DNA from: Candidatus Hydrogenedentota bacterium
GTDB lineage: Bacteria > Hydrogenedentota > Hydrogenedentia > Hydrogenedentales > CAITNO01
DNA: 64,000 bases
Assembly (NCBI GenBank): GCA_012730045.1
Contig: JAAYBR010000111.1
Location: 1 to 64,000 of the forward strand
Direction of reading: 5' to 3'
Under the pieces are notes generated by a model. That model ran no database searches, was not told the DNA's origin, and saw only the letters and a program-made list of their open reading frames with translations. The stretch's first letter is position 1. Each line of letters opens with the position of its first letter. This document shows positions 1 through 64,000 of the stretch, one piece after another. The translations under genes and the position numbers were made by a program.

Positions 1-117
1 ACCCCCGAACAGCTTCAGCGGGCGGTCGATGAACTGAACAGCCGGCCAAGGAAGACCCTGAACCACCGAACCCCCGCCGAAGTCTTCCTCCAGGCCCGTG
101 TTGCGTTTCGGGTTTGA
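1..117 (+). CDS. IS30-family transposase, C-terminal end (partial)
   Basis: Frame 1 is open from the window edge to a TGA at 115-117 and encodes 38 residues. It includes LNSRPRKTLNHRTPAEVF, which matches the very end of IS30-family transposases, where an 'LN.RPRKTL..RTP.E.F' signature closes the DDE integrase domain. The catalytic part lies outside the window, so I cannot tell whether the gene is intact. No terminal inverted repeat is evident in the 143 bases before the next gene. The family call rests on this one short but distinctive motif. Confidence 0.75.
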   Translation, partial: TPEQLQRAVDELNSRPRKTLNHRTPAEVFLQARVAFRV

Positions 118-260
118 ACCCGCCCCGCCCCGGGTTGCAGGTGCGCGCGGGGGGACTCATTGGGTATACTGCCAAACTGGTCGCGCGGGGCCGTGCCGGA
201 GGGTGTTTTCCAGCGGCGGTCCCGTGGGGTGTCCTTGAACGAGGGGATGCGTATCCCGTG

Positions 261-2489
261 ATGAAGTTGGCGCGGTCAAGAGCGGAAAACTGGGCCTGCC
301 TGCTGTTGCTGGCGGGGCTGGCGCTGTGGATGGTGTGGCCCTTTCCCTGGCAGCAGGGGGTGCCCGCGCCGCTGCACGGCCTGACGGAGCTCGCCCCGTG
401 GCAGGAGGCCCGCCCCGCCGACGCGCCGAAGGCCGCCGTTTCGGGGCAGGACCTTCTCATTCAGCGCTACTACCCCTGGTGCGCGCAGTTGCGGCGTGCC
501 GCCCAGGCGCGGGAACTTCCCCTGTGGAACCCCACCGAGGGGTTTGGCACGCCGTTTCTGGGGTTGTGGCGCACCCGTGTGTTTTCGCCCTTCTCCCTGC
601 CTTTCTACGCGCTGCCCCTGCCGCTTCCGGCGGCCTTCTCCCTGTCCATCCTCCTGAAACTGCTCGTGGCGGGATGGGCGGCCTATGTCGCCGCGCGGCG
701 TTTCGCGTACGCCCCGCCGTTCGCCTTTCTGGTGGCGGCGGCCTACCAGTCCAGCGCGCCCGTGCTGGGGCTGGCGGCGGAACCCGTCGCCGACGCCATG
801 GCCTGGTTTCCCCTGGCGGTGTTCTGGGGGCATGCCGTGCTGGCGGGCCGCCCGCGCGCGTGGGTGGGCCTGGCCGGCATGCTCGCGCTGACGGCCCTCG
901 GCGGGTCGCCCGAGACCCTGGGCGTGATGGCCCTGTTCCTGCTCGCCGTTCCCGCGGTGCGGGCGGCGCGCACGCGGACCCTGGAGGGGGTCTGGGGCGG
1001 CTATCTGGCCGTGGCCGGGGCGCTGCTGCTGGCGGGCATGCTGGCGGCGGTCCAATGGCTTCCCTACCTGGAATACCGGGGGGAGAGCGTGTCCTCGCTC
1101 AACCCGTCCCACGGCGCCCTGCGCGCCGCCGACATCGCGGCGTTCCTGCTGGCCCCGTGGCGGGCGGCCGCGGAGGGGACCCCGCCGCGCGCGGCCCTGT
1201 TCCTGCATGCCGGCGTGCCCGCCCTGGTGACGGCGTTGTGGTTCGCCGTGCGCCGCCACACCGGGCGGGCGCGCCGCCGGTGGACCGAGACCTTCTGGAT
1301 CACCTCGCTGCTGTTTGGCGCGGTCGCGCTGCTGGCCGGCCGCCTGCTGGAGTCCGGCCACGGCATGCCGCTGCCGCGCTCCGAGCATTTCCTGCTCCCG
1401 TGGGGATTCGCCTGGGCGCTGCTTGCCGTGGCGGCCCTGGAGGAGTGGGTGCTGCTGGACGCGGCCCTGTGCCGCGGCGTGTTCCGCCGGTTCCTGCTCT
1501 GGTTCACGGGGGCCTGCGCGCTGTTCATCGGCGGCGGCGCGGCCGCGGTCAGCGTGTCGGGCGGCCGCCCCGGCGTGGTGGCGGCCGGGGCCGGGGTGAC
1601 GGCGGGCGTGGTGTTTGTTCTCCTGCTCGCGACCGCCGTGCGCCCGTCGGCGCGGCTGCTGGGCTACGGCCTCGGCCTGGCGGCGGCGGTTGGCTCCATG
1701 TGGGCGCTGGGACCGGGGCTGAACTTCACCCCCGCCGCGGCGCTCTATCCCGAGACCACCTTCATCGCGGCCCTGCGCGAGGCCGGCACCCGCGTTGGCG
1801 GCACCCCCTCGCTCCGGGCATGGCCCCTGACCGTCCACGGCGTCCCCCAGGTGTACGCATCCTCCGGTGTCGCCCTGCGGCGGCATGCCGCGTTCATGGG
1901 CGCCGCCGAGAAGGACCCGGCCGTCATGCGTCGCGGCGCCGTCGGCGCGCTGCTGCTCACCCGCCAGGACGTCCAGGGCCCCTACGCGGGTCTGCGCCCC
2001 GAACTGAACATCCAGGAGGTGTTCCCCTCCGGGGCCATCCTGCTGCGCGACCTGTCCGCGCGCCCGCGCGCCCGCATGATCTATGCGGGCAAAAAGGTCG
2101 GGGCGTTTTCCCCGGAAGCCCTTGTCGCCGGCAGCCTCCCCCAGATCGAGGGCGAGGAGCTGCCCGAGAAGGACGCCGGCCCCGCCGCCGCCGCGGAGAT
2201 CGTGCAGCCCGAGCGCAACAACCGGGTGGTCGTGCGCGTCGCGCAGACCCGCCCCGGGGTGCTCGTGCTGGCCGACGCCTTCTACCCGGGGTGGCGCGTG
2301 CTGGTGGACGGCGCGCCCGGGCGGCTGGTGCCCGTGGACGGCCTGTTCCGGGGCGTGCCCCTGGGCGAGGGCGCCCACGAGGTCGTGTTCGAGTACCGCC
2401 CCCTCTCGATCTTCACCGGGCTCATCGTCAGCCTGGCGGGGTTCGCCCTCCTCCTGCTCCTCCTCCTGCTTCCCCACCGCCGCGCGTGA
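261..2489 (+). CDS. YfhO-family multi-pass membrane protein
   Basis: A 742-residue integral membrane protein. Its N-terminal helix is followed by a long periplasmic-type loop (PLWNP..GFGTPFLG, then FSPFSLPFY) and about twelve hydrophobic segments. The C-terminal soluble domain carries LADAFYPGWRVLVDG and ends in a last transmembrane helix with a Leu run. This arrangement is typical of YfhO-type proteins, a GT-C-like fold implicated in glycosylation of cell-surface polymers in Gram-positives. The donor and acceptor here are unknown. I chose ATG 261 because the residues before it are not hydrophobic and do not resemble the family; GTG 258 is an alternative. The protein is Ala/Leu/Gly-rich, as expected at this GC content. 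Confidence 0.8.
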   Translation: MKLARSRAENWACLLLLAGLALWMVWPFPWQQGVPAPLHGLTELAPWQEARPADAPKAAVSGQDLLIQRYYPWCAQLRRAAQARELPLWNPTEGFGTPFLGLWRTRVFSPFSLPFYALPLPLPAAFSLSILLKLLVAGWAAYVAARRFAYAPPFAFLVAAAYQSSAPVLGLAAEPVADAMAWFPLAVFWGHAVLAGRPRAWVGLAGMLALTALGGSPETLGVMALFLLAVPAVRAARTRTLEGVWGGYLAVAGALLLAGMLAAVQWLPYLEYRGESVSSLNPSHGALRAADIAAFLLAPWRAAAEGTPPRAALFLHAGVPALVTALWFAVRRHTGRARRRWTETFWITSLLFGAVALLAGRLLESGHGMPLPRSEHFLLPWGFAWALLAVAALEEWVLLDAALCRGVFRRFLLWFTGACALFIGGGAAAVSVSGGRPGVVAAGAGVTAGVVFVLLLATAVRPSARLLGYGLGLAAAVGSMWALGPGLNFTPAAALYPETTFIAALREAGTRVGGTPSLRAWPLTVHGVPQVYASSGVALRRHAAFMGAAEKDPAVMRRGAVGALLLTRQDVQGPYAGLRPELNIQEVFPSGAILLRDLSARPRARMIYAGKKVGAFSPEALVAGSLPQIEGEELPEKDAGPAAAAEIVQPERNNRVVVRVAQTRPGVLVLADAFYPGWRVLVDGAPGRLVPVDGLFRGVPLGEGAHEVVFEYRPLSIFTGLIVSLAGFALLLLLLLLPHRRA

Positions 2490-2594
2490 CCCTTGGCGCG
2501 TCCGCGCGGGGAAACCGCCGGGGCGCGGACGGGGTCCATTAGGGTAGAACCGTATCCGGCCCCGGAGGGGGCCGGCCAATCAAGGAGATCCGCG

Positions 2595-3572
2595 ATGCGT
2601 GTGTTCAGGAGCGTGTGTTGGATGGCCGCGGTGGGGATGCTGGCGGCGGGATGGGCCGGGGCGCAGGACAAGCCGTCGCTGGTGGAGCGGCTGGGGTTTG
2701 CGAAGGACGCCCGGGTGCTCATCATCAACGGGGACGACTTCGGCATGAACCACGCGACGAACGTGGGCACGCTGAAGGCGCTGAAGGCCGGCGGGATCAC
2801 CTCGGCGACGATCATGGCCCCCTGCCCCTGGTACCTGGAGGCGGCGAAAATGGCGCGGGCCCACCCTAAGGCGAACCTCGGCGTCCACACCACCCTCACC
2901 AGCGAGTGGGGCGTGTACAAATGGGGTCCCGTCACCGGCTGGTCCGGCGCGCCGAGCCTCTGCGACGAGAACGGCCATTTCTTCACCGACGTGGTCCAGC
3001 TCTATCTCAGCGGGAATCCGGAGGAGGTGGAGAAGGAGATCCGCGCCCAAGTGGACCGCGTCCTGCGGGCGGGGGTGGACGTCACCCATATTGACTCCCA
3101 CATGGGTGCCATGCAGTATGCGCCCGGCTACCACGAGCTCTTCATCAAGATCGCCGCGTCCTACAAGCTCCCGGCGCGCATCGCCGGGCGCGAAATGATG
3201 GACAAGTTCAACGCGGGCTATCTCATTGACATGGCCGACGAGATGGGCGTGCTCCACCCCGACGAGCTGTTCATGGACGACCCGCCCAGCATCGAGGCCA
3301 CCGAGGCGTGGTGGAAGGACCGCATGCTCCAGGCCAAGCCCGGCCAGGTGACGGAGCTCTACATCCACTGCGCCGCAGACGAGCCGGAAATCTTCGCCAC
3401 CACCGGCTCCGCCCGCCGCCGCATCGCCGACACCGACTTCTTCAGCGACCCCGCCACCCGCGAGTGGATGGTCCAGCAGGGCATCGAGAAAATCAGCTAC
3501 CGCGAACTGCGCGAACTCCAGCGCACCGGCAAGCCCATGCCCCGCGTCGAGGGCTATGGCTGGGACGACTGA
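2595..3572 (+). CDS. YdjC/ChbG-family carbohydrate deacetylase, secreted
   Basis: 325 residues with a signal peptide (about 1-23). Family motifs are present: INGDDFGM with D47/D48, GVHTTLTSEW with H98, and THIDSHMG with H165/H169, which are the expected metal ligands and catalytic Asp of YdjC/ChbG deacetylases. These enzymes remove N-acetyl groups from chito-oligosaccharides and related sugars. The start is fixed by AAGGAG at 2582-2587. Secretion is unusual compared with cytoplasmic E. coli ChbG but common for homologues in polysaccharide-degrading bacteria. The substrate cannot be read from the sequence. Confidence 0.85.
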   Translation: MRVFRSVCWMAAVGMLAAGWAGAQDKPSLVERLGFAKDARVLIINGDDFGMNHATNVGTLKALKAGGITSATIMAPCPWYLEAAKMARAHPKANLGVHTTLTSEWGVYKWGPVTGWSGAPSLCDENGHFFTDVVQLYLSGNPEEVEKEIRAQVDRVLRAGVDVTHIDSHMGAMQYAPGYHELFIKIAASYKLPARIAGREMMDKFNAGYLIDMADEMGVLHPDELFMDDPPSIEATEAWWKDRMLQAKPGQVTELYIHCAADEPEIFATTGSARRRIADTDFFSDPATREWMVQQGIEKISYRELRELQRTGKPMPRVEGYGWDD

Positions 3573-3655
3573 CCGGAGAAAGTATGCGGGAAAATGGCCG
3601 TATCAGGCTGTTCGTGACAGGACATGTTCCCCCGGCATCATGTGGGGCCGACGGC

Positions 3656-3714
3656 GAGGTGGCACGGGCTTCCAGCCCGTGAAGGACATGGGCAGGATGC
3701 CCATGTCCCCTCAG
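3656..3714. repeat. Dispersed double-hairpin element, copy 1
   Basis: The outer GAGG/CCTC ends enclose two hairpins: CACGGGCT-tcc-AGCCCGTG and ACATGGGCA-gga-TGCCCATGT. Near-identical or variant copies lie at 15824-15906 and 34100-34180. The element sits 40 bases before the start of a secreted discoidin-like gene and is not itself coding. Confidence 0.85.
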
Positions 3715-3753
3715 AAGGCCAAACCGGCGGGTGGCCGCCCAGGAGGAAGCAGC

Positions 3754-4542
3754 GTGAAGCGTTGGGCATGCGGGATGGGGATGGCACTGGCAGCGGCGTT
3801 CGCGGTGCTGTGCGCGCCGCACGCCTGGGCCGCAGACGAAGAGCCCATGGAGGAGTTGAAGTTCGACTTGCCGGAGCCTTTCTTCGGCGGGACGCCATTT
3901 GATTACGGGGCGGAGAACTTTGAGACGGAGGACTTTAAGGATCGTCCGCCATTCCTGGCGCCCAAGGGGACTGCAGTAATCTCCCGGGGAAAGCCGGTCA
4001 CGTCAAGTTCGGCCCCTCTGTCCGGCGACCTGAAGATGGTCACGGACGGGGACAAACGCTATGACGAGGGCAGTCTGGTGACCCTCGGGCCGGGGGTGCA
4101 GTGGGTGCAGGTGGATCTGGGCGCGCCCCACGAGCTGTATGCCATCCTTCTCTGGCATTTCCACAAGGGAAAGACGGTGTATTTCAGTGTTGTTGTCCAG
4201 GCATGCAACACCCCGGACTTCAAGGAAGATGTCACCTTCCTGTACAACAGCGATCTGGAAAACCATGCGGGTTTCGGAAGCGGGCAGGACTATCGCTACG
4301 TCGAGAACAACAAAGGCCGCCTGTTCGAGCCAAAGGGGCACAAAGCCAGATACCTGCGCTTCTACAGCAACGGAAACGTGCTGAATGAGAACAACCACTA
4401 CGTTGAGATCGAGGTGTGGGGACGGCCCATGAAGAAGACTGGAGAGGGAGAGGGGGCGGAACCAGGGGCGGAGAACGAAGAGACGCTGGAGGAGTTAAAG
4501 TTTGAGCTGCCGGAGCCATTTTTCGGCGGCCTGCCCTTATAG
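3754..4542 (+). CDS. Secreted discoidin (F5/8 type C)-like protein, copy A
   Basis: 262 residues starting at GTG 3754, preceded by AGGAGGA at 3741-3747, with a signal peptide ending near AWA. The C-terminal two thirds resemble a galactose-binding/discoidin beta-sandwich: WVQVDLG, then ARYLRFYSNGN and HYVEIEVWGRP, the usual start and end of such domains. Such modules bind carbohydrate or surface ligands; no catalytic motif is seen. The mature N-terminus carries EELKFDLPEPFFGGTP, and almost the same phrase (EELKFELPEPFFGGLPL) recurs at the extreme C-terminus after an acidic Glu/Gly linker, so the gene ends in a truncated third copy of the family N-terminus. It is paralogous to the next gene. 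Confidence 0.75.
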   Translation: MKRWACGMGMALAAAFAVLCAPHAWAADEEPMEELKFDLPEPFFGGTPFDYGAENFETEDFKDRPPFLAPKGTAVISRGKPVTSSSAPLSGDLKMVTDGDKRYDEGSLVTLGPGVQWVQVDLGAPHELYAILLWHFHKGKTVYFSVVVQACNTPDFKEDVTFLYNSDLENHAGFGSGQDYRYVENNKGRLFEPKGHKARYLRFYSNGNVLNENNHYVEIEVWGRPMKKTGEGEGAEPGAENEETLEELKFELPEPFFGGLPL

Positions 4543-4684
4543 CACAAGAAGCCCCCTCAACCATCTCCGCGAGGGATGATTTCGAGGAGAAGAACAAGTG
4601 GCGCGGAGCGTGAAAGGTTCCGCGCGGGAAGACACGGGGCGCGGGCGCGCCAAACCGGCGGGTGGCCGCCAAGGAGGAAGCAGG

Positions 4685-5371
4685 ATGAACCGTTGGACAT
4701 GCGGGACGGGGATGGCACTGACTGTGGCGTTTGCGGTGCTGTGCGCGCCGTGGGCGGGGGCGGCGGACGACGGGGCGAAGGAGGAGCTGAAGTTTGAGCT
4801 GCCGGAGGCGGCCTTCGGCGGCACGCCGCTGCCGTACAGCAGCGACATCCTGGAGAAGGAGGATTTCCGGGACCGGCCGCCGTTTATGGCGCCGAAGGGG
4901 ACCACCCTGGTCTCCAAGGGCAAGCCGGTGACCGCGAGCGCGGCGCCGGCGATGGGCGACCTGAAGATGGTCACGGACGGAGTGAAGAACTACGCGTCCA
5001 GCGCTTTGGTCGAGCTGGAGGCGGGCCCTCAGTGGGTGCAGGTGGACCTGGGGGCGGAGCACGAGCTGTACGCGGTCCTGTACTGGCATTTCCACGCGGA
5101 GAAGCGGGTGTACTTCGACATCATCGTGCAGGCGTCCAACGACCCTGAGTTCAAGACCGGCGTGACGACGCTGTACAACAACGACGTGGACAACTCCTCC
5201 GGCCTGGGCGAGGGCCCGGACAAGGAGTACATCGAGAACGCCCGGGGCCGCCTGCTCGACCCGAAGGGCCTCAAGGCGCGGTATGTCCGCCTTCACAGCA
5301 ACGGCAACACGAACGACGAGATGAACCACTACGTCGAGGTGGAGGTCTGGGGGCGGCCCGCGGCGAAGTGA
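4685..5371 (+). CDS. Secreted discoidin (F5/8 type C)-like protein, copy B
   Basis: 228 residues with a signal peptide (about 1-26), collinear with the preceding gene over its whole length: EELKFELPEAAFGGTP, DRPPFMAPKGT, LKMVTDG, WVQVDLG and HYVEVEVWGRP. The duplication includes the leader: the bases just upstream, including 'aaaccggcgggtggccgcc' and 'aggaggaagcag', are almost identical before both genes. It ends cleanly after the beta-sandwich, without the extra tail of copy A. Likely a secreted carbohydrate- or surface-binding module. Confidence 0.75.
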   Translation: MNRWTCGTGMALTVAFAVLCAPWAGAADDGAKEELKFELPEAAFGGTPLPYSSDILEKEDFRDRPPFMAPKGTTLVSKGKPVTASAAPAMGDLKMVTDGVKNYASSALVELEAGPQWVQVDLGAEHELYAVLYWHFHAEKRVYFDIIVQASNDPEFKTGVTTLYNNDVDNSSGLGEGPDKEYIENARGRLLDPKGLKARYVRLHSNGNTNDEMNHYVEVEVWGRPAAK

Positions 5372-5387
5372 CGGGGGGCGGGGAAGA

Positions 5388-5465
5388 TCGGACCGATCGG
5401 TCGGATCGGACGGGTCCGTCGGATGGCTTGGCCTGACCGGTCCGACTTGTCCGACGGGTCCGACA
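5388..5465. repeat. GTCCGAC/GATCGGAC-type degenerate tandem repeat, copy 1
   Basis: Short units built on (G)TCGGA and TCCGAC alternate in both orientations downstream of the discoidin-like pair. The same kind of tract recurs at about 56527-56696. The many complementary units could fold into several alternative hairpins. No open frame or regulatory motif is evident. Confidence 0.7.
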
Positions 5466-5544
5466 GCCCGGCGGATGTCCGCCGGTGGAAACTTCCCCGC
5501 CGCGTGTGGTCAAATGAACGTCATCACACCGAAAGGACAATGCG

Positions 5545-6543
5545 ATGCAGAAACGAATGCTGGGCGAATCGGGGATTGAGGCGTCGGTCGTGGGGCTGGG
5601 CACCTGGGTGACCGGCGGCGGGGCGATGTGGAACGGCGCGGACGACGCGGAGTCGGAGCGGGCGATCCACGCCGCGCTGGACCACGGCATCACGCTGATA
5701 GACACGGCGCCCGCCTACGGCTGGGGCCGCAGCGAGGAGGTCGTCGGCAGGGCCCTCCGGGGCCGCCGCGACCAGGTGGTGCTCGCCACCAAGTGCGGCA
5801 TGTGGTGGGAGGACAAGCGCGGGTCGTTCCATGCCACCCTGGACAACCGCGACACCTACGTCTGCCTGCGCCCCGAAACGATGGCCGTGGAGATCGAGAA
5901 CAGCCTGCGCCGCCTGGGCACGGACCACATTGACCTCTACCAGCCGCACTGGCCCGCGAAGGAGCCGGACCTGACGCCCATCGAGGACACGATGGCTTTT
6001 CTCCTGAAACTGAAGGAGCAGGGAAAGATCCGCGCCATCGGCGTGTCCAACGTCAGCGTGGAGCAGCTCGCCCGGCACCGGGCCTGCGGCCCCGTCGCGT
6101 CCGACCAGTTCCGCTACAGCCTGCTCTTCCGCGCGCCGGAGGCGGACATCCTGCCCTATTGCGCCGACAACAATATCGGCACTCTCACCTACATGTCCCT
6201 GGAGCAGGGCCTGCTCACGGGCAAGGTCGGCATGGACCGGGTCTTCGACCCGGACGAGTTCCGCAACAACGAGGCGTGGAACCCGTGGTTCAAGCTGTCC
6301 AACCGCCCGAAGGTGCTGGCCATGCTCGACGGCTGGAAGGGTCTCACGGAGAAATACGCCTGCTCCCCGGCGCAGCTCGTCCTCGCCTGGACCGCCGCCC
6401 AGCGCGGTGTGTCGCATGTGCTCTGCGGCGCGCGCACGGAGGCCCAGGCCGCGCAGAACGCCGCCGCGGGCGCCCTCACGCTGGACCCGGCGGACGTCGC
6501 CCGCATCCGCGCCGACGCCGTCGCCCTCGGGGACCCCGAATGA
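5545..6543 (+). CDS. Aldo/keto reductase
   Basis: 332 residues covering a full (beta/alpha)8 AKR domain with the catalytic tetrad visible: D53 (LIDTAPAYGWG), Y58, K83 (VLATKCG) and H135 (DLYQPHWP). The GVSNVS and late GARTEAQ regions fit NAD(P)H binding. AAAGGA lies about 10 bases before the ATG. It probably oxidises or reduces a sugar-derived carbonyl in the cytoplasm. Its stop codon overlaps the next ATG (ATGA), so it is translationally coupled to a secreted haem/SUMF protein, an unexpected partner. Confidence 0.9.
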   Translation: MQKRMLGESGIEASVVGLGTWVTGGGAMWNGADDAESERAIHAALDHGITLIDTAPAYGWGRSEEVVGRALRGRRDQVVLATKCGMWWEDKRGSFHATLDNRDTYVCLRPETMAVEIENSLRRLGTDHIDLYQPHWPAKEPDLTPIEDTMAFLLKLKEQGKIRAIGVSNVSVEQLARHRACGPVASDQFRYSLLFRAPEADILPYCADNNIGTLTYMSLEQGLLTGKVGMDRVFDPDEFRNNEAWNPWFKLSNRPKVLAMLDGWKGLTEKYACSPAQLVLAWTAAQRGVSHVLCGARTEAQAAQNAAAGALTLDPADVARIRADAVALGDPE

Positions 6544-9500
6544 CCCACCCCGCCCTGTCCGGGCGGACGGCGCGCCTGTTCGCCGCCGCGCTGGCCCTGC
6601 TGCTGGCGGGCGGGGGAATGTCCCGCGCCGCCGCGGAGCGTGCGCCGGGGGTGGATTTCGAGGCCGTGTGCCTTGCCGTGGACGACCTGCAAGCCACCCA
6701 AGGCGGGAAGTATCCCGTCACCGGGGAAGACCGCGCGGAACTGGAACGCGCCCGCGCGGAGGCCCCCGCCCTGCGGGAGAAGGCCGCCTCGGGAAACAAG
6801 GAGGCCGCCGAACGGCTGGCCCGGTGGGAGGCCCTGGCGCGCCGCGCCCTGCTGGCCAACCCGCTGCTGGACTTCGACACCCTCCTGCTCATCCGGCGCT
6901 CGCACAATCAGCTCGGCCTGCCGCAGAACTGGGAGAGCAACTCCACCCTGCCGATGTCCGGTTTCGACAACGAGCTGATGCTCCTGTCGCCGCTGGACGA
7001 CGGGGGCCTCGCGCCGCTGTACCGCCCGGAAAAGGATGTGTTCGTCGGCGATGTGGACCTGCACTTCGACGCCGACCGCCTGCTCTTCTCCATGCCGGGG
7101 GCCAACGGCCGCTGGCAGATCCACGAGATGGCCCTCGCGGACCGGACGCCGCGCGAGCTGCCGCTGGTCACGGAGCCCGATGTGGACAACTACGACGCGT
7201 GCTACCTGCCCGACGGCGCGCTGCTCTTCACGTCCACCGCGCCGTTCGTCGGCGTGCCCTGCGTCACCGGGTCGTCCCACGTGTCCAACATCTACCGCTA
7301 CGACCCGCCGACGGGCGCGATCCGGCGGCTGACCTTCGAGCAGGACCACGACTGGTGCCCGACGCTGCTCAACAACGGCCGGGTGCTCTACCTGCGCTGG
7401 GAGTACTCGGACATCCCCCACTTTGTGTCGCGCATCCTGTTCCACATGAACCCCGACGGCACGGGGCAGATGGAGTACTACGGCAGCAACTCCTACTGGC
7501 CCAACGCCATGTTCTACGCGCGGCCCGTGCCGGGCCACCCCACGATGGTCGCCGCCGTGGTCGGCGGGCACCATGACGTGCCGCGCATGGGCGAGCTGGT
7601 GCTGTTCGACCCCGCGAAGGAGCGCTTCGAGGCCGACGGCGTGGTCCAGCGCATCCCCGGGCGCGGGAAGAAAGTAGACCCCGTGATTCTGGACGGGCTG
7701 GTCGGCGCGTCCTGGCCGAAGTTCCTGCACCCGTACCCCCTGAGCGAAAAGTACTTCATCGCCGCCGCCCAGCCGGACCCCGCGTCGCTGTGGGGCGTGT
7801 ACCTGGTGGACGTGTTTGACAACATGACGCTCCTGAAGGAGCTGCCGGACAACGCCCTGCTGGAGCCGCTGCCCCTGCGCGCGGCGCCGAAGCCGCCGGT
7901 GGTGCCGGACCGCGTGGACCCGGCGCGGGACGACGCGGTGGTGTACATGAGCGACGTGTACACCGGACCGGGGCTGAAGGGTGTGCCGCGCGGCACGGTC
8001 AAACAGCTCCGCCTCTTCACCTACCACTTCGCGTACCACGGCGTCGGCGGGCAGGTCAACCGCGTCGGGCTGGACGGGCCGTGGGACATCAAGCGGGTCA
8101 TGGGCACCGTGCCCGTGGAGCCCGACGGGTCCGCGTACTTCCGCGTGCCCGCGAACACGCCGGTGTCGGTGCAGCCGCTGGACGAGAAGGGGCAGGCCCT
8201 CCAGCTTATGCGGAGCTGGATGACCGCCATGCCCGGCGAGACCCTTTCCTGCGTGGGGTGCCACGAGAGGCAGAACACCGCGCCGCCGGCCATTGCCACG
8301 CTGGCCGCGCGCCGCGCGCCGTCGGACATCGCGCCGTGGCACGGCCCCGAGCGGGGCTTCTCCTTCCGCCGCGAGGTGCAGCCGGTGCTCGACCGCTACT
8401 GCACCGGGTGCCACGACGGGTCCGAGGACGACAAACCCGACTTCACCGACCGGCCGGACGTTCACACCAGCGCCGGGGACGCCGCCTACAACAACGGGTC
8501 GCACTTCCCGCCGTCCTACCTCGCCCTGCGGCGTTATGTGCGCGGGCCGTCCATGGAAAGCGACACGCACCTGCTCACGCCGCTGGACTACCACGCGGGC
8601 ACGACCGAACTCGTGCGGCACCTGCGCGCGGGGCACCAGGATGTCGTGCTGGACGCCGAGTCCTGGGACCGCATCCTCACCTGGATAGACCTGAACACGC
8701 CCGCCCACGGCACCTGGGGCGAGATTGTCGGCGTGGACAAGGTGGCGAACCAGCGGGAGCGCCGCATGGCCCTGGCGGCGAAATACGCGCCGAGCACCGC
8801 TTCCATTGACCCGGAAGACGCGACACCCGTGCCCGCATTCCAGAAGGAGTCGGCGGACGTGCCTCCCGAGACGCCGCCGCCCGCCGGAGAGGCCGCCGCG
8901 CCGCCCCCGCTGTCGCTGGAGGCAGCCCCCGCGCCGGGCACCACACGCACCGTGGACCTGGGCGGCGGCGTGACGCTGCGGCTGGTGCTGGTGCCCGCGG
9001 GCACCGTGCGCATGGGCGCGGAAGGCGACGGGTTGGGGCTTGCCGACGAGGCACCGGTGTGCGAAGCCACCTTGAACGATTCCTTCTGGATGGGGACAAC
9101 CGAGGTCACCAACGCGCAGTACGCGCGCTTCGACCCCTCCCATGACAGCCGGCTCGAAAGCGGCGACTTCCTCCAGTTCAGCGTGGAGGAGCGCGGCTAC
9201 CCTGTGAACGGGCCGGAGCAGCCGGTCGTCCGGGTGTCCTGGAGCGAGGCGGCGGCCTTCTGCGCGTGGCTCGCGGAGACCACCGGCGAACCCTTCACCC
9301 TGCCCGACGAGGCGCAGTGGGAGCACGCCTGCCGCGCGGGCACGGAGACGCCCCTGTGGTACGGCGGCGTCCGCGACGACTTCGCCGGGAAGGCCAACCT
9401 CGCCGATGCCTCGCTGGCCCGGGTGGACACCTTCGACCCCTGGAAGCTGCCCTCCGGCGCGATCCACCCGTGGCGGCCCGCCGTGGACACGGTGGACGAC

Positions 9501-9797
9501 GGCCACCGCGTCACCGCCCCGGTCGGCGCCTTCGCCGCTAACCCGTGGGGGCTCCAAGACATGCACGGCAACGCCGCCGAATGGACCCGCAGCCTCTGGC
9601 GGGCCTACCCCTGGCGCGACGACGGGCGCAACGCCCTGGACGCCGACGGCCCGCGCGTCGCGCGCGGCGGGTCGTTCTATGACCGCCCGAAAGACGCCCG
9701 CAGCGCCGCGCGGCGGCAGTATCCGCCCTGGCAGAAGGTGTTCGACGTCGGCTTCCGCGTCGCCTGCCCCGTGACGGCGCAGGACACGCCCCGCTGA
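6540..9797 (+). CDS. HzsA-like propeller, c-type haem and SUMF fusion protein
   Basis: 1085 residues with an N-terminal signal (about 1-32). Residues ~110-560 form a TolB/HzsA-like region of beta-propeller strands (for example LFHMNPDGTGQ). Two c-type haem motifs follow, CVGCH at 571-575 and CTGCH at 621-625, the second after VQPVLDRYC as in planctomycete-type cytochromes. A Pro/Ala-rich linker leads to a formylglycine-generating-enzyme-like (SUMF1) domain at ~805-1082 (VPAGTVRMGAE, TTEVTNAQYA, LPDEAQWEHA, DMHGNAAEWT, VARGGSFYD, VGFRVACP). The two copper-binding Cys expected near 'RCAAR' in true FGE are absent (SAARRQYPP), so sulfatase activation is unlikely. Probably periplasmic. The start overlaps the preceding stop (ATGA). 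A paralogous haem region is at 50165-52615. Confidence 0.8.
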   Translation: MTHPALSGRTARLFAAALALLLAGGGMSRAAAERAPGVDFEAVCLAVDDLQATQGGKYPVTGEDRAELERARAEAPALREKAASGNKEAAERLARWEALARRALLANPLLDFDTLLLIRRSHNQLGLPQNWESNSTLPMSGFDNELMLLSPLDDGGLAPLYRPEKDVFVGDVDLHFDADRLLFSMPGANGRWQIHEMALADRTPRELPLVTEPDVDNYDACYLPDGALLFTSTAPFVGVPCVTGSSHVSNIYRYDPPTGAIRRLTFEQDHDWCPTLLNNGRVLYLRWEYSDIPHFVSRILFHMNPDGTGQMEYYGSNSYWPNAMFYARPVPGHPTMVAAVVGGHHDVPRMGELVLFDPAKERFEADGVVQRIPGRGKKVDPVILDGLVGASWPKFLHPYPLSEKYFIAAAQPDPASLWGVYLVDVFDNMTLLKELPDNALLEPLPLRAAPKPPVVPDRVDPARDDAVVYMSDVYTGPGLKGVPRGTVKQLRLFTYHFAYHGVGGQVNRVGLDGPWDIKRVMGTVPVEPDGSAYFRVPANTPVSVQPLDEKGQALQLMRSWMTAMPGETLSCVGCHERQNTAPPAIATLAARRAPSDIAPWHGPERGFSFRREVQPVLDRYCTGCHDGSEDDKPDFTDRPDVHTSAGDAAYNNGSHFPPSYLALRRYVRGPSMESDTHLLTPLDYHAGTTELVRHLRAGHQDVVLDAESWDRILTWIDLNTPAHGTWGEIVGVDKVANQRERRMALAAKYAPSTASIDPEDATPVPAFQKESADVPPETPPPAGEAAAPPPLSLEAAPAPGTTRTVDLGGGVTLRLVLVPAGTVRMGAEGDGLGLADEAPVCEATLNDSFWMGTTEVTNAQYARFDPSHDSRLESGDFLQFSVEERGYPVNGPEQPVVRVSWSEAAAFCAWLAETTGEPFTLPDEAQWEHACRAGTETPLWYGGVRDDFAGKANLADASLARVDTFDPWKLPSGAIHPWRPAVDTVDDGHRVTAPVGAFAANPWGLQDMHGNAAEWTRSLWRAYPWRDDGRNALDADGPRVARGGSFYDRPKDARSAARRQYPPWQKVFDVGFRVACPVTAQDTPR

Positions 9798-9803
9798 GGG
9801 GGC

Positions 9804-10187
9804 ATGGACCCCTTTTTAAATATCTTCTTCCTCGTGTTCCACACGGCGTTCATCCTGTTCGTGCTGTTCGGGTGGGTCTGGCCAAAGGCGCGGAGGGTCC
9901 ATCTCGCGGCAATCGGGCTGACGGCGCTTTCGTGGTTTGGATTCGGAATCACGCGCGGGTTCGGCTACTGCTTCTGCACCGACTGGCACTGGAACGTGCT
10001 TTACCGCTTGGGCCACCCCGACCTGCCGCGCTCGTACATCACCTTCCTGATCCGGACGCTCACGGGCTGGCGCCTCGACGACGGGCTGGTGGACGCGGTG
10101 ACGGTGGCGGCCTTCCTGGGCGTGTCCGCGCTGGCGGTCTGGCTGGCAATCGCAGGGCGAAAGAAGAAAACCCCCGGCGGTTCATGA
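9804..10187 (+). CDS. DUF2784-family small membrane protein
   Basis: 127 residues with three or four hydrophobic helices and the GYCFCTDWHWNVLYRLG segment, which resembles DUF2784 proteins. Its function is unknown. A purine-rich GAGGGGG lies 4 bases before the ATG, and the gene follows the haem/SUMF gene by 6 bases, so it is probably the last gene of the same operon. The stop codon lies in the loop of the following terminator hairpin. Confidence 0.65.
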   Translation: MDPFLNIFFLVFHTAFILFVLFGWVWPKARRVHLAAIGLTALSWFGFGITRGFGYCFCTDWHWNVLYRLGHPDLPRSYITFLIRTLTGWRLDDGLVDAVTVAAFLGVSALAVWLAIAGRKKKTPGGS

Positions 10188-10198
10188 CCGCCGGGGGT
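10170..10198. terminator. Bidirectional terminator overlapping a stop codon
   Basis: A perfect 12-bp stem (ACCCCCGGCGGT / ACCGCCGGGGGT) has a 5-base loop. The A-rich left flank (aagaagaaaa) supplies a T-tract for the minus-strand gene and gttctt follows on the plus strand. It sits between convergent genes; the loop contains part of the stop codon of the DUF2784 gene. Confidence 0.85.
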
Positions 10199-10226
10199 GT
10201 TCTTCAGAATCAACCGGCCCTTCGCG

Positions 10227-11624
10227 TCACTTGTTGACGTTTTCCTCCGCAATGTCGCGCATGATGCCGGTCTTGGTCAGTTCCAGTTTTCCCCAGGAAC
10301 CGTCAATGAGGCGCGGCTGGGTGAACTGGGTGTTGCACCACTGGCATTTCCCGCTGCCGTCCTTTGCGGCGGCGGCGACATTCAGATAGCGGGAGGCCCC
10401 GCCGTCCTCAATCCACCAGTCCTTGTCCACGATGACAATGCGCAGGATGTTGGTCCACCCGGCGTTCTCCAGCAGCGCCCGCATCTGCGACTCGAGCTGC
10501 TTGTTCACCATGCCCGCGGGGGGCATGGTGGCGGAGGAGTCATGGGCGGCTTTCACCTTCTCATGGAGGTCCGCGTAGAAGCTGAAATCCGCGCCCTCAA
10601 TGACCAATTCCCCCACAGCGGGATGGTCGCCGTAGTTTCGGACGTAGAACTTCACCGTGTGCTTTCCGGGGGCAAGCTGGGAAAGGTCGTATGTGAAGGC
10701 GATGGGGCCGATTTTGCGGTTGCCCTTGCCCTCGCCGAAGAGCATGTCCGGATCCTTGTAGGAGGTCATTTTTGCCGGATCGGGCGCGATCTCCAGGGCA
10801 AGGCTCTTCGCGTCAATGTACTGCGGCTTCTTCAGCGTGATGTACTGGTAGTCGTCCATGTCGCCCGCAGTCATGCCGACCATGACGCCGAGCTCGGTCT
10901 TGTCCCCGGCCCCATAGAGGTCGCGCCAGCTCTTGCCCGGCAGGATCAGCCCGTAGATGTGGTCGCCCGCCTGGAATTCGGTGGTGAGGTCCGCCGGATT
11001 GGCGGGGTCAATCGGCGATTTCGAGAAGACAATTGTTCCGTCGCCGACCTTGCCCTTCTCCGCCTCCTCCCGGAGCCGGGCGTTCTCCGCCTGGCGCGCC
11101 TCCATGGCGGACGCGTTCTTCTCCTGGCGCGCCGTTTCCTGCGCCGCCTCCTCCGCCTGCGCCGCGCCCCGCGCGTCCTTTTCCTGCTGCGTCGCCGCGT
11201 TCATGGAGCCCTGGAACGCCGCGATTTTCGGCTCCAGCGCCGAAATGCGGTCAAGGCGCGAGACAAACTCGGGATGGTCCGCCCCCATCTTCGATCCGTA
11301 GCGGCGCTGGGCGGTCTCCATGCCCTCCTTCGCCTCGGCCACCCGGGCGGCGGCCTCCTTGGCGCGGTAGTCGTTGTCGTAGTTCGCGCCGCCGTCCCCC
11401 ATCACGTTTTCCGCCTTGTCCAGGTTCTGGTCCACCTTCTTAAACACCTCCACCGCGCCCGAGGGGACCGTCGCGCCGGAGGACGGCTGCACGGCCGCCT
11501 CCACCGCGCCCTTGGCCTTGTCCAGCGCGCCGCCCAGGTTCAACTGCGCCCGGGCGTCCGGCGTCGCGGCGGCCAGCGACAAAAGGGTGACAACAAACAG
11601 CGATTTCAAAAACACACGGCACAT
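10227..11624 (-). CDS. Secreted protein of unknown function with Ala/Glu-rich coiled coil
   Basis: 465 residues. ATG at 11622-11624 is chosen because it is preceded by AAGGAGAGGAG and opens a clear signal peptide ending near ARAQ. Residues ~90-200 are Ala/Glu/Arg-rich and probably coiled-coil (AQAEEAAQETARQEKNAS). The second half looks like beta-rich domains (GDHIYGLILPGKSW; LAPGKHTVKFYVRN) and the end contains a CQWC pair. I do not recognise a family. It stands alone and converges on the DUF2784 gene across the shared terminator. Confidence 0.75.
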   Translation of the reverse strand: MCRVFLKSLFVVTLLSLAAATPDARAQLNLGGALDKAKGAVEAAVQPSSGATVPSGAVEVFKKVDQNLDKAENVMGDGGANYDNDYRAKEAAARVAEAKEGMETAQRRYGSKMGADHPEFVSRLDRISALEPKIAAFQGSMNAATQQEKDARGAAQAEEAAQETARQEKNASAMEARQAENARLREEAEKGKVGDGTIVFSKSPIDPANPADLTTEFQAGDHIYGLILPGKSWRDLYGAGDKTELGVMVGMTAGDMDDYQYITLKKPQYIDAKSLALEIAPDPAKMTSYKDPDMLFGEGKGNRKIGPIAFTYDLSQLAPGKHTVKFYVRNYGDHPAVGELVIEGADFSFYADLHEKVKAAHDSSATMPPAGMVNKQLESQMRALLENAGWTNILRIVIVDKDWWIEDGGASRYLNVAAAAKDGSGKCQWCNTQFTQPRLIDGSWGKLELTKTGIMRDIAEENVNK

Positions 11625-12472
11625 GTTCTTCTCCTCTCCTTTTCTTTGCCTTGCGGCTAAACCTGCGGCTGCCTCGCGGACCTTCCGCGACAACCGCCCA
11701 ACCAGACCCATGATAAACCCCTGATCCCCGCATGTCCAGAGAAACAATCCGGCATTTTTCATAGGGACCTGTCTGCAAACAGCACCGGTGGGCCTCCGGC
11801 ATCAGGCGGTCCAGCGTCTGCGGGATGGCCCGCGACCCCTGCCCGCTTCCATGCCGCATTGATGGGGTCAGGCGCGGCGGCGGAACAGGGCAGTGGAATC
11901 AGGGCAATCGCACTAGAATACCTGGGCACTTTCTGGATGGAGTCTGGCAATTGCCCGTTGTGCGGCCTCTTCAACGCTGAAAGCGTTGCCGAATATAGCC
12001 CAGGGCAGGCCGCCGCCCGAAGGGCCAGGCCTGCCCTGGGTTGCCCGGACAGAAGGAATCATGCCCCAACGGGGCAGCCGAAATTGCAGTGGGGGGAAAC
12101 GCGCGGCCGCCGTCGTTTTTCGTGGGCCCCCGCGCGGGCAAGCCCACGCGAAGAAAGGCGGCAGCAAGCTACCGCACTCCAAGGCGCTGCGCGCTGTGCG
12201 GACCCGGGGCTGCGGGGATGGGCGGCGGGTTGGGCCATATGCGGATGTCCCGTCGGGACAACAAAGACCAAATCACAGACCCGGGGGAGGTTCATGCCGC
12301 GAGCGGGTGCTGCGCGGGAAGCATTTTCGTGCGATTGCCCCGGCAGTGGAATGCGCGACACCGCCTCGGTTACCCTGACGCCAACAGGCTGGGACCGCAC
12401 GATGATCTGGAAAACGCGGTGACGGCGGCGGCCTTCCCGGCGGTCCGGCCAAAATGGAAAGGGGCTTGCTTC
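11625..12472. other. 848-base non-coding region with repeat debris
   Basis: I see no convincing gene. It contains a CAGGGCAGG...CCTGCCCTG inverted pair at about 12000-12040, a phrase with two pairs of GCCCC/GGGGC near 12060, and at 12150-12180 half of the GGAGTGCGG element family whose full palindrome is at 37072-37190. Open frames here have atypical composition and no ribosome sites. Confidence 0.6.
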
Positions 12473-14068
12473 ATGAAACGGTGCATTGCGGCGCTTCTGG
12501 TTCTCGCGGGTATCGGTGCGGCGGCGGAGGAACCGGCCGTCAGAACCGTCCAGTACCACGGCGTCCGGCGCGACGACCCCGGCGGGACGGTCGGCCTGCG
12601 AAACCCCGAGCGGGGCTGGCGGACGGAGGCGGTGTTCGCCGAGCCGGACGGGTCGTCGTTCTACCGGCTGGCCGCGCACCTGCGGGGCCGGCTGCCGGAG
12701 GCGTACTCCGACGCGACCTGGCTGCTCGACGCGCAGCATTACGAGCCCTTCGGCCTCACGCTCGCCCAGATGTACTGCTACCTCGACGGGTTTCAGGAGG
12801 GGGACATTTCCCTGGAGAAACTGGCGGCCATCCAGCGCGGCTTCGACGGCCTGCGCGCGGCGGGGCTGAAGGCGGTGCTGCGCTTCGCCTACGAGAAGAG
12901 CATGGAGGAGAAGGCGGGGCCGACGGTGGACGTCATCCTGAAGCATCTGGACCAGCTCGCCCCGCTCATCCGGAAGAACGCGGACGTCATCTTCGTCCTT
13001 CAGGCGGGCTTTGTCGGGGCGTGGGGGGAATGGCACAGTTCGGCGCGCGGGCTGGAGAAGGACCACGCGCATCTCGCGGCCATCGTGAAGAAACTGCTGG
13101 AAGTCCTTCCGGCGGACCGGATGACCCAGGTGCGGGTGCCGAAATACAAACGCTGGGCGCTGGGCGAAAACACGCCGGCACTGGACGCGGCGGGCGCCTT
13201 CGGTGGGACGCCGACGGCCCGCATCGGTTTCCACAACGACGGATTCCTCGCGGGCGCCACCTGCGGCGGGACCTGGATTGAGCCGCCGCATTTCTCGAAC
13301 CCGGGCAACCCGGAGTTTGACTACATGACGGCGGAGAGCCCGTATCTCGCCGTGGACGGCGAACTGTTCTGGAACGACATTGACGGGCGGGTGGACGGGT
13401 TCCGGGCGGCGGAGCGGATGCGCCTGCACCACTACTCCAGTTTCAGCATCGCCCACAGCTACTCCGGCATGGAGGGGGCGCTCCTCGGGATTGACACCTG
13501 GATGACGACGCCCATGGACCCCGCCCGCGCGGCGGAGGCGAAACTGCCCGTGTCGGACGGCTACTTCGAGGACGCGGAGGGCCGGCCCGTCGTCCGGACG
13601 CAGTTCGAGTACCTCCGCGACCATCTGGGCTACCGGATCGAGTTGCGGGAGGTCTCGTGGCCGGAGACCGCGCGCGCCGGCGCGCCGCTGCCGGTATCGG
13701 TGTCGCTGGTCAACCGCGGGTTCAGCACGCTCATCAATCCGCGTCCCGTGTTCGTCGCGCTGATCAACGCGCAGAACCAGATGGTGTGGACGCAGCCCCT
13801 GGACGCCGACCCGTGCACCTGGCAGCCCTTCGCCCCCGGCGACCCGGACTACGCCCCGCTCACCCACACGGCGAAGGGGGAGGCGGTGCTGCCGCCGGAC
13901 CTCGCGCCGGGGGCGTACCTCGTGGGATTGTGGATGCCGGACCCGGCGGAAACCCTGCGGGAGGACGCCCGCTACGCGGTCCGCGCGGCCAACCGCGACG
14001 TGCCCTGGTGGGCCCCCGGCGGCCGCCACGGCGTCAACATTTTAGGCGCGGTGACCGTGCTGCCATGA
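12473..14068 (+). CDS. Secreted DUF4874/DUF4832 protein
   Basis: 531 residues with a short signal peptide (about 1-18). The N-terminal DUF4874-like part has LRNPERGW and LRFAYEKSMEEK, then the highly characteristic VLQAGFVGAWGEWHSS. A DUF4832-like central part and a C-terminal beta-sandwich (VSLVNRGFSTLINPRPV) follow. The fold is expected to be a glycosidase-like TIM barrel plus accessory domain, but no activity is established for the family to my knowledge. AAAGGGG stands 8-14 bases before ATG 12473. It is isolated from its neighbours by a long non-coding region and the tRNA gene. Confidence 0.85.
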   Translation: MKRCIAALLVLAGIGAAAEEPAVRTVQYHGVRRDDPGGTVGLRNPERGWRTEAVFAEPDGSSFYRLAAHLRGRLPEAYSDATWLLDAQHYEPFGLTLAQMYCYLDGFQEGDISLEKLAAIQRGFDGLRAAGLKAVLRFAYEKSMEEKAGPTVDVILKHLDQLAPLIRKNADVIFVLQAGFVGAWGEWHSSARGLEKDHAHLAAIVKKLLEVLPADRMTQVRVPKYKRWALGENTPALDAAGAFGGTPTARIGFHNDGFLAGATCGGTWIEPPHFSNPGNPEFDYMTAESPYLAVDGELFWNDIDGRVDGFRAAERMRLHHYSSFSIAHSYSGMEGALLGIDTWMTTPMDPARAAEAKLPVSDGYFEDAEGRPVVRTQFEYLRDHLGYRIELREVSWPETARAGAPLPVSVSLVNRGFSTLINPRPVFVALINAQNQMVWTQPLDADPCTWQPFAPGDPDYAPLTHTAKGEAVLPPDLAPGAYLVGLWMPDPAETLREDARYAVRAANRDVPWWAPGGRHGVNILGAVTVLP

Positions 14069-14089
14069 GCCCCGGGGCCGCGCCCGGGT

Positions 14090-14118
14090 TTGCACGCGGC
14101 GCGGAAATCTGGTATCAT
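14090..14118 (+). promoter_or_regulatory. Sigma-70 type promoter of the tRNA gene
   Basis: TTGCAC (14090-14095), a 17-base spacer and TATCAT (14113-14118) lie 11 bases before the tRNA 5' end. This is appropriate for transcription starting a few bases upstream of the tRNA. Confidence 0.65.
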
Positions 14119-14129
14119 AAAGGCACAGT

Positions 14130-14206
14130 GGCGGTGTAGCTCAGCTGGTTAGAGCAGTGGAATCATAATCCACGTGTCCGCGGTTCGAATCCGTGCACCG
14201 CTACCA
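14130..14206 (+). tRNA. tRNA with CAT anticodon (elongator Met likely)
   Basis: Cloverleaf by eye: acceptor GGCGGTG/CACCGCT with a G-U closing pair, U8A9, D arm GCTC...GAGC, anticodon stem GTGGA/TCCAC around loop ATCATAA (anticodon CAT), variable loop, T arm CGCGG-TTCGAAT-CCGTG, and an encoded CCA. The three G-C pairs that mark initiator anticodon stems are missing, so an elongator tRNA-Met is favoured; a lysidine-modified tRNA-Ile(CAT) cannot be excluded. Confidence 0.9.
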
Positions 14207-14216
14207 GAAATAATCA

Positions 14217-14247
14217 GGGCGGTTCGGGCTTTTTTCCCGAACCGCCC
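14217..14247 (+). terminator. Rho-independent terminator after the tRNA
   Basis: A 12-bp perfect stem (GGGCGGTTCGGG / CCCGAACCGCCC) has a 7-base T-rich loop and is followed by acttcttttt. It begins 10 bases after the tRNA CCA end. Confidence 0.85.
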
Positions 14248-14469
14248 ACTTCTTTTTGGGCGGCTGTTTTTGTGGGTGGGATTCTGCCTGTGCGGTCTTG
14301 TGGACGGGGTGGACATTGTGGACGCGGTGGACCGCGTGACGGGCTGCGCGATGCGCGTGCTTGAACGTTGCGGGCCGCGCGGCAATAATGGGGGCGGTTG
14401 CGGGGCCTTCCGGTGGCGCGTTGCGCCGGCGCCCCGCGGGAAGCAACCGGGAAAGGGCAGGGTGCCGCC

Positions 14470-15810
14470 ATGGGTCTGATCGTGTCGCTGGTCGTGTCCG
14501 TGCTCTTCATCGTGCTGGCCACGGTGAAGTTGAAACTGCACCCCTTTCTGGCGCTGCTGGTGGCGGCGTTTGGGTTTGGGATCGCGGCGGGCATGCCGCT
14601 GAAGGACGTGGTCAAGTGGGTGAACACGGGCTTCGGGGACACCATCGGCAACATCGGCATCGTGATTCTCGCGGGCTGCATCATCGGCACCTTTCTGGAG
14701 AAGTCCGGCGGGGCCTACCGCATCGCGGCGGCGGCGCTGCGCGTGACCGGGCGGCGCAACGTCCCCCTGGCCATGGCCGCCGTGGGCTACGTCGTCTCCA
14801 TCCCCGTGTTCTGCGACTCCGGGTTTGTGCTGCTTTCCCCGCTGGGCCGGGCGCTGTCGCGGAAGGCGGGGGTGCCCCTGGCGGCCTGCGCCGTGGCGCT
14901 GGCCATGGGGCTCTATGCCACCCACACCATGGTGCCGCCGACCCCCGGTCCCGTGGGTGCGGCGGGGGTGCTGGGCGCGGACCTGGGGCTGGTGATTCTG
15001 TGGGGGATGGGCGTGGGGCTGGTGGCGGCGCTGGCCGGGTGGCTGTTCGCCGTGAAGGTGGCCGGGAGGGTGGTGCTGGCGGAGGAGGCGGAGGCCGCCG
15101 ACGCCGCACCGGCACCGGAAGACCCCCAGGCCCCCTCGGCGCCGAAGGCGCTGGTGCCCATTCTGCTGCCCCTCGCGCTGATCGTGCTGCGCTCCCTCGC
15201 GGAGCTTCCGGGGAGACCCTTCGGCGGGGGGCAGGCCGCCGTGCTGCTTTCCTTTCTCGGGCAGCCCGCGGTGGCCCTGCTATTGGGGGCCTTTCTTTCC
15301 TTCCTGCTGCCGGCGAAGTTCGACCGCGCCATGCTGTCCACGACCGGCTGGGTGGGCGAGGCTATGACGGCGGCGGCCATCATTATCGTCATCACCGGCG
15401 CGGGCGGCGCCTTCGGCAAGGTGCTCCAGAACTCCGGCATTGCCGACGTCATCGGATCGGCGCTCCAGGGGCGGGAGGGGGTGGGCATCCTGCTGCCCGT
15501 GCTGATCGCGGCGGCGCTGAAGACCGCCCAGGGCTCCTCCACCGTGGCGCTGATCACGACGGCTGGGCTGATGCTGCCGCTGCTGGCCCCGCTGGGGCTC
15601 GAGGGCGCCACGGCCCGCGCGCTCGTGGTGGTCGCCATCGGCGCGGGGTCCATGATGGTCTCCCACGCCAACGACAGCTTCTTCTGGGTGGTCACCCAGT
15701 TCTCCGGCATGACGGTGAACCAGGGCTACCGCCTCCAGAGTCTGGGGTCGCTGGTGACGGGCCTCGCCGCCGCGGCGGCCGTCTGGGCCGCCGCCGCCGT
15801 GGTCCTGTAA
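14470..15810 (+). CDS. GntP-family gluconate/organic acid permease
   Basis: 446 residues and about twelve transmembrane segments. Matches to GntP include TGFGDTIGNIGIVILAGCIIG near the N-terminus, PVFCDSGFVLLSPL, THTMVPPTPGP and the C-terminal LITTAGLM, SHANDSFFWVV. It would import gluconate or a related sugar acid with protons across the inner membrane. A longer cytoplasmic loop rich in Ala/Pro/Glu (about 205-235) separates two halves. ATG 14470 opens directly into the first helix; the ribosome site is weak (GGAAAGGGCAGGG). Adjacent genes do not identify the substrate. Confidence 0.88.
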   Translation: MGLIVSLVVSVLFIVLATVKLKLHPFLALLVAAFGFGIAAGMPLKDVVKWVNTGFGDTIGNIGIVILAGCIIGTFLEKSGGAYRIAAAALRVTGRRNVPLAMAAVGYVVSIPVFCDSGFVLLSPLGRALSRKAGVPLAACAVALAMGLYATHTMVPPTPGPVGAAGVLGADLGLVILWGMGVGLVAALAGWLFAVKVAGRVVLAEEAEAADAAPAPEDPQAPSAPKALVPILLPLALIVLRSLAELPGRPFGGGQAAVLLSFLGQPAVALLLGAFLSFLLPAKFDRAMLSTTGWVGEAMTAAAIIIVITGAGGAFGKVLQNSGIADVIGSALQGREGVGILLPVLIAAALKTAQGSSTVALITTAGLMLPLLAPLGLEGATARALVVVAIGAGSMMVSHANDSFFWVVTQFSGMTVNQGYRLQSLGSLVTGLAAAAAVWAAAAVVL

Positions 15811-15823
15811 GAACCGGGCGGCG

Positions 15824-15906
15824 CTGAGGTGGCACGGGCTTCCAGCCCGTGACCGGGTCATGGATGCGGCCCCAAGACCACGGGCTGGAAGCCCGTGCCG
15901 CCTCAG
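15824..15906. repeat. Dispersed double-hairpin element, copy 2 (fully palindromic variant)
   Basis: The left arm (CTGAGGTGGCACGGGCTTCC...) is complementary to the right arm (...GGAAGCCCGTGCCGCCTCAG). Each arm also carries its own CACGGGCT/AGCCCGTG hairpin. It is flanked by a 19-base direct repeat: 15790-15808, inside the 3' end of the permease gene, and 15939-15957. Confidence 0.85.
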
Positions 15907-15968
15907 TGTCCTGGTTCACCGTTCTTCCGAAAGAAGTGGCCGCCGCCGTGGTCCTGTGGGACCGCCGG

Positions 15969-17417
15969 TCAGAGCAGGAAGCGGACGGAGTCCAGGCCGA
16001 TGCGGATGAAGGCCGTGGGGGTCCACGGGATGGCCTGGGGGAAAATTCGCGTGGAGATGCGGTAGGCCGTGTAGGTGTGGCCCAGGTACCGGGCGAGGGC
16101 CATGGGGAAGGGGCCCCGGATCATCGCGCGGACGAGGGGGGCGGCCCATCCCGGCGCCATGGTGTACAGGGAGCCGAGATAGCAGGCGCGCAACTGCACC
16201 CTGCGCTCGTGGGGGGTGAAGCAGGACAGTTCCGTGGTTTCGTTGAAGCGGACGGTGTTCGCCCCGGACTCCGGGAGCCACCCGTTCTTGACGCACTCGC
16301 GCCAGATGTCGGTGCCGGTGTAGGGTGTGCACAGGGTGAAGAGGGGGGCTGAGGGCCGGAGGTGGCGGACGAAGTCGAGGGAGTGGAAGTCGTCCTCCAG
16401 CGTGCCGCCGGGGATGCCCAGCATAGTGCAGGCGTAGGTCCTAATGTTGTACTTCTCCGCGATGGCGAAGGACTCCCGCACCAGCTTGTCCGTGAGGTTG
16501 CGCCGCAGCACGACGTTGCGCAGGGTCTCGTCGCCCGACTCGACGGACATGCCGATGGACTGGCACCCGGCCCCCGCCAGCAGGCGGGCCGTCTCCTCGG
16601 TGAGCGTGTTGGACCGCATCAGGCAGTAGAAGGGCACGCCGATCCGGCGGGGGTACTTCTCCGCGAACTCCAGCAGCCAGTCGTCCACGCGGTGGGCGAA
16701 GGTGTCGTCGGCGAAGCGGACCAGCCGCAGGGGGGGGAACTCGCGGCGCACCTGGTCAATCTCGTCCAGCACGTTGTCCACCGACCGCCGCCTGAGCACG
16801 GGGCCGCAGGCTTTGAACATGCGGTTAAACGCGTGGTTGAAGCAGTACGAGCAGTTGTAGGGGCAGCCGCGCCCGGTGATGAAGGACCGCAGGCCCGAGG
16901 TGCGGCAGTAGGGCATGGCCTCGTAGAATGCCGCCCGCTCGGGGAAGGGGAACCGGTCAAGATCATGCGAGAGCACCCGTTTCACGGGCTCCTTCGCGCC
17001 GCGGGGCACGAGGTTGGGGATGTCGTCAAAGGCCGCGCCCGCCTCCAGCCGGGACAGCAGATCGGGCAGCGCCTCGTCGCCGTCGCCCTGGCAGACGGCG
17101 TCAAGGTCCATTTCCTCCAGCACATTCGGGGAAAAGGTGGGGTGCGGCCCGCCCATCACCCGGAAGGGCGGCTTTGGCCAGGATTTCGCCGCCGCCAAGA
17201 CCTCCTCGTCGGTCTTCGTGAAGAGGTCCAGATCGCCCGTGGACGCACTGTAGGCGACCACGTCGGGACGGAATGCCTCCGCGATGCGGCCCACGCGGTG
17301 GCGCCGCAGAATGGCGAGCCGGGCATCGTGTCCCGCGCGGCGGCACGATGCGATGAGCATCAGCACCCCCAGGGGCTCCATCAGAAAAGGGGTGGAGGAG
17401 ACAAACAGCACCTTCAC
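15969..17417 (-). CDS. Cobalamin-binding-type radical SAM protein B
   Basis: 482 residues starting at GTG (17415-17417), whose sequence GTGA overlaps the stop of the upstream gene, a classical coupled start. The N-terminal ~140 residues have the Rossmann-like pattern of B12-binding domains (VKVLFVSSTPF, GGPHPTFSP). The radical SAM core has CxxxCxxC at C185/C189/C192 (GRGCPYNCSYC), then RFADDTF and TMLGIPGGTLEDD. This layout is shared by BchE-type methyltransferases/cyclases and many uncharacterised enzymes modifying lipids, hopanoids or secondary metabolites. A long C-terminal tail (about 380-482) is specific. The substrate is unknown. Confidence 0.85.
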   Translation of the reverse strand: MKVLFVSSTPFLMEPLGVLMLIASCRRAGHDARLAILRRHRVGRIAEAFRPDVVAYSASTGDLDLFTKTDEEVLAAAKSWPKPPFRVMGGPHPTFSPNVLEEMDLDAVCQGDGDEALPDLLSRLEAGAAFDDIPNLVPRGAKEPVKRVLSHDLDRFPFPERAAFYEAMPYCRTSGLRSFITGRGCPYNCSYCFNHAFNRMFKACGPVLRRRSVDNVLDEIDQVRREFPPLRLVRFADDTFAHRVDDWLLEFAEKYPRRIGVPFYCLMRSNTLTEETARLLAGAGCQSIGMSVESGDETLRNVVLRRNLTDKLVRESFAIAEKYNIRTYACTMLGIPGGTLEDDFHSLDFVRHLRPSAPLFTLCTPYTGTDIWRECVKNGWLPESGANTVRFNETTELSCFTPHERRVQLRACYLGSLYTMAPGWAAPLVRAMIRGPFPMALARYLGHTYTAYRISTRIFPQAIPWTPTAFIRIGLDSVRFLL

Positions 17418-18913
17418 GGTTCTTGTCCAGGAGGAGGGTGGAGCGGAGGCGATTCCGCCGAAGGGGAGGGGCAATCCGTGGCGTTGGGTTCCGCACTGGG
17501 CGACGGAAGAAGTCCCTTGGTCGCCCGGTACAGCACAATGGGGAGAAAGGCGGGCAGCATCCAGGGCTGGGGATGGCTGTGCGCGAGCCGCGCCAGCCGC
17601 CGCGGATTCGCGTAGAACTGCCGCATCGCTTGCCGCTGGTAAAGGAAGAGCGTCTCGTCGGGCAGGTTGGTCAGATTGATGCGCATCCCCGACATGTCCG
17701 TGTTGTCGTAGCGAAGCTTCTCCAGTTTCTCGGGCAGCTCCTTCTTCACAAGATCGTACAGGGGTGTTCCGGGGAACGGCGTCACCGTGTAGAAGGATGC
17801 TGTGTGGAAGGGGGACGCGCAGGCGGAGGCGATTGTCTGGCGCAGCTCCTCCTCCGTCTCGGTCGGGAACCCCAGCATGCAGAAGACGTTGGTGTATACC
17901 CGCTGGGAGGTGGTGCGTCTCCCGGCCGCCATCAGTTTCTCCAGATTCATGTTCTTGCAGGTGTATTTCTGGAGGCGGGGGGAGGCGGTCTCCATGGCAA
18001 AACTGCATTGGTACATGCCGGTCTGCACCAGCGCGTCAACGATCTCGTCCGTCAGCAGGTCGGCCCGGATGCCGTTGGGGAAGGCGATGCGCGGTTTCAA
18101 CGCGGACTGCCCGACCAGACCGCAGAACTCGATGACGCGTCGCGGGTGGAAGTTGAAATTGTCGTCCAGGAACTCGAAGTCGTTTATTCCGTAGGTCTTG
18201 GACAGGCGGGTCATCTCCTCCACTATGCGCTCCGGCGAATTCACGCGGATGGATTTCCCGAAGATCTTGTGGCACCAGATGCACCCGTAGGGGCAGCCCC
18301 GGCTGCTTACCAGCGAGGCGTAGCGCCGGCGGAACACCGGGGCGATGGACTGTGCCCGCCAGTAGGCCGGCAGATTAATCAGGTCGTAGGCGGGAAAGGG
18401 CAGCGTGTCGAGGTCTTCCACCTGTTCCACGGCCCCGGGATTCACCACGACCTCCCCTTTCGCGTCGCGCCAGATCACGCCGGGAATGCCGCCGAAATCG
18501 CGGCCGCCCTCCGCCCATGCCTGAAGCACCGCCTTGGTGGCCAGCTCCCCCTCGCCGGGCACCACCACGTCCACGTCGGCCTCCGCCATCAAAGCCTCCT
18601 TGGTGGCGGAGGCGTGCGGGCCGCCTGCGAGAATCAGGGCGTTGGGCAGCGACGCGCGGGCAAGGCGGACCGATTCTGGGAGAACGTGTGCGGATGTGGT
18701 GAGTGCGGAAAAGCCGACCACATCGGCGCCGAACGCCACCGCGCGGCGGACGACCTCCTCCGGGGGGCAGTTCTCCAGACGCTGGTTGACGATCATCGGC
18801 TCGACGGACAGCTCGCGGCGCAGGTAGGCCGCGAGGTACATCACCCCCATCGGCGGGGTGACCAGGGGGAATCCTCGTGTGTGATAGCCGACATTTGCCA
18901 GAAACAGCTTCAA
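17414..18913 (-). CDS. Cobalamin-binding-type radical SAM protein A
   Basis: 499 residues beginning at a TTG (18911-18913) with AAAGGCGG about 6 bases upstream. The B12-binding-like N-terminus has PPMGVMYLAAYLRRE and GGPHASATKEAL. The radical SAM cluster CxxxCxxC is at C207/C211/C214 (SSRGCPYGCIWC), followed by FLDDNFNFHPRR and MLGFPTETEEEL. It ends in a Pro-rich tail overlapping the next start. With protein B it forms a two-gene operon of related but clearly distinct enzymes, which suggests successive steps of one biosynthetic or modification pathway; no other pathway gene is adjacent. Confidence 0.85.
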   Translation of the reverse strand: MKLFLANVGYHTRGFPLVTPPMGVMYLAAYLRRELSVEPMIVNQRLENCPPEEVVRRAVAFGADVVGFSALTTSAHVLPESVRLARASLPNALILAGGPHASATKEALMAEADVDVVVPGEGELATKAVLQAWAEGGRDFGGIPGVIWRDAKGEVVVNPGAVEQVEDLDTLPFPAYDLINLPAYWRAQSIAPVFRRRYASLVSSRGCPYGCIWCHKIFGKSIRVNSPERIVEEMTRLSKTYGINDFEFLDDNFNFHPRRVIEFCGLVGQSALKPRIAFPNGIRADLLTDEIVDALVQTGMYQCSFAMETASPRLQKYTCKNMNLEKLMAAGRRTTSQRVYTNVFCMLGFPTETEEELRQTIASACASPFHTASFYTVTPFPGTPLYDLVKKELPEKLEKLRYDNTDMSGMRINLTNLPDETLFLYQRQAMRQFYANPRRLARLAHSHPQPWMLPAFLPIVLYRATKGLLPSPSAEPNATDCPSPSAESPPLHPPPGQEP

Positions 18914-19017
18914 CCAGTCCGCCTTTCGCAGTTCTCGCCGCCAAGCCCCGGGTATGATACCACAAGGCTCCGGAGAACATTCCCCGGGGTCCGGGCGGAT
19001 GCGGCCGGAAAAGGCGC

Positions 19018-19043
19018 GTCCCCCCGCGGCGGCGCGGGGGGAC
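19018..19043 (-). terminator. Terminator of the rhaT gene
   Basis: A 10-bp stem GTCCCCCCGC / GCGGGGGGAC with a 6-base loop lies 26 bases beyond the minus-strand rhaT stop. On the minus strand it is followed by gcgccTTTT. Confidence 0.6.
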
Positions 19044-19069
19044 GGGAAAGCGTCTGTGTCTCTTCAGTT

Positions 19070-20203
19070 CTAGTGCGCGGCGGCCGCGGCGTCCCCGGCG
19101 GCCTTCGCGTATTCGGGCAGCGTGTTCAGGTAGTTGCCGTAGCCGACGATGAAGGTGGAGAAGACCAGCACCGCGAGGCCCAGGGCCACCAGCACCTGCG
19201 TGCGTTTGCTGGCACCGCGCCACTCGCGCAGGGCCACGCCCCACAGCGTGCTGAAGATGATGATGGACGCCATGTGCAGGGTCCAGCTCGAAAACTTGTA
19301 CTCGCCCATCTTCGTCTCGCCCATGCTGTAGAAGAAGAACTGCAGGTACCACGTCACGCCCGCGAGGGCGGAGAAGACGTAGTTGGACAGCATCGGCACG
19401 CGGGTGGGCTCGCCGGTCTCCGTCTTGCCGGTGGCGGTGAAGTACTCATGTCCGCTGTGGTTCTTCCAGTTCAGGTACATGCACCACAGGAAATTGGTCG
19501 TCAGCCCGCCCCAAAGGACGATGATCAGCACCGGCAGGTTCTGCCAGAGGTCGCTGCGGCCCGCGTCCGTCAGCTGCGTCAGCGCGATATCCGCGATGGG
19601 CCGCCCCGCCGCCATGCCGTAGGACATGGAGGCGCTCATGACGCCGGAGAAGGTCGCCACGAGGATGCCCTTGGTGAAGTTGAACTCCTTGATGACCGCC
19701 TTCTTCTCCTCTTCGGGCATCTCTTTTTCCTTGGACATGCCCGCCGCCCCGCTGATGGCGATGCCCGCCAGGCAGACAAACACGCCCAGCAGAATGAACT
19801 GCCCCGGCGTCTGGGAGATGATCGTCATGAACTCCCCGTTGAAGATCGGCGGCATCAGCGTGCCGAAGGCGGCGCAGTAGCCCAGGGCGATCGCCATGCC
19901 CAGGGCGATGCCGAGGTAGCGCATGGTCAGGCCGAAGGTCAGCCCGCCCAGGCCCCACATGGCCCCGAAGAAGTACGCCCAGAAGATGTTCTCCCTGGGG
20001 GCGCTGAAGATCGCGCCCAGCGGGTTCGGCACGAGCAGGCTCGCCAGAATGAACGGCGCGATAAGCCACGAGAAGATGCCGCCCACCAGCCAGTAGGTCT
20101 CCCAAGACCACACCCGCACCTTGCGGTAGGGGATGTAGAAGCTCGCCGACGCGAGGCCGCCCAGCCAGTGGTAGAAGAGACCAAGAAGGGGGTTTGGTGC
20201 CAT
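19070..20203 (-). CDS. rhaT: L-rhamnose/proton symporter RhaT-like
   Basis: 377 residues with about ten transmembrane helices in the drug/metabolite-transporter fold. RhaT-type signatures are the N-terminal GLFYHWLGGLASASFYIPYRKV-like region, WGLGGLTFGLTMRYLG, and C-terminal LAGVTWYLQFFFYSMGE. It would import L-rhamnose or a related deoxysugar with protons. ATG 20201-20203 is chosen with GGAAAGGATG upstream. A hydrophilic Glu/Lys-rich loop (MSKEKEMPEEEKK) lies mid-protein. No rhamnose catabolic genes adjoin it, so the substrate assignment is by family only. Confidence 0.82.
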   Translation of the reverse strand: MAPNPLLGLFYHWLGGLASASFYIPYRKVRVWSWETYWLVGGIFSWLIAPFILASLLVPNPLGAIFSAPRENIFWAYFFGAMWGLGGLTFGLTMRYLGIALGMAIALGYCAAFGTLMPPIFNGEFMTIISQTPGQFILLGVFVCLAGIAISGAAGMSKEKEMPEEEKKAVIKEFNFTKGILVATFSGVMSASMSYGMAAGRPIADIALTQLTDAGRSDLWQNLPVLIIVLWGGLTTNFLWCMYLNWKNHSGHEYFTATGKTETGEPTRVPMLSNYVFSALAGVTWYLQFFFYSMGETKMGEYKFSSWTLHMASIIIFSTLWGVALREWRGASKRTQVLVALGLAVLVFSTFIVGYGNYLNTLPEYAKAAGDAAAAAH

Positions 20204-20331
20204 GAGAGCGCATCCTTTCCGTGAGAGGTTGACCGCGAAAAAGGGCGAAAAAACGCCGTCCGGACACGGGCGCCGCAGCCGACCACACCCGGCCCGCACC
20301 AGAATACAGACCCGGCGGGGGGCAAATCAAG

Positions 20332-20417
20332 ACGGCGGAACCACGGAAAACACGGATTACACGGAAAAGAATAGGGGTGTCTTTCCGTGCGCTCCGCGTT
20401 TTCCTTGGTTCCGCCGT
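20332..20417. repeat. ACGGA-type imperfect palindrome, left of GxxExxY gene A
   Basis: Two arms of about 38 bases face each other across ~11 bases. One reads GGCGGAACCACGGAAAACAC..., and the complement of the other reads GGCGGAACCAAGGAAAACGC..., each ending in CACGGAAA. It stops 3 bases short of the GxxExxY stop codon. Confidence 0.85.
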
Positions 20418-20419
20418 CC

Positions 20420-20797
20420 TTACTTCACAATGCGCTCGATCTCGGCACCCGGATGGTGGCCAAAGTTGACGAGCAGCCCGAGCCGGTGCCCGGACGCCTT
20501 CAGGTAGTTGTGGAGCTGGGCCCGGTGCTCGTCGGCGATTTCCCGGACAGCCTTGAGTTCGACGATGACACAGTCGAAACAGACGAAGTCGGGGCGGTAG
20601 GTCTGGGCGAGCGGCTCCCCCTTGTAAAGGAGGCCCAGTTCCTGCTGGGCCACCGCCGGGATATCCCGCAACCGGAACTCCCGTTCCAGACACTCCTGAT
20701 ACACCGACTCCAGGAACCCGCACCCCATCTCGCGGTACACCTCAAACACCGCCCCGCGTATCCTGTAGCTCTCCTCGCGAAAAAGCAGTTCCGCCAT
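20420..20797 (-). CDS. GxxExxY protein A (PD-(D/E)XK nuclease-like)
   Basis: 125 residues, the full usual length. The family motif is G27-F-L-E30-S-V-Y33. A nuclease-like core follows: D70 (TYRPDFVCFD) and E80-L-K82 (VIVELKAV), the spacing expected of PD-(D/E)XK folds. The C-terminus has LGLLVNFG, typical of the family. GGGAGGA precedes ATG 20795-20797. No function is known to me. The gene is bracketed by palindromic elements at 20332-20417 and 20865-20944, and a frameshifted relative at 61919-62310 is bracketed in the same manner. Confidence 0.9.
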   Translation of the reverse strand: MAELLFREESYRIRGAVFEVYREMGCGFLESVYQECLEREFRLRDIPAVAQQELGLLYKGEPLAQTYRPDFVCFDCVIVELKAVREIADEHRAQLHNYLKASGHRLGLLVNFGHHPGAEIERIVK

Positions 20798-20864
20798 GAT
20801 TCCTCCCTTCCGCAGCAGTCCTCTTCCCTGACCGACAAGTCCACTGACGCGAAAATCATACCCA

Positions 20865-20944
20865 AAACCTGCCACCACGGACCACACAGACCACACGGAA
20901 GGAAGCCCCTCATCTTTTCCGTGTGCTCGGTGTGTTCCGTGGTT
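20865..20944. repeat. ACGGA-type imperfect palindrome, right of GxxExxY gene A
   Basis: The left arm CCACCACGGACCACACAG...CACGGAAGG pairs with a right arm ending ...TTTTCCGTGTG...TTCCGTGGTTG. Arms are about 33 bases with a short cccctcat-type loop. It lies ~70 bases upstream of the GxxExxY start and abuts the promoter of the following PQQ-like gene. Confidence 0.85.
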
Positions 20945-20971
20945 GCCCCCGGCGGCTGTTTCTGGGATAAT
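20943..20971 (+). promoter_or_regulatory. Sigma-70 type promoter of the PQQ-like gene
   Basis: TTGCCC (20943-20948), a 17-base spacer and GATAAT (20966-20971) end 35 bases before the ATG. The -35 box overlaps the end of the ACGGA palindrome, so the repeat may supply or disturb promoter sequence. Confidence 0.6.
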
Positions 20972-21006
20972 CCCGGACACGCTTAGAACCGAAAGGGATT
21001 GGACAG

Positions 21007-22251
21007 ATGCAGACCAGCCGTTGCCTTCTTGCCGCGATCCTCTGCGCCGCCGCTGCGGCCGCGTTTGCGGCGGATTCTCCGCAGTTCCGGGGGCCGGACC
21101 GGACGGGGGTGTTTCCAGAGTCGGGGCTGTTGCAGGAATGGCCGGAGGGCGGCCCGGAAAAGGCATGGGTCGCCACGGGGATCGGCAGGGGGTATTCCTC
21201 GGCGGCCACGCTGAACGGGAAAATCTATGTCACGGGGATGACGGAGGCAATGGAGGGGGTGGTCACCGTGCTGACGCCGGACGGCGCGGTGGAGAAGACC
21301 ATTCCCTACGGCCCGGAGACGGACGAGCAGCAGGCGCCGGGATCGCGGTCCACGCCCACCCTGGAGGGAAACCGCCTTTACCTCCTCACCGGTCTGGGCG
21401 TGGTGGTGTGCCTCGACACGGACACGGGGGCGAAGGTGTGGGAGGTGGATGTCACCGAACGGTTCAAGGCCGAGAAGCCCACCTGGCACTACGCGGAGTC
21501 GGTGCTGCTGGACGGGGACAACGTGATCTGCACGCCCGGGGGCGCGGAGGCGGTCGTTGCCGCGCTCAACAAGCACACCGGTGACACGGTGTGGACCCTG
21601 AAGGAGCCCCAGGACAAGGCGGCCTACTGTTCCCCCATGGTCTTCACGCACAACGGCCGCCGCATCCTCACCACGGCCACGGGGCGGTTCATTGTCGGCG
21701 CGGACCCCGCCACGGGCGCGCCGCTGTGGCAGGTGGAGCAGAAAGCCCCCTGGGACATCCACGGGGTGAGCCCCGTCTACGAAAACGGCCTGCTCTATTA
21801 TGTCGCGGGCGACGGCACCGGCGGCGCGGCGCTCGAACTGTCGCCCGACGGCGCGACGGTCACCCAGAAGTGGGAGGACAAGACCCTGGACTGCCTGCAC
21901 CACGGGGTGGTTCCGGTCGGCGGGCATCTCTACGGCACGGGCTACAAGCGCGGCGGCAAGCTGGTCTGCCTCGAAATGGGCACAGGGAGCGTCCTGTGGA
22001 GCGCCGACGAGGTGACCCTGGGCGTCACCGTCGCCGCCGATGGCATGCTGTACGTCTATGAGGGGCCCAAGAAGGGGGTGGTCAGTCTGGTCAAGGCCGA
22101 CCCTTCGGGATATGTCCGCACCGGCCAGTTCACCGTGACCGACGGCGGCGACGACAAACACTGGGCCCACCCCACCATTGCCAACGGACACCTCTACATC
22201 CGCCATGGCGACGCCCTAGTCGCCTACAAGGTGTCGGCGGGGGCAAAATAG
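21007..22251 (+). CDS. PQQ-like beta-propeller repeat protein, secreted
   Basis: 414 residues with a signal peptide (about 1-21) and the typical start of this group, SPQFRGPDRTGVFPESGL. Repeated blades contain AALNKHTGDTVWTL, VVCLDTDTGAKVWEVD, GADPATGAPLWQV and CLEMGTGSVLWSA. These outer-face W/G repeats are shared with PQQ dehydrogenases, but no cofactor ligands or haem are visible, so a scaffold or binding role is more likely. AAAGGGA lies 10-16 bases upstream. A short leader with a good promoter indicates a monocistronic unit. Confidence 0.88.
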   Translation: MQTSRCLLAAILCAAAAAAFAADSPQFRGPDRTGVFPESGLLQEWPEGGPEKAWVATGIGRGYSSAATLNGKIYVTGMTEAMEGVVTVLTPDGAVEKTIPYGPETDEQQAPGSRSTPTLEGNRLYLLTGLGVVVCLDTDTGAKVWEVDVTERFKAEKPTWHYAESVLLDGDNVICTPGGAEAVVAALNKHTGDTVWTLKEPQDKAAYCSPMVFTHNGRRILTTATGRFIVGADPATGAPLWQVEQKAPWDIHGVSPVYENGLLYYVAGDGTGGAALELSPDGATVTQKWEDKTLDCLHHGVVPVGGHLYGTGYKRGGKLVCLEMGTGSVLWSADEVTLGVTVAADGMLYVYEGPKKGVVSLVKADPSGYVRTGQFTVTDGGDDKHWAHPTIANGHLYIRHGDALVAYKVSAGAK

Positions 22252-22318
22252 GCCCCCTTTCCGCGTCTCTGTCGCCCCACAAGTGAATTTCTTGATTATC
22301 GAGGAATGCTCTGCTTGA

Positions 22319-24913
<2,595 letters not shown>

Positions 24914-24950
24914 TCCGGCCCCCGGGCCGACAGCATAAGGCGTTTCAAGC

Positions 24951-27488
24951 ATGACCACAGACCGCATCAAGCCCATGCCCATCGAGCAGGAGCTGAAGAC
25001 CTCGTTCCTGGACTACTCGATGAGTGTCATCGTGAGCCGCGCCCTTCCGGACGTCCGCGACGGCATGAAGCCCGTGCACCGCCGCATTCTCTTCGCCATG
25101 CACGAGCTGGGCCTCCACAAGAACCGCGCCTTCCGCAAGTCCGCGGCCATCGTCGGCGAGACGATGGGAAAGTACCACCCCCACGGCGACTCCGCCATCT
25201 ACGACACCCTCGTGCGCATGGCCCAGCCGTGGAGCCTGCGCTACCCGCTGGTGGACGGCCAGGGCAACTTCGGCTCCATAGACGGGGACAGCGCCGCGGC
25301 CATGCGCTACACCGAGTCGCGCATGGAGGCCATCACGGCGCTCATGATGGCCGACATCGAGAAGCAGACGGTGAACATGGCGGACAACTACGACGGCAGC
25401 CAGAAGGAGCCGACCGTCCTGCCGTCCGCCATCCCCAACCTGCTGGTGAACGGATCCTACGGCATCGCCGTGGGCATGGCCACGAGCTGCCCGCCCCACA
25501 ACCTCACCGAGGTGTGCGACGCCGTCATCCACTTCATAGACCACCCCAGCGCGACGCCGGGCGACCTGATGCGCTTTGTCAAGGGGCCCGACTTCCCCAC
25601 CGGCGGCATCATCTGCGGCGCCGAGGGCATCCGCGAGGCCTACCTCACGGGCCGCGGCCGCCTCACCGTGCGCGCCAAGGTCGCCGTCGAGGCGAAGAAG
25701 GACTCCGGCAAGGAGCGCCTGATCATCCAGGAGATCCCCTACCAGGTCAACAAGTCCAAGCTGATCGAGGACATCGCCGAGCTGGTGAAGTCCAAGACCG
25801 TCGAGGGCATCACCGACCTGCGCGACGAGTCGGACAAGGACGGGATGCGCGTGGTCATCGAGCTGCGCAAGGGCGAGGAGCCCGAGGTCATCCTGAACCA
25901 GCTCTACAAGCACACCCAGCTCCAGTCCACCGCCAGCGTGATCATGCTGGCCCTGGTCAACAACACCCCGCGCGTGCTCAACCTGCGCGAGATGATCTAC
26001 TACTACGTCCAGCACCGCGCCGAGATCATCGAGCGGCGCACGCGCTTCGACCTGAGGCAGGCCGAGGACCGCGCCCACATCGTCGAGGGGCTCCTGCGCG
26101 CCATTGACCACATTGACGAGGTCATCGCCATCATCCGCGAAAGCCGGGACACCGACGACGCGCAGGCGCGGCTGATGGACCGGTTCGGGTTCAGCGTGGT
26201 GCAGGCCAACGCGATCCTCGCCATGCGGCTGCGCCGCCTGACGGGCCTGGAGCGCGAGGAGCTGGAGGCCGAGTTCCGGGCGCTCCAGGAGGAGATCGCG
26301 CGCCTGCGCCTGATCCTCTCCAGCGACAAGACCATCCTGGCCGAGGTGCGCCGCGAGATGGTGGAAATCCGGGACAAGTTCGGCGACGCCCGCCGCACCG
26401 CGATCCTCGACGAGCTCGGCGAGTTCCGCGTCGAGGACCTCATCGCCGACGACGTGATGGTGGTCACCGTGTCCAACCAGGGCTACATCAAGAGCCTGCC
26501 CATAGACACCTACCGCAAGCAGCGCCGCGGCGGCAAGGGCGTCGCGGGCATGGAGACGAAGGAGGAGGACTTCGTCAAGGACCTCTTCATCGCCTCGGCC
26601 CACCAGTACATGCTCTTTTTTACGACGAGGGGCCGCCTGCACTGGCGCAAGGTGCACGAGCTGCCCCGCGGCGGGCGCACGGCCAAGGGCCGCGCCATCG
26701 TCAACCTGCTGAGCCTGGGCGAGGGCGAGCGCGTGACCGCCTGCCTGCCCGTGCGGGACCTCAACGAGGAGGGCCGCTTCGTGTTCATGGTCACCCGCAA
26801 GGGGACGGTGAAGAAGACGGCGCTCAGGGCGTTCAGCAACCCGCGCGCCACCGGCATCATCGCCCTCGACCTGGACAAGGACGACGAGCTGTGGGAGGCG
26901 CAGCTCACCTCGGGCCACGACAACATCCTCATCGCCACCCGCAACGGCCTCGCCATCCGGTTCCCTGAGACCGATGTGCGGCCCATGGGCCGCAACGCCC
27001 GCGGCGTCATCGGCATCCGCCTGAAATCCGGCGACTTCGTCGTGGGCGTCTCCCTGGCGGACGACGACAAGACGGTGCTCTCCGTCACGGAGAACGGCTT
27101 TGGCAAGCGCACCTGCGTCGGCGAGTACAGCACGCACCACCGGGGCGGCCAGGGCGTCATCAACATCAAGACCGGCGGGCGCAACGGCCATGTGGTGAGC
27201 GTGGACACGGTGGACGACGACGACGAGCTCGTCATCATCTCCACCACGGGCGACGTGATCCGAACCTCCGTGAGGGACATCCGCACCGTCGGGCGCAACA
27301 CCATGGGCGTCACCGTCAAGAGGGTGGCCCCGGGCGAGAAGGTCGCCTCCGTGGCGCGCGCGCTCGCGGAGACGAAGGAGGAGAAGGTCACCGAGTCGGC
27401 CCCCACCGAGGTGAATGTCGCCCCGGCGGAGCGCCCGGCACTGGACGCGGCGCCCTATGAGGAGGACGAGGGGGACGGGGAGGAGTAA
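24951..27488 (+). CDS. gyrA: DNA gyrase subunit A
   Basis: 845 residues. The active-site tyrosine is Y120 (AMRYTESRM). The quinolone-determining region reads GDSAIYDT, with S81 and D85 equivalent to the susceptible E. coli S83/D87. The C-terminal pinwheel contains the GyrA box QRRGGKG at 524, so this is gyrase rather than topoisomerase IV ParC. The last residues are acidic (EEDEGDGEE), as in many GyrA tails. It forms the A2B2 gyrase tetramer with the upstream gyrB, and the gap of 37 bases implies co-transcription. It converges with the TolC-like gene only 9 bases after its stop. Confidence 0.98.
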
Positions 27489-27497
27489 TCCCGGGGC

Positions 27498-29360
27498 TCA
27501 GTCCTCGAAGTTGCTGAAGACGGCCTCCGACCAGGCCACGGGCTTCCGCGGCGCGGGCGGGGTCACCTCCACGCCGAAGAGCTCCAGCAGGGTGCCCTCG
27601 GCGGTCTGCAGCTCGACCAGCGCCCGCTCGTACATGATGCGCGCCTGAAGCTCCTGCGTGCGCGCCGCCGTCAGGTCCTCCTGCACCCGGAGCACCTGGA
27701 AACTGGTCGTCACGCCCAGCCGCAGCCGCTTTTCCTCCGCGATCACGTTGGCCTCCTGCAGGCGCACCGCCTGCTTCGTGCTCTCGATGAGTATCTTGTT
27801 CGTCATCACGTTGCGCGCGGCGATGTGCACCGCCGCCATGAGCCCCAGCTCGCTCTGCCGCCGGCGGTCCTCCGCCTGCTGCTTCGATATCCTCGCCTTC
27901 AGGTGCTGGCCGCGCGCGGCGCGGTTGTTGATCGGGATCGAGCCCTCCACGCCGATGCTGTAGACGTCCTCCTGCTTCTTAAACACCCCCGAGACGGACT
28001 GGTAGAGAAAACGGTCCCGCCCGCCCTGGCCGTAGCTGGCCTTCACGTCCAGCTGGGGGAGCATGTCTTTCCGCGCGCGGTAAAGCTCCAAGTCCGCGTT
28101 TTCCAGCTCCAGGTCGCTCATGCGCATTTCCGGGCGCTTCTCCAGCGCCAGCTTCACGCTGCGGTCGAGGCCCTCCTCAAAGGCGCCGAAGTCGAAGCCC
28201 AGCCCGTCCTCCGGGTTCGGCCGGTCCGTCGGCACGATCATCACCTTGGAGAAGTGGTCCCCCTCCCGCATTCCGAGGGCCTGCTTGAGGATGTCCGCCG
28301 CGTCGTTGGCCCGCGAGGAGGCTGAGACCAGGTCGGACTGGCGCGCCGCCACCCCGGCCTTCGCCTGGAGCACCTCGATGTCCGCCGCCGTGCCGATCTC
28401 CCGCCGCGTCTCGTTGATCTTCAGCAGGCGCTCGGCGTTGCGCAGGGACTCCTCGCGCACGCGGACGGCGTCCACGGCCCCTGTGAGGTCCCAGTACGCC
28501 TTGATCACCTCGCTGACCGCCCGCAGGACCGTCAGGTGCAGCTGCGCCTCCGTGATCTCGCGGGCGTTCTTCGCCGCCTCGATGCGCACGGTGTTGTACT
28601 TGACGCCGAAGCCGCGCAGCAGCGGCTGGGTGAGTGTGACGGCGACCTGCGTGTTGTACTCGTTCTCCAGGCCGCCGAACGTGGTGGCCTGGCGGTCCAT
28701 GATCGTCGTCACGGAGTACTGCGTGCCGTGCCGGAGCTTGCCCCCGATGCCGCCGGTGATGTTCATCCCCTTGGTCTCCAGGCTGCTGACCCCGCCGACG
28801 AAGGCGCGGATTTCCTGGCTCGCCAGGGACCCGGCCTCGGTGTAGTTGATCGAGCCCTGCAGCACCGGGTCAAACTCGCCCCCCGCGCTGTACACGTCGG
28901 CGTCGGCCTTCAGGGGCTCGGAGGAGGTCACAATGATGTCGGGGTTCTGGACGAGCGCCGTCTGCACCGCCTCCGCGAGGCTCATCTTGACCACCTCGCG
29001 GCCCGGCTGCGACTCCGCCGCCTGGCGCAGGGCCGACAGGTCAATCAGGTCAACCGAAATCTCCTCCTGGAGGGTCTTCCCCGAGCCCAGGCTGTCCTCG
29101 GCCTTGGGCAGGCCCTCCAGCACGCGCAGGCGCTCCGCCTCGCGGGCGGCTTCGGCCTCCGCCTCCGCGGCGGCGGCCTGCTCCGCCGCGACAATCGCGG
29201 CCGCCTGTTCCGCCTCGGCCGCCGCGACGGCCTCCGCCACATCCGCCGCCTCAACCTCCGTCACGGGTTCGGCGGCGTCCTGCGGCAGCGCCGCGGGCGC
29301 GGCCGCAAGGGCCAGCAGGGCCAGAACAAGCGTGTATGCGAGGGGGTTTCTTGCGCGCAT
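27498..29360 (-). CDS. TolC-family outer membrane efflux/channel protein
   Basis: 620 residues from ATG 29358-29360 (AGGAGAAC upstream) with a signal peptide. Residues ~30-85 form an unusually long Ala/Glu-rich, probably coiled extension absent from classic TolC. Two OEP repeats follow: first MSLAEAVQTALVQNPDI ... TLTQPLLRGFGVKYNTVRI, second LDRSVKLALEKRPEMRMSDLELENADLELYRARKDMLPQLDV with the helical hairpins around LRLGVTTSFQVLRVQEDLTAA. It would form the trimeric outer-membrane duct of an efflux or type I secretion system. No pump or adaptor gene is adjacent; it may be co-transcribed with ndk, the small ribosomal protein and the DUF1844 gene. Confidence 0.9.
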   Translation of the reverse strand: MRARNPLAYTLVLALLALAAAPAALPQDAAEPVTEVEAADVAEAVAAAEAEQAAAIVAAEQAAAAEAEAEAAREAERLRVLEGLPKAEDSLGSGKTLQEEISVDLIDLSALRQAAESQPGREVVKMSLAEAVQTALVQNPDIIVTSSEPLKADADVYSAGGEFDPVLQGSINYTEAGSLASQEIRAFVGGVSSLETKGMNITGGIGGKLRHGTQYSVTTIMDRQATTFGGLENEYNTQVAVTLTQPLLRGFGVKYNTVRIEAAKNAREITEAQLHLTVLRAVSEVIKAYWDLTGAVDAVRVREESLRNAERLLKINETRREIGTAADIEVLQAKAGVAARQSDLVSASSRANDAADILKQALGMREGDHFSKVMIVPTDRPNPEDGLGFDFGAFEEGLDRSVKLALEKRPEMRMSDLELENADLELYRARKDMLPQLDVKASYGQGGRDRFLYQSVSGVFKKQEDVYSIGVEGSIPINNRAARGQHLKARISKQQAEDRRRQSELGLMAAVHIAARNVMTNKILIESTKQAVRLQEANVIAEEKRLRLGVTTSFQVLRVQEDLTAARTQELQARIMYERALVELQTAEGTLLELFGVEVTPPAPRKPVAWSEAVFSNFED

Positions 29361-29515
29361 GGGAACCGTTCTCCTGGAGTGTGCCGGTGTCCTCCGCCCC
29401 CGCGCAACACGATCCGCCAGCCTGCGGGATGCCGCGCCGTCGCTGTCCGGGGCTTCGGACACACGGCGGAAGTGTAGCGCGTCCCCGCCGGCCAGTCAAG
29501 CGAAGAGGGGAACGG

Positions 29516-30025
29516 CTATTCGTCCTGGGTGCGGAGGGTGGAGGGGTCTATGCCGGCCTGCTGCATGGCCTGCATCTCCATCTGGCGGACGCGCCCGACG
29601 AACAGGCGCTGAAGCTCCGCAAGGGCCTCGTCGAGTCCGGCGGACTCCTCCGGCGTGAGGTTGCCGGCGGTCTTCCCGCGCAGCATGAGCAGCAGCTCAA
29701 GGGAGAACCGCGCCTGGTCCAGATTCACCATCACCTGCTCGCCCTGCTGGCCCACGAAGCCGAGGGCGTACATGGTCTGCGTGGCGAGCATGGTCAGCAG
29801 CGCGTCGAAGTTGGCCTCGTAGGACTCTTCCTCCCCGGGATCCCCTTCGGGGGCCTCCGCAGGCGCGGGCGCCTCGCCGCCCTCCGCCGCCTCGGGCACG
29901 GCTGCGGAGGCCGCCGCCGCCGCCTGCGCCTCGGCCTCCAGCCGCTTTCGGGCCTCCTCCTTCTCCCGCTGGACGCGGGCCTTCCAATCTTCGTCAATAA
30001 AGATTTTCTGGTCGTCGTCGGACAT
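29516..30025 (-). CDS. DUF1844-domain protein
   Basis: 169 residues. The start ATG 30023-30025 has CGGAGG just upstream. The N-terminal third is charged and coiled (DEDWKARVQREKEEARKR), then Ala/Pro/Glu-rich. The DUF1844 domain occupies ~85-150: NFDALLTMLATQTMYALGFV and DQARFSLELLLMLRGKTAGNLTPEE. The family is small, cytoplasmic and of unknown role. It lies between a ribosomal-type small protein and the TolC-like gene on the same strand. Confidence 0.85.
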   Translation of the reverse strand: MSDDDQKIFIDEDWKARVQREKEEARKRLEAEAQAAAAASAAVPEAAEGGEAPAPAEAPEGDPGEEESYEANFDALLTMLATQTMYALGFVGQQGEQVMVNLDQARFSLELLLMLRGKTAGNLTPEESAGLDEALAELQRLFVGRVRQMEMQAMQQAGIDPSTLRTQDE

Positions 30026-30127
30026 GGGGCCTCCGGTTGCGAGACAAACCCCGGCCCCGCCGCGTCCGGATGCGGGCACGGCGGGACCGGGAAAAAATCA
30101 CCGCACTACGGCGTCTTTACGCCGGAA

Positions 30128-30217
30128 TTACTTGTTCTTGTGACGGTTCGACCGCGCGCGTTTTTTCCGCTTGTGCTTGTTGATCTTGCGCTTGCGAACT
30201 TTTCTTCCACCAGCCAC
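30128..30217 (-). CDS. 29-residue basic ribosomal-type protein (AURKAIP1/COX24-like), GTG start
   Basis: GTG at 30215-30217 with a textbook GGAGGT seven bases upstream, stop TAA at 30128-30130. The peptide is almost entirely Lys/Arg/His: after VAGG come RKVRKRKINKHKRKKRARS and NRHKNK. The 'K..KHKRKKR.RS.RHK.K' pattern matches the short AURKAIP1/COX24-like (bS22-type) ribosomal peptides found across several bacterial phyla. Such genes are commonly missed because of their size. It lies between ndk and the DUF1844 gene, 43 bases after ndk, probably in one operon. Function as a small-subunit protein is by family resemblance. Confidence 0.8.
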   Translation of the reverse strand: MAGGRKVRKRKINKHKRKKRARSNRHKNK

Positions 30218-30260
30218 GTCGTCTACCTCCAGCAGTTGATGCGGGCCGCGCCTGCGCGCG

Positions 30261-30707
30261 TCACCGCCGCCATTCTTCTCCCGGCACCGCGTAGGAAACC
30301 AGCTCGGAAGGCGCGAAATACAGCCCGACCTCCCGCGCCGCCGTCTCCACCGCGTCCGATGCGTGCACAAGGTTCTTCTGGTTGCTCAGGCCGAAATCCC
30401 CGCGGATCGTGCCGGGGTCCGCGGCGAGGCAGTTGGTCGCGCCGTTCATCCGGCGCACCTGGGCCACCGCGTCGCGCCCCTCCCACACCATCTGCACGGT
30501 GGGGCCGGACGTGATGAACGCGATCAGCTCCCCGTAAAACGGCTTGCCCGCGTGCTCCGCGTAATGCTTCTCCGCCTGCTCCCGCGAAAGCACCTGCATC
30601 TTGAGGGCAACCAGTTTGAGGCCTTTGGCCTCATACCGCCGGATGCACTCCCCCACCAGGCCGCGTCCGACGCCGTCGGGCTTGACCATGACAAAGGTGC
30701 GCTCCAT
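30261..30707 (-). CDS. ndk: Nucleoside diphosphate kinase
   Basis: 148 residues, the usual length. MVKPDGVGRGLVGE at the start, the catalytic histidine H115 in NLVHASD, RRMNGATN for phosphate binding, and SELVSYAVPGEEW at the end. It transfers gamma-phosphate between nucleoside triphosphates and diphosphates. ATG 30705-30707 has GAGAGGT upstream and the family N-terminus; longer in-frame extensions have no homology. Served by the promoter at 30794-30823. Confidence 0.97.
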   Translation of the reverse strand: MERTFVMVKPDGVGRGLVGECIRRYEAKGLKLVALKMQVLSREQAEKHYAEHAGKPFYGELIAFITSGPTVQMVWEGRDAVAQVRRMNGATNCLAADPGTIRGDFGLSNQKNLVHASDAVETAAREVGLYFAPSELVSYAVPGEEWRR

Positions 30708-30793
30708 GCCGATACCTCTCCTGCAAGACTTCTCGGGAATACGCGGACACGGCCCCCGCAGAAACACGGCCACCGCACCCGCAAGCGGCCGCT

Positions 30794-30823
30794 ATCATAG
30801 CAAACACCCGCCGCGGCGCGCAA
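30794..30823 (-). promoter_or_regulatory. ndk operon promoter
   Basis: Read on the minus strand: TTGCGC, 18 bases, TATGAT preceded by TGC. The same TTGCGC/extended -10 design as the gyrB promoter. The predicted leader is about 80 bases. Confidence 0.6.
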
Positions 30824-30826
30824 GAC

Positions 30827-30937
30827 GAAGGAAGAGGGCGCGGCAAGCAGCGCCCCTGCAAGGGGATTCCCCGGTTTTTCTGCGTGTGCCCGGGGCATGG
30901 GCTGGTAGGGGCGCTGCTTGCCGCGCCCTCTTCCTTC
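30827..30937. repeat. Solo REP pair (inverted) of the RAYT-associated family
   Basis: The left arm GAAGGAAGAGGGCGCGGCAA...GCGCCCCT and the right arm AGGGGCGCTG...GCGCCCTCTTCCTTC are perfectly complementary over about 31 bases around a ~50-base loop. It is the same unit as in the arrays at 57478-57745 and 58396-58640. Nothing further is recognisable between here and 31171. Confidence 0.9.
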
Positions 30938-31171
30938 ACGGCATGAACGTCCGACTCAGCGGGTGACGGACATTGTTTCCATGACGGTGCGTATTTTACC
31001 GTGCCCCGGCACAACACACACGATCGCGTTCACTTCTTCCTCCGGCGACCCGGGTTCTCAGCGCGGCCCGCGAACCTGCCCAAGTCAAACGCCGCCGCCA
31101 TTTCCTGCATTTTCCCCCGGATCTTTGACATAATGGGGCGGTGTCCCAACGCCCGCAGGATACCTTAACGC

Positions 31172-33463
31172 ATGCGCGACAAACCCACACCCGCCGAAGT
31201 GCCGCCGTTCCTCGCCCTGGGGGGCGTGGGGGCGGGATATGTCCGGGTGAGTCCTGATGGGGCCTGGTCGCCTGTGGTGCCCCCGGGGGCGGGGGAGGGC
31301 GCGGACCCCGGGGAAATGCGCCATGGATTTCTGGCCCTTTCCGTGCGGGGCCGTTCCGGGCGCTATCTCCGCCGGCTGCGGTCCGAGGACACCCCCGCCG
31401 CCGGTCTTCCCCCGGCCCTGGCGAAAAACTGCTTCTCTTTCCGCAGCCTCTTTCCCCGGGGCGAGTTCCGCCTGAACGACCCCGTGTCCCCCGTGGAGCT
31501 GCGCTGGACGTGGTTCAGCCCCCTGGTCCCCTTCGACCACGACGCCTCGTGCATGCCCGCGGTTCTGCTGCGCCTGCACATCGGCAACGTCACGCGGGAG
31601 AAGCTCGACTGCGCGCTGGCGCTTAATGTCGAGACTCCGGTGCCCGACCCGGACCGTGCCCTGGCCGGCATCCAGCCGGTGACGGCGGACTATGCCGACG
31701 GGCTGCTCCCCACCGGCGAGGGGTTCCGGGATGCCGGCGACGAGGGCGCGGGCGCCCCGCCCCGCAACGCGCTCCTGTTCACCCCCGACGCGGACCCCGC
31801 CCGCGCCCACGACGGGCTGCACGCGTGCCTGGCGGCCCGTGCGCGAAAGGCCGCCGTCAGCACCGCCGTCTGGGATCCCGCCGCGGAGGGCGGTGCGGAG
31901 AAGGTCTGGGGCGCCTTTGCCGACACGGGCGTTTTCCCCCCCGGCGTGCGGGGCGGCGAGGGCCGCTGCGGCGCCCTGTCCTGCCGCTTCGACCTCAAGC
32001 CCGGCGAGGAGACGGTGGTCTGGTTTGTCCACACCTGGCACGCCAACACGGCGGGACCCGGCGGCGGCGCGCCCTGCTACGCGCGGCTCTGGCGCAACGC
32101 GCTGGAAACGGCGCGCCACGCCCTGCGCCACGCGGACTACTTCCACAAGGCGGTGACGGACTGGCATCTCCGCTTCTTCGAGGGGGCCCTGTCCCCCTGG
32201 CTCACCAAGGCCCTCGCCGAAAGCGTCCGATGGTTCGTTGTGCGGGGCGGCCTCTCCGCGGCCGAGACCTTCTCCTGGTCCGACGACCAGCGGCCCGAGG
32301 CCGAGCCCGGCCCGGAAACGGCCTTTCTGCGCTCGTATCCCCTCGCCCTGTTCCTGCCGCGCTTCGAGGCGGCGACCCTGGCCCAGCGGCTGCGCGCGGC
32401 CGCCCCGGACCGCCGGCCCGACATTCGGGCGGCCGCCTCCCCGCTGCTGTCCGCTTGGCGCGACTACCTGATGACGGGCAATCTGGCCCACCTCCAGGAA
32501 CTGTGGCCCTCCCTGTCCAAGCTGCTCGACGGCGCGCTCGCCCGCGCCGGGGAGCAGTGCGCCGGGCTCAACGGCAAGGAGTGCGGCGTGTGGATGGCCG
32601 CCCTGCGCGCGGGCGCGCACATCGCCGAGGCCCTGCGCGACGCCGCGCGCCTGCGCGCCCTGCTGGACGCCTGCACCCGCGTGCGCACCCATTTTGAAAC
32701 TTCCTACTGGGACGAGGCGCAGGGCGCCTACCGCGAGGAGGGCGCCGAGCCCCGCAACGCGGCCGACGTGCTCCGCGGCCCCTGGACCGCCATGATCCTG
32801 CGCATGGACGACATCGTGCAGCCCGACCGGGTGGCCCGTTCCGTCGCGGCGCTGCGCGCCCTGCCGGCGGGGGTCCGCCTCAGCCAGCGCGCCCTCGTCA
32901 GCCTCGCCTGCATGGAGCGCCTGTGCGCGGACGACGGTCCCAAGAAGGGGCACTGGGCGCGCCGGCTCATGGAGTCGGTGCAGTCTGCGGCCGTGCAGGA
33001 CCCGCGCCTGTTCTGGCCCTTCTTTCTGGTGGACGGCGGGCTGCTTTACGCCGCCCCCTTCCAGCGGCTGCATCTCTTCCCCACGGCGTCGGAGACGCCC
33101 GGCGCCGAGACGAAAACCGAGGTCATGACCCCCCTGTGCTTCGGACGCCTGGCCTTCTCCGAGACCGGCGCGGGGCGGAAATACGCCGCCACGCTGAAGG
33201 TCGCCCTGGACAGCCCCCAGATGGTCCGGGAGATGGTCGTGCGCGTCCCCGCCGGACTGCCCGCCGTCACGGCGGAATGCCTCCTTTACGGCGACGCCCT
33301 GGCCTGCGCCGTCGCGGTGCGCGGAGAGGACGCCCGCCGCGAGGCGGTGATCACCCTGCGCCATCCGCTCCAGCTCGCGGGCGAGCTGTGCGTGCGTCTG
33401 CGCGGCGTTGAGCCGCCCGAGGCGCCGGAGGCCACGGGACGGCTTTGGCGGCGCAGGACATGA
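31172..33463 (+). CDS. GH116 (GBA2-type glucosylceramidase)-like protein, divergent
   Basis: 763 residues without a signal peptide. The N-terminus has LALGGVGAGYVRVSPDG, and FSPLVPFDHDASCMPAVLLRL matches the N-terminal beta domain of GH116/GBA2 enzymes. The C-terminal half is an alpha-helical (alpha/alpha)6-like region (WSDDQRPEAE, YLMTGNLAHLQELWPSL, NAADVLRGPWTAMILRMDD). I cannot align the catalytic nucleophile and acid/base motifs of GH116 with confidence, so it may be a distant or inactive member. Its stop overlaps the coaE start (ATGA), an unusual coupling of a glycosidase-like gene to coenzyme A synthesis. Confidence 0.6.
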   Translation: MRDKPTPAEVPPFLALGGVGAGYVRVSPDGAWSPVVPPGAGEGADPGEMRHGFLALSVRGRSGRYLRRLRSEDTPAAGLPPALAKNCFSFRSLFPRGEFRLNDPVSPVELRWTWFSPLVPFDHDASCMPAVLLRLHIGNVTREKLDCALALNVETPVPDPDRALAGIQPVTADYADGLLPTGEGFRDAGDEGAGAPPRNALLFTPDADPARAHDGLHACLAARARKAAVSTAVWDPAAEGGAEKVWGAFADTGVFPPGVRGGEGRCGALSCRFDLKPGEETVVWFVHTWHANTAGPGGGAPCYARLWRNALETARHALRHADYFHKAVTDWHLRFFEGALSPWLTKALAESVRWFVVRGGLSAAETFSWSDDQRPEAEPGPETAFLRSYPLALFLPRFEAATLAQRLRAAAPDRRPDIRAAASPLLSAWRDYLMTGNLAHLQELWPSLSKLLDGALARAGEQCAGLNGKECGVWMAALRAGAHIAEALRDAARLRALLDACTRVRTHFETSYWDEAQGAYREEGAEPRNAADVLRGPWTAMILRMDDIVQPDRVARSVAALRALPAGVRLSQRALVSLACMERLCADDGPKKGHWARRLMESVQSAAVQDPRLFWPFFLVDGGLLYAAPFQRLHLFPTASETPGAETKTEVMTPLCFGRLAFSETGAGRKYAATLKVALDSPQMVREMVVRVPAGLPAVTAECLLYGDALACAVAVRGEDARREAVITLRHPLQLAGELCVRLRGVEPPEAPEATGRLWRRRT

Positions 33464-34074
33464 GGCTCTACGGGCTCACCGGCGGCATCGGTGCCGGCAA
33501 GTCGGAGGCCGCCCGCCTCCTCGCCGCGCGCGGCGTGCCCGTCCTTGACGCCGACCGCATCGGCCACGAGGTGCTGCTGCCGGGCGGCCCCGCTTTTGCC
33601 CCCGTGGTGGCGGCTTTCGGCCCCGGCATCCTCGGCCCCGGCGGCGCCGTGGACCGCGACCGGCTGGCCCGGGTGGTCTTCGCCGACCCGGACGCCCTGC
33701 GGCGGCTTAACGCCCTCACGCACCCGGAGATCTTCCGGGAGATCGCCCGGCGTGCCGCGGACTTCGCGGCGGACGGAGCGGAGGTCTGCGTGGTGGAGGC
33801 GGCCCTGCTCGGCGAGGACGGCCGCACGCCGCCCATGCTCTCCGGGCTGATCCTGGTCTCCGCCCCGGTGGATCTGCGCGTGCGGCGTCTCGCCGCGGCG
33901 CGCGGCATGGCGGAGGACGAGGCCCGCCGCCGGATCGCCGCCCAGTCCGACCCCGAATCGAAACGGGCCTTTGCGGTCCGCGTGCTTGACAACGGCGGCG
34001 ACCTGGAACACCTCCAACACCAGACCGACCGGCTCGCGGAGGAGTTGCTCGCCGGGCCGCTTCCAGCAAAGTAA
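33460..34074 (+). CDS. coaE: Dephospho-CoA kinase
   Basis: 204 residues. The P-loop is GLTGGIGAGKS (5-15), followed by VLDADRIGHEVL and the HPEIFREI and RRLAAARGMAEDEARRRIAAQ lid region of CoaE. It catalyses the last step of coenzyme A synthesis. ATG 33460 is used because it overlaps the upstream stop in ATGA form; the upstream TTG 33445 would add five non-conserved residues. Confidence 0.93.
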   Translation: MRLYGLTGGIGAGKSEAARLLAARGVPVLDADRIGHEVLLPGGPAFAPVVAAFGPGILGPGGAVDRDRLARVVFADPDALRRLNALTHPEIFREIARRAADFAADGAEVCVVEAALLGEDGRTPPMLSGLILVSAPVDLRVRRLAAARGMAEDEARRRIAAQSDPESKRAFAVRVLDNGGDLEHLQHQTDRLAEELLAGPLPAK

Positions 34075-34099
34075 TGGCTGGGAAGTCATGCCGAAGCAT

Positions 34100-34180
34100 T
34101 GAGGTGGCACGGGCTTCCAGCCCGTGTCGGGGTTTGGGCATGGACCGAAGAACATGGGCAAGATGCCCATGTCCCCTCAG
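34100..34180. repeat. Dispersed double-hairpin element, copy 3
   Basis: TGAGGTGGCACGGGCTTCC... with AGCCCGTG, then ACATGGGCAAGATGCCCATGT, closing with CCCCTCAG. Same order and almost the same sequence as copy 1 at 3656-3714, with a slightly longer middle. It lies between coaE and the next gene. Confidence 0.85.
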
Positions 34181-34226
34181 AAGAGAGGGCTTTTCTGCCG
34201 CAACCGCAGAGTCCTCTTGGAGACAA

Positions 34227-36944
34227 ATGATGATGCTGTCCGCGCGACTGTTTCTGTGCGCAACGTTCCTGTTGTCTTTCACCGCCGAAGCGGTGATGAT
34301 TCGTCGCCTTCGCTACAAACCTGACCCGCCCATCGCGGTGGACGGCGACCTGGGCGACTGGGGCGCCGTGTCCCGTGCGTGGACCCCGGCGGAGGGGGTG
34401 ACCGCCCGCGCCGCGTGGCGCGAGGAGTTTCTGTTCATCGCCGTCGAGGCGAAGGGGGGGCCGCGCGCTGTGTCGCTGGCCGTGGGCCCGGAGGGTTCCG
34501 CCGCCCCACTGGCGCAAACGTTGACCCCGGAGAACGCCGGGGCCGCGCGCGCCGTGTGGAAGGACACGGCGGACGGCTGGGTCATGGAGGCCGCCGTGCC
34601 CTTCGCGGCGCTGGGCATGGGGAAGGTCTCCGCGGGCAGCGCGCTGGCCTTCGGGCTGGCGGTGGGGGAGACCCGCGTGGAACCCACCATCGCGGACCTC
34701 GTCGGGGCGGACGGCAAAGTCCCGGAGGAGCCGCCGGTGGCGGAGCTGTTCCCGGACCTGCGCCTGGCTCCGGGCGAAAAGCGGGAGTTCCCCTTCAACG
34801 CACCGCCCTGTCCGGAGGGGAAGATCGCCGTGCTCTCGCTGCTGGCGCGGCAGGAGTTCGACCAGGTGGCGGGCTACGCCGCCGTGCTCCGCCTCACGGT
34901 GAACGGGCAGAACGCGGGCGGCGACCGCCTCGTGAACAAGCCCCCCCGCATCAAGGCGCGCAGCGGCGACCTCTACTCCATGGCGGCCGGGGAGTCGCTG
35001 TCGGTCTACTACAGCCCCGACTTCACCAGCCCCGACACGCACCCGTACTACGGCCCCGTGGACCCCGTCAAGGTGTGCTTCATTGAAGTGGACGTCACGA
35101 ACCTGCTCGCGCCGGGGGCGAACACCCTCGTCGTGGAGCAGTCGTCCCCGCAGAACCCCTGCGCGCTGGTTATGGCCGGCGCGAAACTCCGGTTCACCGC
35201 GCCGCCGCCCCCGCCCAGGCCCAAGGCGGGCCCGCCGCAGGGCCCCCTGGCGCGCATCGCGCCGAAGCCCGCCAAGACGGCGTTCCAGGCCGTGGAGCAT
35301 AGCGACCACGCGCTGGAGGTGACGGTGAACGGCCAGACCTTCCAGGTCGAGAGCCGCTTCTCCACGCCCAAGCCGGAATGGGTGACGGGCGAGAACGCCT
35401 TCTTCCGCCGGGAGCGCGCGGTTGAGGTGACGGACGAGGCGGTGGTCGTGCGCGACACGTTCACCAACCTGACCGGCGAAAACCTCCCGCTCATGCGGCG
35501 CAACGAGATCGTCCTGGGCGGGCGGCTGGCGAAACTCTGGCTCGCCGGGCTGGAGCGCGCCGACCGGTCCGGGTCCAGCGCGAACCCCGCCAACCCCACC
35601 ACCTATGCCGCCGTGGAGGCGGCGGGCGTCGGCCTGCTGCCCCTCGACGACGTCGCCCGCATCCACGTGGGCAACGCCGCCGCCGACGGGACGGTCGCCC
35701 TTTCGGACACCCAGCTCGTGCTGGCCCCCGGCGCGGTCTACACCGCCGAGTGGGCCGTCATCCCCACGGCGACCTCCGACTACTGGGCCTTCCTCAACGC
35801 CGCCCGGCGGCTCTGCGGCGCGAACTTCACGGTGGACGGCGGCTTCGCCTTCCTCCGCGCCGACCCGCTCACCGACGCCTGGACCGATGCGGAGATCGCC
35901 GACTTCCTCCGCTTCAAGGGCGTGAAGTACGCCAGCGCGTCCATCAACTACCCCCTGTACAAGGGGCGCTATCCCCACGGCACCGCGTTCCAGCAGATCA
36001 CGCTGGACAACTACAAGAACTCCTTCGCCCGGTGGAAGGGGCTCGTGCCCGAGATCAAGACGCTCGTCTACTTCCACTGCTTCATTGACGTCATGGACGA
36101 GTCGCCGGAAACCTACGCCGACGCCCGGCTCATCCAGTCCGACGGCACCCACGCCGACTACGGCGCGCCCCACGACCGCATCTACCTCCCCACGCGCGAG
36201 AACGCCTACGGCGCCGCCGTCGCCAAAAACGTGGACCTCATCCTCGACGACATCCGCGCCGACGGCGTCTACTGGGACGAGCACGAGTACAGCCGCGTCC
36301 ACTACCACTACGACGCGCCGTGGGACGGCTGGTCCGGCGACATCCACCCCGAGACCCTCGCCCTGACCCGGCTCAAGTCCTCCGTCACCCTGCTCTCCGA
36401 GCCGTGGCGGCTCGACCTCGCGCGCAAAATCCTCGCGCGCGGCCCCCTCATCGGCAACGGCCCCCCCTTCACCCGCGCCATGGCCGCCCTGAAATTCCCC
36501 TGCTTCGTCGAGACCGGCAGCATCACCAACTGCGCGCAGGCGCACCTTTACTCGCCCATCGCCCTCGGCGACCACCTCACCGAGCGCTCCGAGACCGACG
36601 CCTACCGCACCCTGCTCGCCGCCCTCGACTTCGGCTGCGTCTACCACTGGTACAACGACGTCACCGTCCGGCCCACGCACCCCCACATCACGGGCCGCAT
36701 GTATCCCTTCACGCCCGTCGAGCTCCACGCGGGCTACGTCATCGGCGAAGAGCGCATCCTCACCAAGACCAGCGGCCTCTTCGGCTGGGGCGACCGCTCC
36801 CAGCACGAGGTCCACGTCTACGACGACACGGGCCGCGAAGTCCCCGAATTCACCGCCCCCCACACCGAAGAAGACGGCGCCACCTGGACCGAACTCCGCC
36901 TCCCCGAAGACTGGTCCGCCGCCATCGTGCGTCGAGAACCCTGA
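34227..36944 (+). CDS. Large secreted CBM9-like/glycosidase-like protein
   Basis: 905 residues from ATG 34227 (TTGGAGAC upstream) with a signal peptide. Residues ~25-170 resemble a CBM9-like domain (PPIAVDGDLGDWGAV, WREEFLFIAVEAKG). A middle beta-rich region (~180-330) ends in a Pro-rich linker (PPPPPRPKAGPP). From ~590 on it looks like a TIM-barrel glycosidase: YASASINYPLYKGRYP, LVYFHCFIDVMD, DGVYWDEHEYS with acidic residues where a catalytic pair could sit, FVETGSITNCAQ. I do not recognise the family. Likely extracytoplasmic polysaccharide binding or hydrolysis. Confidence 0.7.
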   Translation: MMMLSARLFLCATFLLSFTAEAVMIRRLRYKPDPPIAVDGDLGDWGAVSRAWTPAEGVTARAAWREEFLFIAVEAKGGPRAVSLAVGPEGSAAPLAQTLTPENAGAARAVWKDTADGWVMEAAVPFAALGMGKVSAGSALAFGLAVGETRVEPTIADLVGADGKVPEEPPVAELFPDLRLAPGEKREFPFNAPPCPEGKIAVLSLLARQEFDQVAGYAAVLRLTVNGQNAGGDRLVNKPPRIKARSGDLYSMAAGESLSVYYSPDFTSPDTHPYYGPVDPVKVCFIEVDVTNLLAPGANTLVVEQSSPQNPCALVMAGAKLRFTAPPPPPRPKAGPPQGPLARIAPKPAKTAFQAVEHSDHALEVTVNGQTFQVESRFSTPKPEWVTGENAFFRRERAVEVTDEAVVVRDTFTNLTGENLPLMRRNEIVLGGRLAKLWLAGLERADRSGSSANPANPTTYAAVEAAGVGLLPLDDVARIHVGNAAADGTVALSDTQLVLAPGAVYTAEWAVIPTATSDYWAFLNAARRLCGANFTVDGGFAFLRADPLTDAWTDAEIADFLRFKGVKYASASINYPLYKGRYPHGTAFQQITLDNYKNSFARWKGLVPEIKTLVYFHCFIDVMDESPETYADARLIQSDGTHADYGAPHDRIYLPTRENAYGAAVAKNVDLILDDIRADGVYWDEHEYSRVHYHYDAPWDGWSGDIHPETLALTRLKSSVTLLSEPWRLDLARKILARGPLIGNGPPFTRAMAALKFPCFVETGSITNCAQAHLYSPIALGDHLTERSETDAYRTLLAALDFGCVYHWYNDVTVRPTHPHITGRMYPFTPVELHAGYVIGEERILTKTSGLFGWGDRSQHEVHVYDDTGREVPEFTAPHTEEDGATWTELRLPEDWSAAIVRREP

Positions 36945-37329
36945 CCCGCCGCAAAGAAAGGGAGACGGCCCCCCGCGCAAGAGATTGCCGCGTCGGCCGG
37001 GGCGGCCTCCTGCCAAGAAAGCAGGTCTACCCTTATGGACTCGCCCCAATCCCGCAGCCCCGGCTGTCATGTGGAGTGCGGTGGCAGAGCAGGGCGGCGA
37101 CACCGCTTTCCCAGGTGACGAGCCATGCCACGCCCCTCCCGACGTCCCTTTCCCGGAAACCCAAAGCGGCGTCGTTGCCGCCGCACTCCAAAAGGAGACG
37201 CCGCGACCCCTCCCGTCTCGCCACGGCTTCGGCTCCCTCCATCGCCCAAACCACGCGCCCCCTCCGGCGAAACCGGCACTTTCTTAGCGGGCCGCGCCGC
37301 GCATGTGACGCGCCGCCCGCCCGTTCCGC
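36945..37329. other. 385-base non-coding region holding a GGAGTGCGG palindrome
   Basis: No gene is supported between the CBM9-like gene and the convergent TIM-barrel gene. The centre (37072-37190) is an imperfect inverted repeat described separately; the rest has no recognisable motif. Confidence 0.6.
37072..37190. repeat. GGAGTGCGG-type imperfect palindrome
   Basis: The left arm TGGAGTGCGGTGGCA...CACCGCTTT faces AAAGCGGCGTCG...GCCGCACTCCA. Arms are about 28-38 bases. A related single arm occurs at 12150-12180 (GGCGGCAGCAAGC...CGCACTCC). Confidence 0.75.
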
Positions 37330-38889
37330 TCAGTTTTCGGGGACGATGCGCAGCTCGGCCCAGACGGCCTGCTGGCCCGGCGTGCCGCCGTCCTGGGTGA
37401 CGCCGAAGTCGTTGTAACCCGGTGTGAGCGCGTCCACGGGGCATTCCCATTGCACCGCCCGGGCCGTGCCGGGGTATTTTTCGGGGGAGGGATGGTCCGC
37501 CGCCGGGGCGCAGGGCCGGCCGTTGAGCGTGGCGTTTATCACGGCGCTGTCCAGGCCGTCGCGTGCGGCGAGGCCCAGCAGGAGGACGGCCTTTCCCTTT
37601 TCCGGCGCGGGACCGATGTTCAGACGGATCGCGCCGCCCGCGGCGGTTTCCAGCGGAAGCTGCGCGCCGTTGGGAAAGCCGGCGGGAACGGTGTCGCGGA
37701 AGGCGGCGACATGGCGCCTCGGCAGCCTCGTGACGGCGTCCCGGTCCATCCCCTTTTCCAGGAGGATGCGGTAGTCGCTCCCCGACACCGGGATCGTCTC
37801 CGAATCCATGAAGTTGAAGAGGTAAATCTGGTCCGCGCCCCGGTGGAAGCACGCGGCGGCGAAGCCCCGGACCGATTCGAGGTCGTTGGCCAGCGCGCCG
37901 CCGCCGGGCCACGCGCGGATGTTGAACTCCAGCCCGGGGGCCAGCACGACATTTTCCGCCGCGCCGCCCATCTGCGCGCGCCACGCCTCGACGGGGATGT
38001 CAAAGTCCGAGGTTGTCCAGAAGGGGCAGGGCACGAGCATGTCTATGAGCCCCTCTTTCGCCCAGCGCACGCCGTCCATGCCGAGGCCGCGCGCCGCGTC
38101 GGGGTCGGCCGGCACGCGCGCGCCGAGCCTTACGGGGTGGCCCCTCCTGGCGGAGGCTTCCGCGGTGAGCGCGCGCGCCTCGCGCAGGAACGCGCAGAGC
38201 AGTTCGGCGCCTTCGGCCTCCCTGCCCGGCGCGAAATGCCAGCCAAAACGCATCCAGTCCAGTTCCAGCCCGTCGGGGTCGTAGCGTTCCAGCAGTTCGC
38301 GGACAAAGGCCAGGGCGTGTTCCCGGACCTCCGGCCGTCCGTAGTCCAGCGCCCGGTCCGTCCAGCCGGCCCCGCCGGGCACGCGCCGGAACTCCGGGTG
38401 TCCCACCCAGAAACTGCTGTGCATGAAATTGTCGGGCTCGTCCACACAGTGCACGTCGTTCATGCGCATGGACAGCCAGGGCGTGATTCCCTTTTCGCGC
38501 GCCCGCGCGATCCACACGGCGTAGGGGTCCAGGCCGCGCTCGTGGAGCAGCCGGGCGTTGGCGGGCCACCGGCCCCCCGGTTCGTCCGCGCCGGGCATCG
38601 TCTGCGTGCCCTCGTCCCAGATGGCGTCGCGGGTGGCGCTGCGGAAACTTGCCCGCATCGCGTTTGGATTGAGAAACAGGTGGGTGACCCTCGTCCCCGC
38701 ATACTGGTCCACGAACGCATTCAGCCCCTCCACAGTCATCTGTTCCGGGGGACGGGTGCCGAAGAAATGGCTGTTGTCCTCGTTGATGACCAGCCCCGGA
38801 GCGGGCGTTTCGGCCGCAACGGGGCGGGGCGCGGCGCAAAGAAGAACGGTCAGGGAAAGGAACACGGCAACGGCGGTTTGCGGACGCAT
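37330..38889 (-). CDS. Secreted glycoside-hydrolase-like TIM-barrel protein
   Basis: 519 residues from ATG 38887-38889 with AAGGAGG upstream and a signal peptide ending near AAA. The barrel contains INEDNSHFFGT, LNPNAMRASF, WLSMRMNDVHC, DGLELDWMRFGWHF (a typical strand carrying acidic catalytic candidates) and FNFMDSETIP. The C-terminal ~100 residues form a beta domain with LTPGYNDFGV. The layout resembles GHL10-like hydrolases, but I cannot name the family. It converges with the CBM9-like gene and diverges from the GH43 gene. Confidence 0.7.
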   Translation of the reverse strand: MRPQTAVAVFLSLTVLLCAAPRPVAAETPAPGLVINEDNSHFFGTRPPEQMTVEGLNAFVDQYAGTRVTHLFLNPNAMRASFRSATRDAIWDEGTQTMPGADEPGGRWPANARLLHERGLDPYAVWIARAREKGITPWLSMRMNDVHCVDEPDNFMHSSFWVGHPEFRRVPGGAGWTDRALDYGRPEVREHALAFVRELLERYDPDGLELDWMRFGWHFAPGREAEGAELLCAFLREARALTAEASARRGHPVRLGARVPADPDAARGLGMDGVRWAKEGLIDMLVPCPFWTTSDFDIPVEAWRAQMGGAAENVVLAPGLEFNIRAWPGGGALANDLESVRGFAAACFHRGADQIYLFNFMDSETIPVSGSDYRILLEKGMDRDAVTRLPRRHVAAFRDTVPAGFPNGAQLPLETAAGGAIRLNIGPAPEKGKAVLLLGLAARDGLDSAVINATLNGRPCAPAADHPSPEKYPGTARAVQWECPVDALTPGYNDFGVTQDGGTPGQQAVWAELRIVPEN

Positions 38890-39088
38890 GATGACGCCTC
38901 CTTGGGGTGTGCTCTGGGGCCATGGTAGCAGGAAAGCCCCGCGCGAAGCTGTCTGCAATGATTTCCTCCCCCGCCCCGCCGGGACTTGTTTGTTATGATT
39001 GCGGGGAAGTCCCGCATGTGACGCCGCGCCCCCCCGGGGAAACCGTTTCTCCGGCGGCGCGGTCCCGCGGGGAAGAAGGAGACATGCC

Positions 39089-40030
39089 ATGTGGACAGCC
39101 CTGGCCGTGATGCTGGCGGTGCACGTCGCCGGAGAGACTCCCCTGAAGTCGCTGGAGGACATCCGGATCCGGGACCCGTTTGTGCTGCCGGTGCCGGAGA
39201 CGGGGTGGTATTACCTGTATGGCACGGGGCGGCCCCTGGGCGAGACGGGCTTTGACGCGTACCGAAGCCGGGACCTGAAACAGTGGGAGGGGCCGTTTGC
39301 GGTGTTCCGCCCGCCCGCCGGGTTCTGGGGGGTGAAGGATTTCTGGGCGCCGGAGGTGCACCGGTACCGGGGGAAGTACTACATGTTTGCCACGTTCCTG
39401 CCGAAGGAGCCGGAGCAGCGGGGCACGGGCATCCTGGTGGCGGACACGCCGGAGGGGCCGTTTGTCCCGCATTCCGACGGCCCGGCCACGCCGCGGGAGG
39501 TGCGCGCGCTGGACGGCACGCTGTTCATTGACCCTGACGGCAAGCCGTGGATGGTGTTCTGCCACGAGTGGGAGCAGATCGTGGACGGGGCCATCTGCGC
39601 GATGCGCCTGTCGGAGGATTTGAAGCGGGGCGAGGGCGCGCCGGTGACGCTGTTCCACGCGTCGCAGGCGGCCTGGGTCGTGCAGATGGGCTTCGGTGCC
39701 GGCGAGGGAAAGATCACCGACGGGCCGTGGGTCTGGCGCGAGCCGGACGGGTCGCTGGTGACGCTATGGTCGTCCTTCGGTCCCGGGAAGCAGTACGTGA
39801 CCTCCACCGCGCGCAGCGCCTCAGGGAGCATCACGGGGCCGTGGGTGCCCGCCGCCGAGCCCTTTTTTCTGGAGGACGGCGGCCACGGCATGTTCTTCGA
39901 GACCTTCGACGGGAAGCGCCTGCTGTCCCTCCACCAGCCCAACCGCAAACCGAACGAGCGGGCGAAGTTCTTCACCCTTGAGACCGGCGGCGGGACAGTC
40001 CGCGTGACGGGGCGCCACGAGGCCCCGTGA
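39089..40030 (+). CDS. GH43-like five-bladed propeller glycosidase
   Basis: 313 residues with a short hydrophobic N-terminus. The catalytic triad of clan GH-F is in place: D29 (IRIRDPFV), D142 (RALDGTLFID) and E160 (VFCHEWEQI). Blade motifs include FWAPEVHRYRGKYYMFAT and TDGPWVWREPDGSL. Family members are arabinofuranosidases or xylosidases; substrate not determinable. AAGGAG eight bases before ATG 39089 fixes the start. Likely exported. Confidence 0.85.
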   Translation: MWTALAVMLAVHVAGETPLKSLEDIRIRDPFVLPVPETGWYYLYGTGRPLGETGFDAYRSRDLKQWEGPFAVFRPPAGFWGVKDFWAPEVHRYRGKYYMFATFLPKEPEQRGTGILVADTPEGPFVPHSDGPATPREVRALDGTLFIDPDGKPWMVFCHEWEQIVDGAICAMRLSEDLKRGEGAPVTLFHASQAAWVVQMGFGAGEGKITDGPWVWREPDGSLVTLWSSFGPGKQYVTSTARSASGSITGPWVPAAEPFFLEDGGHGMFFETFDGKRLLSLHQPNRKPNERAKFFTLETGGGTVRVTGRHEAP

Positions 40031-40063
40031 TGCCGGCCCGCTGACGGCGTCCGCCGCCCGGGG

Positions 40064-42952
40064 TCAGGAAAGGGCGTCCTCTTCCAGCTCCCCCGTGCCG
40101 ATCAGCTCCAGGATGCGCCCGAAATCGAAGTTGGTCGCCAGTTCCCGGAGCTGGCGGCCCAGTTCGGCGTCGAATTCCTCCACCTCTCCGACGGCGGCGG
40201 AGAGTTCCTTCATGTTCCCGGACTCCATCGCGCGCCGCACCCCCCAGATCATGTTCTCGGGAACATCCGCAAAGGCCTTCCCCTGCTGCGCTGACGGGGT
40301 GGCCGCAACCTCCTTCTTCTCCTCCTCCTCCTCGGAGTAGATGTATTCGACCTCGAGCAGCCGTCCGAGCAGGTCAAACAGCTTTTCCGGCTGGAAGGGC
40401 TTGGTGAGGAACCCCGAGGCCCCCGCGGCCATCACCCGGCCCCGCTGGTCCTCAAAGGCGCTCGCCGTGATCCCGATGACGGGCACTGCTTTCCCGCCGT
40501 CGTGTTCCCGGATGCGGCGGATGGCCTCATAGCCGTCCATCACCGGCATCCGCATGTCCATGAGCACGGCATCCGGCCGCTCCTGCTCGAACAGGGCGAC
40601 GCCCTCCGCCCCCTCATGCGCCTCGAACACCTCGAAGCCCGTCGCGGTCAGGAGGCCGCGGAGAAACAGCAGGTTGTCCTCGTTGTCGTCCACGCTCAGG
40701 ATGCGCTTCGGCGCGGTGCCGTCGGCGAGCCGGAGCACCCGCCCCTTCCGATCGGGCGCGGGGCATTCCTCCGCCGACACGGGCCGCAGGGGCAGTTCGA
40801 AGCGGAAACAGGTTCCCGACTCCTCCCCGTCCGACACCGCCAGCTCGCCTCCGAGAATCTGCACCAGCCGGTGGCTGATGGCCAGCCCCAGGCCAGTCCC
40901 GCCGTACAGGCGTCCCGCGTCCCCCTGTTCAAACTCATGGAACAGCCGGGTGCGGTCCTCCGACGAAAGGCCCGGCCCCGTGTCCTCCACCTCGAAGGCC
41001 AGGCGCACCCGCCCGTCCTTGTCCGGTTTTTTGGTTTTACCCGACGCGTTGCTGACCCGGATGGTCACCCCGCCGGTCTGGGTGAACTTGACGGCGTTGC
41101 CCACAAGGTTCATCAGAACCTGCCGCAGCCGGTTCTCGTCGCCCTCCACATGGTCCGGCACCCCGTTCCCGCTGTTGATGACCAGCCACAGCCCCTTGGC
41201 CGAGGCGCGGGAAAGGAAGGCGGCCCCCACGTCCCTGATCACGTGATTCAGGGAGAAGGGGGTCTCCTCGGGCATCACATAGCCCGAGTCTATCTTCGAC
41301 AGGTCCAGGATGTCGTTCACCAGCGCCAGCAGGTGCTCGCCCGAGCGCTGCAGGGTCTGGAGAATGTCCGCCTGCCGCGCCGTGAGCTCCGCGTCCCGCT
41401 GCAGAATGTAGGTGAAGCCGATGATCGCGTTCAGGGGGGTGCGGATTTCGTGGCTCATGTTGGCCAGGAACAGGCTCTTGGTCCGGGCGCGCTCCTCCGC
41501 CGCCGCCTGGGCGACGCGCGACTCCTCCACCTGCCTTCGGTCGCTCACGTCCTCGACCAGCACCACCACCGACGACACCTTTCCCCGGCGGGCGAAGTTC
41601 GGGATGGCGTTGACACGGACCAGGCGCCTCCCCTGGGCGGTCTCGACCTCCGACTCCCAGGTCTGGGGGACGCCGTCCTCCAGCACCACGGGAATCCGGC
41701 ATTCCTTGCACGGCTCCTCGCACGGGGGGATGCGCATCACCTGGTGGCACAGGGCCTTTGCGGCGTCCTTCGCCGCGGGGAACCATTCGCGCAGGGTGGC
41801 GTTGGTGGTCAGCACCTCCATGTGCGCCCCCAGCCGGGCCACGGCCATGGGCAGCGACTCTGTCAGGGTCCGGTATTCCCGCTCGCTGCGGCGCAGGGCC
41901 TCGGTCATGTCCAGCGCCAGGCTCTCCGCCTTCTCGCGCACCTTCTGTTCCTGCATGAACAGCAGCACCGTCAGCACGGCGACGAAGACGCCGCACACCA
42001 GGATCGCGAGGGGGGTCACGCGGTCCACCCGGCCCTCGAAACGGTCGGTGGTGGCGAAGGAGAAGGCCCAGGGGCGCCCGTACACATCCACGGTGCGCGA
42101 TTCCGAAAACATCGCGTCGGGGCGCTGCACATCCCCCCGGCTCGCGTAGATCAGGTTCGACGGCGTCTCGACCCCGTTGTCATAGACCTCGTAGCCCGAC
42201 ATTCCCGCCTCGCCCATGTCCCCCCGCACCGCCAAGCCCTCAACACTCATGATCGCCAAGACATAGCCCATGGCCGCGGCAACCCGCTCCTCGGGCGTGT
42301 CCGTCGGGCGCCCTGAGGCGTAGACCGGGGTAACCATCACCGCCCCCTTGGTGCGGGGTGGCATTTCCAGCGTCATCAGCGCCGAGATGCGGGTTTCGCC
42401 GCTTTCGCGCGCGGCGTCCAGACACCGCCGCCGCTCCTCCTGAAACCGGACATCGCAGCCCAGCAGCCCCGCCTGCACCTCCGCCGGCTCCGCAAGCGTC
42501 ACCGGCGCATACTCGTTCCGGTCCCCCTCGGGAAACAGGGCATACTCCGCCAGCCCCCCCTCGCGCATCCCCGCCACAAAGGCGTCCCGCCCCTCCAGTC
42601 CAACCACGGGGCAATAGGCTATCGCCTTGATCCAGGGATACGCCTCCCGCACGCGGCGGGAGGCCCAGTACTCCCCCCACTTCCCCCCGTCCACCTGCCC
42701 GTCCAGCGTGAACACCAGCCCCGCGAAGGCCTTGGACAGCAGGGCGCAGTGGTCCATCCGCGCGGTCACATCCCCCACCAGGGCACTGTTGTACTCCTGA
42801 AAACGGGCCTCCTCCATCACCCTTTGGTTCTGCGTCCAGGCACGCCATCCCCAGAAAAACGCCCCCGCCACCGCCAGAATGACCAGGTAGGGAACGGCCT
42901 CCCGGGCATACGTCCAGAGCAGGGAAAGCGGCATGACACGGAGACGTCTCAT
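40064..42952 (-). CDS. CHASE-domain hybrid sensor histidine kinase
   Basis: 962 residues. TM1 at ~17-35, a periplasmic CHASE-like sensor at ~50-300 (REAYPWIKAIAYCPVV, PVYASGRP), TM2 at ~312-335, then a PAS domain with a Cys-rich segment (CHQVMRIPPCEEPCKECR). HisKA has phosphorylatable H501 in MSHEIRTPLNA, and the HATPase has GTGLGLAIS. A REC domain has D799 (VLMDMRMP) and K in FLTKPF. A C-terminal helical tail of ~90 residues has no HPT histidine that I can recognise. It probably passes an extracytoplasmic signal to an unlinked regulator; no response-regulator gene is adjacent. Confidence 0.92.
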   Translation of the reverse strand: MRRLRVMPLSLLWTYAREAVPYLVILAVAGAFFWGWRAWTQNQRVMEEARFQEYNSALVGDVTARMDHCALLSKAFAGLVFTLDGQVDGGKWGEYWASRRVREAYPWIKAIAYCPVVGLEGRDAFVAGMREGGLAEYALFPEGDRNEYAPVTLAEPAEVQAGLLGCDVRFQEERRRCLDAARESGETRISALMTLEMPPRTKGAVMVTPVYASGRPTDTPEERVAAAMGYVLAIMSVEGLAVRGDMGEAGMSGYEVYDNGVETPSNLIYASRGDVQRPDAMFSESRTVDVYGRPWAFSFATTDRFEGRVDRVTPLAILVCGVFVAVLTVLLFMQEQKVREKAESLALDMTEALRRSEREYRTLTESLPMAVARLGAHMEVLTTNATLREWFPAAKDAAKALCHQVMRIPPCEEPCKECRIPVVLEDGVPQTWESEVETAQGRRLVRVNAIPNFARRGKVSSVVVLVEDVSDRRQVEESRVAQAAAEERARTKSLFLANMSHEIRTPLNAIIGFTYILQRDAELTARQADILQTLQRSGEHLLALVNDILDLSKIDSGYVMPEETPFSLNHVIRDVGAAFLSRASAKGLWLVINSGNGVPDHVEGDENRLRQVLMNLVGNAVKFTQTGGVTIRVSNASGKTKKPDKDGRVRLAFEVEDTGPGLSSEDRTRLFHEFEQGDAGRLYGGTGLGLAISHRLVQILGGELAVSDGEESGTCFRFELPLRPVSAEECPAPDRKGRVLRLADGTAPKRILSVDDNEDNLLFLRGLLTATGFEVFEAHEGAEGVALFEQERPDAVLMDMRMPVMDGYEAIRRIREHDGGKAVPVIGITASAFEDQRGRVMAAGASGFLTKPFQPEKLFDLLGRLLEVEYIYSEEEEEKKEVAATPSAQQGKAFADVPENMIWGVRRAMESGNMKELSAAVGEVEEFDAELGRQLRELATNFDFGRILELIGTGELEEDALS

Positions 42953-43396
42953 CGCACTCTTTCAGCGCGCGCTGCACGGTCTGGTCCGCCCCCGGACATT
43001 GCGTGCCGCGCAGCCCGCCAGGTCATATCACTGCGGTTTCTCCCGAACGCCGTCCAACAGCCGGCACAGGAGGAAAAGCCCCCGCAGCCACTCCGCACCC
43101 TCCCCCGCAGTCCTCCTTTACTTGACAACTCCGATCCCGAAAGCCAAGCGCCACGATCACATCCCTTTCTCATGCCCCCCAAGCGGGGGAGATGACCCGC
43201 TTTCGGACAGGCTTCATCGCGTACCGTCCCCATTTTTGCATATCAACGCCCGGTTGTCAATATAAAACCGGATGCCCGGGTGTCCCCAGCCCCGGCGGAC
43301 ACCTTCCCCGCTTGCGCTCCGGGAGCTCCCTGTGCGAGAGTGGCCGGGGGAAATGGCGGGGGGGGGAGTGCCTGTTTCACGAAAGAGGGTGGACCC
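42953..43396. other. 444-base divergent intergenic region between kinase and cinA
   Basis: No gene is supported. It carries a candidate kinase promoter at 43232-43260 and a short AT-rich island (43230-43270) in otherwise GC-rich sequence. A small CCCCC/GGGGG hairpin lies near 43180. Confidence 0.5.
43232..43260 (-). promoter_or_regulatory. Candidate promoter of the hybrid kinase
   Basis: Minus strand: a perfect TTGACA, 17 bases, then AAAAAT. The -35 is consensus but the -10 is poor and the leader would be ~280 bases. Confidence 0.35.
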
Positions 43397-44623
43397 ATGC
43401 GCGCTGAACTGGTCATGATTGGAACGGAGCTCCTTCTGGGGCAGATTGTGGACACGAACGCGGCCTTCATGGCGAAGGCCCTCGCCGAGCATGGCATCAA
43501 CGTGTACTACAAGACGACAGTGGGGGACAACCCGGAGCGGATCGCCTCGGCGCTGACCATTGCGCTGTCGCGGGCCGATGTGGTCCTGTGCAGCGGGGGG
43601 CTCGGGCCGACGGAAGACGACATCACCAGGGAGTGCGTGGCCGGCGTGCTGGGACGCCCGCTGGAGTACCACCCGGAGATATATGCGGCCATTGAGGCCC
43701 GGTTCGCCCACATGGGCCGGAAGATCACGGAAAACAACAAGCGCCAGGCCATGGTGCCGCGGGGGGGGGATCCGGTGGAAAACCCCCACGGCACGGCCCC
43801 CGGCCTGTATGTGGACGACCCGAGGGGCGTCATTGTCTGCATGCCGGGCGTGCCCAGCGAGCTTAAACTCATGCTGACGGAGCGGGTCATCCCCCGGCTG
43901 TGCTCCCGGTTCGGCATCACCGGCACCCTGCGCTACCGGGTGCTAAGGGTCTGCGGCATGGGCGAGTCGCGCGTGGACGCCCTGATGGGCGACCTCATCC
44001 TCTCGGGCACCAACCCCACCGTGGGGCTGCTGGCCGCCGTGGACGGGGTGACGATCCGCATCGCCGCCCGCGCGGAATCGCCGGAGGCGGCGGACGCCCT
44101 GATCGCCCCCGTGGCCGCAGAGGCCGCGGCGCGGCTGGGGGGGATCGCCTTTGAGGACCGGGGGCGCCCCGTCGAGGGCGAAGTGGGCGTCCTGCTCGCG
44201 GAGCGGGAATGGACCGTGGCCGTGGCCGACGCCGCCACGGGGGGGGCGGTTTCCCAGCGGCTCACGGCGGCCGGAGCCGCGTGTTTCGCCGGCGGGGTGG
44301 TCCTCCCGCAGGACCGGGCGGTGGCCTGGGCAGGCCGTCCAGCCCTGTCCGATCCCCCGCCCGCCGCGTCCGGAGATGACCCGCTGGCCCAAACGGCGGT
44401 TGAAATGGCCGGCAGGCTTCTGATAGATTACCGGACTGCCTGCGCCTTGTCCGTGGTGGCGGACCCGGTGGAGAAGAGAACCGCCGGGGCCATCCGCACC
44501 CCGCAGGGCTGGAGGCTGTTTGAGTTGGGCCATTACGGGGGCGGCGCGTCGGGGCAGACGCGTCAGGCCGTAATTGCCTGGGAAAACTTCCGGCGGTTCC
44601 TTGTGGGACTGGCCGCCGAGTGA
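43397..44623 (+). CDS. cinA: CinA-family protein with degenerate C-terminal deamidase domain
   Basis: 408 residues. The N-terminal molybdopterin-binding-like (COG1058) domain is well conserved: AELVMIGTELLLGQIVDTN, SGGLGPTEDD, NPHGTAPGL, MPGVPSELKLM. The C-terminal CinA (NMN amidohydrolase) domain is eroded: the usual ESCTGG is DAATGG at 278-283, with Ser replaced by Ala279, and the following YS...K region reads LPQDRAVAW. The ADP-ribose pyrophosphatase half may work, whereas NMN deamidation looks lost. AGAGGGTGG precedes ATG 43397. Confidence 0.9.
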   Translation: MRAELVMIGTELLLGQIVDTNAAFMAKALAEHGINVYYKTTVGDNPERIASALTIALSRADVVLCSGGLGPTEDDITRECVAGVLGRPLEYHPEIYAAIEARFAHMGRKITENNKRQAMVPRGGDPVENPHGTAPGLYVDDPRGVIVCMPGVPSELKLMLTERVIPRLCSRFGITGTLRYRVLRVCGMGESRVDALMGDLILSGTNPTVGLLAAVDGVTIRIAARAESPEAADALIAPVAAEAAARLGGIAFEDRGRPVEGEVGVLLAEREWTVAVADAATGGAVSQRLTAAGAACFAGGVVLPQDRAVAWAGRPALSDPPPAASGDDPLAQTAVEMAGRLLIDYRTACALSVVADPVEKRTAGAIRTPQGWRLFELGHYGGGASGQTRQAVIAWENFRRFLVGLAAE

Positions 44624-44882
44624 ATCTCTTGGGCTGAAACGACGCACCCTGTGAAAGGAGTGTCGGGCGGGAACCTTAGGCAACCCGCACTGTATAGACA
44701 GGTCAAACGCCGGACGGTTGTTTCTTGACAGCGCCGACAAAAGGCGCAGTTTCCGCTGTTCATATGAAACAGCACGGAACAACTCTTGGGGATTCCACGG
44801 GAGCCCCAGGGCCGGGGTGGCACCGGGCACGGGCCCGAAGCCCCCTGAACAGGCCGGCGCAACACAAGGATGACCGGAATTT

Positions 44883-45257
44883 ATGTTTGAGATCATGGCC
44901 TTGGTGCTGCTTTCCCAGCAACCCTTTGTTCCGGTGACGGAAGGGGTGGCATCGTTTTACACGACAAAGGAGAGCACCTCCCTCACCGCCTCGGGCGAGC
45001 GTCTGCACGACGACATTTACTCGTGCGCCATGCTGGAGGGCACCTTTGGCGACTATTACCTCGTGGTGGCGGACAACGGGCGCTCCGTGGTCTGCAAACT
45101 GAATGACCGCGGACCCTATGTGCCGGGACGGGTCATTGACCTGTCCAAGGCGGCCATGCGCGAATTGCACACCTCCAAAGGCCTGATCCATGTGAAGGTG
45201 TTCTGGCTGGGTTCGGACCCGCCCGCGCGGCGCGGTCCCCCCGCAAAGGGGCGCTGA
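44883..45257 (+). CDS. RlpA-like double-psi beta-barrel protein
   Basis: 124 residues with a short, weakly hydrophobic N-terminus that may be a signal. The barrel is recognisable from GVASFYTTKES, LTASGERL, NGRSVVCKLNDRGPYVPGRVIDLS and KAAMRELH. The usual HRTLPFGT stretch is replaced (SCAMLEGTFGDYYLVV), so it is a divergent member. RlpA proteins bind or cleave denuded glycan strands at the septum. No SPOR domain is present. The ribosome site is weak and the preceding 260 bases contain no clear promoter. Confidence 0.75.
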   Translation: MFEIMALVLLSQQPFVPVTEGVASFYTTKESTSLTASGERLHDDIYSCAMLEGTFGDYYLVVADNGRSVVCKLNDRGPYVPGRVIDLSKAAMRELHTSKGLIHVKVFWLGSDPPARRGPPAKGR

Positions 45258-45321
45258 GACGCCGCAACCACGCACCGGGGGGCCGGGAGGGGCGCTTCGG
45301 ATTGCCGTTTTTTCGCGCGGT

Positions 45322-45351
45322 TTGACACCCGCCCCGCCACTCTCCTACAAT
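45322..45351 (+). promoter_or_regulatory. Near-consensus sigma-70 promoter of the DUF494/Smg gene
   Basis: TTGACA (45322-45327), an 18-base spacer and TACAAT (45346-45351). The start would be near 45358, just before a GGGGGC-caa-GCCCCC hairpin followed by TTTT (45361-45379) in the leader. Confidence 0.75.
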
Positions 45352-45392
45352 GTCTTTGGAGGGGGCCAAGCCCCCTTTTCACGGAGACAGGA

Positions 45393-45854
45393 ATGAAATC
45401 GTCCCTTCTTGAAGTCATAGACATGGTCCTGGAGCGGCTGGAAGGCGCCGTGCAGACCGCCGAAAACGAGTCGTCCATTCGGGTCTGGCTGGCGGGGCAG
45501 GGGTACAGCCGGCGGGACATTGACGCAGCCATGCGGATCGTGTTTCCCCAGGGTGGGGAGGCTGCGGCCCCCCGCGGCATCTCCACCGCGGCCCCCATGC
45601 GCCAGCTCGCCCAGTACGAGTTCTCGCGCATCACCCCGGAGGCGCGCAGCGCCCTGGCCCGCCTGGACATGCATGGCCTGGTCGAACCCCGCGAGCGGGA
45701 GTTCCTGATCGAGCGCCTGATGCAGATGGAGGGCGACATAGACCTGGACACGCTGGATTTTGTGCTGAGCACGGTCTTCTGCACCACGCGGAACGCCGAG
45801 TCGCAGAGCACCCTGCTGAGCACCATGGAGGGCTACGGCCCCACCATGCACTGA
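45393..45854 (+). CDS. DUF494/Smg-like protein
   Basis: 153 residues. The pattern is that of DUF494/Smg: an N-terminal helical segment (LLEVIDMVLERLEGAV), SIRVWLAGQGYSRRDIDAAM, then RITPEARSALARLDMHGLVEPREREFLIERLMQMEGDIDLDTLDFVLSTVF. The family is small, cytoplasmic and of unknown function; in proteobacteria smg sits near dprA and def, but here the neighbours differ. GGAGACAGGA precedes the ATG, and a strong promoter lies upstream. Confidence 0.8.
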   Translation: MKSSLLEVIDMVLERLEGAVQTAENESSIRVWLAGQGYSRRDIDAAMRIVFPQGGEAAAPRGISTAAPMRQLAQYEFSRITPEARSALARLDMHGLVEPREREFLIERLMQMEGDIDLDTLDFVLSTVFCTTRNAESQSTLLSTMEGYGPTMH

Positions 45855-45888
45855 CGTCCCTGCGGCTTCCCCGCCGCCGCGCCGGCCC

Positions 45889-47427
45889 TCAGTTCTTCTT
45901 CTCCTCCCGCTTCTGTCGCAGCGTCCGCTGGTACCCGTCCATGTCATCCAGCCGCAGCAGGCTCACCCCCCCGATCCCGAAGGCGTGATAGGTGGGCGCC
46001 AGCGCGCGGAGGGCCTTGCCCAGGGGGCGCCCCTCGAAACGGAGGGTGTGCTGCCCCGCCTTCAGGTCGTGAATGTCCAGGTTGACCCACCGGTAGTCCG
46101 CGTTGGGAATGACCAGGTCGAGGGGATCGCCCACTTCCTTGCCGTCCAGCACCGGCTGGTACACCCCGCCCATGAGACTGAACATGAAAACGCCGTCCAG
46201 ACGGTAGCGGCCGTCCTCGGCGACGTTGAACTGAAACTCGATGGAGGCCTCCTCCTGCCCGGGCGCGTAGAGCACCAGGGGGCCCTGCGGCAGGATGAGC
46301 AGGGGCGGGTCCGCGGTGAAGACCATCTCCGTCGCCTTGATGATCTTGTAGGGGGGGATGCGCTGGTCAACCGGGGGAAGGGGCTCGGCGAAGCCCACGG
46401 CGGGCTGCTGGTACCAGAACGCCACGGAACTGTACCAGTCGCCGCGGTCGAGAAAGCTGCCGAGCTCCATGGACGTGACCGGGGCCTGGTCGTCGAAGAC
46501 GCTCCCCTTGTGCTCCATCTCGAAGCGCAGCGACTCGCTGAAAGTCACAGGGTCCTCGATGTGCCAGCGGTACGCCGTGACCCGGTCCCCGGCGAGCACC
46601 CCCTCGTAGAGGGACACCCCGTAGTAGGGCGCGCAGAACTCCCGGAAGCCCCAGGCATCGTTGAAGTAATCCTCCGTGCCCGTGCCGCGCAGGCGGGGCG
46701 TCTCCTCGCCGTCAATGTAGAAGAAGTCGTCGCCCTCGCCGAACCACCCCGTCTCCATCTGGTGCGCCGAAAGGACGGTGCCCACATACTGCCCCCGGCC
46801 CCTGGTGTCCAGCACCACATAGGGCTTGTCCGCCGCCACCGGGAATTCCTGGCGGTACCGCGCGTGGAAATACAGGGTCTCCTCCGGCAGGGCGTCCAGC
46901 TTGCGCCAGTCCACATAGTAATAGAAGGAGTCCACCTCCGTGGTAGGCGAGTCGTTGGTCACGGTGATCTTGATGGAGGTGCGGAAGGGCATCCGCCAGT
47001 AGCAGGAGCGCGACCGGCCCGTGCTGGACACCGACACGGGCAGGGAGGTGAAATCCTTGTTCGCGCCGTGGCCCACGCCGAAGAAGTCCCCGAGCGGCGC
47101 CTCCACACTGGGCTTGTCCATCCCGTCGTAGTACACCCGCAGCACCACCAACCGCCCGGGGAAAAAGTCCTCCGCGATGATGGTGTTCCAGATGTGCGTC
47201 ACCTCGCCCGGCCCCTCCGCCTCCAGCAGCACCAGCGTCTCCCCGCAGGCGATGGACTTCGCGTCCCCGTTCTTGAGCGGATCCTCGTTGCTGCTGCTGG
47301 CGCGCTGGGACGCGCCCCCCACCGGGACGGTCAGCCGGTCCAGCCCCTCCGCGCGGGACATCCCCGCAAACCCGGCAACCAACACGGCAAGACAGACCAA
47401 ACCCCCATTCCTACTGCGCGCAAACAT
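45889..47427 (-). CDS. DUF2961/GH172-family protein, secreted
   Basis: 512 residues with a signal peptide (about 1-26). Family motifs are strong: GEVTHIWNTI, PLGDFFGVGHG, MPFRTSIKITVTNDS, GWFGEGDDFFYIDGEE and RGTGTEDYFNDAWGF with Glu near 240 and 252, the region carrying the two catalytic glutamates in characterised GH172 alpha-fructofuranosidases/difructose-anhydride enzymes. The C-terminal third is an extra beta-sandwich. GGAGAAAGGAT precedes the ATG. Substrate uncertain because the family acts on several furanosides. Confidence 0.88.
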   Translation of the reverse strand: MFARSRNGGLVCLAVLVAGFAGMSRAEGLDRLTVPVGGASQRASSSNEDPLKNGDAKSIACGETLVLLEAEGPGEVTHIWNTIIAEDFFPGRLVVLRVYYDGMDKPSVEAPLGDFFGVGHGANKDFTSLPVSVSSTGRSRSCYWRMPFRTSIKITVTNDSPTTEVDSFYYYVDWRKLDALPEETLYFHARYRQEFPVAADKPYVVLDTRGRGQYVGTVLSAHQMETGWFGEGDDFFYIDGEETPRLRGTGTEDYFNDAWGFREFCAPYYGVSLYEGVLAGDRVTAYRWHIEDPVTFSESLRFEMEHKGSVFDDQAPVTSMELGSFLDRGDWYSSVAFWYQQPAVGFAEPLPPVDQRIPPYKIIKATEMVFTADPPLLILPQGPLVLYAPGQEEASIEFQFNVAEDGRYRLDGVFMFSLMGGVYQPVLDGKEVGDPLDLVIPNADYRWVNLDIHDLKAGQHTLRFEGRPLGKALRALAPTYHAFGIGGVSLLRLDDMDGYQRTLRQKREEKKN

Positions 47428-47522
47428 GACCCGGTATCCTTTCTCCTGAAGCGGGCACCCCTAAGCACCCCGGCCGCTCAGCCCCCTGCAGACCCCCCGC
47501 AGAAGGCCACGTCACTCTTACT

Positions 47523-49328
47523 TTACACCAACGCGTCCAATTCTTCAACAAGTTCCTTGAACCGCGCCATGGCGGCGGCCACGGGCTGCGGGGTGGTGAG
47601 GTCCACCCCCGCCTCCTTCAGCTGGTCCAGGGGGTATTTGGACCCGCCCAGGGACAGGAAGCGCAGATAGCGGCGGCGTTCCCGCTCGCCGGCGCCGAGC
47701 AGGCCGCGCGCGAGCGCGATGGCCGACGACAGCCCCGTGGCGTACTTGTAGACGTAGAAGGCGCCGTAGAAATGGGGGATTCGGAGGCCTTCCAGCTCCA
47801 TCCAGGGGTCTATCACCGTGTCCGGGCCGAAGTAGGCCTCCAGCAGGCCCCGGTACAGCTCGCGGAACCGCGCCAGCGTGAGAGGGTTGCCCGCCTCGGC
47901 CTCGGCGTGGATCAGGCGCTCGAACTCGGCGAACATGGTCTGGCGGAAGACGGTGAACCGGATCTCGTCAATCTCCTTGGCGACCAGGAGCAGCCGCTCG
48001 CGCTTCGTCCGCGCCTTCTCCATCAGGCGGGCGGCCAAGAGCTGCTCGTTCACCGTGGAGGCCACCTCGGCCACCAGGATGCTGTACGCGCTGTAATGGT
48101 AGGGCTGGGCCCTCCGGCTCAAGAGCGAGTGCATCGAGTGCCCCGCCTCGTGGGCCAGGGTGAACACGCTGTCCGGCACGTCGTCCCGGTAGTTCATCAG
48201 GATGTACGGCGGGCTGTCATAGCAGCCCCAGGAAAACGCGCCGCTGTGCTTGTTCCGGTTCTCGTACCGGTCCACCCAGCGGTCTGCGGTCAGGCCCGCC
48301 CGCAGCAGGCGCACATATTCGTCGCCGAGGGGCGTGACGGCGTCGCAGACGGTTCCAACGGCCTCGTCATAGGACTGGCCCTTGCCCGGTGCGGGGGCCA
48401 GGGGCACATAGTTGTCGTAAATGTGGTAATCCTTCAGGCGCAGGGCGCGGCGGCGCACCTCCAGGCACCGGTGCAGCGTGGGCAGCGCGGCCCGCACTGT
48501 GGAGACCAGCGTGTTGAACACGGACACGGGCACCTTGTCGTCGAAGAGCCGCGCCTCGATGGTGGACCCGAAGCGCCGCACGCGCGCCTGGTACACGTCC
48601 TGGGCCACGGACCCGGACATGGCGGCGGCCAGCGTGTTTCCATGGGCCTCGTACACCTGGTGGTATTTCTCGAAGGCTTCCCGGCGCGCGCTCCGTTTCG
48701 GGTGCTCGCGGAAGAGGCCCATGGACGCGTGGGTCAGCTCGGTTTCCTTGCCCGAGGCGTCCTTCACGGAGCCGAAGCGCAGGTCCGCGTCCGTGAGCTG
48801 GCCGAACACGCGGGACGCCGTCTCGGCCGTCTCGCCCTGCATGGCCAGCAGCAGCTCCTCCTTCGGCGAGAGCACATGCGGGCGGATGCGGAGAAGTTCC
48901 CGGATCACGAAGGCGTAGGGGGCCAGCTCCGGCCCCTGGAGCCAGGCGCGCACGGTGGCGGCGGGAATGGTGTTGAACTCCGGCACGATGAAGCTCAGGG
49001 CCTCCTGGGCGCGCGTGGCCAGAAAGCTGGCGCGCAGGCTCATGCCCTGCGCCTTGGGGCACGCCACATCCTCCATGTGCCGCAGATTCGAGTAGACCAC
49101 GAGCTTGTCCAGGCGGCGGCGGAAGGCGTACTCGGCGTCAAGACACGTGCGCAGCATCTTCGCCGAGCGGCCCAGCTTCCCCTGGAACGCGGCAAACGGC
49201 GCCACCGCCCCCTCCAGCGCCTTCCGGTCGCGTTCCCAGGCCGCGTCGCTCCGGTACATCGGCCCCAGATTCCACGTGTCCCCCTTGGGGACATCCTTGC
49301 GCTCCGGCACCCGGCTGGCGTTCTTCAT
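47523..49328 (-). CDS. pepF: Oligoendopeptidase F (M3 metallopeptidase)
   Basis: 601 residues, usual PepF length. Zinc motif HEAGH at 393-397 (FTLAHEAGHSMHSL) with the downstream Glu in VAEVASTVNEQLL. N-terminal WNLGPMYRSDAAWERD and the C-terminal FYVYKYATGLSSAIALA are diagnostic. A cytoplasmic peptidase cutting short peptides. It shares the strand with the DUF2961 gene 95 bases downstream; the ribosome site is modest (GGATAAG). Confidence 0.96.
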   Translation of the reverse strand: MKNASRVPERKDVPKGDTWNLGPMYRSDAAWERDRKALEGAVAPFAAFQGKLGRSAKMLRTCLDAEYAFRRRLDKLVVYSNLRHMEDVACPKAQGMSLRASFLATRAQEALSFIVPEFNTIPAATVRAWLQGPELAPYAFVIRELLRIRPHVLSPKEELLLAMQGETAETASRVFGQLTDADLRFGSVKDASGKETELTHASMGLFREHPKRSARREAFEKYHQVYEAHGNTLAAAMSGSVAQDVYQARVRRFGSTIEARLFDDKVPVSVFNTLVSTVRAALPTLHRCLEVRRRALRLKDYHIYDNYVPLAPAPGKGQSYDEAVGTVCDAVTPLGDEYVRLLRAGLTADRWVDRYENRNKHSGAFSWGCYDSPPYILMNYRDDVPDSVFTLAHEAGHSMHSLLSRRAQPYHYSAYSILVAEVASTVNEQLLAARLMEKARTKRERLLLVAKEIDEIRFTVFRQTMFAEFERLIHAEAEAGNPLTLARFRELYRGLLEAYFGPDTVIDPWMELEGLRIPHFYGAFYVYKYATGLSSAIALARGLLGAGERERRRYLRFLSLGGSKYPLDQLKEAGVDLTTPQPVAAAMARFKELVEELDALV

Positions 49329-49470
49329 GCGTTCTTATCCTTGGTCGTGTCCCCCCCTCTAAGTCCCTTCGCAACAGCCCCGCCAGTATACCAGCCCGTC
49401 CGTGCGTTGTCACCTGGCAGAGCCATCGCCGATCACACCGGATGGGACGGGCGCGGGACGCAGCATTTTC

Positions 49471-49505
49471 GGGAACGGGATCGCTTCGATTCGCTCGCGA
49501 TGACG
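49471..49505. repeat. GAGCGAAGCG-type dispersed repeat, single unit
   Basis: GGGAACGGGATCGCTTCGAT followed by TCGCTCGCGATGACG. The same family as the four units at 52706-52968. It abuts the truncated end of the IS110 fragment. Confidence 0.75.
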
Positions 49506-49529
49506 TCGTTTCCCCCTGCCAAGAAAGTA

Positions 49530-50120
49530 CTTCTCCGGAGTTTTCCACAACGAGCTGGCGACCCATTCTGCTGGCTTGTCTTGCGAGGTTTTTGAGCAGC
49601 CGCTCCTGGTACTGCCGTTCGTATTCCTCCTGTCCGCGGGCGACATGCTGCTCTCCGTGCTTGAGCATGCGGTAGATGATCTTGGCGAGCTTGTGCGCGG
49701 TGGCGACGATGGCCTTTACCGCGCAGCACCGTCCCTTTATGCGCCGGTAGAAGGCGCCGGGGGCGGTTTTGCCGCGGGCAAGGCTCTGGGCGGCCACGCG
49801 CAGCGCGCGGGCCGCGCGGGAGGCGACCCGCCGCGTGGATTTCTTGCGGACGCGCCCGCCGGTGATCTGGTTGTCCGGACACAGGCCCAGGTGGGAGGCG
49901 AAGGCCTCTCTCTCGGGAAGGGACTCATGTCCACCCCCTGCTCGGTGATGATGGTGAACGCGGTCAGTGCGTCCATGCCCTCAATGCGCGTGAGGTCCAC
50001 GCCGGCCATGTGCAACGCCTCGTCCGCCAGGTCGAAGTGGCACTGGTTCTTCCGGCGGCCGCCCCGGGGTTTTCCCTGTGCCTGCTCCTGCGCGCCGCAG
50101 TCCCGCGGTCGCGAGGACGC
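49530..50120 (-). pseudogene. IS110-family transposase fragment, frameshifted
   Basis: Only the C-terminal half is present: GVDLTRIEGMDALTAFTIITE, then after a frame change AFASHLGLCPDN, KAIVATAHKLAKIIYRML and YERQYQERLLKNLARQA, all diagnostic of the transposase_20 region with its catalytic-serine domain. The shift lies in a GA-rich run near 49905-49915. The N-terminal RuvC-like DEDD domain is missing, cut off where the next gene ends, and the natural stop has been lost into a repeat. A dead remnant. Confidence 0.8.
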
Positions 50121-50164
50121 AAAGGCTCCGGTGCCAACCCGTCCCGTCCGCCGGTCAGCAGGCG

Positions 50165-52615
50165 TCACTTCCCCGCGGGGGAGAACACGAACGAGTTCCA
50201 GTAGGCAAGGTCGGCGGCGCGGAAGTCGTAGGGCTGGGTGGGGTCGGTGTCGGGGGGCAGGATGCCGTAGCGTTTCATCTCGCGGGTGTAGGGGGCGGGC
50301 GGGACGAAGCCGGGCATGTCGAAGCGCTTGATCTCGTCGAGGCGGCGCTTTCCCGCCTCGCTGAGCGCCAGGATCGTCCGCCAGTCGGCGTCGTCTTTGC
50401 CGGCGATGACGGGCGTGCCGTCGGCATTCTTGCAGCACCCGTAGCCGCCCGCGTCGGGGGACAGCGGGGCGAGGAGCATCATGGACAGTTCGGGGCGGCT
50501 GAGGTTGTACATCAGGTGGCGGGTGCGCATCACGCGGGGGTCTTCCCAGTCGTCCAGGCGCCAGAAGGAGAGGCCGTTCTCGTCGGAGAGGCCGCGCGGG
50601 AGGCTTTTCAGTCCCTCATGGCAGGCGGCGCAGCGGCGGTCCACCACCTCCGCAACGGCGCGCGCCTCGGGCCATTCGGCGTCGTTCTCCACCACCTCGT
50701 TGGCGTAGTAGCCGCCGATGGACCCGCCGCCGAGGGCGGCGTAGGTGCCGGGATAGGACGCGCCGGTCTCGATCCAGTAGCGGACCAGCCGCACCTCCTC
50801 CGGGGACGGCTCCACGCCGTAGTGCCCGCCGCCCAGCTTGTCCATGAGCGGGCTGGCCGCGGCGCCGATGCTTCGGGGGGCGAGGTTGCTCTTGGCGAGG
50901 TCGCGGCCGTCGGCGACCTGCAAATGCGCGAAGAGCGCCGCGTAGCTGTGCGAGAACATGGGGCCCCGGTCGCCGCTGAGGATGACGCCGCCCGCGCGGG
51001 GGCCGCGGTCCGCGCGCGGGTGGGCGGTGTAGTCGTGGCAGGGCAGGCAGTGCCGGTCGAGGACGGGCTGGATGTCGCGCGGGAAGTCAATGACCTCCGG
51101 GATGCCGGGCACGGGCGTGACGGTGCTGGCGGGACGCGCCAGCGCGGCCAGCTTGGGCCGCCCGGTGTTGAGCGCGGCGGTGCTGCGGGGCTCGTGGCAC
51201 CCGACGCAGCTCAGGGTCTCCCCCGGCATGACGCTGAGGAAGCTCTGCATCCGCTTCACGGAGTTCTCGTCCTTGTCGAGGGCGATGAGGAACAGCGAGC
51301 GGTTGGCGGGCACCTCGAAGTTCGCCGAGCCGTCCGGCTCCACGGGGACCGAGCCCAGCACGCGCTCCAGGGTGAAGGAGCCGCCGTAGGTGAGGGGGTC
51401 CATGCCGCCGGTGTAGTTGATGGGCTTGGGCAGCGACTCAACGACGAGCAGGCGGGTGATTTCGCCCGGGGCGACGCCGTCCATGTTGCGCCCGGCGCGG
51501 ACGTCGGAGAGGATGAGCCGGCCCGTGGCGCGGGTCCAGTCGGTGCGCTTCGGAATGACGGGCTCGCGGTCCCGCGCGCGCAGGGGCCGGGGCTCGTGCA
51601 GTTCCAGCCTCCTCCGGTCGCGTTTCAGCTCGAACAGCGTCTCCTCGCGGCCGTCGCGGTTGAGCAGCACCAGCCGCCGTCCTCTCGCCGCCAGAAACCG
51701 GTCATGGTCCAGCGGGTAGGGATCGCGGTATTCCGTCCTTTTCGTGAGGTTGCGGATGGATGACAGGTCGTCCGCGCCGCCCTTCACATCCACCAGCGCG
51801 ACGTGTCCGGCATGCTCGCGCGCGCCGTGGCCGGGCGAGTTGATGAAGAGTATCTCCTCCGCCGACCCCGGCACGGGCTTCGCGTCAATGTAGAGGCCGG
51901 AGGGGTGCATGTTGCCGAAATGGGTCATCTGCCCCGTGCCGTCGGGGTTCATGGTCCAGAGGTGGTGGTAGTCCACCTGGCTCCGGTCCACATACTCCCA
52001 GCGGGTGTAGAGGATGCGCCCGTCCGGCAGGGGCCACGGCGTGTTGTCGTGCTCGATGTTCGCCGAGAGGGGCGCGATGTTCCCGCCGTCCGCGTCGCAG
52101 CGGTGGACCACCGCCACCTGCGTCAGCCAGCAGTTCACCCAGCGTTTGCACCGGGTGGAGACGAACACGATGCCGCCGTCGGACAGCCACGCGGGCTCGA
52201 AGTCGTCGTATTCGCCGTCCGTGAGCTGCGCCAGGCCGGACCCGTCCGCCTGGATGGTGAACAGGTGGAAGGTTTCCGAGTCCCCGCGCCGCCAGGAGAA
52301 CAGGATGGTCTTCCCGTCATAGTGGACGGCGGGGTCGCGGACCGTTCCCTCGTCATCCTCCACCAGCGTCCGCACCCGGCCCGTGTCCGTGTCCACCACA
52401 TACAGGCCGCCGCCCTTTTCATAGGTCTTCTCTTCCGAGTCCCGCGCGAAGTAGCTGATGTTCGCGTACCAGTGCCCGTCCTTGTAGAGGGGCCGCGTGG
52501 CGAAGACGACCTCCTCCGCCGATGCGCCGGAAAAGGAAAAGAAAAGCGCGGCCACCGCCGCAAGGATGCCGGTCCGCGCGAAAGCCCGCCTGCCGTCAAA
52601 AGATGTACTTCCCAT
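50165..52615 (-). CDS. HzsA-like tri-haem c-type cytochrome/propeller protein
   Basis: 816 residues with a signal peptide (about 1-33). The N-terminal half is a TolB-like propeller (LFTIQADGSGLAQLTDGEYDDFEPAWLSDG, LWTMNPDGTGQM). Three c-type haem motifs are CVGCH at 470, CLPCH at 523 and CAACH at 662. The region around VMPGETLSCVGCHE is shared with the fusion protein at 6540-9797 (AMPGETLSCVGCHE), and the second haem again follows IQPVLDRHC. The middle domain resembles that of hydrazine synthase subunit A, but no other anammox gene is present, so an unrelated periplasmic redox role is more likely. Confidence 0.82.
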   Translation of the reverse strand: MGSTSFDGRRAFARTGILAAVAALFFSFSGASAEEVVFATRPLYKDGHWYANISYFARDSEEKTYEKGGGLYVVDTDTGRVRTLVEDDEGTVRDPAVHYDGKTILFSWRRGDSETFHLFTIQADGSGLAQLTDGEYDDFEPAWLSDGGIVFVSTRCKRWVNCWLTQVAVVHRCDADGGNIAPLSANIEHDNTPWPLPDGRILYTRWEYVDRSQVDYHHLWTMNPDGTGQMTHFGNMHPSGLYIDAKPVPGSAEEILFINSPGHGAREHAGHVALVDVKGGADDLSSIRNLTKRTEYRDPYPLDHDRFLAARGRRLVLLNRDGREETLFELKRDRRRLELHEPRPLRARDREPVIPKRTDWTRATGRLILSDVRAGRNMDGVAPGEITRLLVVESLPKPINYTGGMDPLTYGGSFTLERVLGSVPVEPDGSANFEVPANRSLFLIALDKDENSVKRMQSFLSVMPGETLSCVGCHEPRSTAALNTGRPKLAALARPASTVTPVPGIPEVIDFPRDIQPVLDRHCLPCHDYTAHPRADRGPRAGGVILSGDRGPMFSHSYAALFAHLQVADGRDLAKSNLAPRSIGAAASPLMDKLGGGHYGVEPSPEEVRLVRYWIETGASYPGTYAALGGGSIGGYYANEVVENDAEWPEARAVAEVVDRRCAACHEGLKSLPRGLSDENGLSFWRLDDWEDPRVMRTRHLMYNLSRPELSMMLLAPLSPDAGGYGCCKNADGTPVIAGKDDADWRTILALSEAGKRRLDEIKRFDMPGFVPPAPYTREMKRYGILPPDTDPTQPYDFRAADLAYWNSFVFSPAGK

Positions 52616-52985
52616 GCGGGCATTTTACCGGATTTCGGGCACCCGTTGGAAACGCGCGGCGCGGACACGGATCGGCGGGTAAGGCAGGCTTGGAGCGGAG
52701 CCGATGCGGGAACGAGATTGCTTCACTTCGTTCGCAATGACGGGATGGGGGGCGGTCTGGTGGTGCATCGGCGGGGAACGCGTCATGGCGAGCGAAGCGA
52801 AGCCATCTCGTTCCCGCCGTGGCCCTGCCTACAAGAGATTGCTTCCCTCGCTGGCGCTCGTTCGCAATGACGCGTTGCGGAGTGGAGCGCGATCAAGTCG
52901 AGGAGGTCACCACGAGACCTTCGCCCGGGCAGTCATTGCGAGCGAAGCGCGGCAATCTCGTTCCCGCCAACGTTCTTTACCGGCG
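52616..52985. repeat. Cluster of four GAGCGAAGCG-type repeats in two inverted pairs
   Basis: Units at about 52706-52740, 52781-52819, 52832-52872 and 52931-52968 read alternately GCGGGAACGAGATTGCTTC...GCAATGACG and its complement CGTCAT.GCGAGCGAAGC...CTCGTTCCCGCC. Together they fill the gap between two genes; nothing coding is supported. Confidence 0.85.
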
Positions 52986-53846
52986 CTACCTCACCTCGAA
53001 CTCGATGACGCCGAGCGGCCCGTAGTCCGCGCGGTACCGCCCCGGCGCGGCGGGCGTTATCTTGCCCAGGGCGCCGTTGGTGATGACCTGGCCGGGCTGA
53101 ATGGTATACCCCTGCTGCAGGACATGGTTCACGGTCTTCAGCAGCGTGTTCCACTGTCCGCCGGCGGCCAGGTCGCCCCGCGCCGTGTTGACCGTCCCGC
53201 CGTCGCGGGTGCAGGTGATCGTGACGGTGTCGGGGTCCACGGCGGCGGGATCCCGCTCCTCGCCGAGGATCATCTCCTTGGCGTTGATGTTCCAGGCGAC
53301 AATGTCGTTTGTGGTGGAGGGATGCGCCTCCTCCACCGCGCCGCCGGGAACCTCAAGCACCGCCACAACGGCCTTGACACACCGCCGCAGCGCGTCCACA
53401 TCCGCGGGCGGTTCCGTTATGGGCCGGTGAAAGACGTACCCGATCTCGTTCTCCACATGGCGGCGCGGGTCACCGGCCAGATCAATGACGATCCGGTCCT
53501 TCGCATGCAGCAGGCCCGAAGCGGGCATCACGGCGACCAGCGGGTGGCCGGACGCCGCGCTCGCCACGCCCGCCGCCTTGAACCCGCCAATGCCGCCGGG
53601 CGTCATCCTGCGCGCCACAAAGTGCTTCTGCACCAGATACGCCTCCGCCAGGGAAGCCTCCGGTTGCGCCGCGCTCAACTGGGGCATCGGCTTGCCATCG
53701 CGCCACGCGTCGTGAATGCGGTCGGCAAAGGGGGCCACCCAGTCAGACGCCGTGGCGTCCGCCGCCGTGGCCGCCGGCGAAAAGATGGATGCCAGAGCCA
53801 GAACGCACAGGGCGGCGGCGATGCGGTGCCGTGTTTCAATCCTCAT
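52986..53846 (-). CDS. Exported 2-keto-4-pentenoate hydratase-like (FAH fold) protein
   Basis: 286 residues. The family core is clear: QKHFVARRMTPGGIGGFKAAGV, VENEIGYVFHRPI with the metal-binding Glu pair, and TNGALGKITPAAPGRYRADYGPLGVIEFEV. These enzymes hydrate 2-oxopent-4-enoates or decarboxylate oxalocrotonate in the cytoplasm. This copy, however, begins with a convincing signal peptide (RHRIAAALCVLALASIFSPAATAA), so it seems to be exported, which is unusual. GGAGAG precedes the ATG. No aromatic-ring catabolic genes adjoin it. Confidence 0.85.
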   Translation of the reverse strand: MRIETRHRIAAALCVLALASIFSPAATAADATASDWVAPFADRIHDAWRDGKPMPQLSAAQPEASLAEAYLVQKHFVARRMTPGGIGGFKAAGVASAASGHPLVAVMPASGLLHAKDRIVIDLAGDPRRHVENEIGYVFHRPITEPPADVDALRRCVKAVVAVLEVPGGAVEEAHPSTTNDIVAWNINAKEMILGEERDPAAVDPDTVTITCTRDGGTVNTARGDLAAGGQWNTLLKTVNHVLQQGYTIQPGQVITNGALGKITPAAPGRYRADYGPLGVIEFEVR

Positions 53847-53907
53847 GAGGTTTGCTCTCCGGGGGGGGTGAATGCCCTGCCGTTATCAAGGGCATGATGG
53901 GCGCCCG

Positions 53908-54052
53908 CCATCCGGGTCCCCCCTTGAGGGGGGTGTCCGCGTCTTCGCGGACGGGGGATGTTCTTAGGGCCCGCCAGCATCCCGGACTCCGGAACATCCC
54001 CCGGTTCGCTCCCGCGAACCGCCCCCCTCGAAGGGGGGCCCGGATCGTACGG
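53908..54052. repeat. CCCCCC-TTGAGG palindromic element, intergenic copy
   Basis: A terminal inverted repeat of ~24 bases (ATCCGGGTCCCCCCTTGAGG / CCTTCGAAGGGGGGCCCGGAT-like) encloses two nested pairs: GTCCGCG-tctt-CGCGGAC and GGGGGATGTTC...GAACATCCCCC. A second copy is inside a gene at 59431-59566. Confidence 0.85.
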
Positions 54053-54168
54053 GCTGTTGCCGTGGTCTCCGCGCGCGCCGGGGCCGATGGCTGTTGCTGT
54101 TATGAGCATGGGGGAATGATAGCGGAGGACATCGGTGGTGTCAAAGAGGAGTCTGGGGGAGGAAGAGA

Positions 54169-54346
54169 ACGGACGCGCGCTTGGGCGCGCGGTGCCAGGC
54201 TAGAGCCTGGCGATCCCAGGGGGGGAGGAGTCCGGAGTCTGGAGTCTGGAGGAAGAAAATGAGGACGCGCGCTTGGGCGCGCGGTGCCAGGCTAGAGCCT
54301 GGCGATCCCAGGGGGGAGTAGCCTGTAGCCTGAAGCCTGTAGCCTG
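54169..54346. repeat. Tandem hairpin repeat plus CCTGTAG/CCTGAAG heptamers
   Basis: A ~60-base unit (GCGCGCTTGGGCGCGCG, then CCAGGCTAGAGCCTGG and CGATCCCAGG) occurs twice, at about 54169-54228 and 54261-54320. Between them is a GGAGTCT tract and after them a heptamer tract (gtagcctgtagcctgaagcc). The tract ends 20 bases from the typA stop. The rest of the 53847-54366 gap shows nothing else. Confidence 0.8.
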
Positions 54347-54366
54347 AAGCCTTTCCGCCCTGCGGG

Positions 54367-56262
<1,896 letters not shown>

Positions 56263-56739
56263 GGGGTCTCTTTCGGGGTGCGGGGGCGCCCGGATGTCCG
56301 GGGGGCGGGGACGGTGCAGGACCACACACCGCGCCCCCGGCGGGCATGGGGGGAAATTCCCGCGTATTATGGGGCTTTGGCGTGCAAGAAGGCAAACTTT
56401 GCGCCGTCCCGCATCGGCCGCCGGGAAGGCGTCATTGTGTACCCCTGGATCGCCGCAGGCGCGTCCCACAAGAACCCGGGGACAAAACCCCGAAAAACGC
56501 CCCCCCCCGGCGCAAACAAGAAGGCATCGGACCGATCCGTCGGATCCGTCGGATCGGCCGGATCTGACCGCCGCCACGGGAAAAACCGCCCGGTGGCCGC
56601 AAAACACGTCCTCAGACCAGGAAAGCCGGACACGTCGGAGCGGTCGGACAAGTCCGACAAGTCCGACAAGTCAGACCGGTCGGACAAGCCCGGTCAGCCC
56701 ACCCCCTCCTCCGCCAGCGCCCCCCGGCAACAAAAAGAA
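56263..56739. repeat. Intergenic region with GTCCGAC/GATCCGTC tandem tracts, copy 2
   Basis: Non-coding. Two repetitive tracts are visible: ATCGGACCGATCCGTCGGAT... at about 56527-56570 and CGGTCGGACAAGTCCGACAA... at about 56639-56696, in which nonamers GTCCGACAA repeat. Same family as 5388-5465. Confidence 0.75.
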
Positions 56740-56768
56740 CCCGGCGGCGGGTGGAACCCGCCGCCGGG
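56731..56768 (-). terminator. Terminator of the pilin gene
   Basis: A 13-bp perfect stem (CCCGGCGGCGGGT / ACCCGCCGCCGGG) with a 3-base loop is followed on the minus strand by TTCTTTTTG. It lies 24 bases after the pilin stop. Confidence 0.88.
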
Positions 56769-56792
56769 AAAGAATCGGTCTGTCAGAGCGCC

Positions 56793-57257
56793 TTAGTCAG
56801 CGACCTGGCCGAGGATGTCCTCGGTGCCGGCGTTAGGCGCGCTACCGTCGGTCGTGAAACGGATCACGCCGCTGGCGTCCACGAAAAAGCCGCGCTGACC
56901 GGTGACGCCGATGCTGTCCGGGGTGGCCGCAACCGTAAAGTCTTGGAAGGTGCCGTCGGTTGCGGCAACTCCCAACATTGCCATCCTGTACCCAGCCTTC
57001 ACGCCGGCCCAGTCACCGTCCAAGAAGCTCGGCCCCGTAGTAGGGGTGGTTAGGTCGGTGAACAGATTCGCGTACTGGCCGTTCGCGGACGAGTAGGCCG
57101 TCTGGGCGCCGACGATGGTCTTCAGATTGCCGATGGTGGCCGACTCATTCGACTGCAGGCGGGACCGCAGCAGGTTCGGGATCGCGATGGCCGCGATAAT
57201 CGCGATAATCGCCACAACGATCATCAACTCAATCAACGTGAAACCTTTGTTCTTCAT
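56793..57257 (-). CDS. Type IV pilin-like major subunit
   Basis: 154 residues. Class III prepilin leader MKNKG with cleavage before [21 protein letters not shown]5 of the mature protein present, then [37 protein letters not shown]. The globular part is short and lacks an obvious disulfide pair. GGAGGATGACAG precedes the ATG. It could be the main pilus subunit or a type II secretion pseudopilin of the GspG type; the sigma-54 promoter upstream favours a PilA-like pilin. No pilus assembly genes are nearby. Confidence 0.92.
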
Positions 57258-57339
57258 TCTGTCATCCTCCAGTTTGGTGACCCAACTTTTTCACGACGGC
57301 ACTTACCGCCGTTTCTTACCAACTTACGCCAAAGAGTCA

Positions 57340-57355
57340 TGCAAGGCCCGTGCCA
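57340..57355 (-). promoter_or_regulatory. Sigma-54 promoter of the pilin gene
   Basis: Minus strand: TTGGCACGGGCCTTGCA, an exact match to TGGCAC-N5-TTGCA with GG at -24 and GC at -12. The leader is about 70 bases. Implies control by an RpoN-dependent activator, as PilR does for pilA elsewhere; no such activator is in the window. Confidence 0.85.
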
Positions 57356-57477
57356 ACGCAACAAGCGGACGGACGGACCGGTTTTTGGCCCGGAAGCGGT
57401 CAAAAAAAAGACCATAAGGGAATTTCATACCTTCAAAAAGGACCAATCCGCGTCATCAGTGACATTTTTTGTCACTT

Positions 57478-57745
57478 GAAGAGGGCGCGGCAAGCGGTGC
57501 CCCTACGATCGTGGGCCCGGGGTCCGCGCATGATCGTGGGCCTGGGGTCCGCGTATGTAGGGGCGCTGCTTGCCGCGCCCCCACGATCGTGGGCCCGGAG
57601 TCCGCGCATGTAGGGGCGCTGCTTGCCGGGCCCCCACGATCGTGGGCCCGGAGTCCGCGCATGTAGGGGCGCTGCTTGCCGGGCCCCCACGATCGTGGGC
57701 CCGGGGTCCGCGCTGTAGGGGCGCTGCTTGCCGCGCCCTCTTCTC
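57478..57745. repeat. REP array downstream of the RAYT gene
   Basis: Units GAGGGCGCGGCAAGC.G.GCCCCTAC and the inverse GTAGGGGCGCTGCTTGCC alternate with a spacer ACGATCGTGGGCCCGG.GTCCGCGC. Several are head-to-tail copies of one composite, the rest inverted. A separate AGTGACA-ttttt-TGTCACT hairpin lies just before it at 57458-57476. The array ends 6 bases from the RAYT stop codon. Confidence 0.9.
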
Positions 57746-57750
57746 CCCGT

Positions 57751-58335
57751 TCACACCTCCCAGGGCATTTCCGGCGGTTTGCCTGGGGAATATTCCCTCA
57801 ACATGTCCGGCGCGGCGTATTCGGGATTCTGCCGGTCGCACTCCCAGCGCGCGGGATTCTCGAGAACGTATCGGCGCACCACGTCAAGCTCTTTTTCATT
57901 TCGAATGACATGCTCATAGTAGTTGCGCTGCCAGAAGCTGCCCGTTCGCTCGAGCATGCGGTTCAGCCGGACAGCCGACTCGGACTTGAAGGCGCGCACC
58001 ACCTGCGCAAGCGTTGGTGCTTTTTTCGTGTCGCAGCCCGAGGAGGCGTCAGAGTCCCCCTCGGCGCGGGTGAGCAGAAACACCGCGTGCACATGATTTG
58101 GCATGACCACTGACACGTCCAGCACCATTCCCGGAGAACGCCGGGACAGCCCGTCCAGTGCGTCCCTCACGAGCCCGCCTGCGGCGTTCAGGCGCATGCA
58201 GCCGTCCATAATCCGCCCCAGATCGGGCGCGCCGGACGTTGTGCAAACAGTAAGGAAATAGGCCCCGGGGGTGCTGTAGTCGTACTCCCCCAGTCGTATG
58301 GACCGCCGATGGTGAATCTTTGGGTCATAGGGCAT
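57751..58335 (-). CDS. REP-associated tyrosine transposase (RAYT, IS200-like)
   Basis: 194 residues. The HUH motif is H81-V-H83 (VVMPNHVHAVFLL). The nucleophile lies in SFWQRNYYEHVIRNEKEL (Y139 or Y140), followed by YVLENPARW, all typical of the Y1 transposase TIGR/RAYT group. The N-terminal RRSIRLGEYDYSTPGAYFLTVCT fits too. The start ATG 58333-58335 has no good ribosome site, suggesting low expression. It lies between two REP arrays, as expected for a single-copy RAYT that mobilises or maintains its cognate REPs. Confidence 0.93.
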   Translation of the reverse strand: MPYDPKIHHRRSIRLGEYDYSTPGAYFLTVCTTSGAPDLGRIMDGCMRLNAAGGLVRDALDGLSRRSPGMVLDVSVVMPNHVHAVFLLTRAEGDSDASSGCDTKKAPTLAQVVRAFKSESAVRLNRMLERTGSFWQRNYYEHVIRNEKELDVVRRYVLENPARWECDRQNPEYAAPDMLREYSPGKPPEMPWEV

Positions 58336-58395
58336 TGCGGGACACCTGGCATGTTGACACCCGGTGATTATACAGGGGCGGAGGGCGTCACGCGA

Positions 58396-58640
58396 GAAGG
58401 AAGAGGGCGCAGCAAGCGGCGCCCCTACGGCCGGGACTGGTCGGCTCTCCCGCACGCGCGAAGAGGGCGCGGCAAGCGGCGCCCCTACGATCGTGGGCCC
58501 GGGGTCCGCGCATGTAGGGGCGCCGCTTGCCGCGCCCTCTTAACGCAAGCACCACTCCCCGCAAGGGCGGATTGGGCGGTGTCATCGTGGGACTCATGGC
58601 ATGCGCCCGTAGGGGCGCCGCTTGCCGCGCCCTCTTCGTT
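58396..58640. repeat. REP array upstream of the RAYT gene
   Basis: Four REP units in two inverted pairs: GGAAGAGGGCGCAGC..., GAAGAGGGCGCGGC... then GTAGGGGCGCCGCTTGCC twice. One pair encloses the same ACGATCGTGGGCCCGG spacer as in the other array. Variant units have GCGGCGCC instead of GCAGCGCC in the stem, with compensating changes on the partner. Confidence 0.9.
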
Positions 58641-58664
58641 CGGGTCTGCCATCCTCCCCGCGGA

Positions 58665-60869
58665 CTACCGAAGCACCGACACCATCCGCTCCCGCCAGGC
58701 CTGCATTTCGGCGGATGCGCCGGGCCCCTCTTCGTTGAGCAGCTCGCGCGCCTCTTCCGCGCGGCCCAGCCTCAGAAGGAGCTGGACGCGCATGGCGCGG
58801 ATTTCGGGGGCGTTGGCGGCGGCGAGTTGGTCGTATTCGCGGGTAAGGTCTTCAAGCCGTTTGGTGAACGGGGGATTGGGCGACAGGACGTGGCGCGGGG
58901 GCGCGCCGGGGGCGCATTGGACGGCGCGCGCCCAGGCCGCTACGGCGGCGGCCTGCCGCCCGTCGGCCCACTCGGCCTCGCCGAGGGCGAACCAGATTTC
59001 GGGCCATGGCGCGGCGGCACCCTCGGCCAGGGCGCGGAGCCGGGACGCGGCCTCCGCCGTCTTCCCCTCCGCGAGGAACATGCGGGCGACGCCGAAGCGG
59101 GCGGCCGCCTCGGGCGTGACGGCCATCCCGCCGCCGCCGACCATGCGCTCCAGAAGAAAGTCCAGGTCTGCGGCCAGCGCCGCCTCGGCGTAATAGGACG
59201 ACCGCGACAGCCCGTCCCCCGCCTCCGCGACCTGCTGTGCGGCGGCATAGGCGTCGTGCGCGCCGGTCCAGTCGCCGCGGGCCTCCGCCGCCAGCCCGGC
59301 CTCCATGCGCTCGGCGAAGGTCTCCGTGGTGCGCGTGAGCCGCTGGAAGGTGAGCTGGTTCACGCACACGAGCCCGCCCAGCGCGAGGAGCAACACCGCC
59401 ACAACGGGGGTGAACCGAAGCGCGCGCGCCCTCTTGGTCCCCCCTCGAGGGGGGTGGCCGCGTCTTCGCGGACGGGGGATGTTCTTGGTGTCCGCCAGCG
59501 CCCCGGAATCCGGAACATCCCCCGGTTCGCTCCCGCGAATCCCCCCCCTGAAGGGGGGACCAAGAGCCGCGAGCCGCTCAGGACCGACTTTCAGGGCGGG
59601 CGCGGCGAGGAGCGCGGCGAGCAGGGGGAACAGCGACAGGGCCTGGAAGGGCTGGATGGCGAGCATCCAGAAGAGCACGCCGGACGATGCAAGGGCAACT
59701 CCCCCCAGCCGAACGCGGGCGCGGTCGCCGGACCGGAGCAAACCGCCGCGGATGCCGGACACAAGGGCACCCCAGAACCACAGATACCCCGCCAGCCCCA
59801 GCACCCCGGTCTCGAAAAGAAGCAGCAGCGGCATGCTGTGGATGGCCGTGCCCATCCAGACATGGCGGTCGGCGGCCGCGCCGATGACGGCGGGCGCGGC
59901 GCCCAGTCCGCAGCCTGTCAGCCAATACTCCGGCAGCAGCCCGAACGCGAGCCGGAACACGTACATGCGCGACGAGAACGAGGGGTCGTCTGGGGAGAAC
60001 ATGCGCATTGCGCGCGCGGCCAGCGTCTGCGGATAGTCCGTCAGGAAGAGCAGCCCGAGTCCCACGAGGGCCGCCGCTGCCGCCGCCAGCAGCGTCCGCC
60101 GCGCGGCGGGGCCGGAGCGTCCGCGGATCGCGGCGAGCAACGCCGCCCCGGCCAGTGCGGCCACGGCGACCAGGCCGCTCCGGGAGAAGGAGATAAGCAC
60201 GCCCGCGAGGGAGACAAGCACCAGAAGAGCCGCCGCCAGGCCGCCGCGCCGTCCGCAAAACAGCAGGGCCGCCGCGGGCAACGCGGCGAGCAGGGGCAGG
60301 ATGCCCTGGTTGAAGTCCGGGGTGGTGACGGCCATGCGCACAAAGGCGCCGCCGCGCAGATCCCCGGCGATGCGCTGCCCGAAATAGGTCTGCGTGCCCG
60401 CGAGGGCCGGGGCCAGAAGGCCCGCCGCGCACGCGACGCCCGCCGCCCCCACCAGCGCCGCCGACACCGCGAGCACCCGCCACCCGAACGCCGCGTCGTC
60501 CGGCGCGCGGAGACAGGGCAGCGCGGTCAGGAACAGCGCGAGGTACAGGGCGTACTGGACCAACAGCGCGCGGGACGCCGCCGGGTCGGCGGAGTGGAAG
60601 TACGACTGCCCGCAGGCGAGGGCGATCAGGAGGACCGGCCCCGCGAAACGGCGCGCCGCCGCGCCCAGCAGGGAAAGCGTGTCGTCGCCGTGCAGCAGCG
60701 CCAGGGGGGCCGACGCCGCGATCAACACGAGCCCCGCCGCCGACGCGACGGTCCCGCCGAAAGGCAGGCGCTGGAAAATCTCCCACGGCCACGCCGCGAG
60801 AAACAGGACCACCGCCCCCGCGCACACGGCGCGGAGGGGGGGCTCAGCCCGCAGGAGGAGCGTCCGCAT
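58665..60869 (-). CDS. O-antigen ligase (Wzy/WaaL-type) with C-terminal TPR region and inserted repeat element
   Basis: 734 residues from ATG 60867-60869. Ten or more membrane helices occupy ~1-440, with GISFSRSG-like (LISFSRSGLVAVAAL) and the periplasmic loop between ~265 and 355, as in O-antigen ligases. Helical TPR-like repeats follow from ~490 to the end (AEARGDWTGAHDAYAAAQQVAEAG, RFGVARMFLAEGKTAEAASRL). Between the last two membrane segments lies a ~43-residue Pro/Gly/Arg-rich insert (PPFRGGIRGSEPGDVPDSG...) encoded by a palindromic element. The start overlaps the upstream TPR gene by 26 bases. Likely role: polymerising or attaching a surface glycan. Confidence 0.8.
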   Translation of the reverse strand: MRTLLLRAEPPLRAVCAGAVVLFLAAWPWEIFQRLPFGGTVASAAGLVLIAASAPLALLHGDDTLSLLGAAARRFAGPVLLIALACGQSYFHSADPAASRALLVQYALYLALFLTALPCLRAPDDAAFGWRVLAVSAALVGAAGVACAAGLLAPALAGTQTYFGQRIAGDLRGGAFVRMAVTTPDFNQGILPLLAALPAAALLFCGRRGGLAAALLVLVSLAGVLISFSRSGLVAVAALAGAALLAAIRGRSGPAARRTLLAAAAAALVGLGLLFLTDYPQTLAARAMRMFSPDDPSFSSRMYVFRLAFGLLPEYWLTGCGLGAAPAVIGAAADRHVWMGTAIHSMPLLLLFETGVLGLAGYLWFWGALVSGIRGGLLRSGDRARVRLGGVALASSGVLFWMLAIQPFQALSLFPLLAALLAAPALKVGPERLAALGPPFRGGIRGSEPGDVPDSGALADTKNIPRPRRRGHPPRGGTKRARALRFTPVVAVLLLALGGLVCVNQLTFQRLTRTTETFAERMEAGLAAEARGDWTGAHDAYAAAQQVAEAGDGLSRSSYYAEAALAADLDFLLERMVGGGGMAVTPEAAARFGVARMFLAEGKTAEAASRLRALAEGAAAPWPEIWFALGEAEWADGRQAAAVAAWARAVQCAPGAPPRHVLSPNPPFTKRLEDLTREYDQLAAANAPEIRAMRVQLLLRLGRAEEARELLNEEGPGASAEMQAWRERMVSVLR
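59431..59566. repeat. CCCCCC-TCGAGG palindromic element inside a coding sequence
   Basis: Terminal repeats CTCTTGGTCCCCCCTCGAGG / CCTGAAGGGGGGACCAAGAG enclose the same nested hairpins as the copy at 53908-54052. The outer bases differ from that copy, yet remain complementary within each copy. The reading frame of the O-antigen ligase gene passes through without a stop. Confidence 0.9.
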
Positions 60870-61644
60870 GCTGTTCCCCCGCCGCGGCAATCTCGTCGCG
60901 CAGGGCGCGCGCCGGCTCCAGATAGTCCCCCCGGCCCTTCGCGACACACTCGTCGAGCATCCGCAAGGCCTCCGCCGCGCCGCCCCGCCGCTGGAGGAGC
61001 CGCGCCGCCGCATAGGCGTTGCCGCCCGACGCGGACAGGGCATGGCCCCGGCGGTAGGCCTCCAGCGCCTCATCGGCGCGGCCCGCCGCCTCATGGGCCT
61101 GCCCCGCGACCAGGCAGGCCTCCGCGCCGTCGCCCGCGTTGTCCTGTTCCCGCGCGGCCCGCTCCCAGGCCGTGGCGGCCTTCGCCAGCTCCTCCGGCCG
61201 GAAATCCCCCTCCAGCGCCCGGCACAGCAGCCGGTAGGCGGGCAGGTAGTCGGAGTTCTCCGCGACACACACCAGCAGCGGCTCCGCCGCCTCGCCCGGG
61301 CGGTTTTCCCGCAGCAGCAGCTCGCCGAGCTGGCGCTGCGCCCATTTGCGCTGGTCCGCGCTCTCAAACTGCATGCCCAGCGCGCGCTGGTAGCCCTCAA
61401 TGGCCGCCTCCGTCAGCCCGCCGTCGGACAGCGACTTCGCCCGCGCCGCCTCCACATCCCCCAGCCGCGCGCTCATGCCCTCGGCAAAGCGCTGCCCGTG
61501 GGCGCCCAGAACATACACCGCCCCGCAGAACACCACCGCCGCCGCCAGCGACAGCCCGGCAAACCACGGGTAGGCCCGCTGGTAGACATCCGGCTCCGGC
61601 GCGGACACGGGGGCGTCCGTCCCATTCTGTTCCTCAACAGCCAT
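60844..61644 (-). CDS. Membrane-anchored TPR protein
   Basis: 266 residues from ATG 61642-61644 (TTGGAG upstream). A short cytoplasmic N-terminus, one transmembrane helix at ~29-48 (WFAGLSLAAAVVFCGAVYVLG), then a row of TPR-like helices facing the periplasm (EAAIEGYQRALGMQFE, AAEPLLVCVAENSDYLPAYRLL, EALEAYRRGHALSAS). Co-transcribed with and overlapping the O-antigen ligase gene, so it may help organise the same glycan machinery. Confidence 0.75.
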   Translation of the reverse strand: MAVEEQNGTDAPVSAPEPDVYQRAYPWFAGLSLAAAVVFCGAVYVLGAHGQRFAEGMSARLGDVEAARAKSLSDGGLTEAAIEGYQRALGMQFESADQRKWAQRQLGELLLRENRPGEAAEPLLVCVAENSDYLPAYRLLCRALEGDFRPEELAKAATAWERAAREQDNAGDGAEACLVAGQAHEAAGRADEALEAYRRGHALSASGGNAYAAARLLQRRGGAAEALRMLDECVAKGRGDYLEPARALRDEIAAAGEQHADAPPAG

Positions 61645-61728
61645 CGCGCACTCCAAGGGCGGCAAAGAAGCGCCGCACACCGCAAATCCTACACGATTCC
61701 CGCCCCCGGAACAACGCCGGAAGAGGGT

Positions 61729-61882
61729 CTCACACGGAGACACGGAGCCGCGGAGAGGAAGACGGAAGAACAGAGGGGAACGGAAAAGAGAAGCCCTGCC
61801 GGCCTTTGGCTCCGGTTTCCCCAACCGTCGTTTGCGGTCTCCTTTGCGGCTCCGTGCCTCCGTGTGAGAACCCTCCGGAGAC
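61729..61882. repeat. ACGGAG-type imperfect palindrome, left of GxxExxY gene B
   Basis: The left arm GAGGGTCTCACACGGAGACA-CGGAGCCGCGGAG pairs with the right arm ...CGGCTCCGTGCCTCCGTG-TGAGAACCCTCC around an ~80-base centre. It ends ~37 bases before the GxxExxY stop. The rest of 61645-61918 holds nothing else recognisable. Confidence 0.85.
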
Positions 61883-61918
61883 AGGAAGAATGAAGGAAGA
61901 AGGCATGGGGCGGGGTTG

Positions 61919-62310
61919 TCAGTCGCTATCGTTCAGATTTCCGGTGACGATGCGGGTGATGCCGTCTTTCATGAGGGATTCCCCGAAGTTGAGCAGGTAG
62001 CCGAGCTTCAGTCCGGTGAGCCGGAGATAGGTCAGCACCTGTTTGCTGTGCGCGGGCAACGCCCGTTCCACGGATTTGAGTTCGACAAGGACTTTGTCCT
62101 CGACGATCAGGTCCGCGCGGAATCCCTCCTCAAACTGAATCCCGCGGACGACAATGGGGATGGGGACCTGCCGCCGCACACGCAACCCCGCTGTTCCAGG
62201 TCATGGGCCAGCACCACCTCATACACCGTCTCCAGCAGGCCCGGCCCCGTGTCCCGGTGCAGGTGGACCGCGCAATCCACCACAACCGTCCCGATCTCAT
62301 TCTCCGTCAT
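61919..62310 (-). pseudogene. GxxExxY protein B, single-base frameshift
   Basis: Starts at ATG 62308-62310 with an excellent AAGGAGGAAG. The first frame gives MTENEIGTVVVDC...HRDTGPGLLETVYEVV with the GxxExxY motif, then after AHDLEQRG the frame changes. The second frame gives LRVRRQVPIPIVVRG, GFRADLIVEDKVLVELKSVE (PD-(D/E)XK-like D...ELK) and YLLNFG. The shift lies in a GGGG run near 62190; restoring one base gives a normal ~130-residue protein. It may be a genuine recent pseudogene or a sequencing error. Confidence 0.85.
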
Positions 62311-62387
62311 GGATTCTTCCTCCTTCTCGCCCCATGCCGGGAGCTTTTTTTTCTCGAATCCCGGTGCGGACGCAAATTCCACAGGAA

Positions 62388-62612
62388 GATGTTCTCACAC
62401 GGAGGCACGGAGACGCGGAGAGGAAGACGGAAGAAAGGAATTCCCAAGTCGTCCTCCTTCCCATATTGTCCTGCATTCTGTTTCCGCGCCCCATCATTTT
62501 CTTTTTGCCCTTTCCTCCCCTGATTCCGCCTTTCTCTCTTCTTGCTTTCTCCCTCTCTTCCGGCTTTCTGCCTTCCTCTCCGCGCCTCCGTGCCTCCGTG
62601 TGAGAACCCTCC
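62388..62612. repeat. ACGGAG-type imperfect palindrome, right of GxxExxY gene B
   Basis: The left arm GTTCTCACACGGAGGCACGG AGACGCGGAGAGGAAG pairs with the right arm ending CTCCGTGTGAGAACCCTCCGG; arms are ~45 bases and nearly identical. The centre is a T/C-rich stretch without motifs. Confidence 0.85.
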
Positions 62613-62717
62613 GGGGCCCGGAAAACGTTGCAACCCGGCCCGCCGCTTAAGTACCGTGTTTGGGGTGGTTTTCGGACGTCACCACACGCGCCGGACGGCG
62701 CGGGGAGTTCATCGGTC

Positions 62718-63755
62718 ATGGCCCCCTTGCGGATTGGATTCATCGGCCTCGGCGGCATCTGCCGCCAGCGGCATGTGCCGGGGCTGCTGCGGCAGCCGGA
62801 CATCGCGTTCACCGCTGTCGCCAACCGGAGCCGGGCCTCGGCCGAGGCGGCGGCCCGCGAATTCGGCATCCCCCTTGTGCTGGACTCGTGGGAGGAGGTC
62901 GTGGCGCGGGACGATGTGGACGCCGTGCTCATCGGCACGTGGCCCTACCTGCACCGGGACATCTCCGTCGCCGCGCTGGCGGCGGGGAAGCATGTCTTCT
63001 GCCAGGCGCGCATGGCCATGAACCTCGCCGAGGCCTTGGATATGCGGGACGCCGCGCGCCGCGTGGGCCGGGTCGCCATGCTGTGCCCGGTGCCCTTCGG
63101 CCTCAGCGTGGACCGCGCCGTGGCGCGGCTGCTGGCGGAGGACGCCCTGGGCGCGGTGCGCTCGGTGCGGGTGATGAGCCTGAACGGCGCGTGGACGGAC
63201 CCCGAGGCCCCCATGAGCTGGCGGAAGGACCACCGCCTGTCGGGGCTCAACATGCAGACCCTCGGCATGCACGCCGAGGTGCTCCACCGCTGGTTCGGCC
63301 CCACGCGCTCGGTGTCGGCCCAGGCCGCCATCCACACGCCGGAGCGCCGCGACCTCACCGGCGAGTTTGTGGAGGTCCGCATCCCCGACCAGGTCTCGGT
63401 GAACGCCGTCCTGGGCGACGGCATCCTCGCGCAGTACCTCATCAGCGGCGTGGCGCCGTTCCCCCGGGAAAGCCTGGAGGTGATCGGCGAGAAGGCCGCC
63501 CTCTTCTATGACATAGACCGCGACCTCCTCAGCCTGACCGGCCCCGACGGCAAGACCGCCCCGGTCGAAATAAGGCCGGACGAGGCCTACAACGTCCGCC
63601 AGTGGCGCGTGGAGGAGGACTTCGTCCGCGCCGTGCGCGAGGGCGCGGAATACCACCCCGATTTCGACGACGGCGTCCGTTACATGCAGGTCGTGCAGGC
63701 CGTGGCGGACAGCGCGGAGTCGGGCGAGACCGTCGAACTGGAGGAGGCGGACTGA
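62718..63755 (+). CDS. Gfo/Idh/MocA-family oxidoreductase
   Basis: 345 residues. The N-terminal Rossmann fold has RIGFIGLGGICRQRHVPGL, VANRSRASAEAAAREFGIP and IGTWPYLHRDISVAALAAGKHV. The usual EKP motif that carries the catalytic-site lysine is replaced by FCQARMAMN. The C-terminal alpha/beta domain has NMQTLGMHAEVLHRWFGPT. Members oxidise or epimerise sugars, inositols and related compounds with NAD(P). ATG 62718 is taken from the homology start. A small unknown gene follows after 3 bases, presumably in the same operon. Confidence 0.88.
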   Translation: MAPLRIGFIGLGGICRQRHVPGLLRQPDIAFTAVANRSRASAEAAAREFGIPLVLDSWEEVVARDDVDAVLIGTWPYLHRDISVAALAAGKHVFCQARMAMNLAEALDMRDAARRVGRVAMLCPVPFGLSVDRAVARLLAEDALGAVRSVRVMSLNGAWTDPEAPMSWRKDHRLSGLNMQTLGMHAEVLHRWFGPTRSVSAQAAIHTPERRDLTGEFVEVRIPDQVSVNAVLGDGILAQYLISGVAPFPRESLEVIGEKAALFYDIDRDLLSLTGPDGKTAPVEIRPDEAYNVRQWRVEEDFVRAVREGAEYHPDFDDGVRYMQVVQAVADSAESGETVELEEAD

Positions 63756-63758
63756 CCC

Positions 63759-64000
63759 ATGGACGACCGTCCCCCCATCCCCGAAAGCGCCGCCCCGGAG
63801 GATCCCCTGCGCCTCGCGGAACTGCGGAACGCCTTCCCGGAGGAACACGCCGGACCCTCCTCCGCCGATGAGGAGGCGAACTGGCGGCTCCTGGTGGAGG
63901 TGATGGCGGGGCGGGTGCTGGCCATGCTGCGGGACCGGCCCCAGAAGCTCTTCAGCGCCCTGTACATGCTCGATGTGCCGGAGCGGGCCTGCCGCGAGGC
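63759..64000 (+). CDS. Small unknown protein (partial, runs off the window)
   Basis: ATG 63759 with GGAGGAGG ten bases upstream; open to the window edge (80 codons). The visible part begins MDDRPPIPESAAPEDP, is acidic and helical, and contains LFSALYMLDVPERACRE. I do not recognise the family. Tight spacing to the oxidoreductase gene suggests co-transcription. Confidence 0.65.
   Translation, partial: MDDRPPIPESAAPEDPLRLAELRNAFPEEHAGPSSADEEANWRLLVEVMAGRVLAMLRDRPQKLFSALYMLDVPERACRE

Follow-up and report, generated by a model that had tools for sequence, protein, structure and literature searches.

The palindromic repeat read in frame within the O-antigen ligase gene of the 64,000-nucleotide stretch analysed here (the window) belongs to a dispersed family of structurally conserved module pairs, which also interrupt a second protein in frame, are missing from alignable sites in a genome of the same genus, and bracket genes of the DUF559 family, the products of which are homologous to a homing endonuclease. 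The explanation that we favour, at a probability of about 0.6, sees in the palindrome a non-autonomous copy of a mobile element carrying DUF559, moved in trans; that DUF559 is the cause of the mobility, and that it acts by breaking and copying, is what we infer. The bracketing points to a possible agent of spread for a widespread family of bacterial repeats regarded as 'orphan', and it is likely that the open literature, covered mainly through titles and abstracts, holds no prior account linking DUF559 with mobility or with flanking repeats.

Anatomy of the element

The initial annotation described the same element twice in the window, once between genes and once in a coding region, and the two copies (53896-54040 and 59417-59561) are indeed 86% identical across 145 bp. 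Both are cross-shaped palindromes, each made of two inverted modules, with outer arms of 24 nt that are 88-92% complementary and an inner arm pair of 12 nt that is perfect; as single strands they fold with z of -8 to -10, none of 200 shuffles being as good. Each module runs from hairpin 1 (CCCCCC-TTGA-GGGGGG) through hairpin 2 to a third run (GGGGGATGTTC), hairpin 2 being of type A (CCGCGTCTTCGCGG) or type B (TTCGCGGGAGCGAA), with one of each in most complete copies, and between the two modules lies a core of about 25-30 bases. The features of the window are:

58665-60869, minus strand: O-antigen ligase (Wzy_C) with a C-terminal TPR-like region, 734 residues, the insert being residues 435-480
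59431-59566, no strand: whole in-frame element within the ligase gene, two inverted modules plus variable core
59431-59454, plus strand: left hairpin 1 and outer arm (CTCTTGGT CCCCCC TCGA GGGGGG)
59455-59473, plus strand: left hairpin 2, type A (TGGCCGCGTCTTCGCGGAC)
59473-59484, plus strand: left third G-run and ATGTTC, a perfect complement of 59513-59524
59485-59512, no strand: variable core; copies bearing DUF559 hold the putative nuclease gene at the corresponding place
59513-59524, minus strand: right third run (GAACATCCCCCG as read on the plus strand)
59524-59542, minus strand: right hairpin 2, type B (GATTCGCGGGAGCGAACC on the minus strand)
59543-59566, minus strand: right hairpin 1 and outer arm (CCCCCC TGAA GGGGGG ACCAAGAG)
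53910-54045, no strand: intergenic sister copy, the site of which is empty in the same-genus genome G001

A search of the whole genome from which the window comes (G000, a Hydrogenedentota draft of 4.46 Mb in 155 contigs) gave about 13 full copies and about 16 partial ones, i.e. halves and composites. The element shares with MITEs its shortness, its many copies, its terminal inverted repeats and its lack of a gene. The complementarity of the outer arms within a copy, noted earlier for the window, holds for both copies there but fails as a rule over 15 genome copies, in which involvement is confined to roughly the outermost 4-5 bases (TCTT or TCCG), the end type differs between the two ends of a copy in about five of the 15, and pairing past these bases is no better within copies than between them. 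The earlier argument from compensating outer arms, as well as that for insertion into palindromic targets, consequently loses its support, and extended flank palindromes were rejected on the same comparison.

A motif of approximately GCCTGTGGCAGAAGG is common to the flanks of five copies (L002, L004, L008, L009 and L011), 15-25 bases outside them, and is perhaps the worn outer end of a longer element. Adjoining the intergenic window copy are two identical 54-bp repeats (54171-54224 and 54263-54316, 92 bp apart) containing the palindromes CGCGCGCTTGGGCGCGCG and CCAGGCTAGAGCCTGG; a CGTC-type REP (ATTGCTTCGCTTCGCTCGCAATGACG) occurs at 52695-52967 of the window and nested within the element copies L014, L015 and L025. 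A match of a window copy to Rfam whalefall-1 (19.3 of 37 bits, far under threshold) is absent at 13 related loci and was dismissed as chance.

In-frame insertions

The ligase open reading frame (Pfam Wzy_C/O-antigen ligase, E 3.9e-13) reads through the copy at 59431-59566 without a stop; the frame is intact, as first described, and the insert comes to about 45 residues instead of the 43 or so originally given. In the predicted structure it sits between the last two long helices ahead of the TPR-like region. An AlphaFold model, built on an alignment of 12 ligases, has confident helices on both sides and a single long stretch of very low confidence (residues 439-484, pLDDT 37-48), the only such stretch of the model, which coincides with the insert. 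In the comparison that the initial annotation had named as able to refute it, none of twelve ligase orthologues from the family and order was found to have a homologous segment at the insert site, which favours insertion; their linkers there range from about 18 residues (G007, G015) to about 31 (G002) and are unrelated in sequence, and similarity to the window ligase picks up again past the insert. The best view of the insert, on the model, is that of a loop which the protein tolerates and which is probably disordered. The element is a GC-rich palindrome poor in stop codons (37 in the copies, fewer than the 56.4, sd 6.7, of shuffles), so that reading through it gives a Pro/Gly/Arg-rich linker, predicted to be disordered.

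Another copy, L014, lies in frame in MenC (Pfam MenC_N and MR_MLE_C), where it contributes about 58 residues and holds the nested CGTC-type REP mentioned above; the MenC orthologue of G002 is contiguous, i.e. empty at this site. By codon-usage score, the ligase and MenC copies are the only two of 15 two-module copies with coding sequence on both flanks on one strand. Moreover, a related element has inserted in frame into the ligases of genus g7 (G007, G012 and G015) at another loop, near residue 250 of the window ligase, as a complete two-module unit in G007 and as one clear module in G012 and G015; this unit is itself dispersed, each genome giving 40-53 matches. The different positions within the ligase imply that the two insertions were independent. 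The proposal that a mobile palindrome has inserted in frame into a protein gene is supported by the orthologues, by the empty G001 sites and by the MenC copy. In-frame protein insertions by such repeats are in this way documented outside Rickettsia, including two independent ones in one ligase family. There is also a full copy (L049, G001:C558:162-302) near the start of the open frame of a cytochrome-c-biogenesis-like membrane protein, either upstream of the start codon or N-terminal.

Empty sites

In G001 the element is absent at all six alignable intergenic loci. The extra DNA in G000 amounts to about 190-260 bp at a divergence too great for exact ends to be fixed, so exceeding the conserved portion of about 135 bp, and no target duplication is recognisable in the G000/G001 comparisons, in which divergence blurs the ends. 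At individual loci, loss in G001 instead of gain in G000 is possible.

Structural conservation and likeness to BoxC and triplex motifs

Among 18 distinct 19-base versions of hairpin 2, counted gap-free by script, 95% of cells are paired, as against 66% (maximum 78%) with shuffled partners, and seven of seven pairs show changes on both sides. Between families the sequence of hairpin 2 is entirely different and the pairing almost always retained; the structure of the module is conserved, beyond its sequence alone.

An antiparallel intrastrand triplex requires a third strand in mirror order. Where purine runs are mixed, as in eight relatives, the third run agrees with the purine arm of hairpin 1 at 71 of 71 positions in mirror order and at 51 of 71 in direct order, a weaker result than an unbiased count, the cases having been picked and aligned by hand with T or A counted alike; an automatic parse, which was too greedy, gave no signal (0.78 versus 0.75 shuffled). 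Both window copies have the C-run, G-run and third G-run, pure G being unable to distinguish mirror from direct order. The layout, a hairpin plus a third purine run in mirror order with a predicted C-G-G triplex, is that of the intrastrand triplex motif. The published search definition takes bridges of 1-6 nt (PMC4666352) and the window modules bridge by a hairpin of 18-22 nt, longer than that definition allows, so that they are a variant of the triplex motif, not strict members, although relatives with short bridges, e.g. ATTTA, do exist. Holder et al. (2015, PMC4666352) described 23 copies of the 37-nt motif in Escherichia coli MG1655, always intergenic, and BoxC/PIT/triplex motifs with variable surroundings in more than 260 bacterial genomes; they never found mobility activities nearby.

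DUF559 genes bracketed by modules

G000 has exactly two DUF559 (PF04480) genes, and both lie between two inverted modules of the element's family, with inverted-repeat scores of 50 and 57, where shuffles reach at most 14. These loci are candidates for the related autonomous element with the same ends that a MITE requires. In genus g7 the ligase-type repeat likewise brackets DUF559 genes (G015:C259, G012:C280 and G007:C140).

The wider survey used two non-random sets, the best-scoring DUF559 matches and relatives of the local protein. A flanking inverted-repeat score of at least 18 was reached at 16 of the 31 loci of the first set, in many genomes, compared with 0.7% of random window placements and 2.2% in other loci. 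In the second set, gathered by protein similarity with a five-sequence profile and sharing at least three identical loci with the first, the same score was reached at 20 of 27 loci versus 0 of 693 control placements on the same contigs. These loci span Bacteroidota, Hydrogenedentota, candidate phyla and a Negativicutes MAG, and their repeats mostly have an element-like layout (CCCCCTTTGAAGGGGG then GGGGGATGT). About half of the 31 first-set loci have no strong flanking repeat; at least five of these are intein-like open reading frames, which would not need palindromes.

In L084, L087, L088, L090 and L095, DUF559 occurs within open reading frames with intein-like blocks and no flanking palindromes, some intein-like DUF559 frames ending beside DNA-methyltransferase-like sequence. 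In L077, L078 and L080, DUF559 is part of one long open reading frame with host-gene-like sequence, where in-frame flanking palindromes encode PSPSGRGVGGEG-like stretches and the gene around them resembles that of a DNA methyltransferase, of type I or another kind.

DUF559 as a putative nuclease

A 16-sequence DUF559 profile compared with solved structures matches 3hrl (1.9e-34) and 3r3p (1.9e-5), the latter being I-Bth0305I, a homing endonuclease of a mobile intron; the predicted fold also matches 3r3p, and Vsr more weakly. The invariant residues (E29, D57, E68, D70, H74 and D83) fit, in our reading, a putative EDxHD-like nuclease site, and by homology, predicted fold and conserved acidic residues DUF559 goes with the EDxHD/Vsr-type class.

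A DUF559 protein of Caulobacter, VsrA, causes an SOS response in mutants of the methyltransferase scmA, interpreted by the authors as an effect of mismatch repair (PMC12907096). That VsrA provokes SOS implies that proteins of the DUF559 type can damage DNA in vivo. The pairing of DUF559 with repeats offers an alternative, or a complement, to the reading of such proteins as solitary Vsr repair enzymes (PMC12907096).

A relative in E. coli

In MG1655 a BoxC-type repeat lies between fabI and ycjD, the latter a DUF559 gene present in 3,365 of 5,426 E. coli genomes. We equate this repeat with BoxC on its sequence, layout and dispersal, E. coli genomes having it at a median of 14 places (range 1-25). 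It closely resembles repeats beside DUF559 genes of other phyla, and with the one at L072, in a distant genome, it scores 27.5 against a control maximum of 13.5. A BoxC-type copy between pstA and pstB is polymorphic in E. coli: the filled site is longer by 92 bp, and its junctions carry an 8-bp direct repeat (ACACGGTT) that is single in the empty site. This pattern fits insertion with target duplication, and a precise deletion between repeats would look identical. The 8-bp repeat is known from this one E. coli locus, a second (L210/L211) being too diverged to define the empty site. In the fabI-sapF region (L117-L119), the two strains examined that lack ycjD beside fabI have a TetR/RND efflux operon in its place.

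Explanations for the spread of the repeat

In the mechanism that we propose, the full form of the element would be a gene for a DUF559 (EDxHD/Vsr-like) nuclease between two inverted modules. The nuclease would recognise the folded module and cut donor or target DNA, and repair of the break would copy the module pair into the cut. Loss of the gene would leave module pairs of 130-145 bp still open to mobilisation in trans, much as RAYTs move REPINs, and of the copies landing in genes only those that keep the frame and fall within a tolerant loop would persist. Counting against this account, the module is on one side only of ycjD in E. coli, and in the fragmented draft of G001 element copies are present and a DUF559 gene was not detected. 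The excess length of the extra DNA in G000, with its lack of a recognisable target duplication, and the first-set DUF559 loci with no strong flanking repeat also speak against it.

DUF559 could instead travel as a passenger, or home into the repeats as target sites without being their mover. The main rival takes the latter course: the modules would be moved by another transposase, a RAYT/Y1 enzyme or one as yet unrecognised, and DUF559 would home into the dispersed palindromes as sites of cleavage or insertion. We think this unlikely, even though DUF559 resembles homing endonucleases, its gene is placed exactly in the core between two modules, RAYTs are thought to mobilise REPs (PMC3733652) and five Y1_Tnp genes are detected by Pfam in G000. 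Against it, the exact signature strings of the module occur at none of these five loci, as a REPIN/RAYT system with a repeat-bracketed Y1 gene would have them, the RAYT of the window is flanked by a different repeat, and both DUF559 genes of G000 are bracketed, an association that recurs across phyla. The window RAYT (57751-58455) was for that difference in its flanking repeat rejected as mobiliser. This RAYT/Y1_Tnp gene, on the minus strand, has its own repeats of about 53 bp (GTAGGGGCGCCGCTTGCCGCGCCCTCTT) at 57451-57742, 58433-58638 and also 30827-30937, and with them is apparently a REPtron unrelated to the element.

Passive spread of structure-prone DNA by replication slippage or template switching (Holder et al., 2015, speak of 'genomic instability'), for which no enzyme of its own would be needed, would agree with the irregular insert sizes in Hydrogenedentota and with the highly variable, mobility-gene-free surroundings of the E. 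coli triplex motifs (PMC4666352), but sits so poorly with the two-module units, the precise E. coli empty site with its 8-bp direct repeat and the strong bracketing of one nuclease family across phyla that we rate it as improbable. Least credible of all is a true repeat of the Rickettsia palindromic element type, in which in-frame palindromes are selected to create protein segments: the repeat is palindromic, has both intergenic and genic copies and is in frame in two proteins, but coding sequence flanks just 2 of 15 two-module copies on both sides in one strand, disorder is predicted for the inserted segment, the inserted peptide bears no sign of selection, and there is the link between the element and a nuclease gene.

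A broader form of the DUF559-borne reading, which we put forward tentatively and at slightly worse than even odds, is that DUF559 together with BoxC/triplex repeats constitutes a class of mobile element that crosses phyla and has so far gone unrecognised. Both its nuclease-bearing units and its REPIN-like miniature units would be driven by a homing-type nuclease that acts on folded DNA. If true, such a class would explain BoxC in E. coli as well as the in-frame protein insertions. The recurrent pairing with one nuclease family makes the origin of BoxC/triplex repeats testable, including in E. coli K-12 (ycjD).

Comparison with known systems

The parallel with Rickettsia palindromic elements, drawn in the initial annotation, is apt for the outcome, a palindromic repeat inserted and read in frame within unrelated proteins (here ligase and MenC), and does not extend to the build, which is that of a BoxC/triplex-type module pair linked to DUF559 genes; by contrast with the Rickettsia elements, most copies here are intergenic and a candidate autonomous form exists. 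BoxC, the PIT element and TM_ECO have the same C-run, G-run and mirror-order third G-run, and also occur as inverted pairs dispersed over strains and phyla, whereas the window element bridges by way of a second hairpin, is a regular inverted pair, has two in-frame genic copies and is tied to DUF559. The EDxHD homing endonuclease I-Bth0305I and, more weakly, Vsr resemble DUF559 in profile and fold; I-Bth0305I resides in a group I intron, whereas DUF559 here is a small free-standing protein bracketed by triplex-type modules, besides which intein-like open reading frames with DUF559 exist too. REPIN/RAYT systems (REPtrons) and MITEs are likewise dispersed inverted pairs of hairpin modules, but the candidate autonomous partner here, whose gene the modules bracket, would be a nuclease of the PD-(D/E)XK/EDxHD type, not a Y1 tyrosine or DDE transposase.
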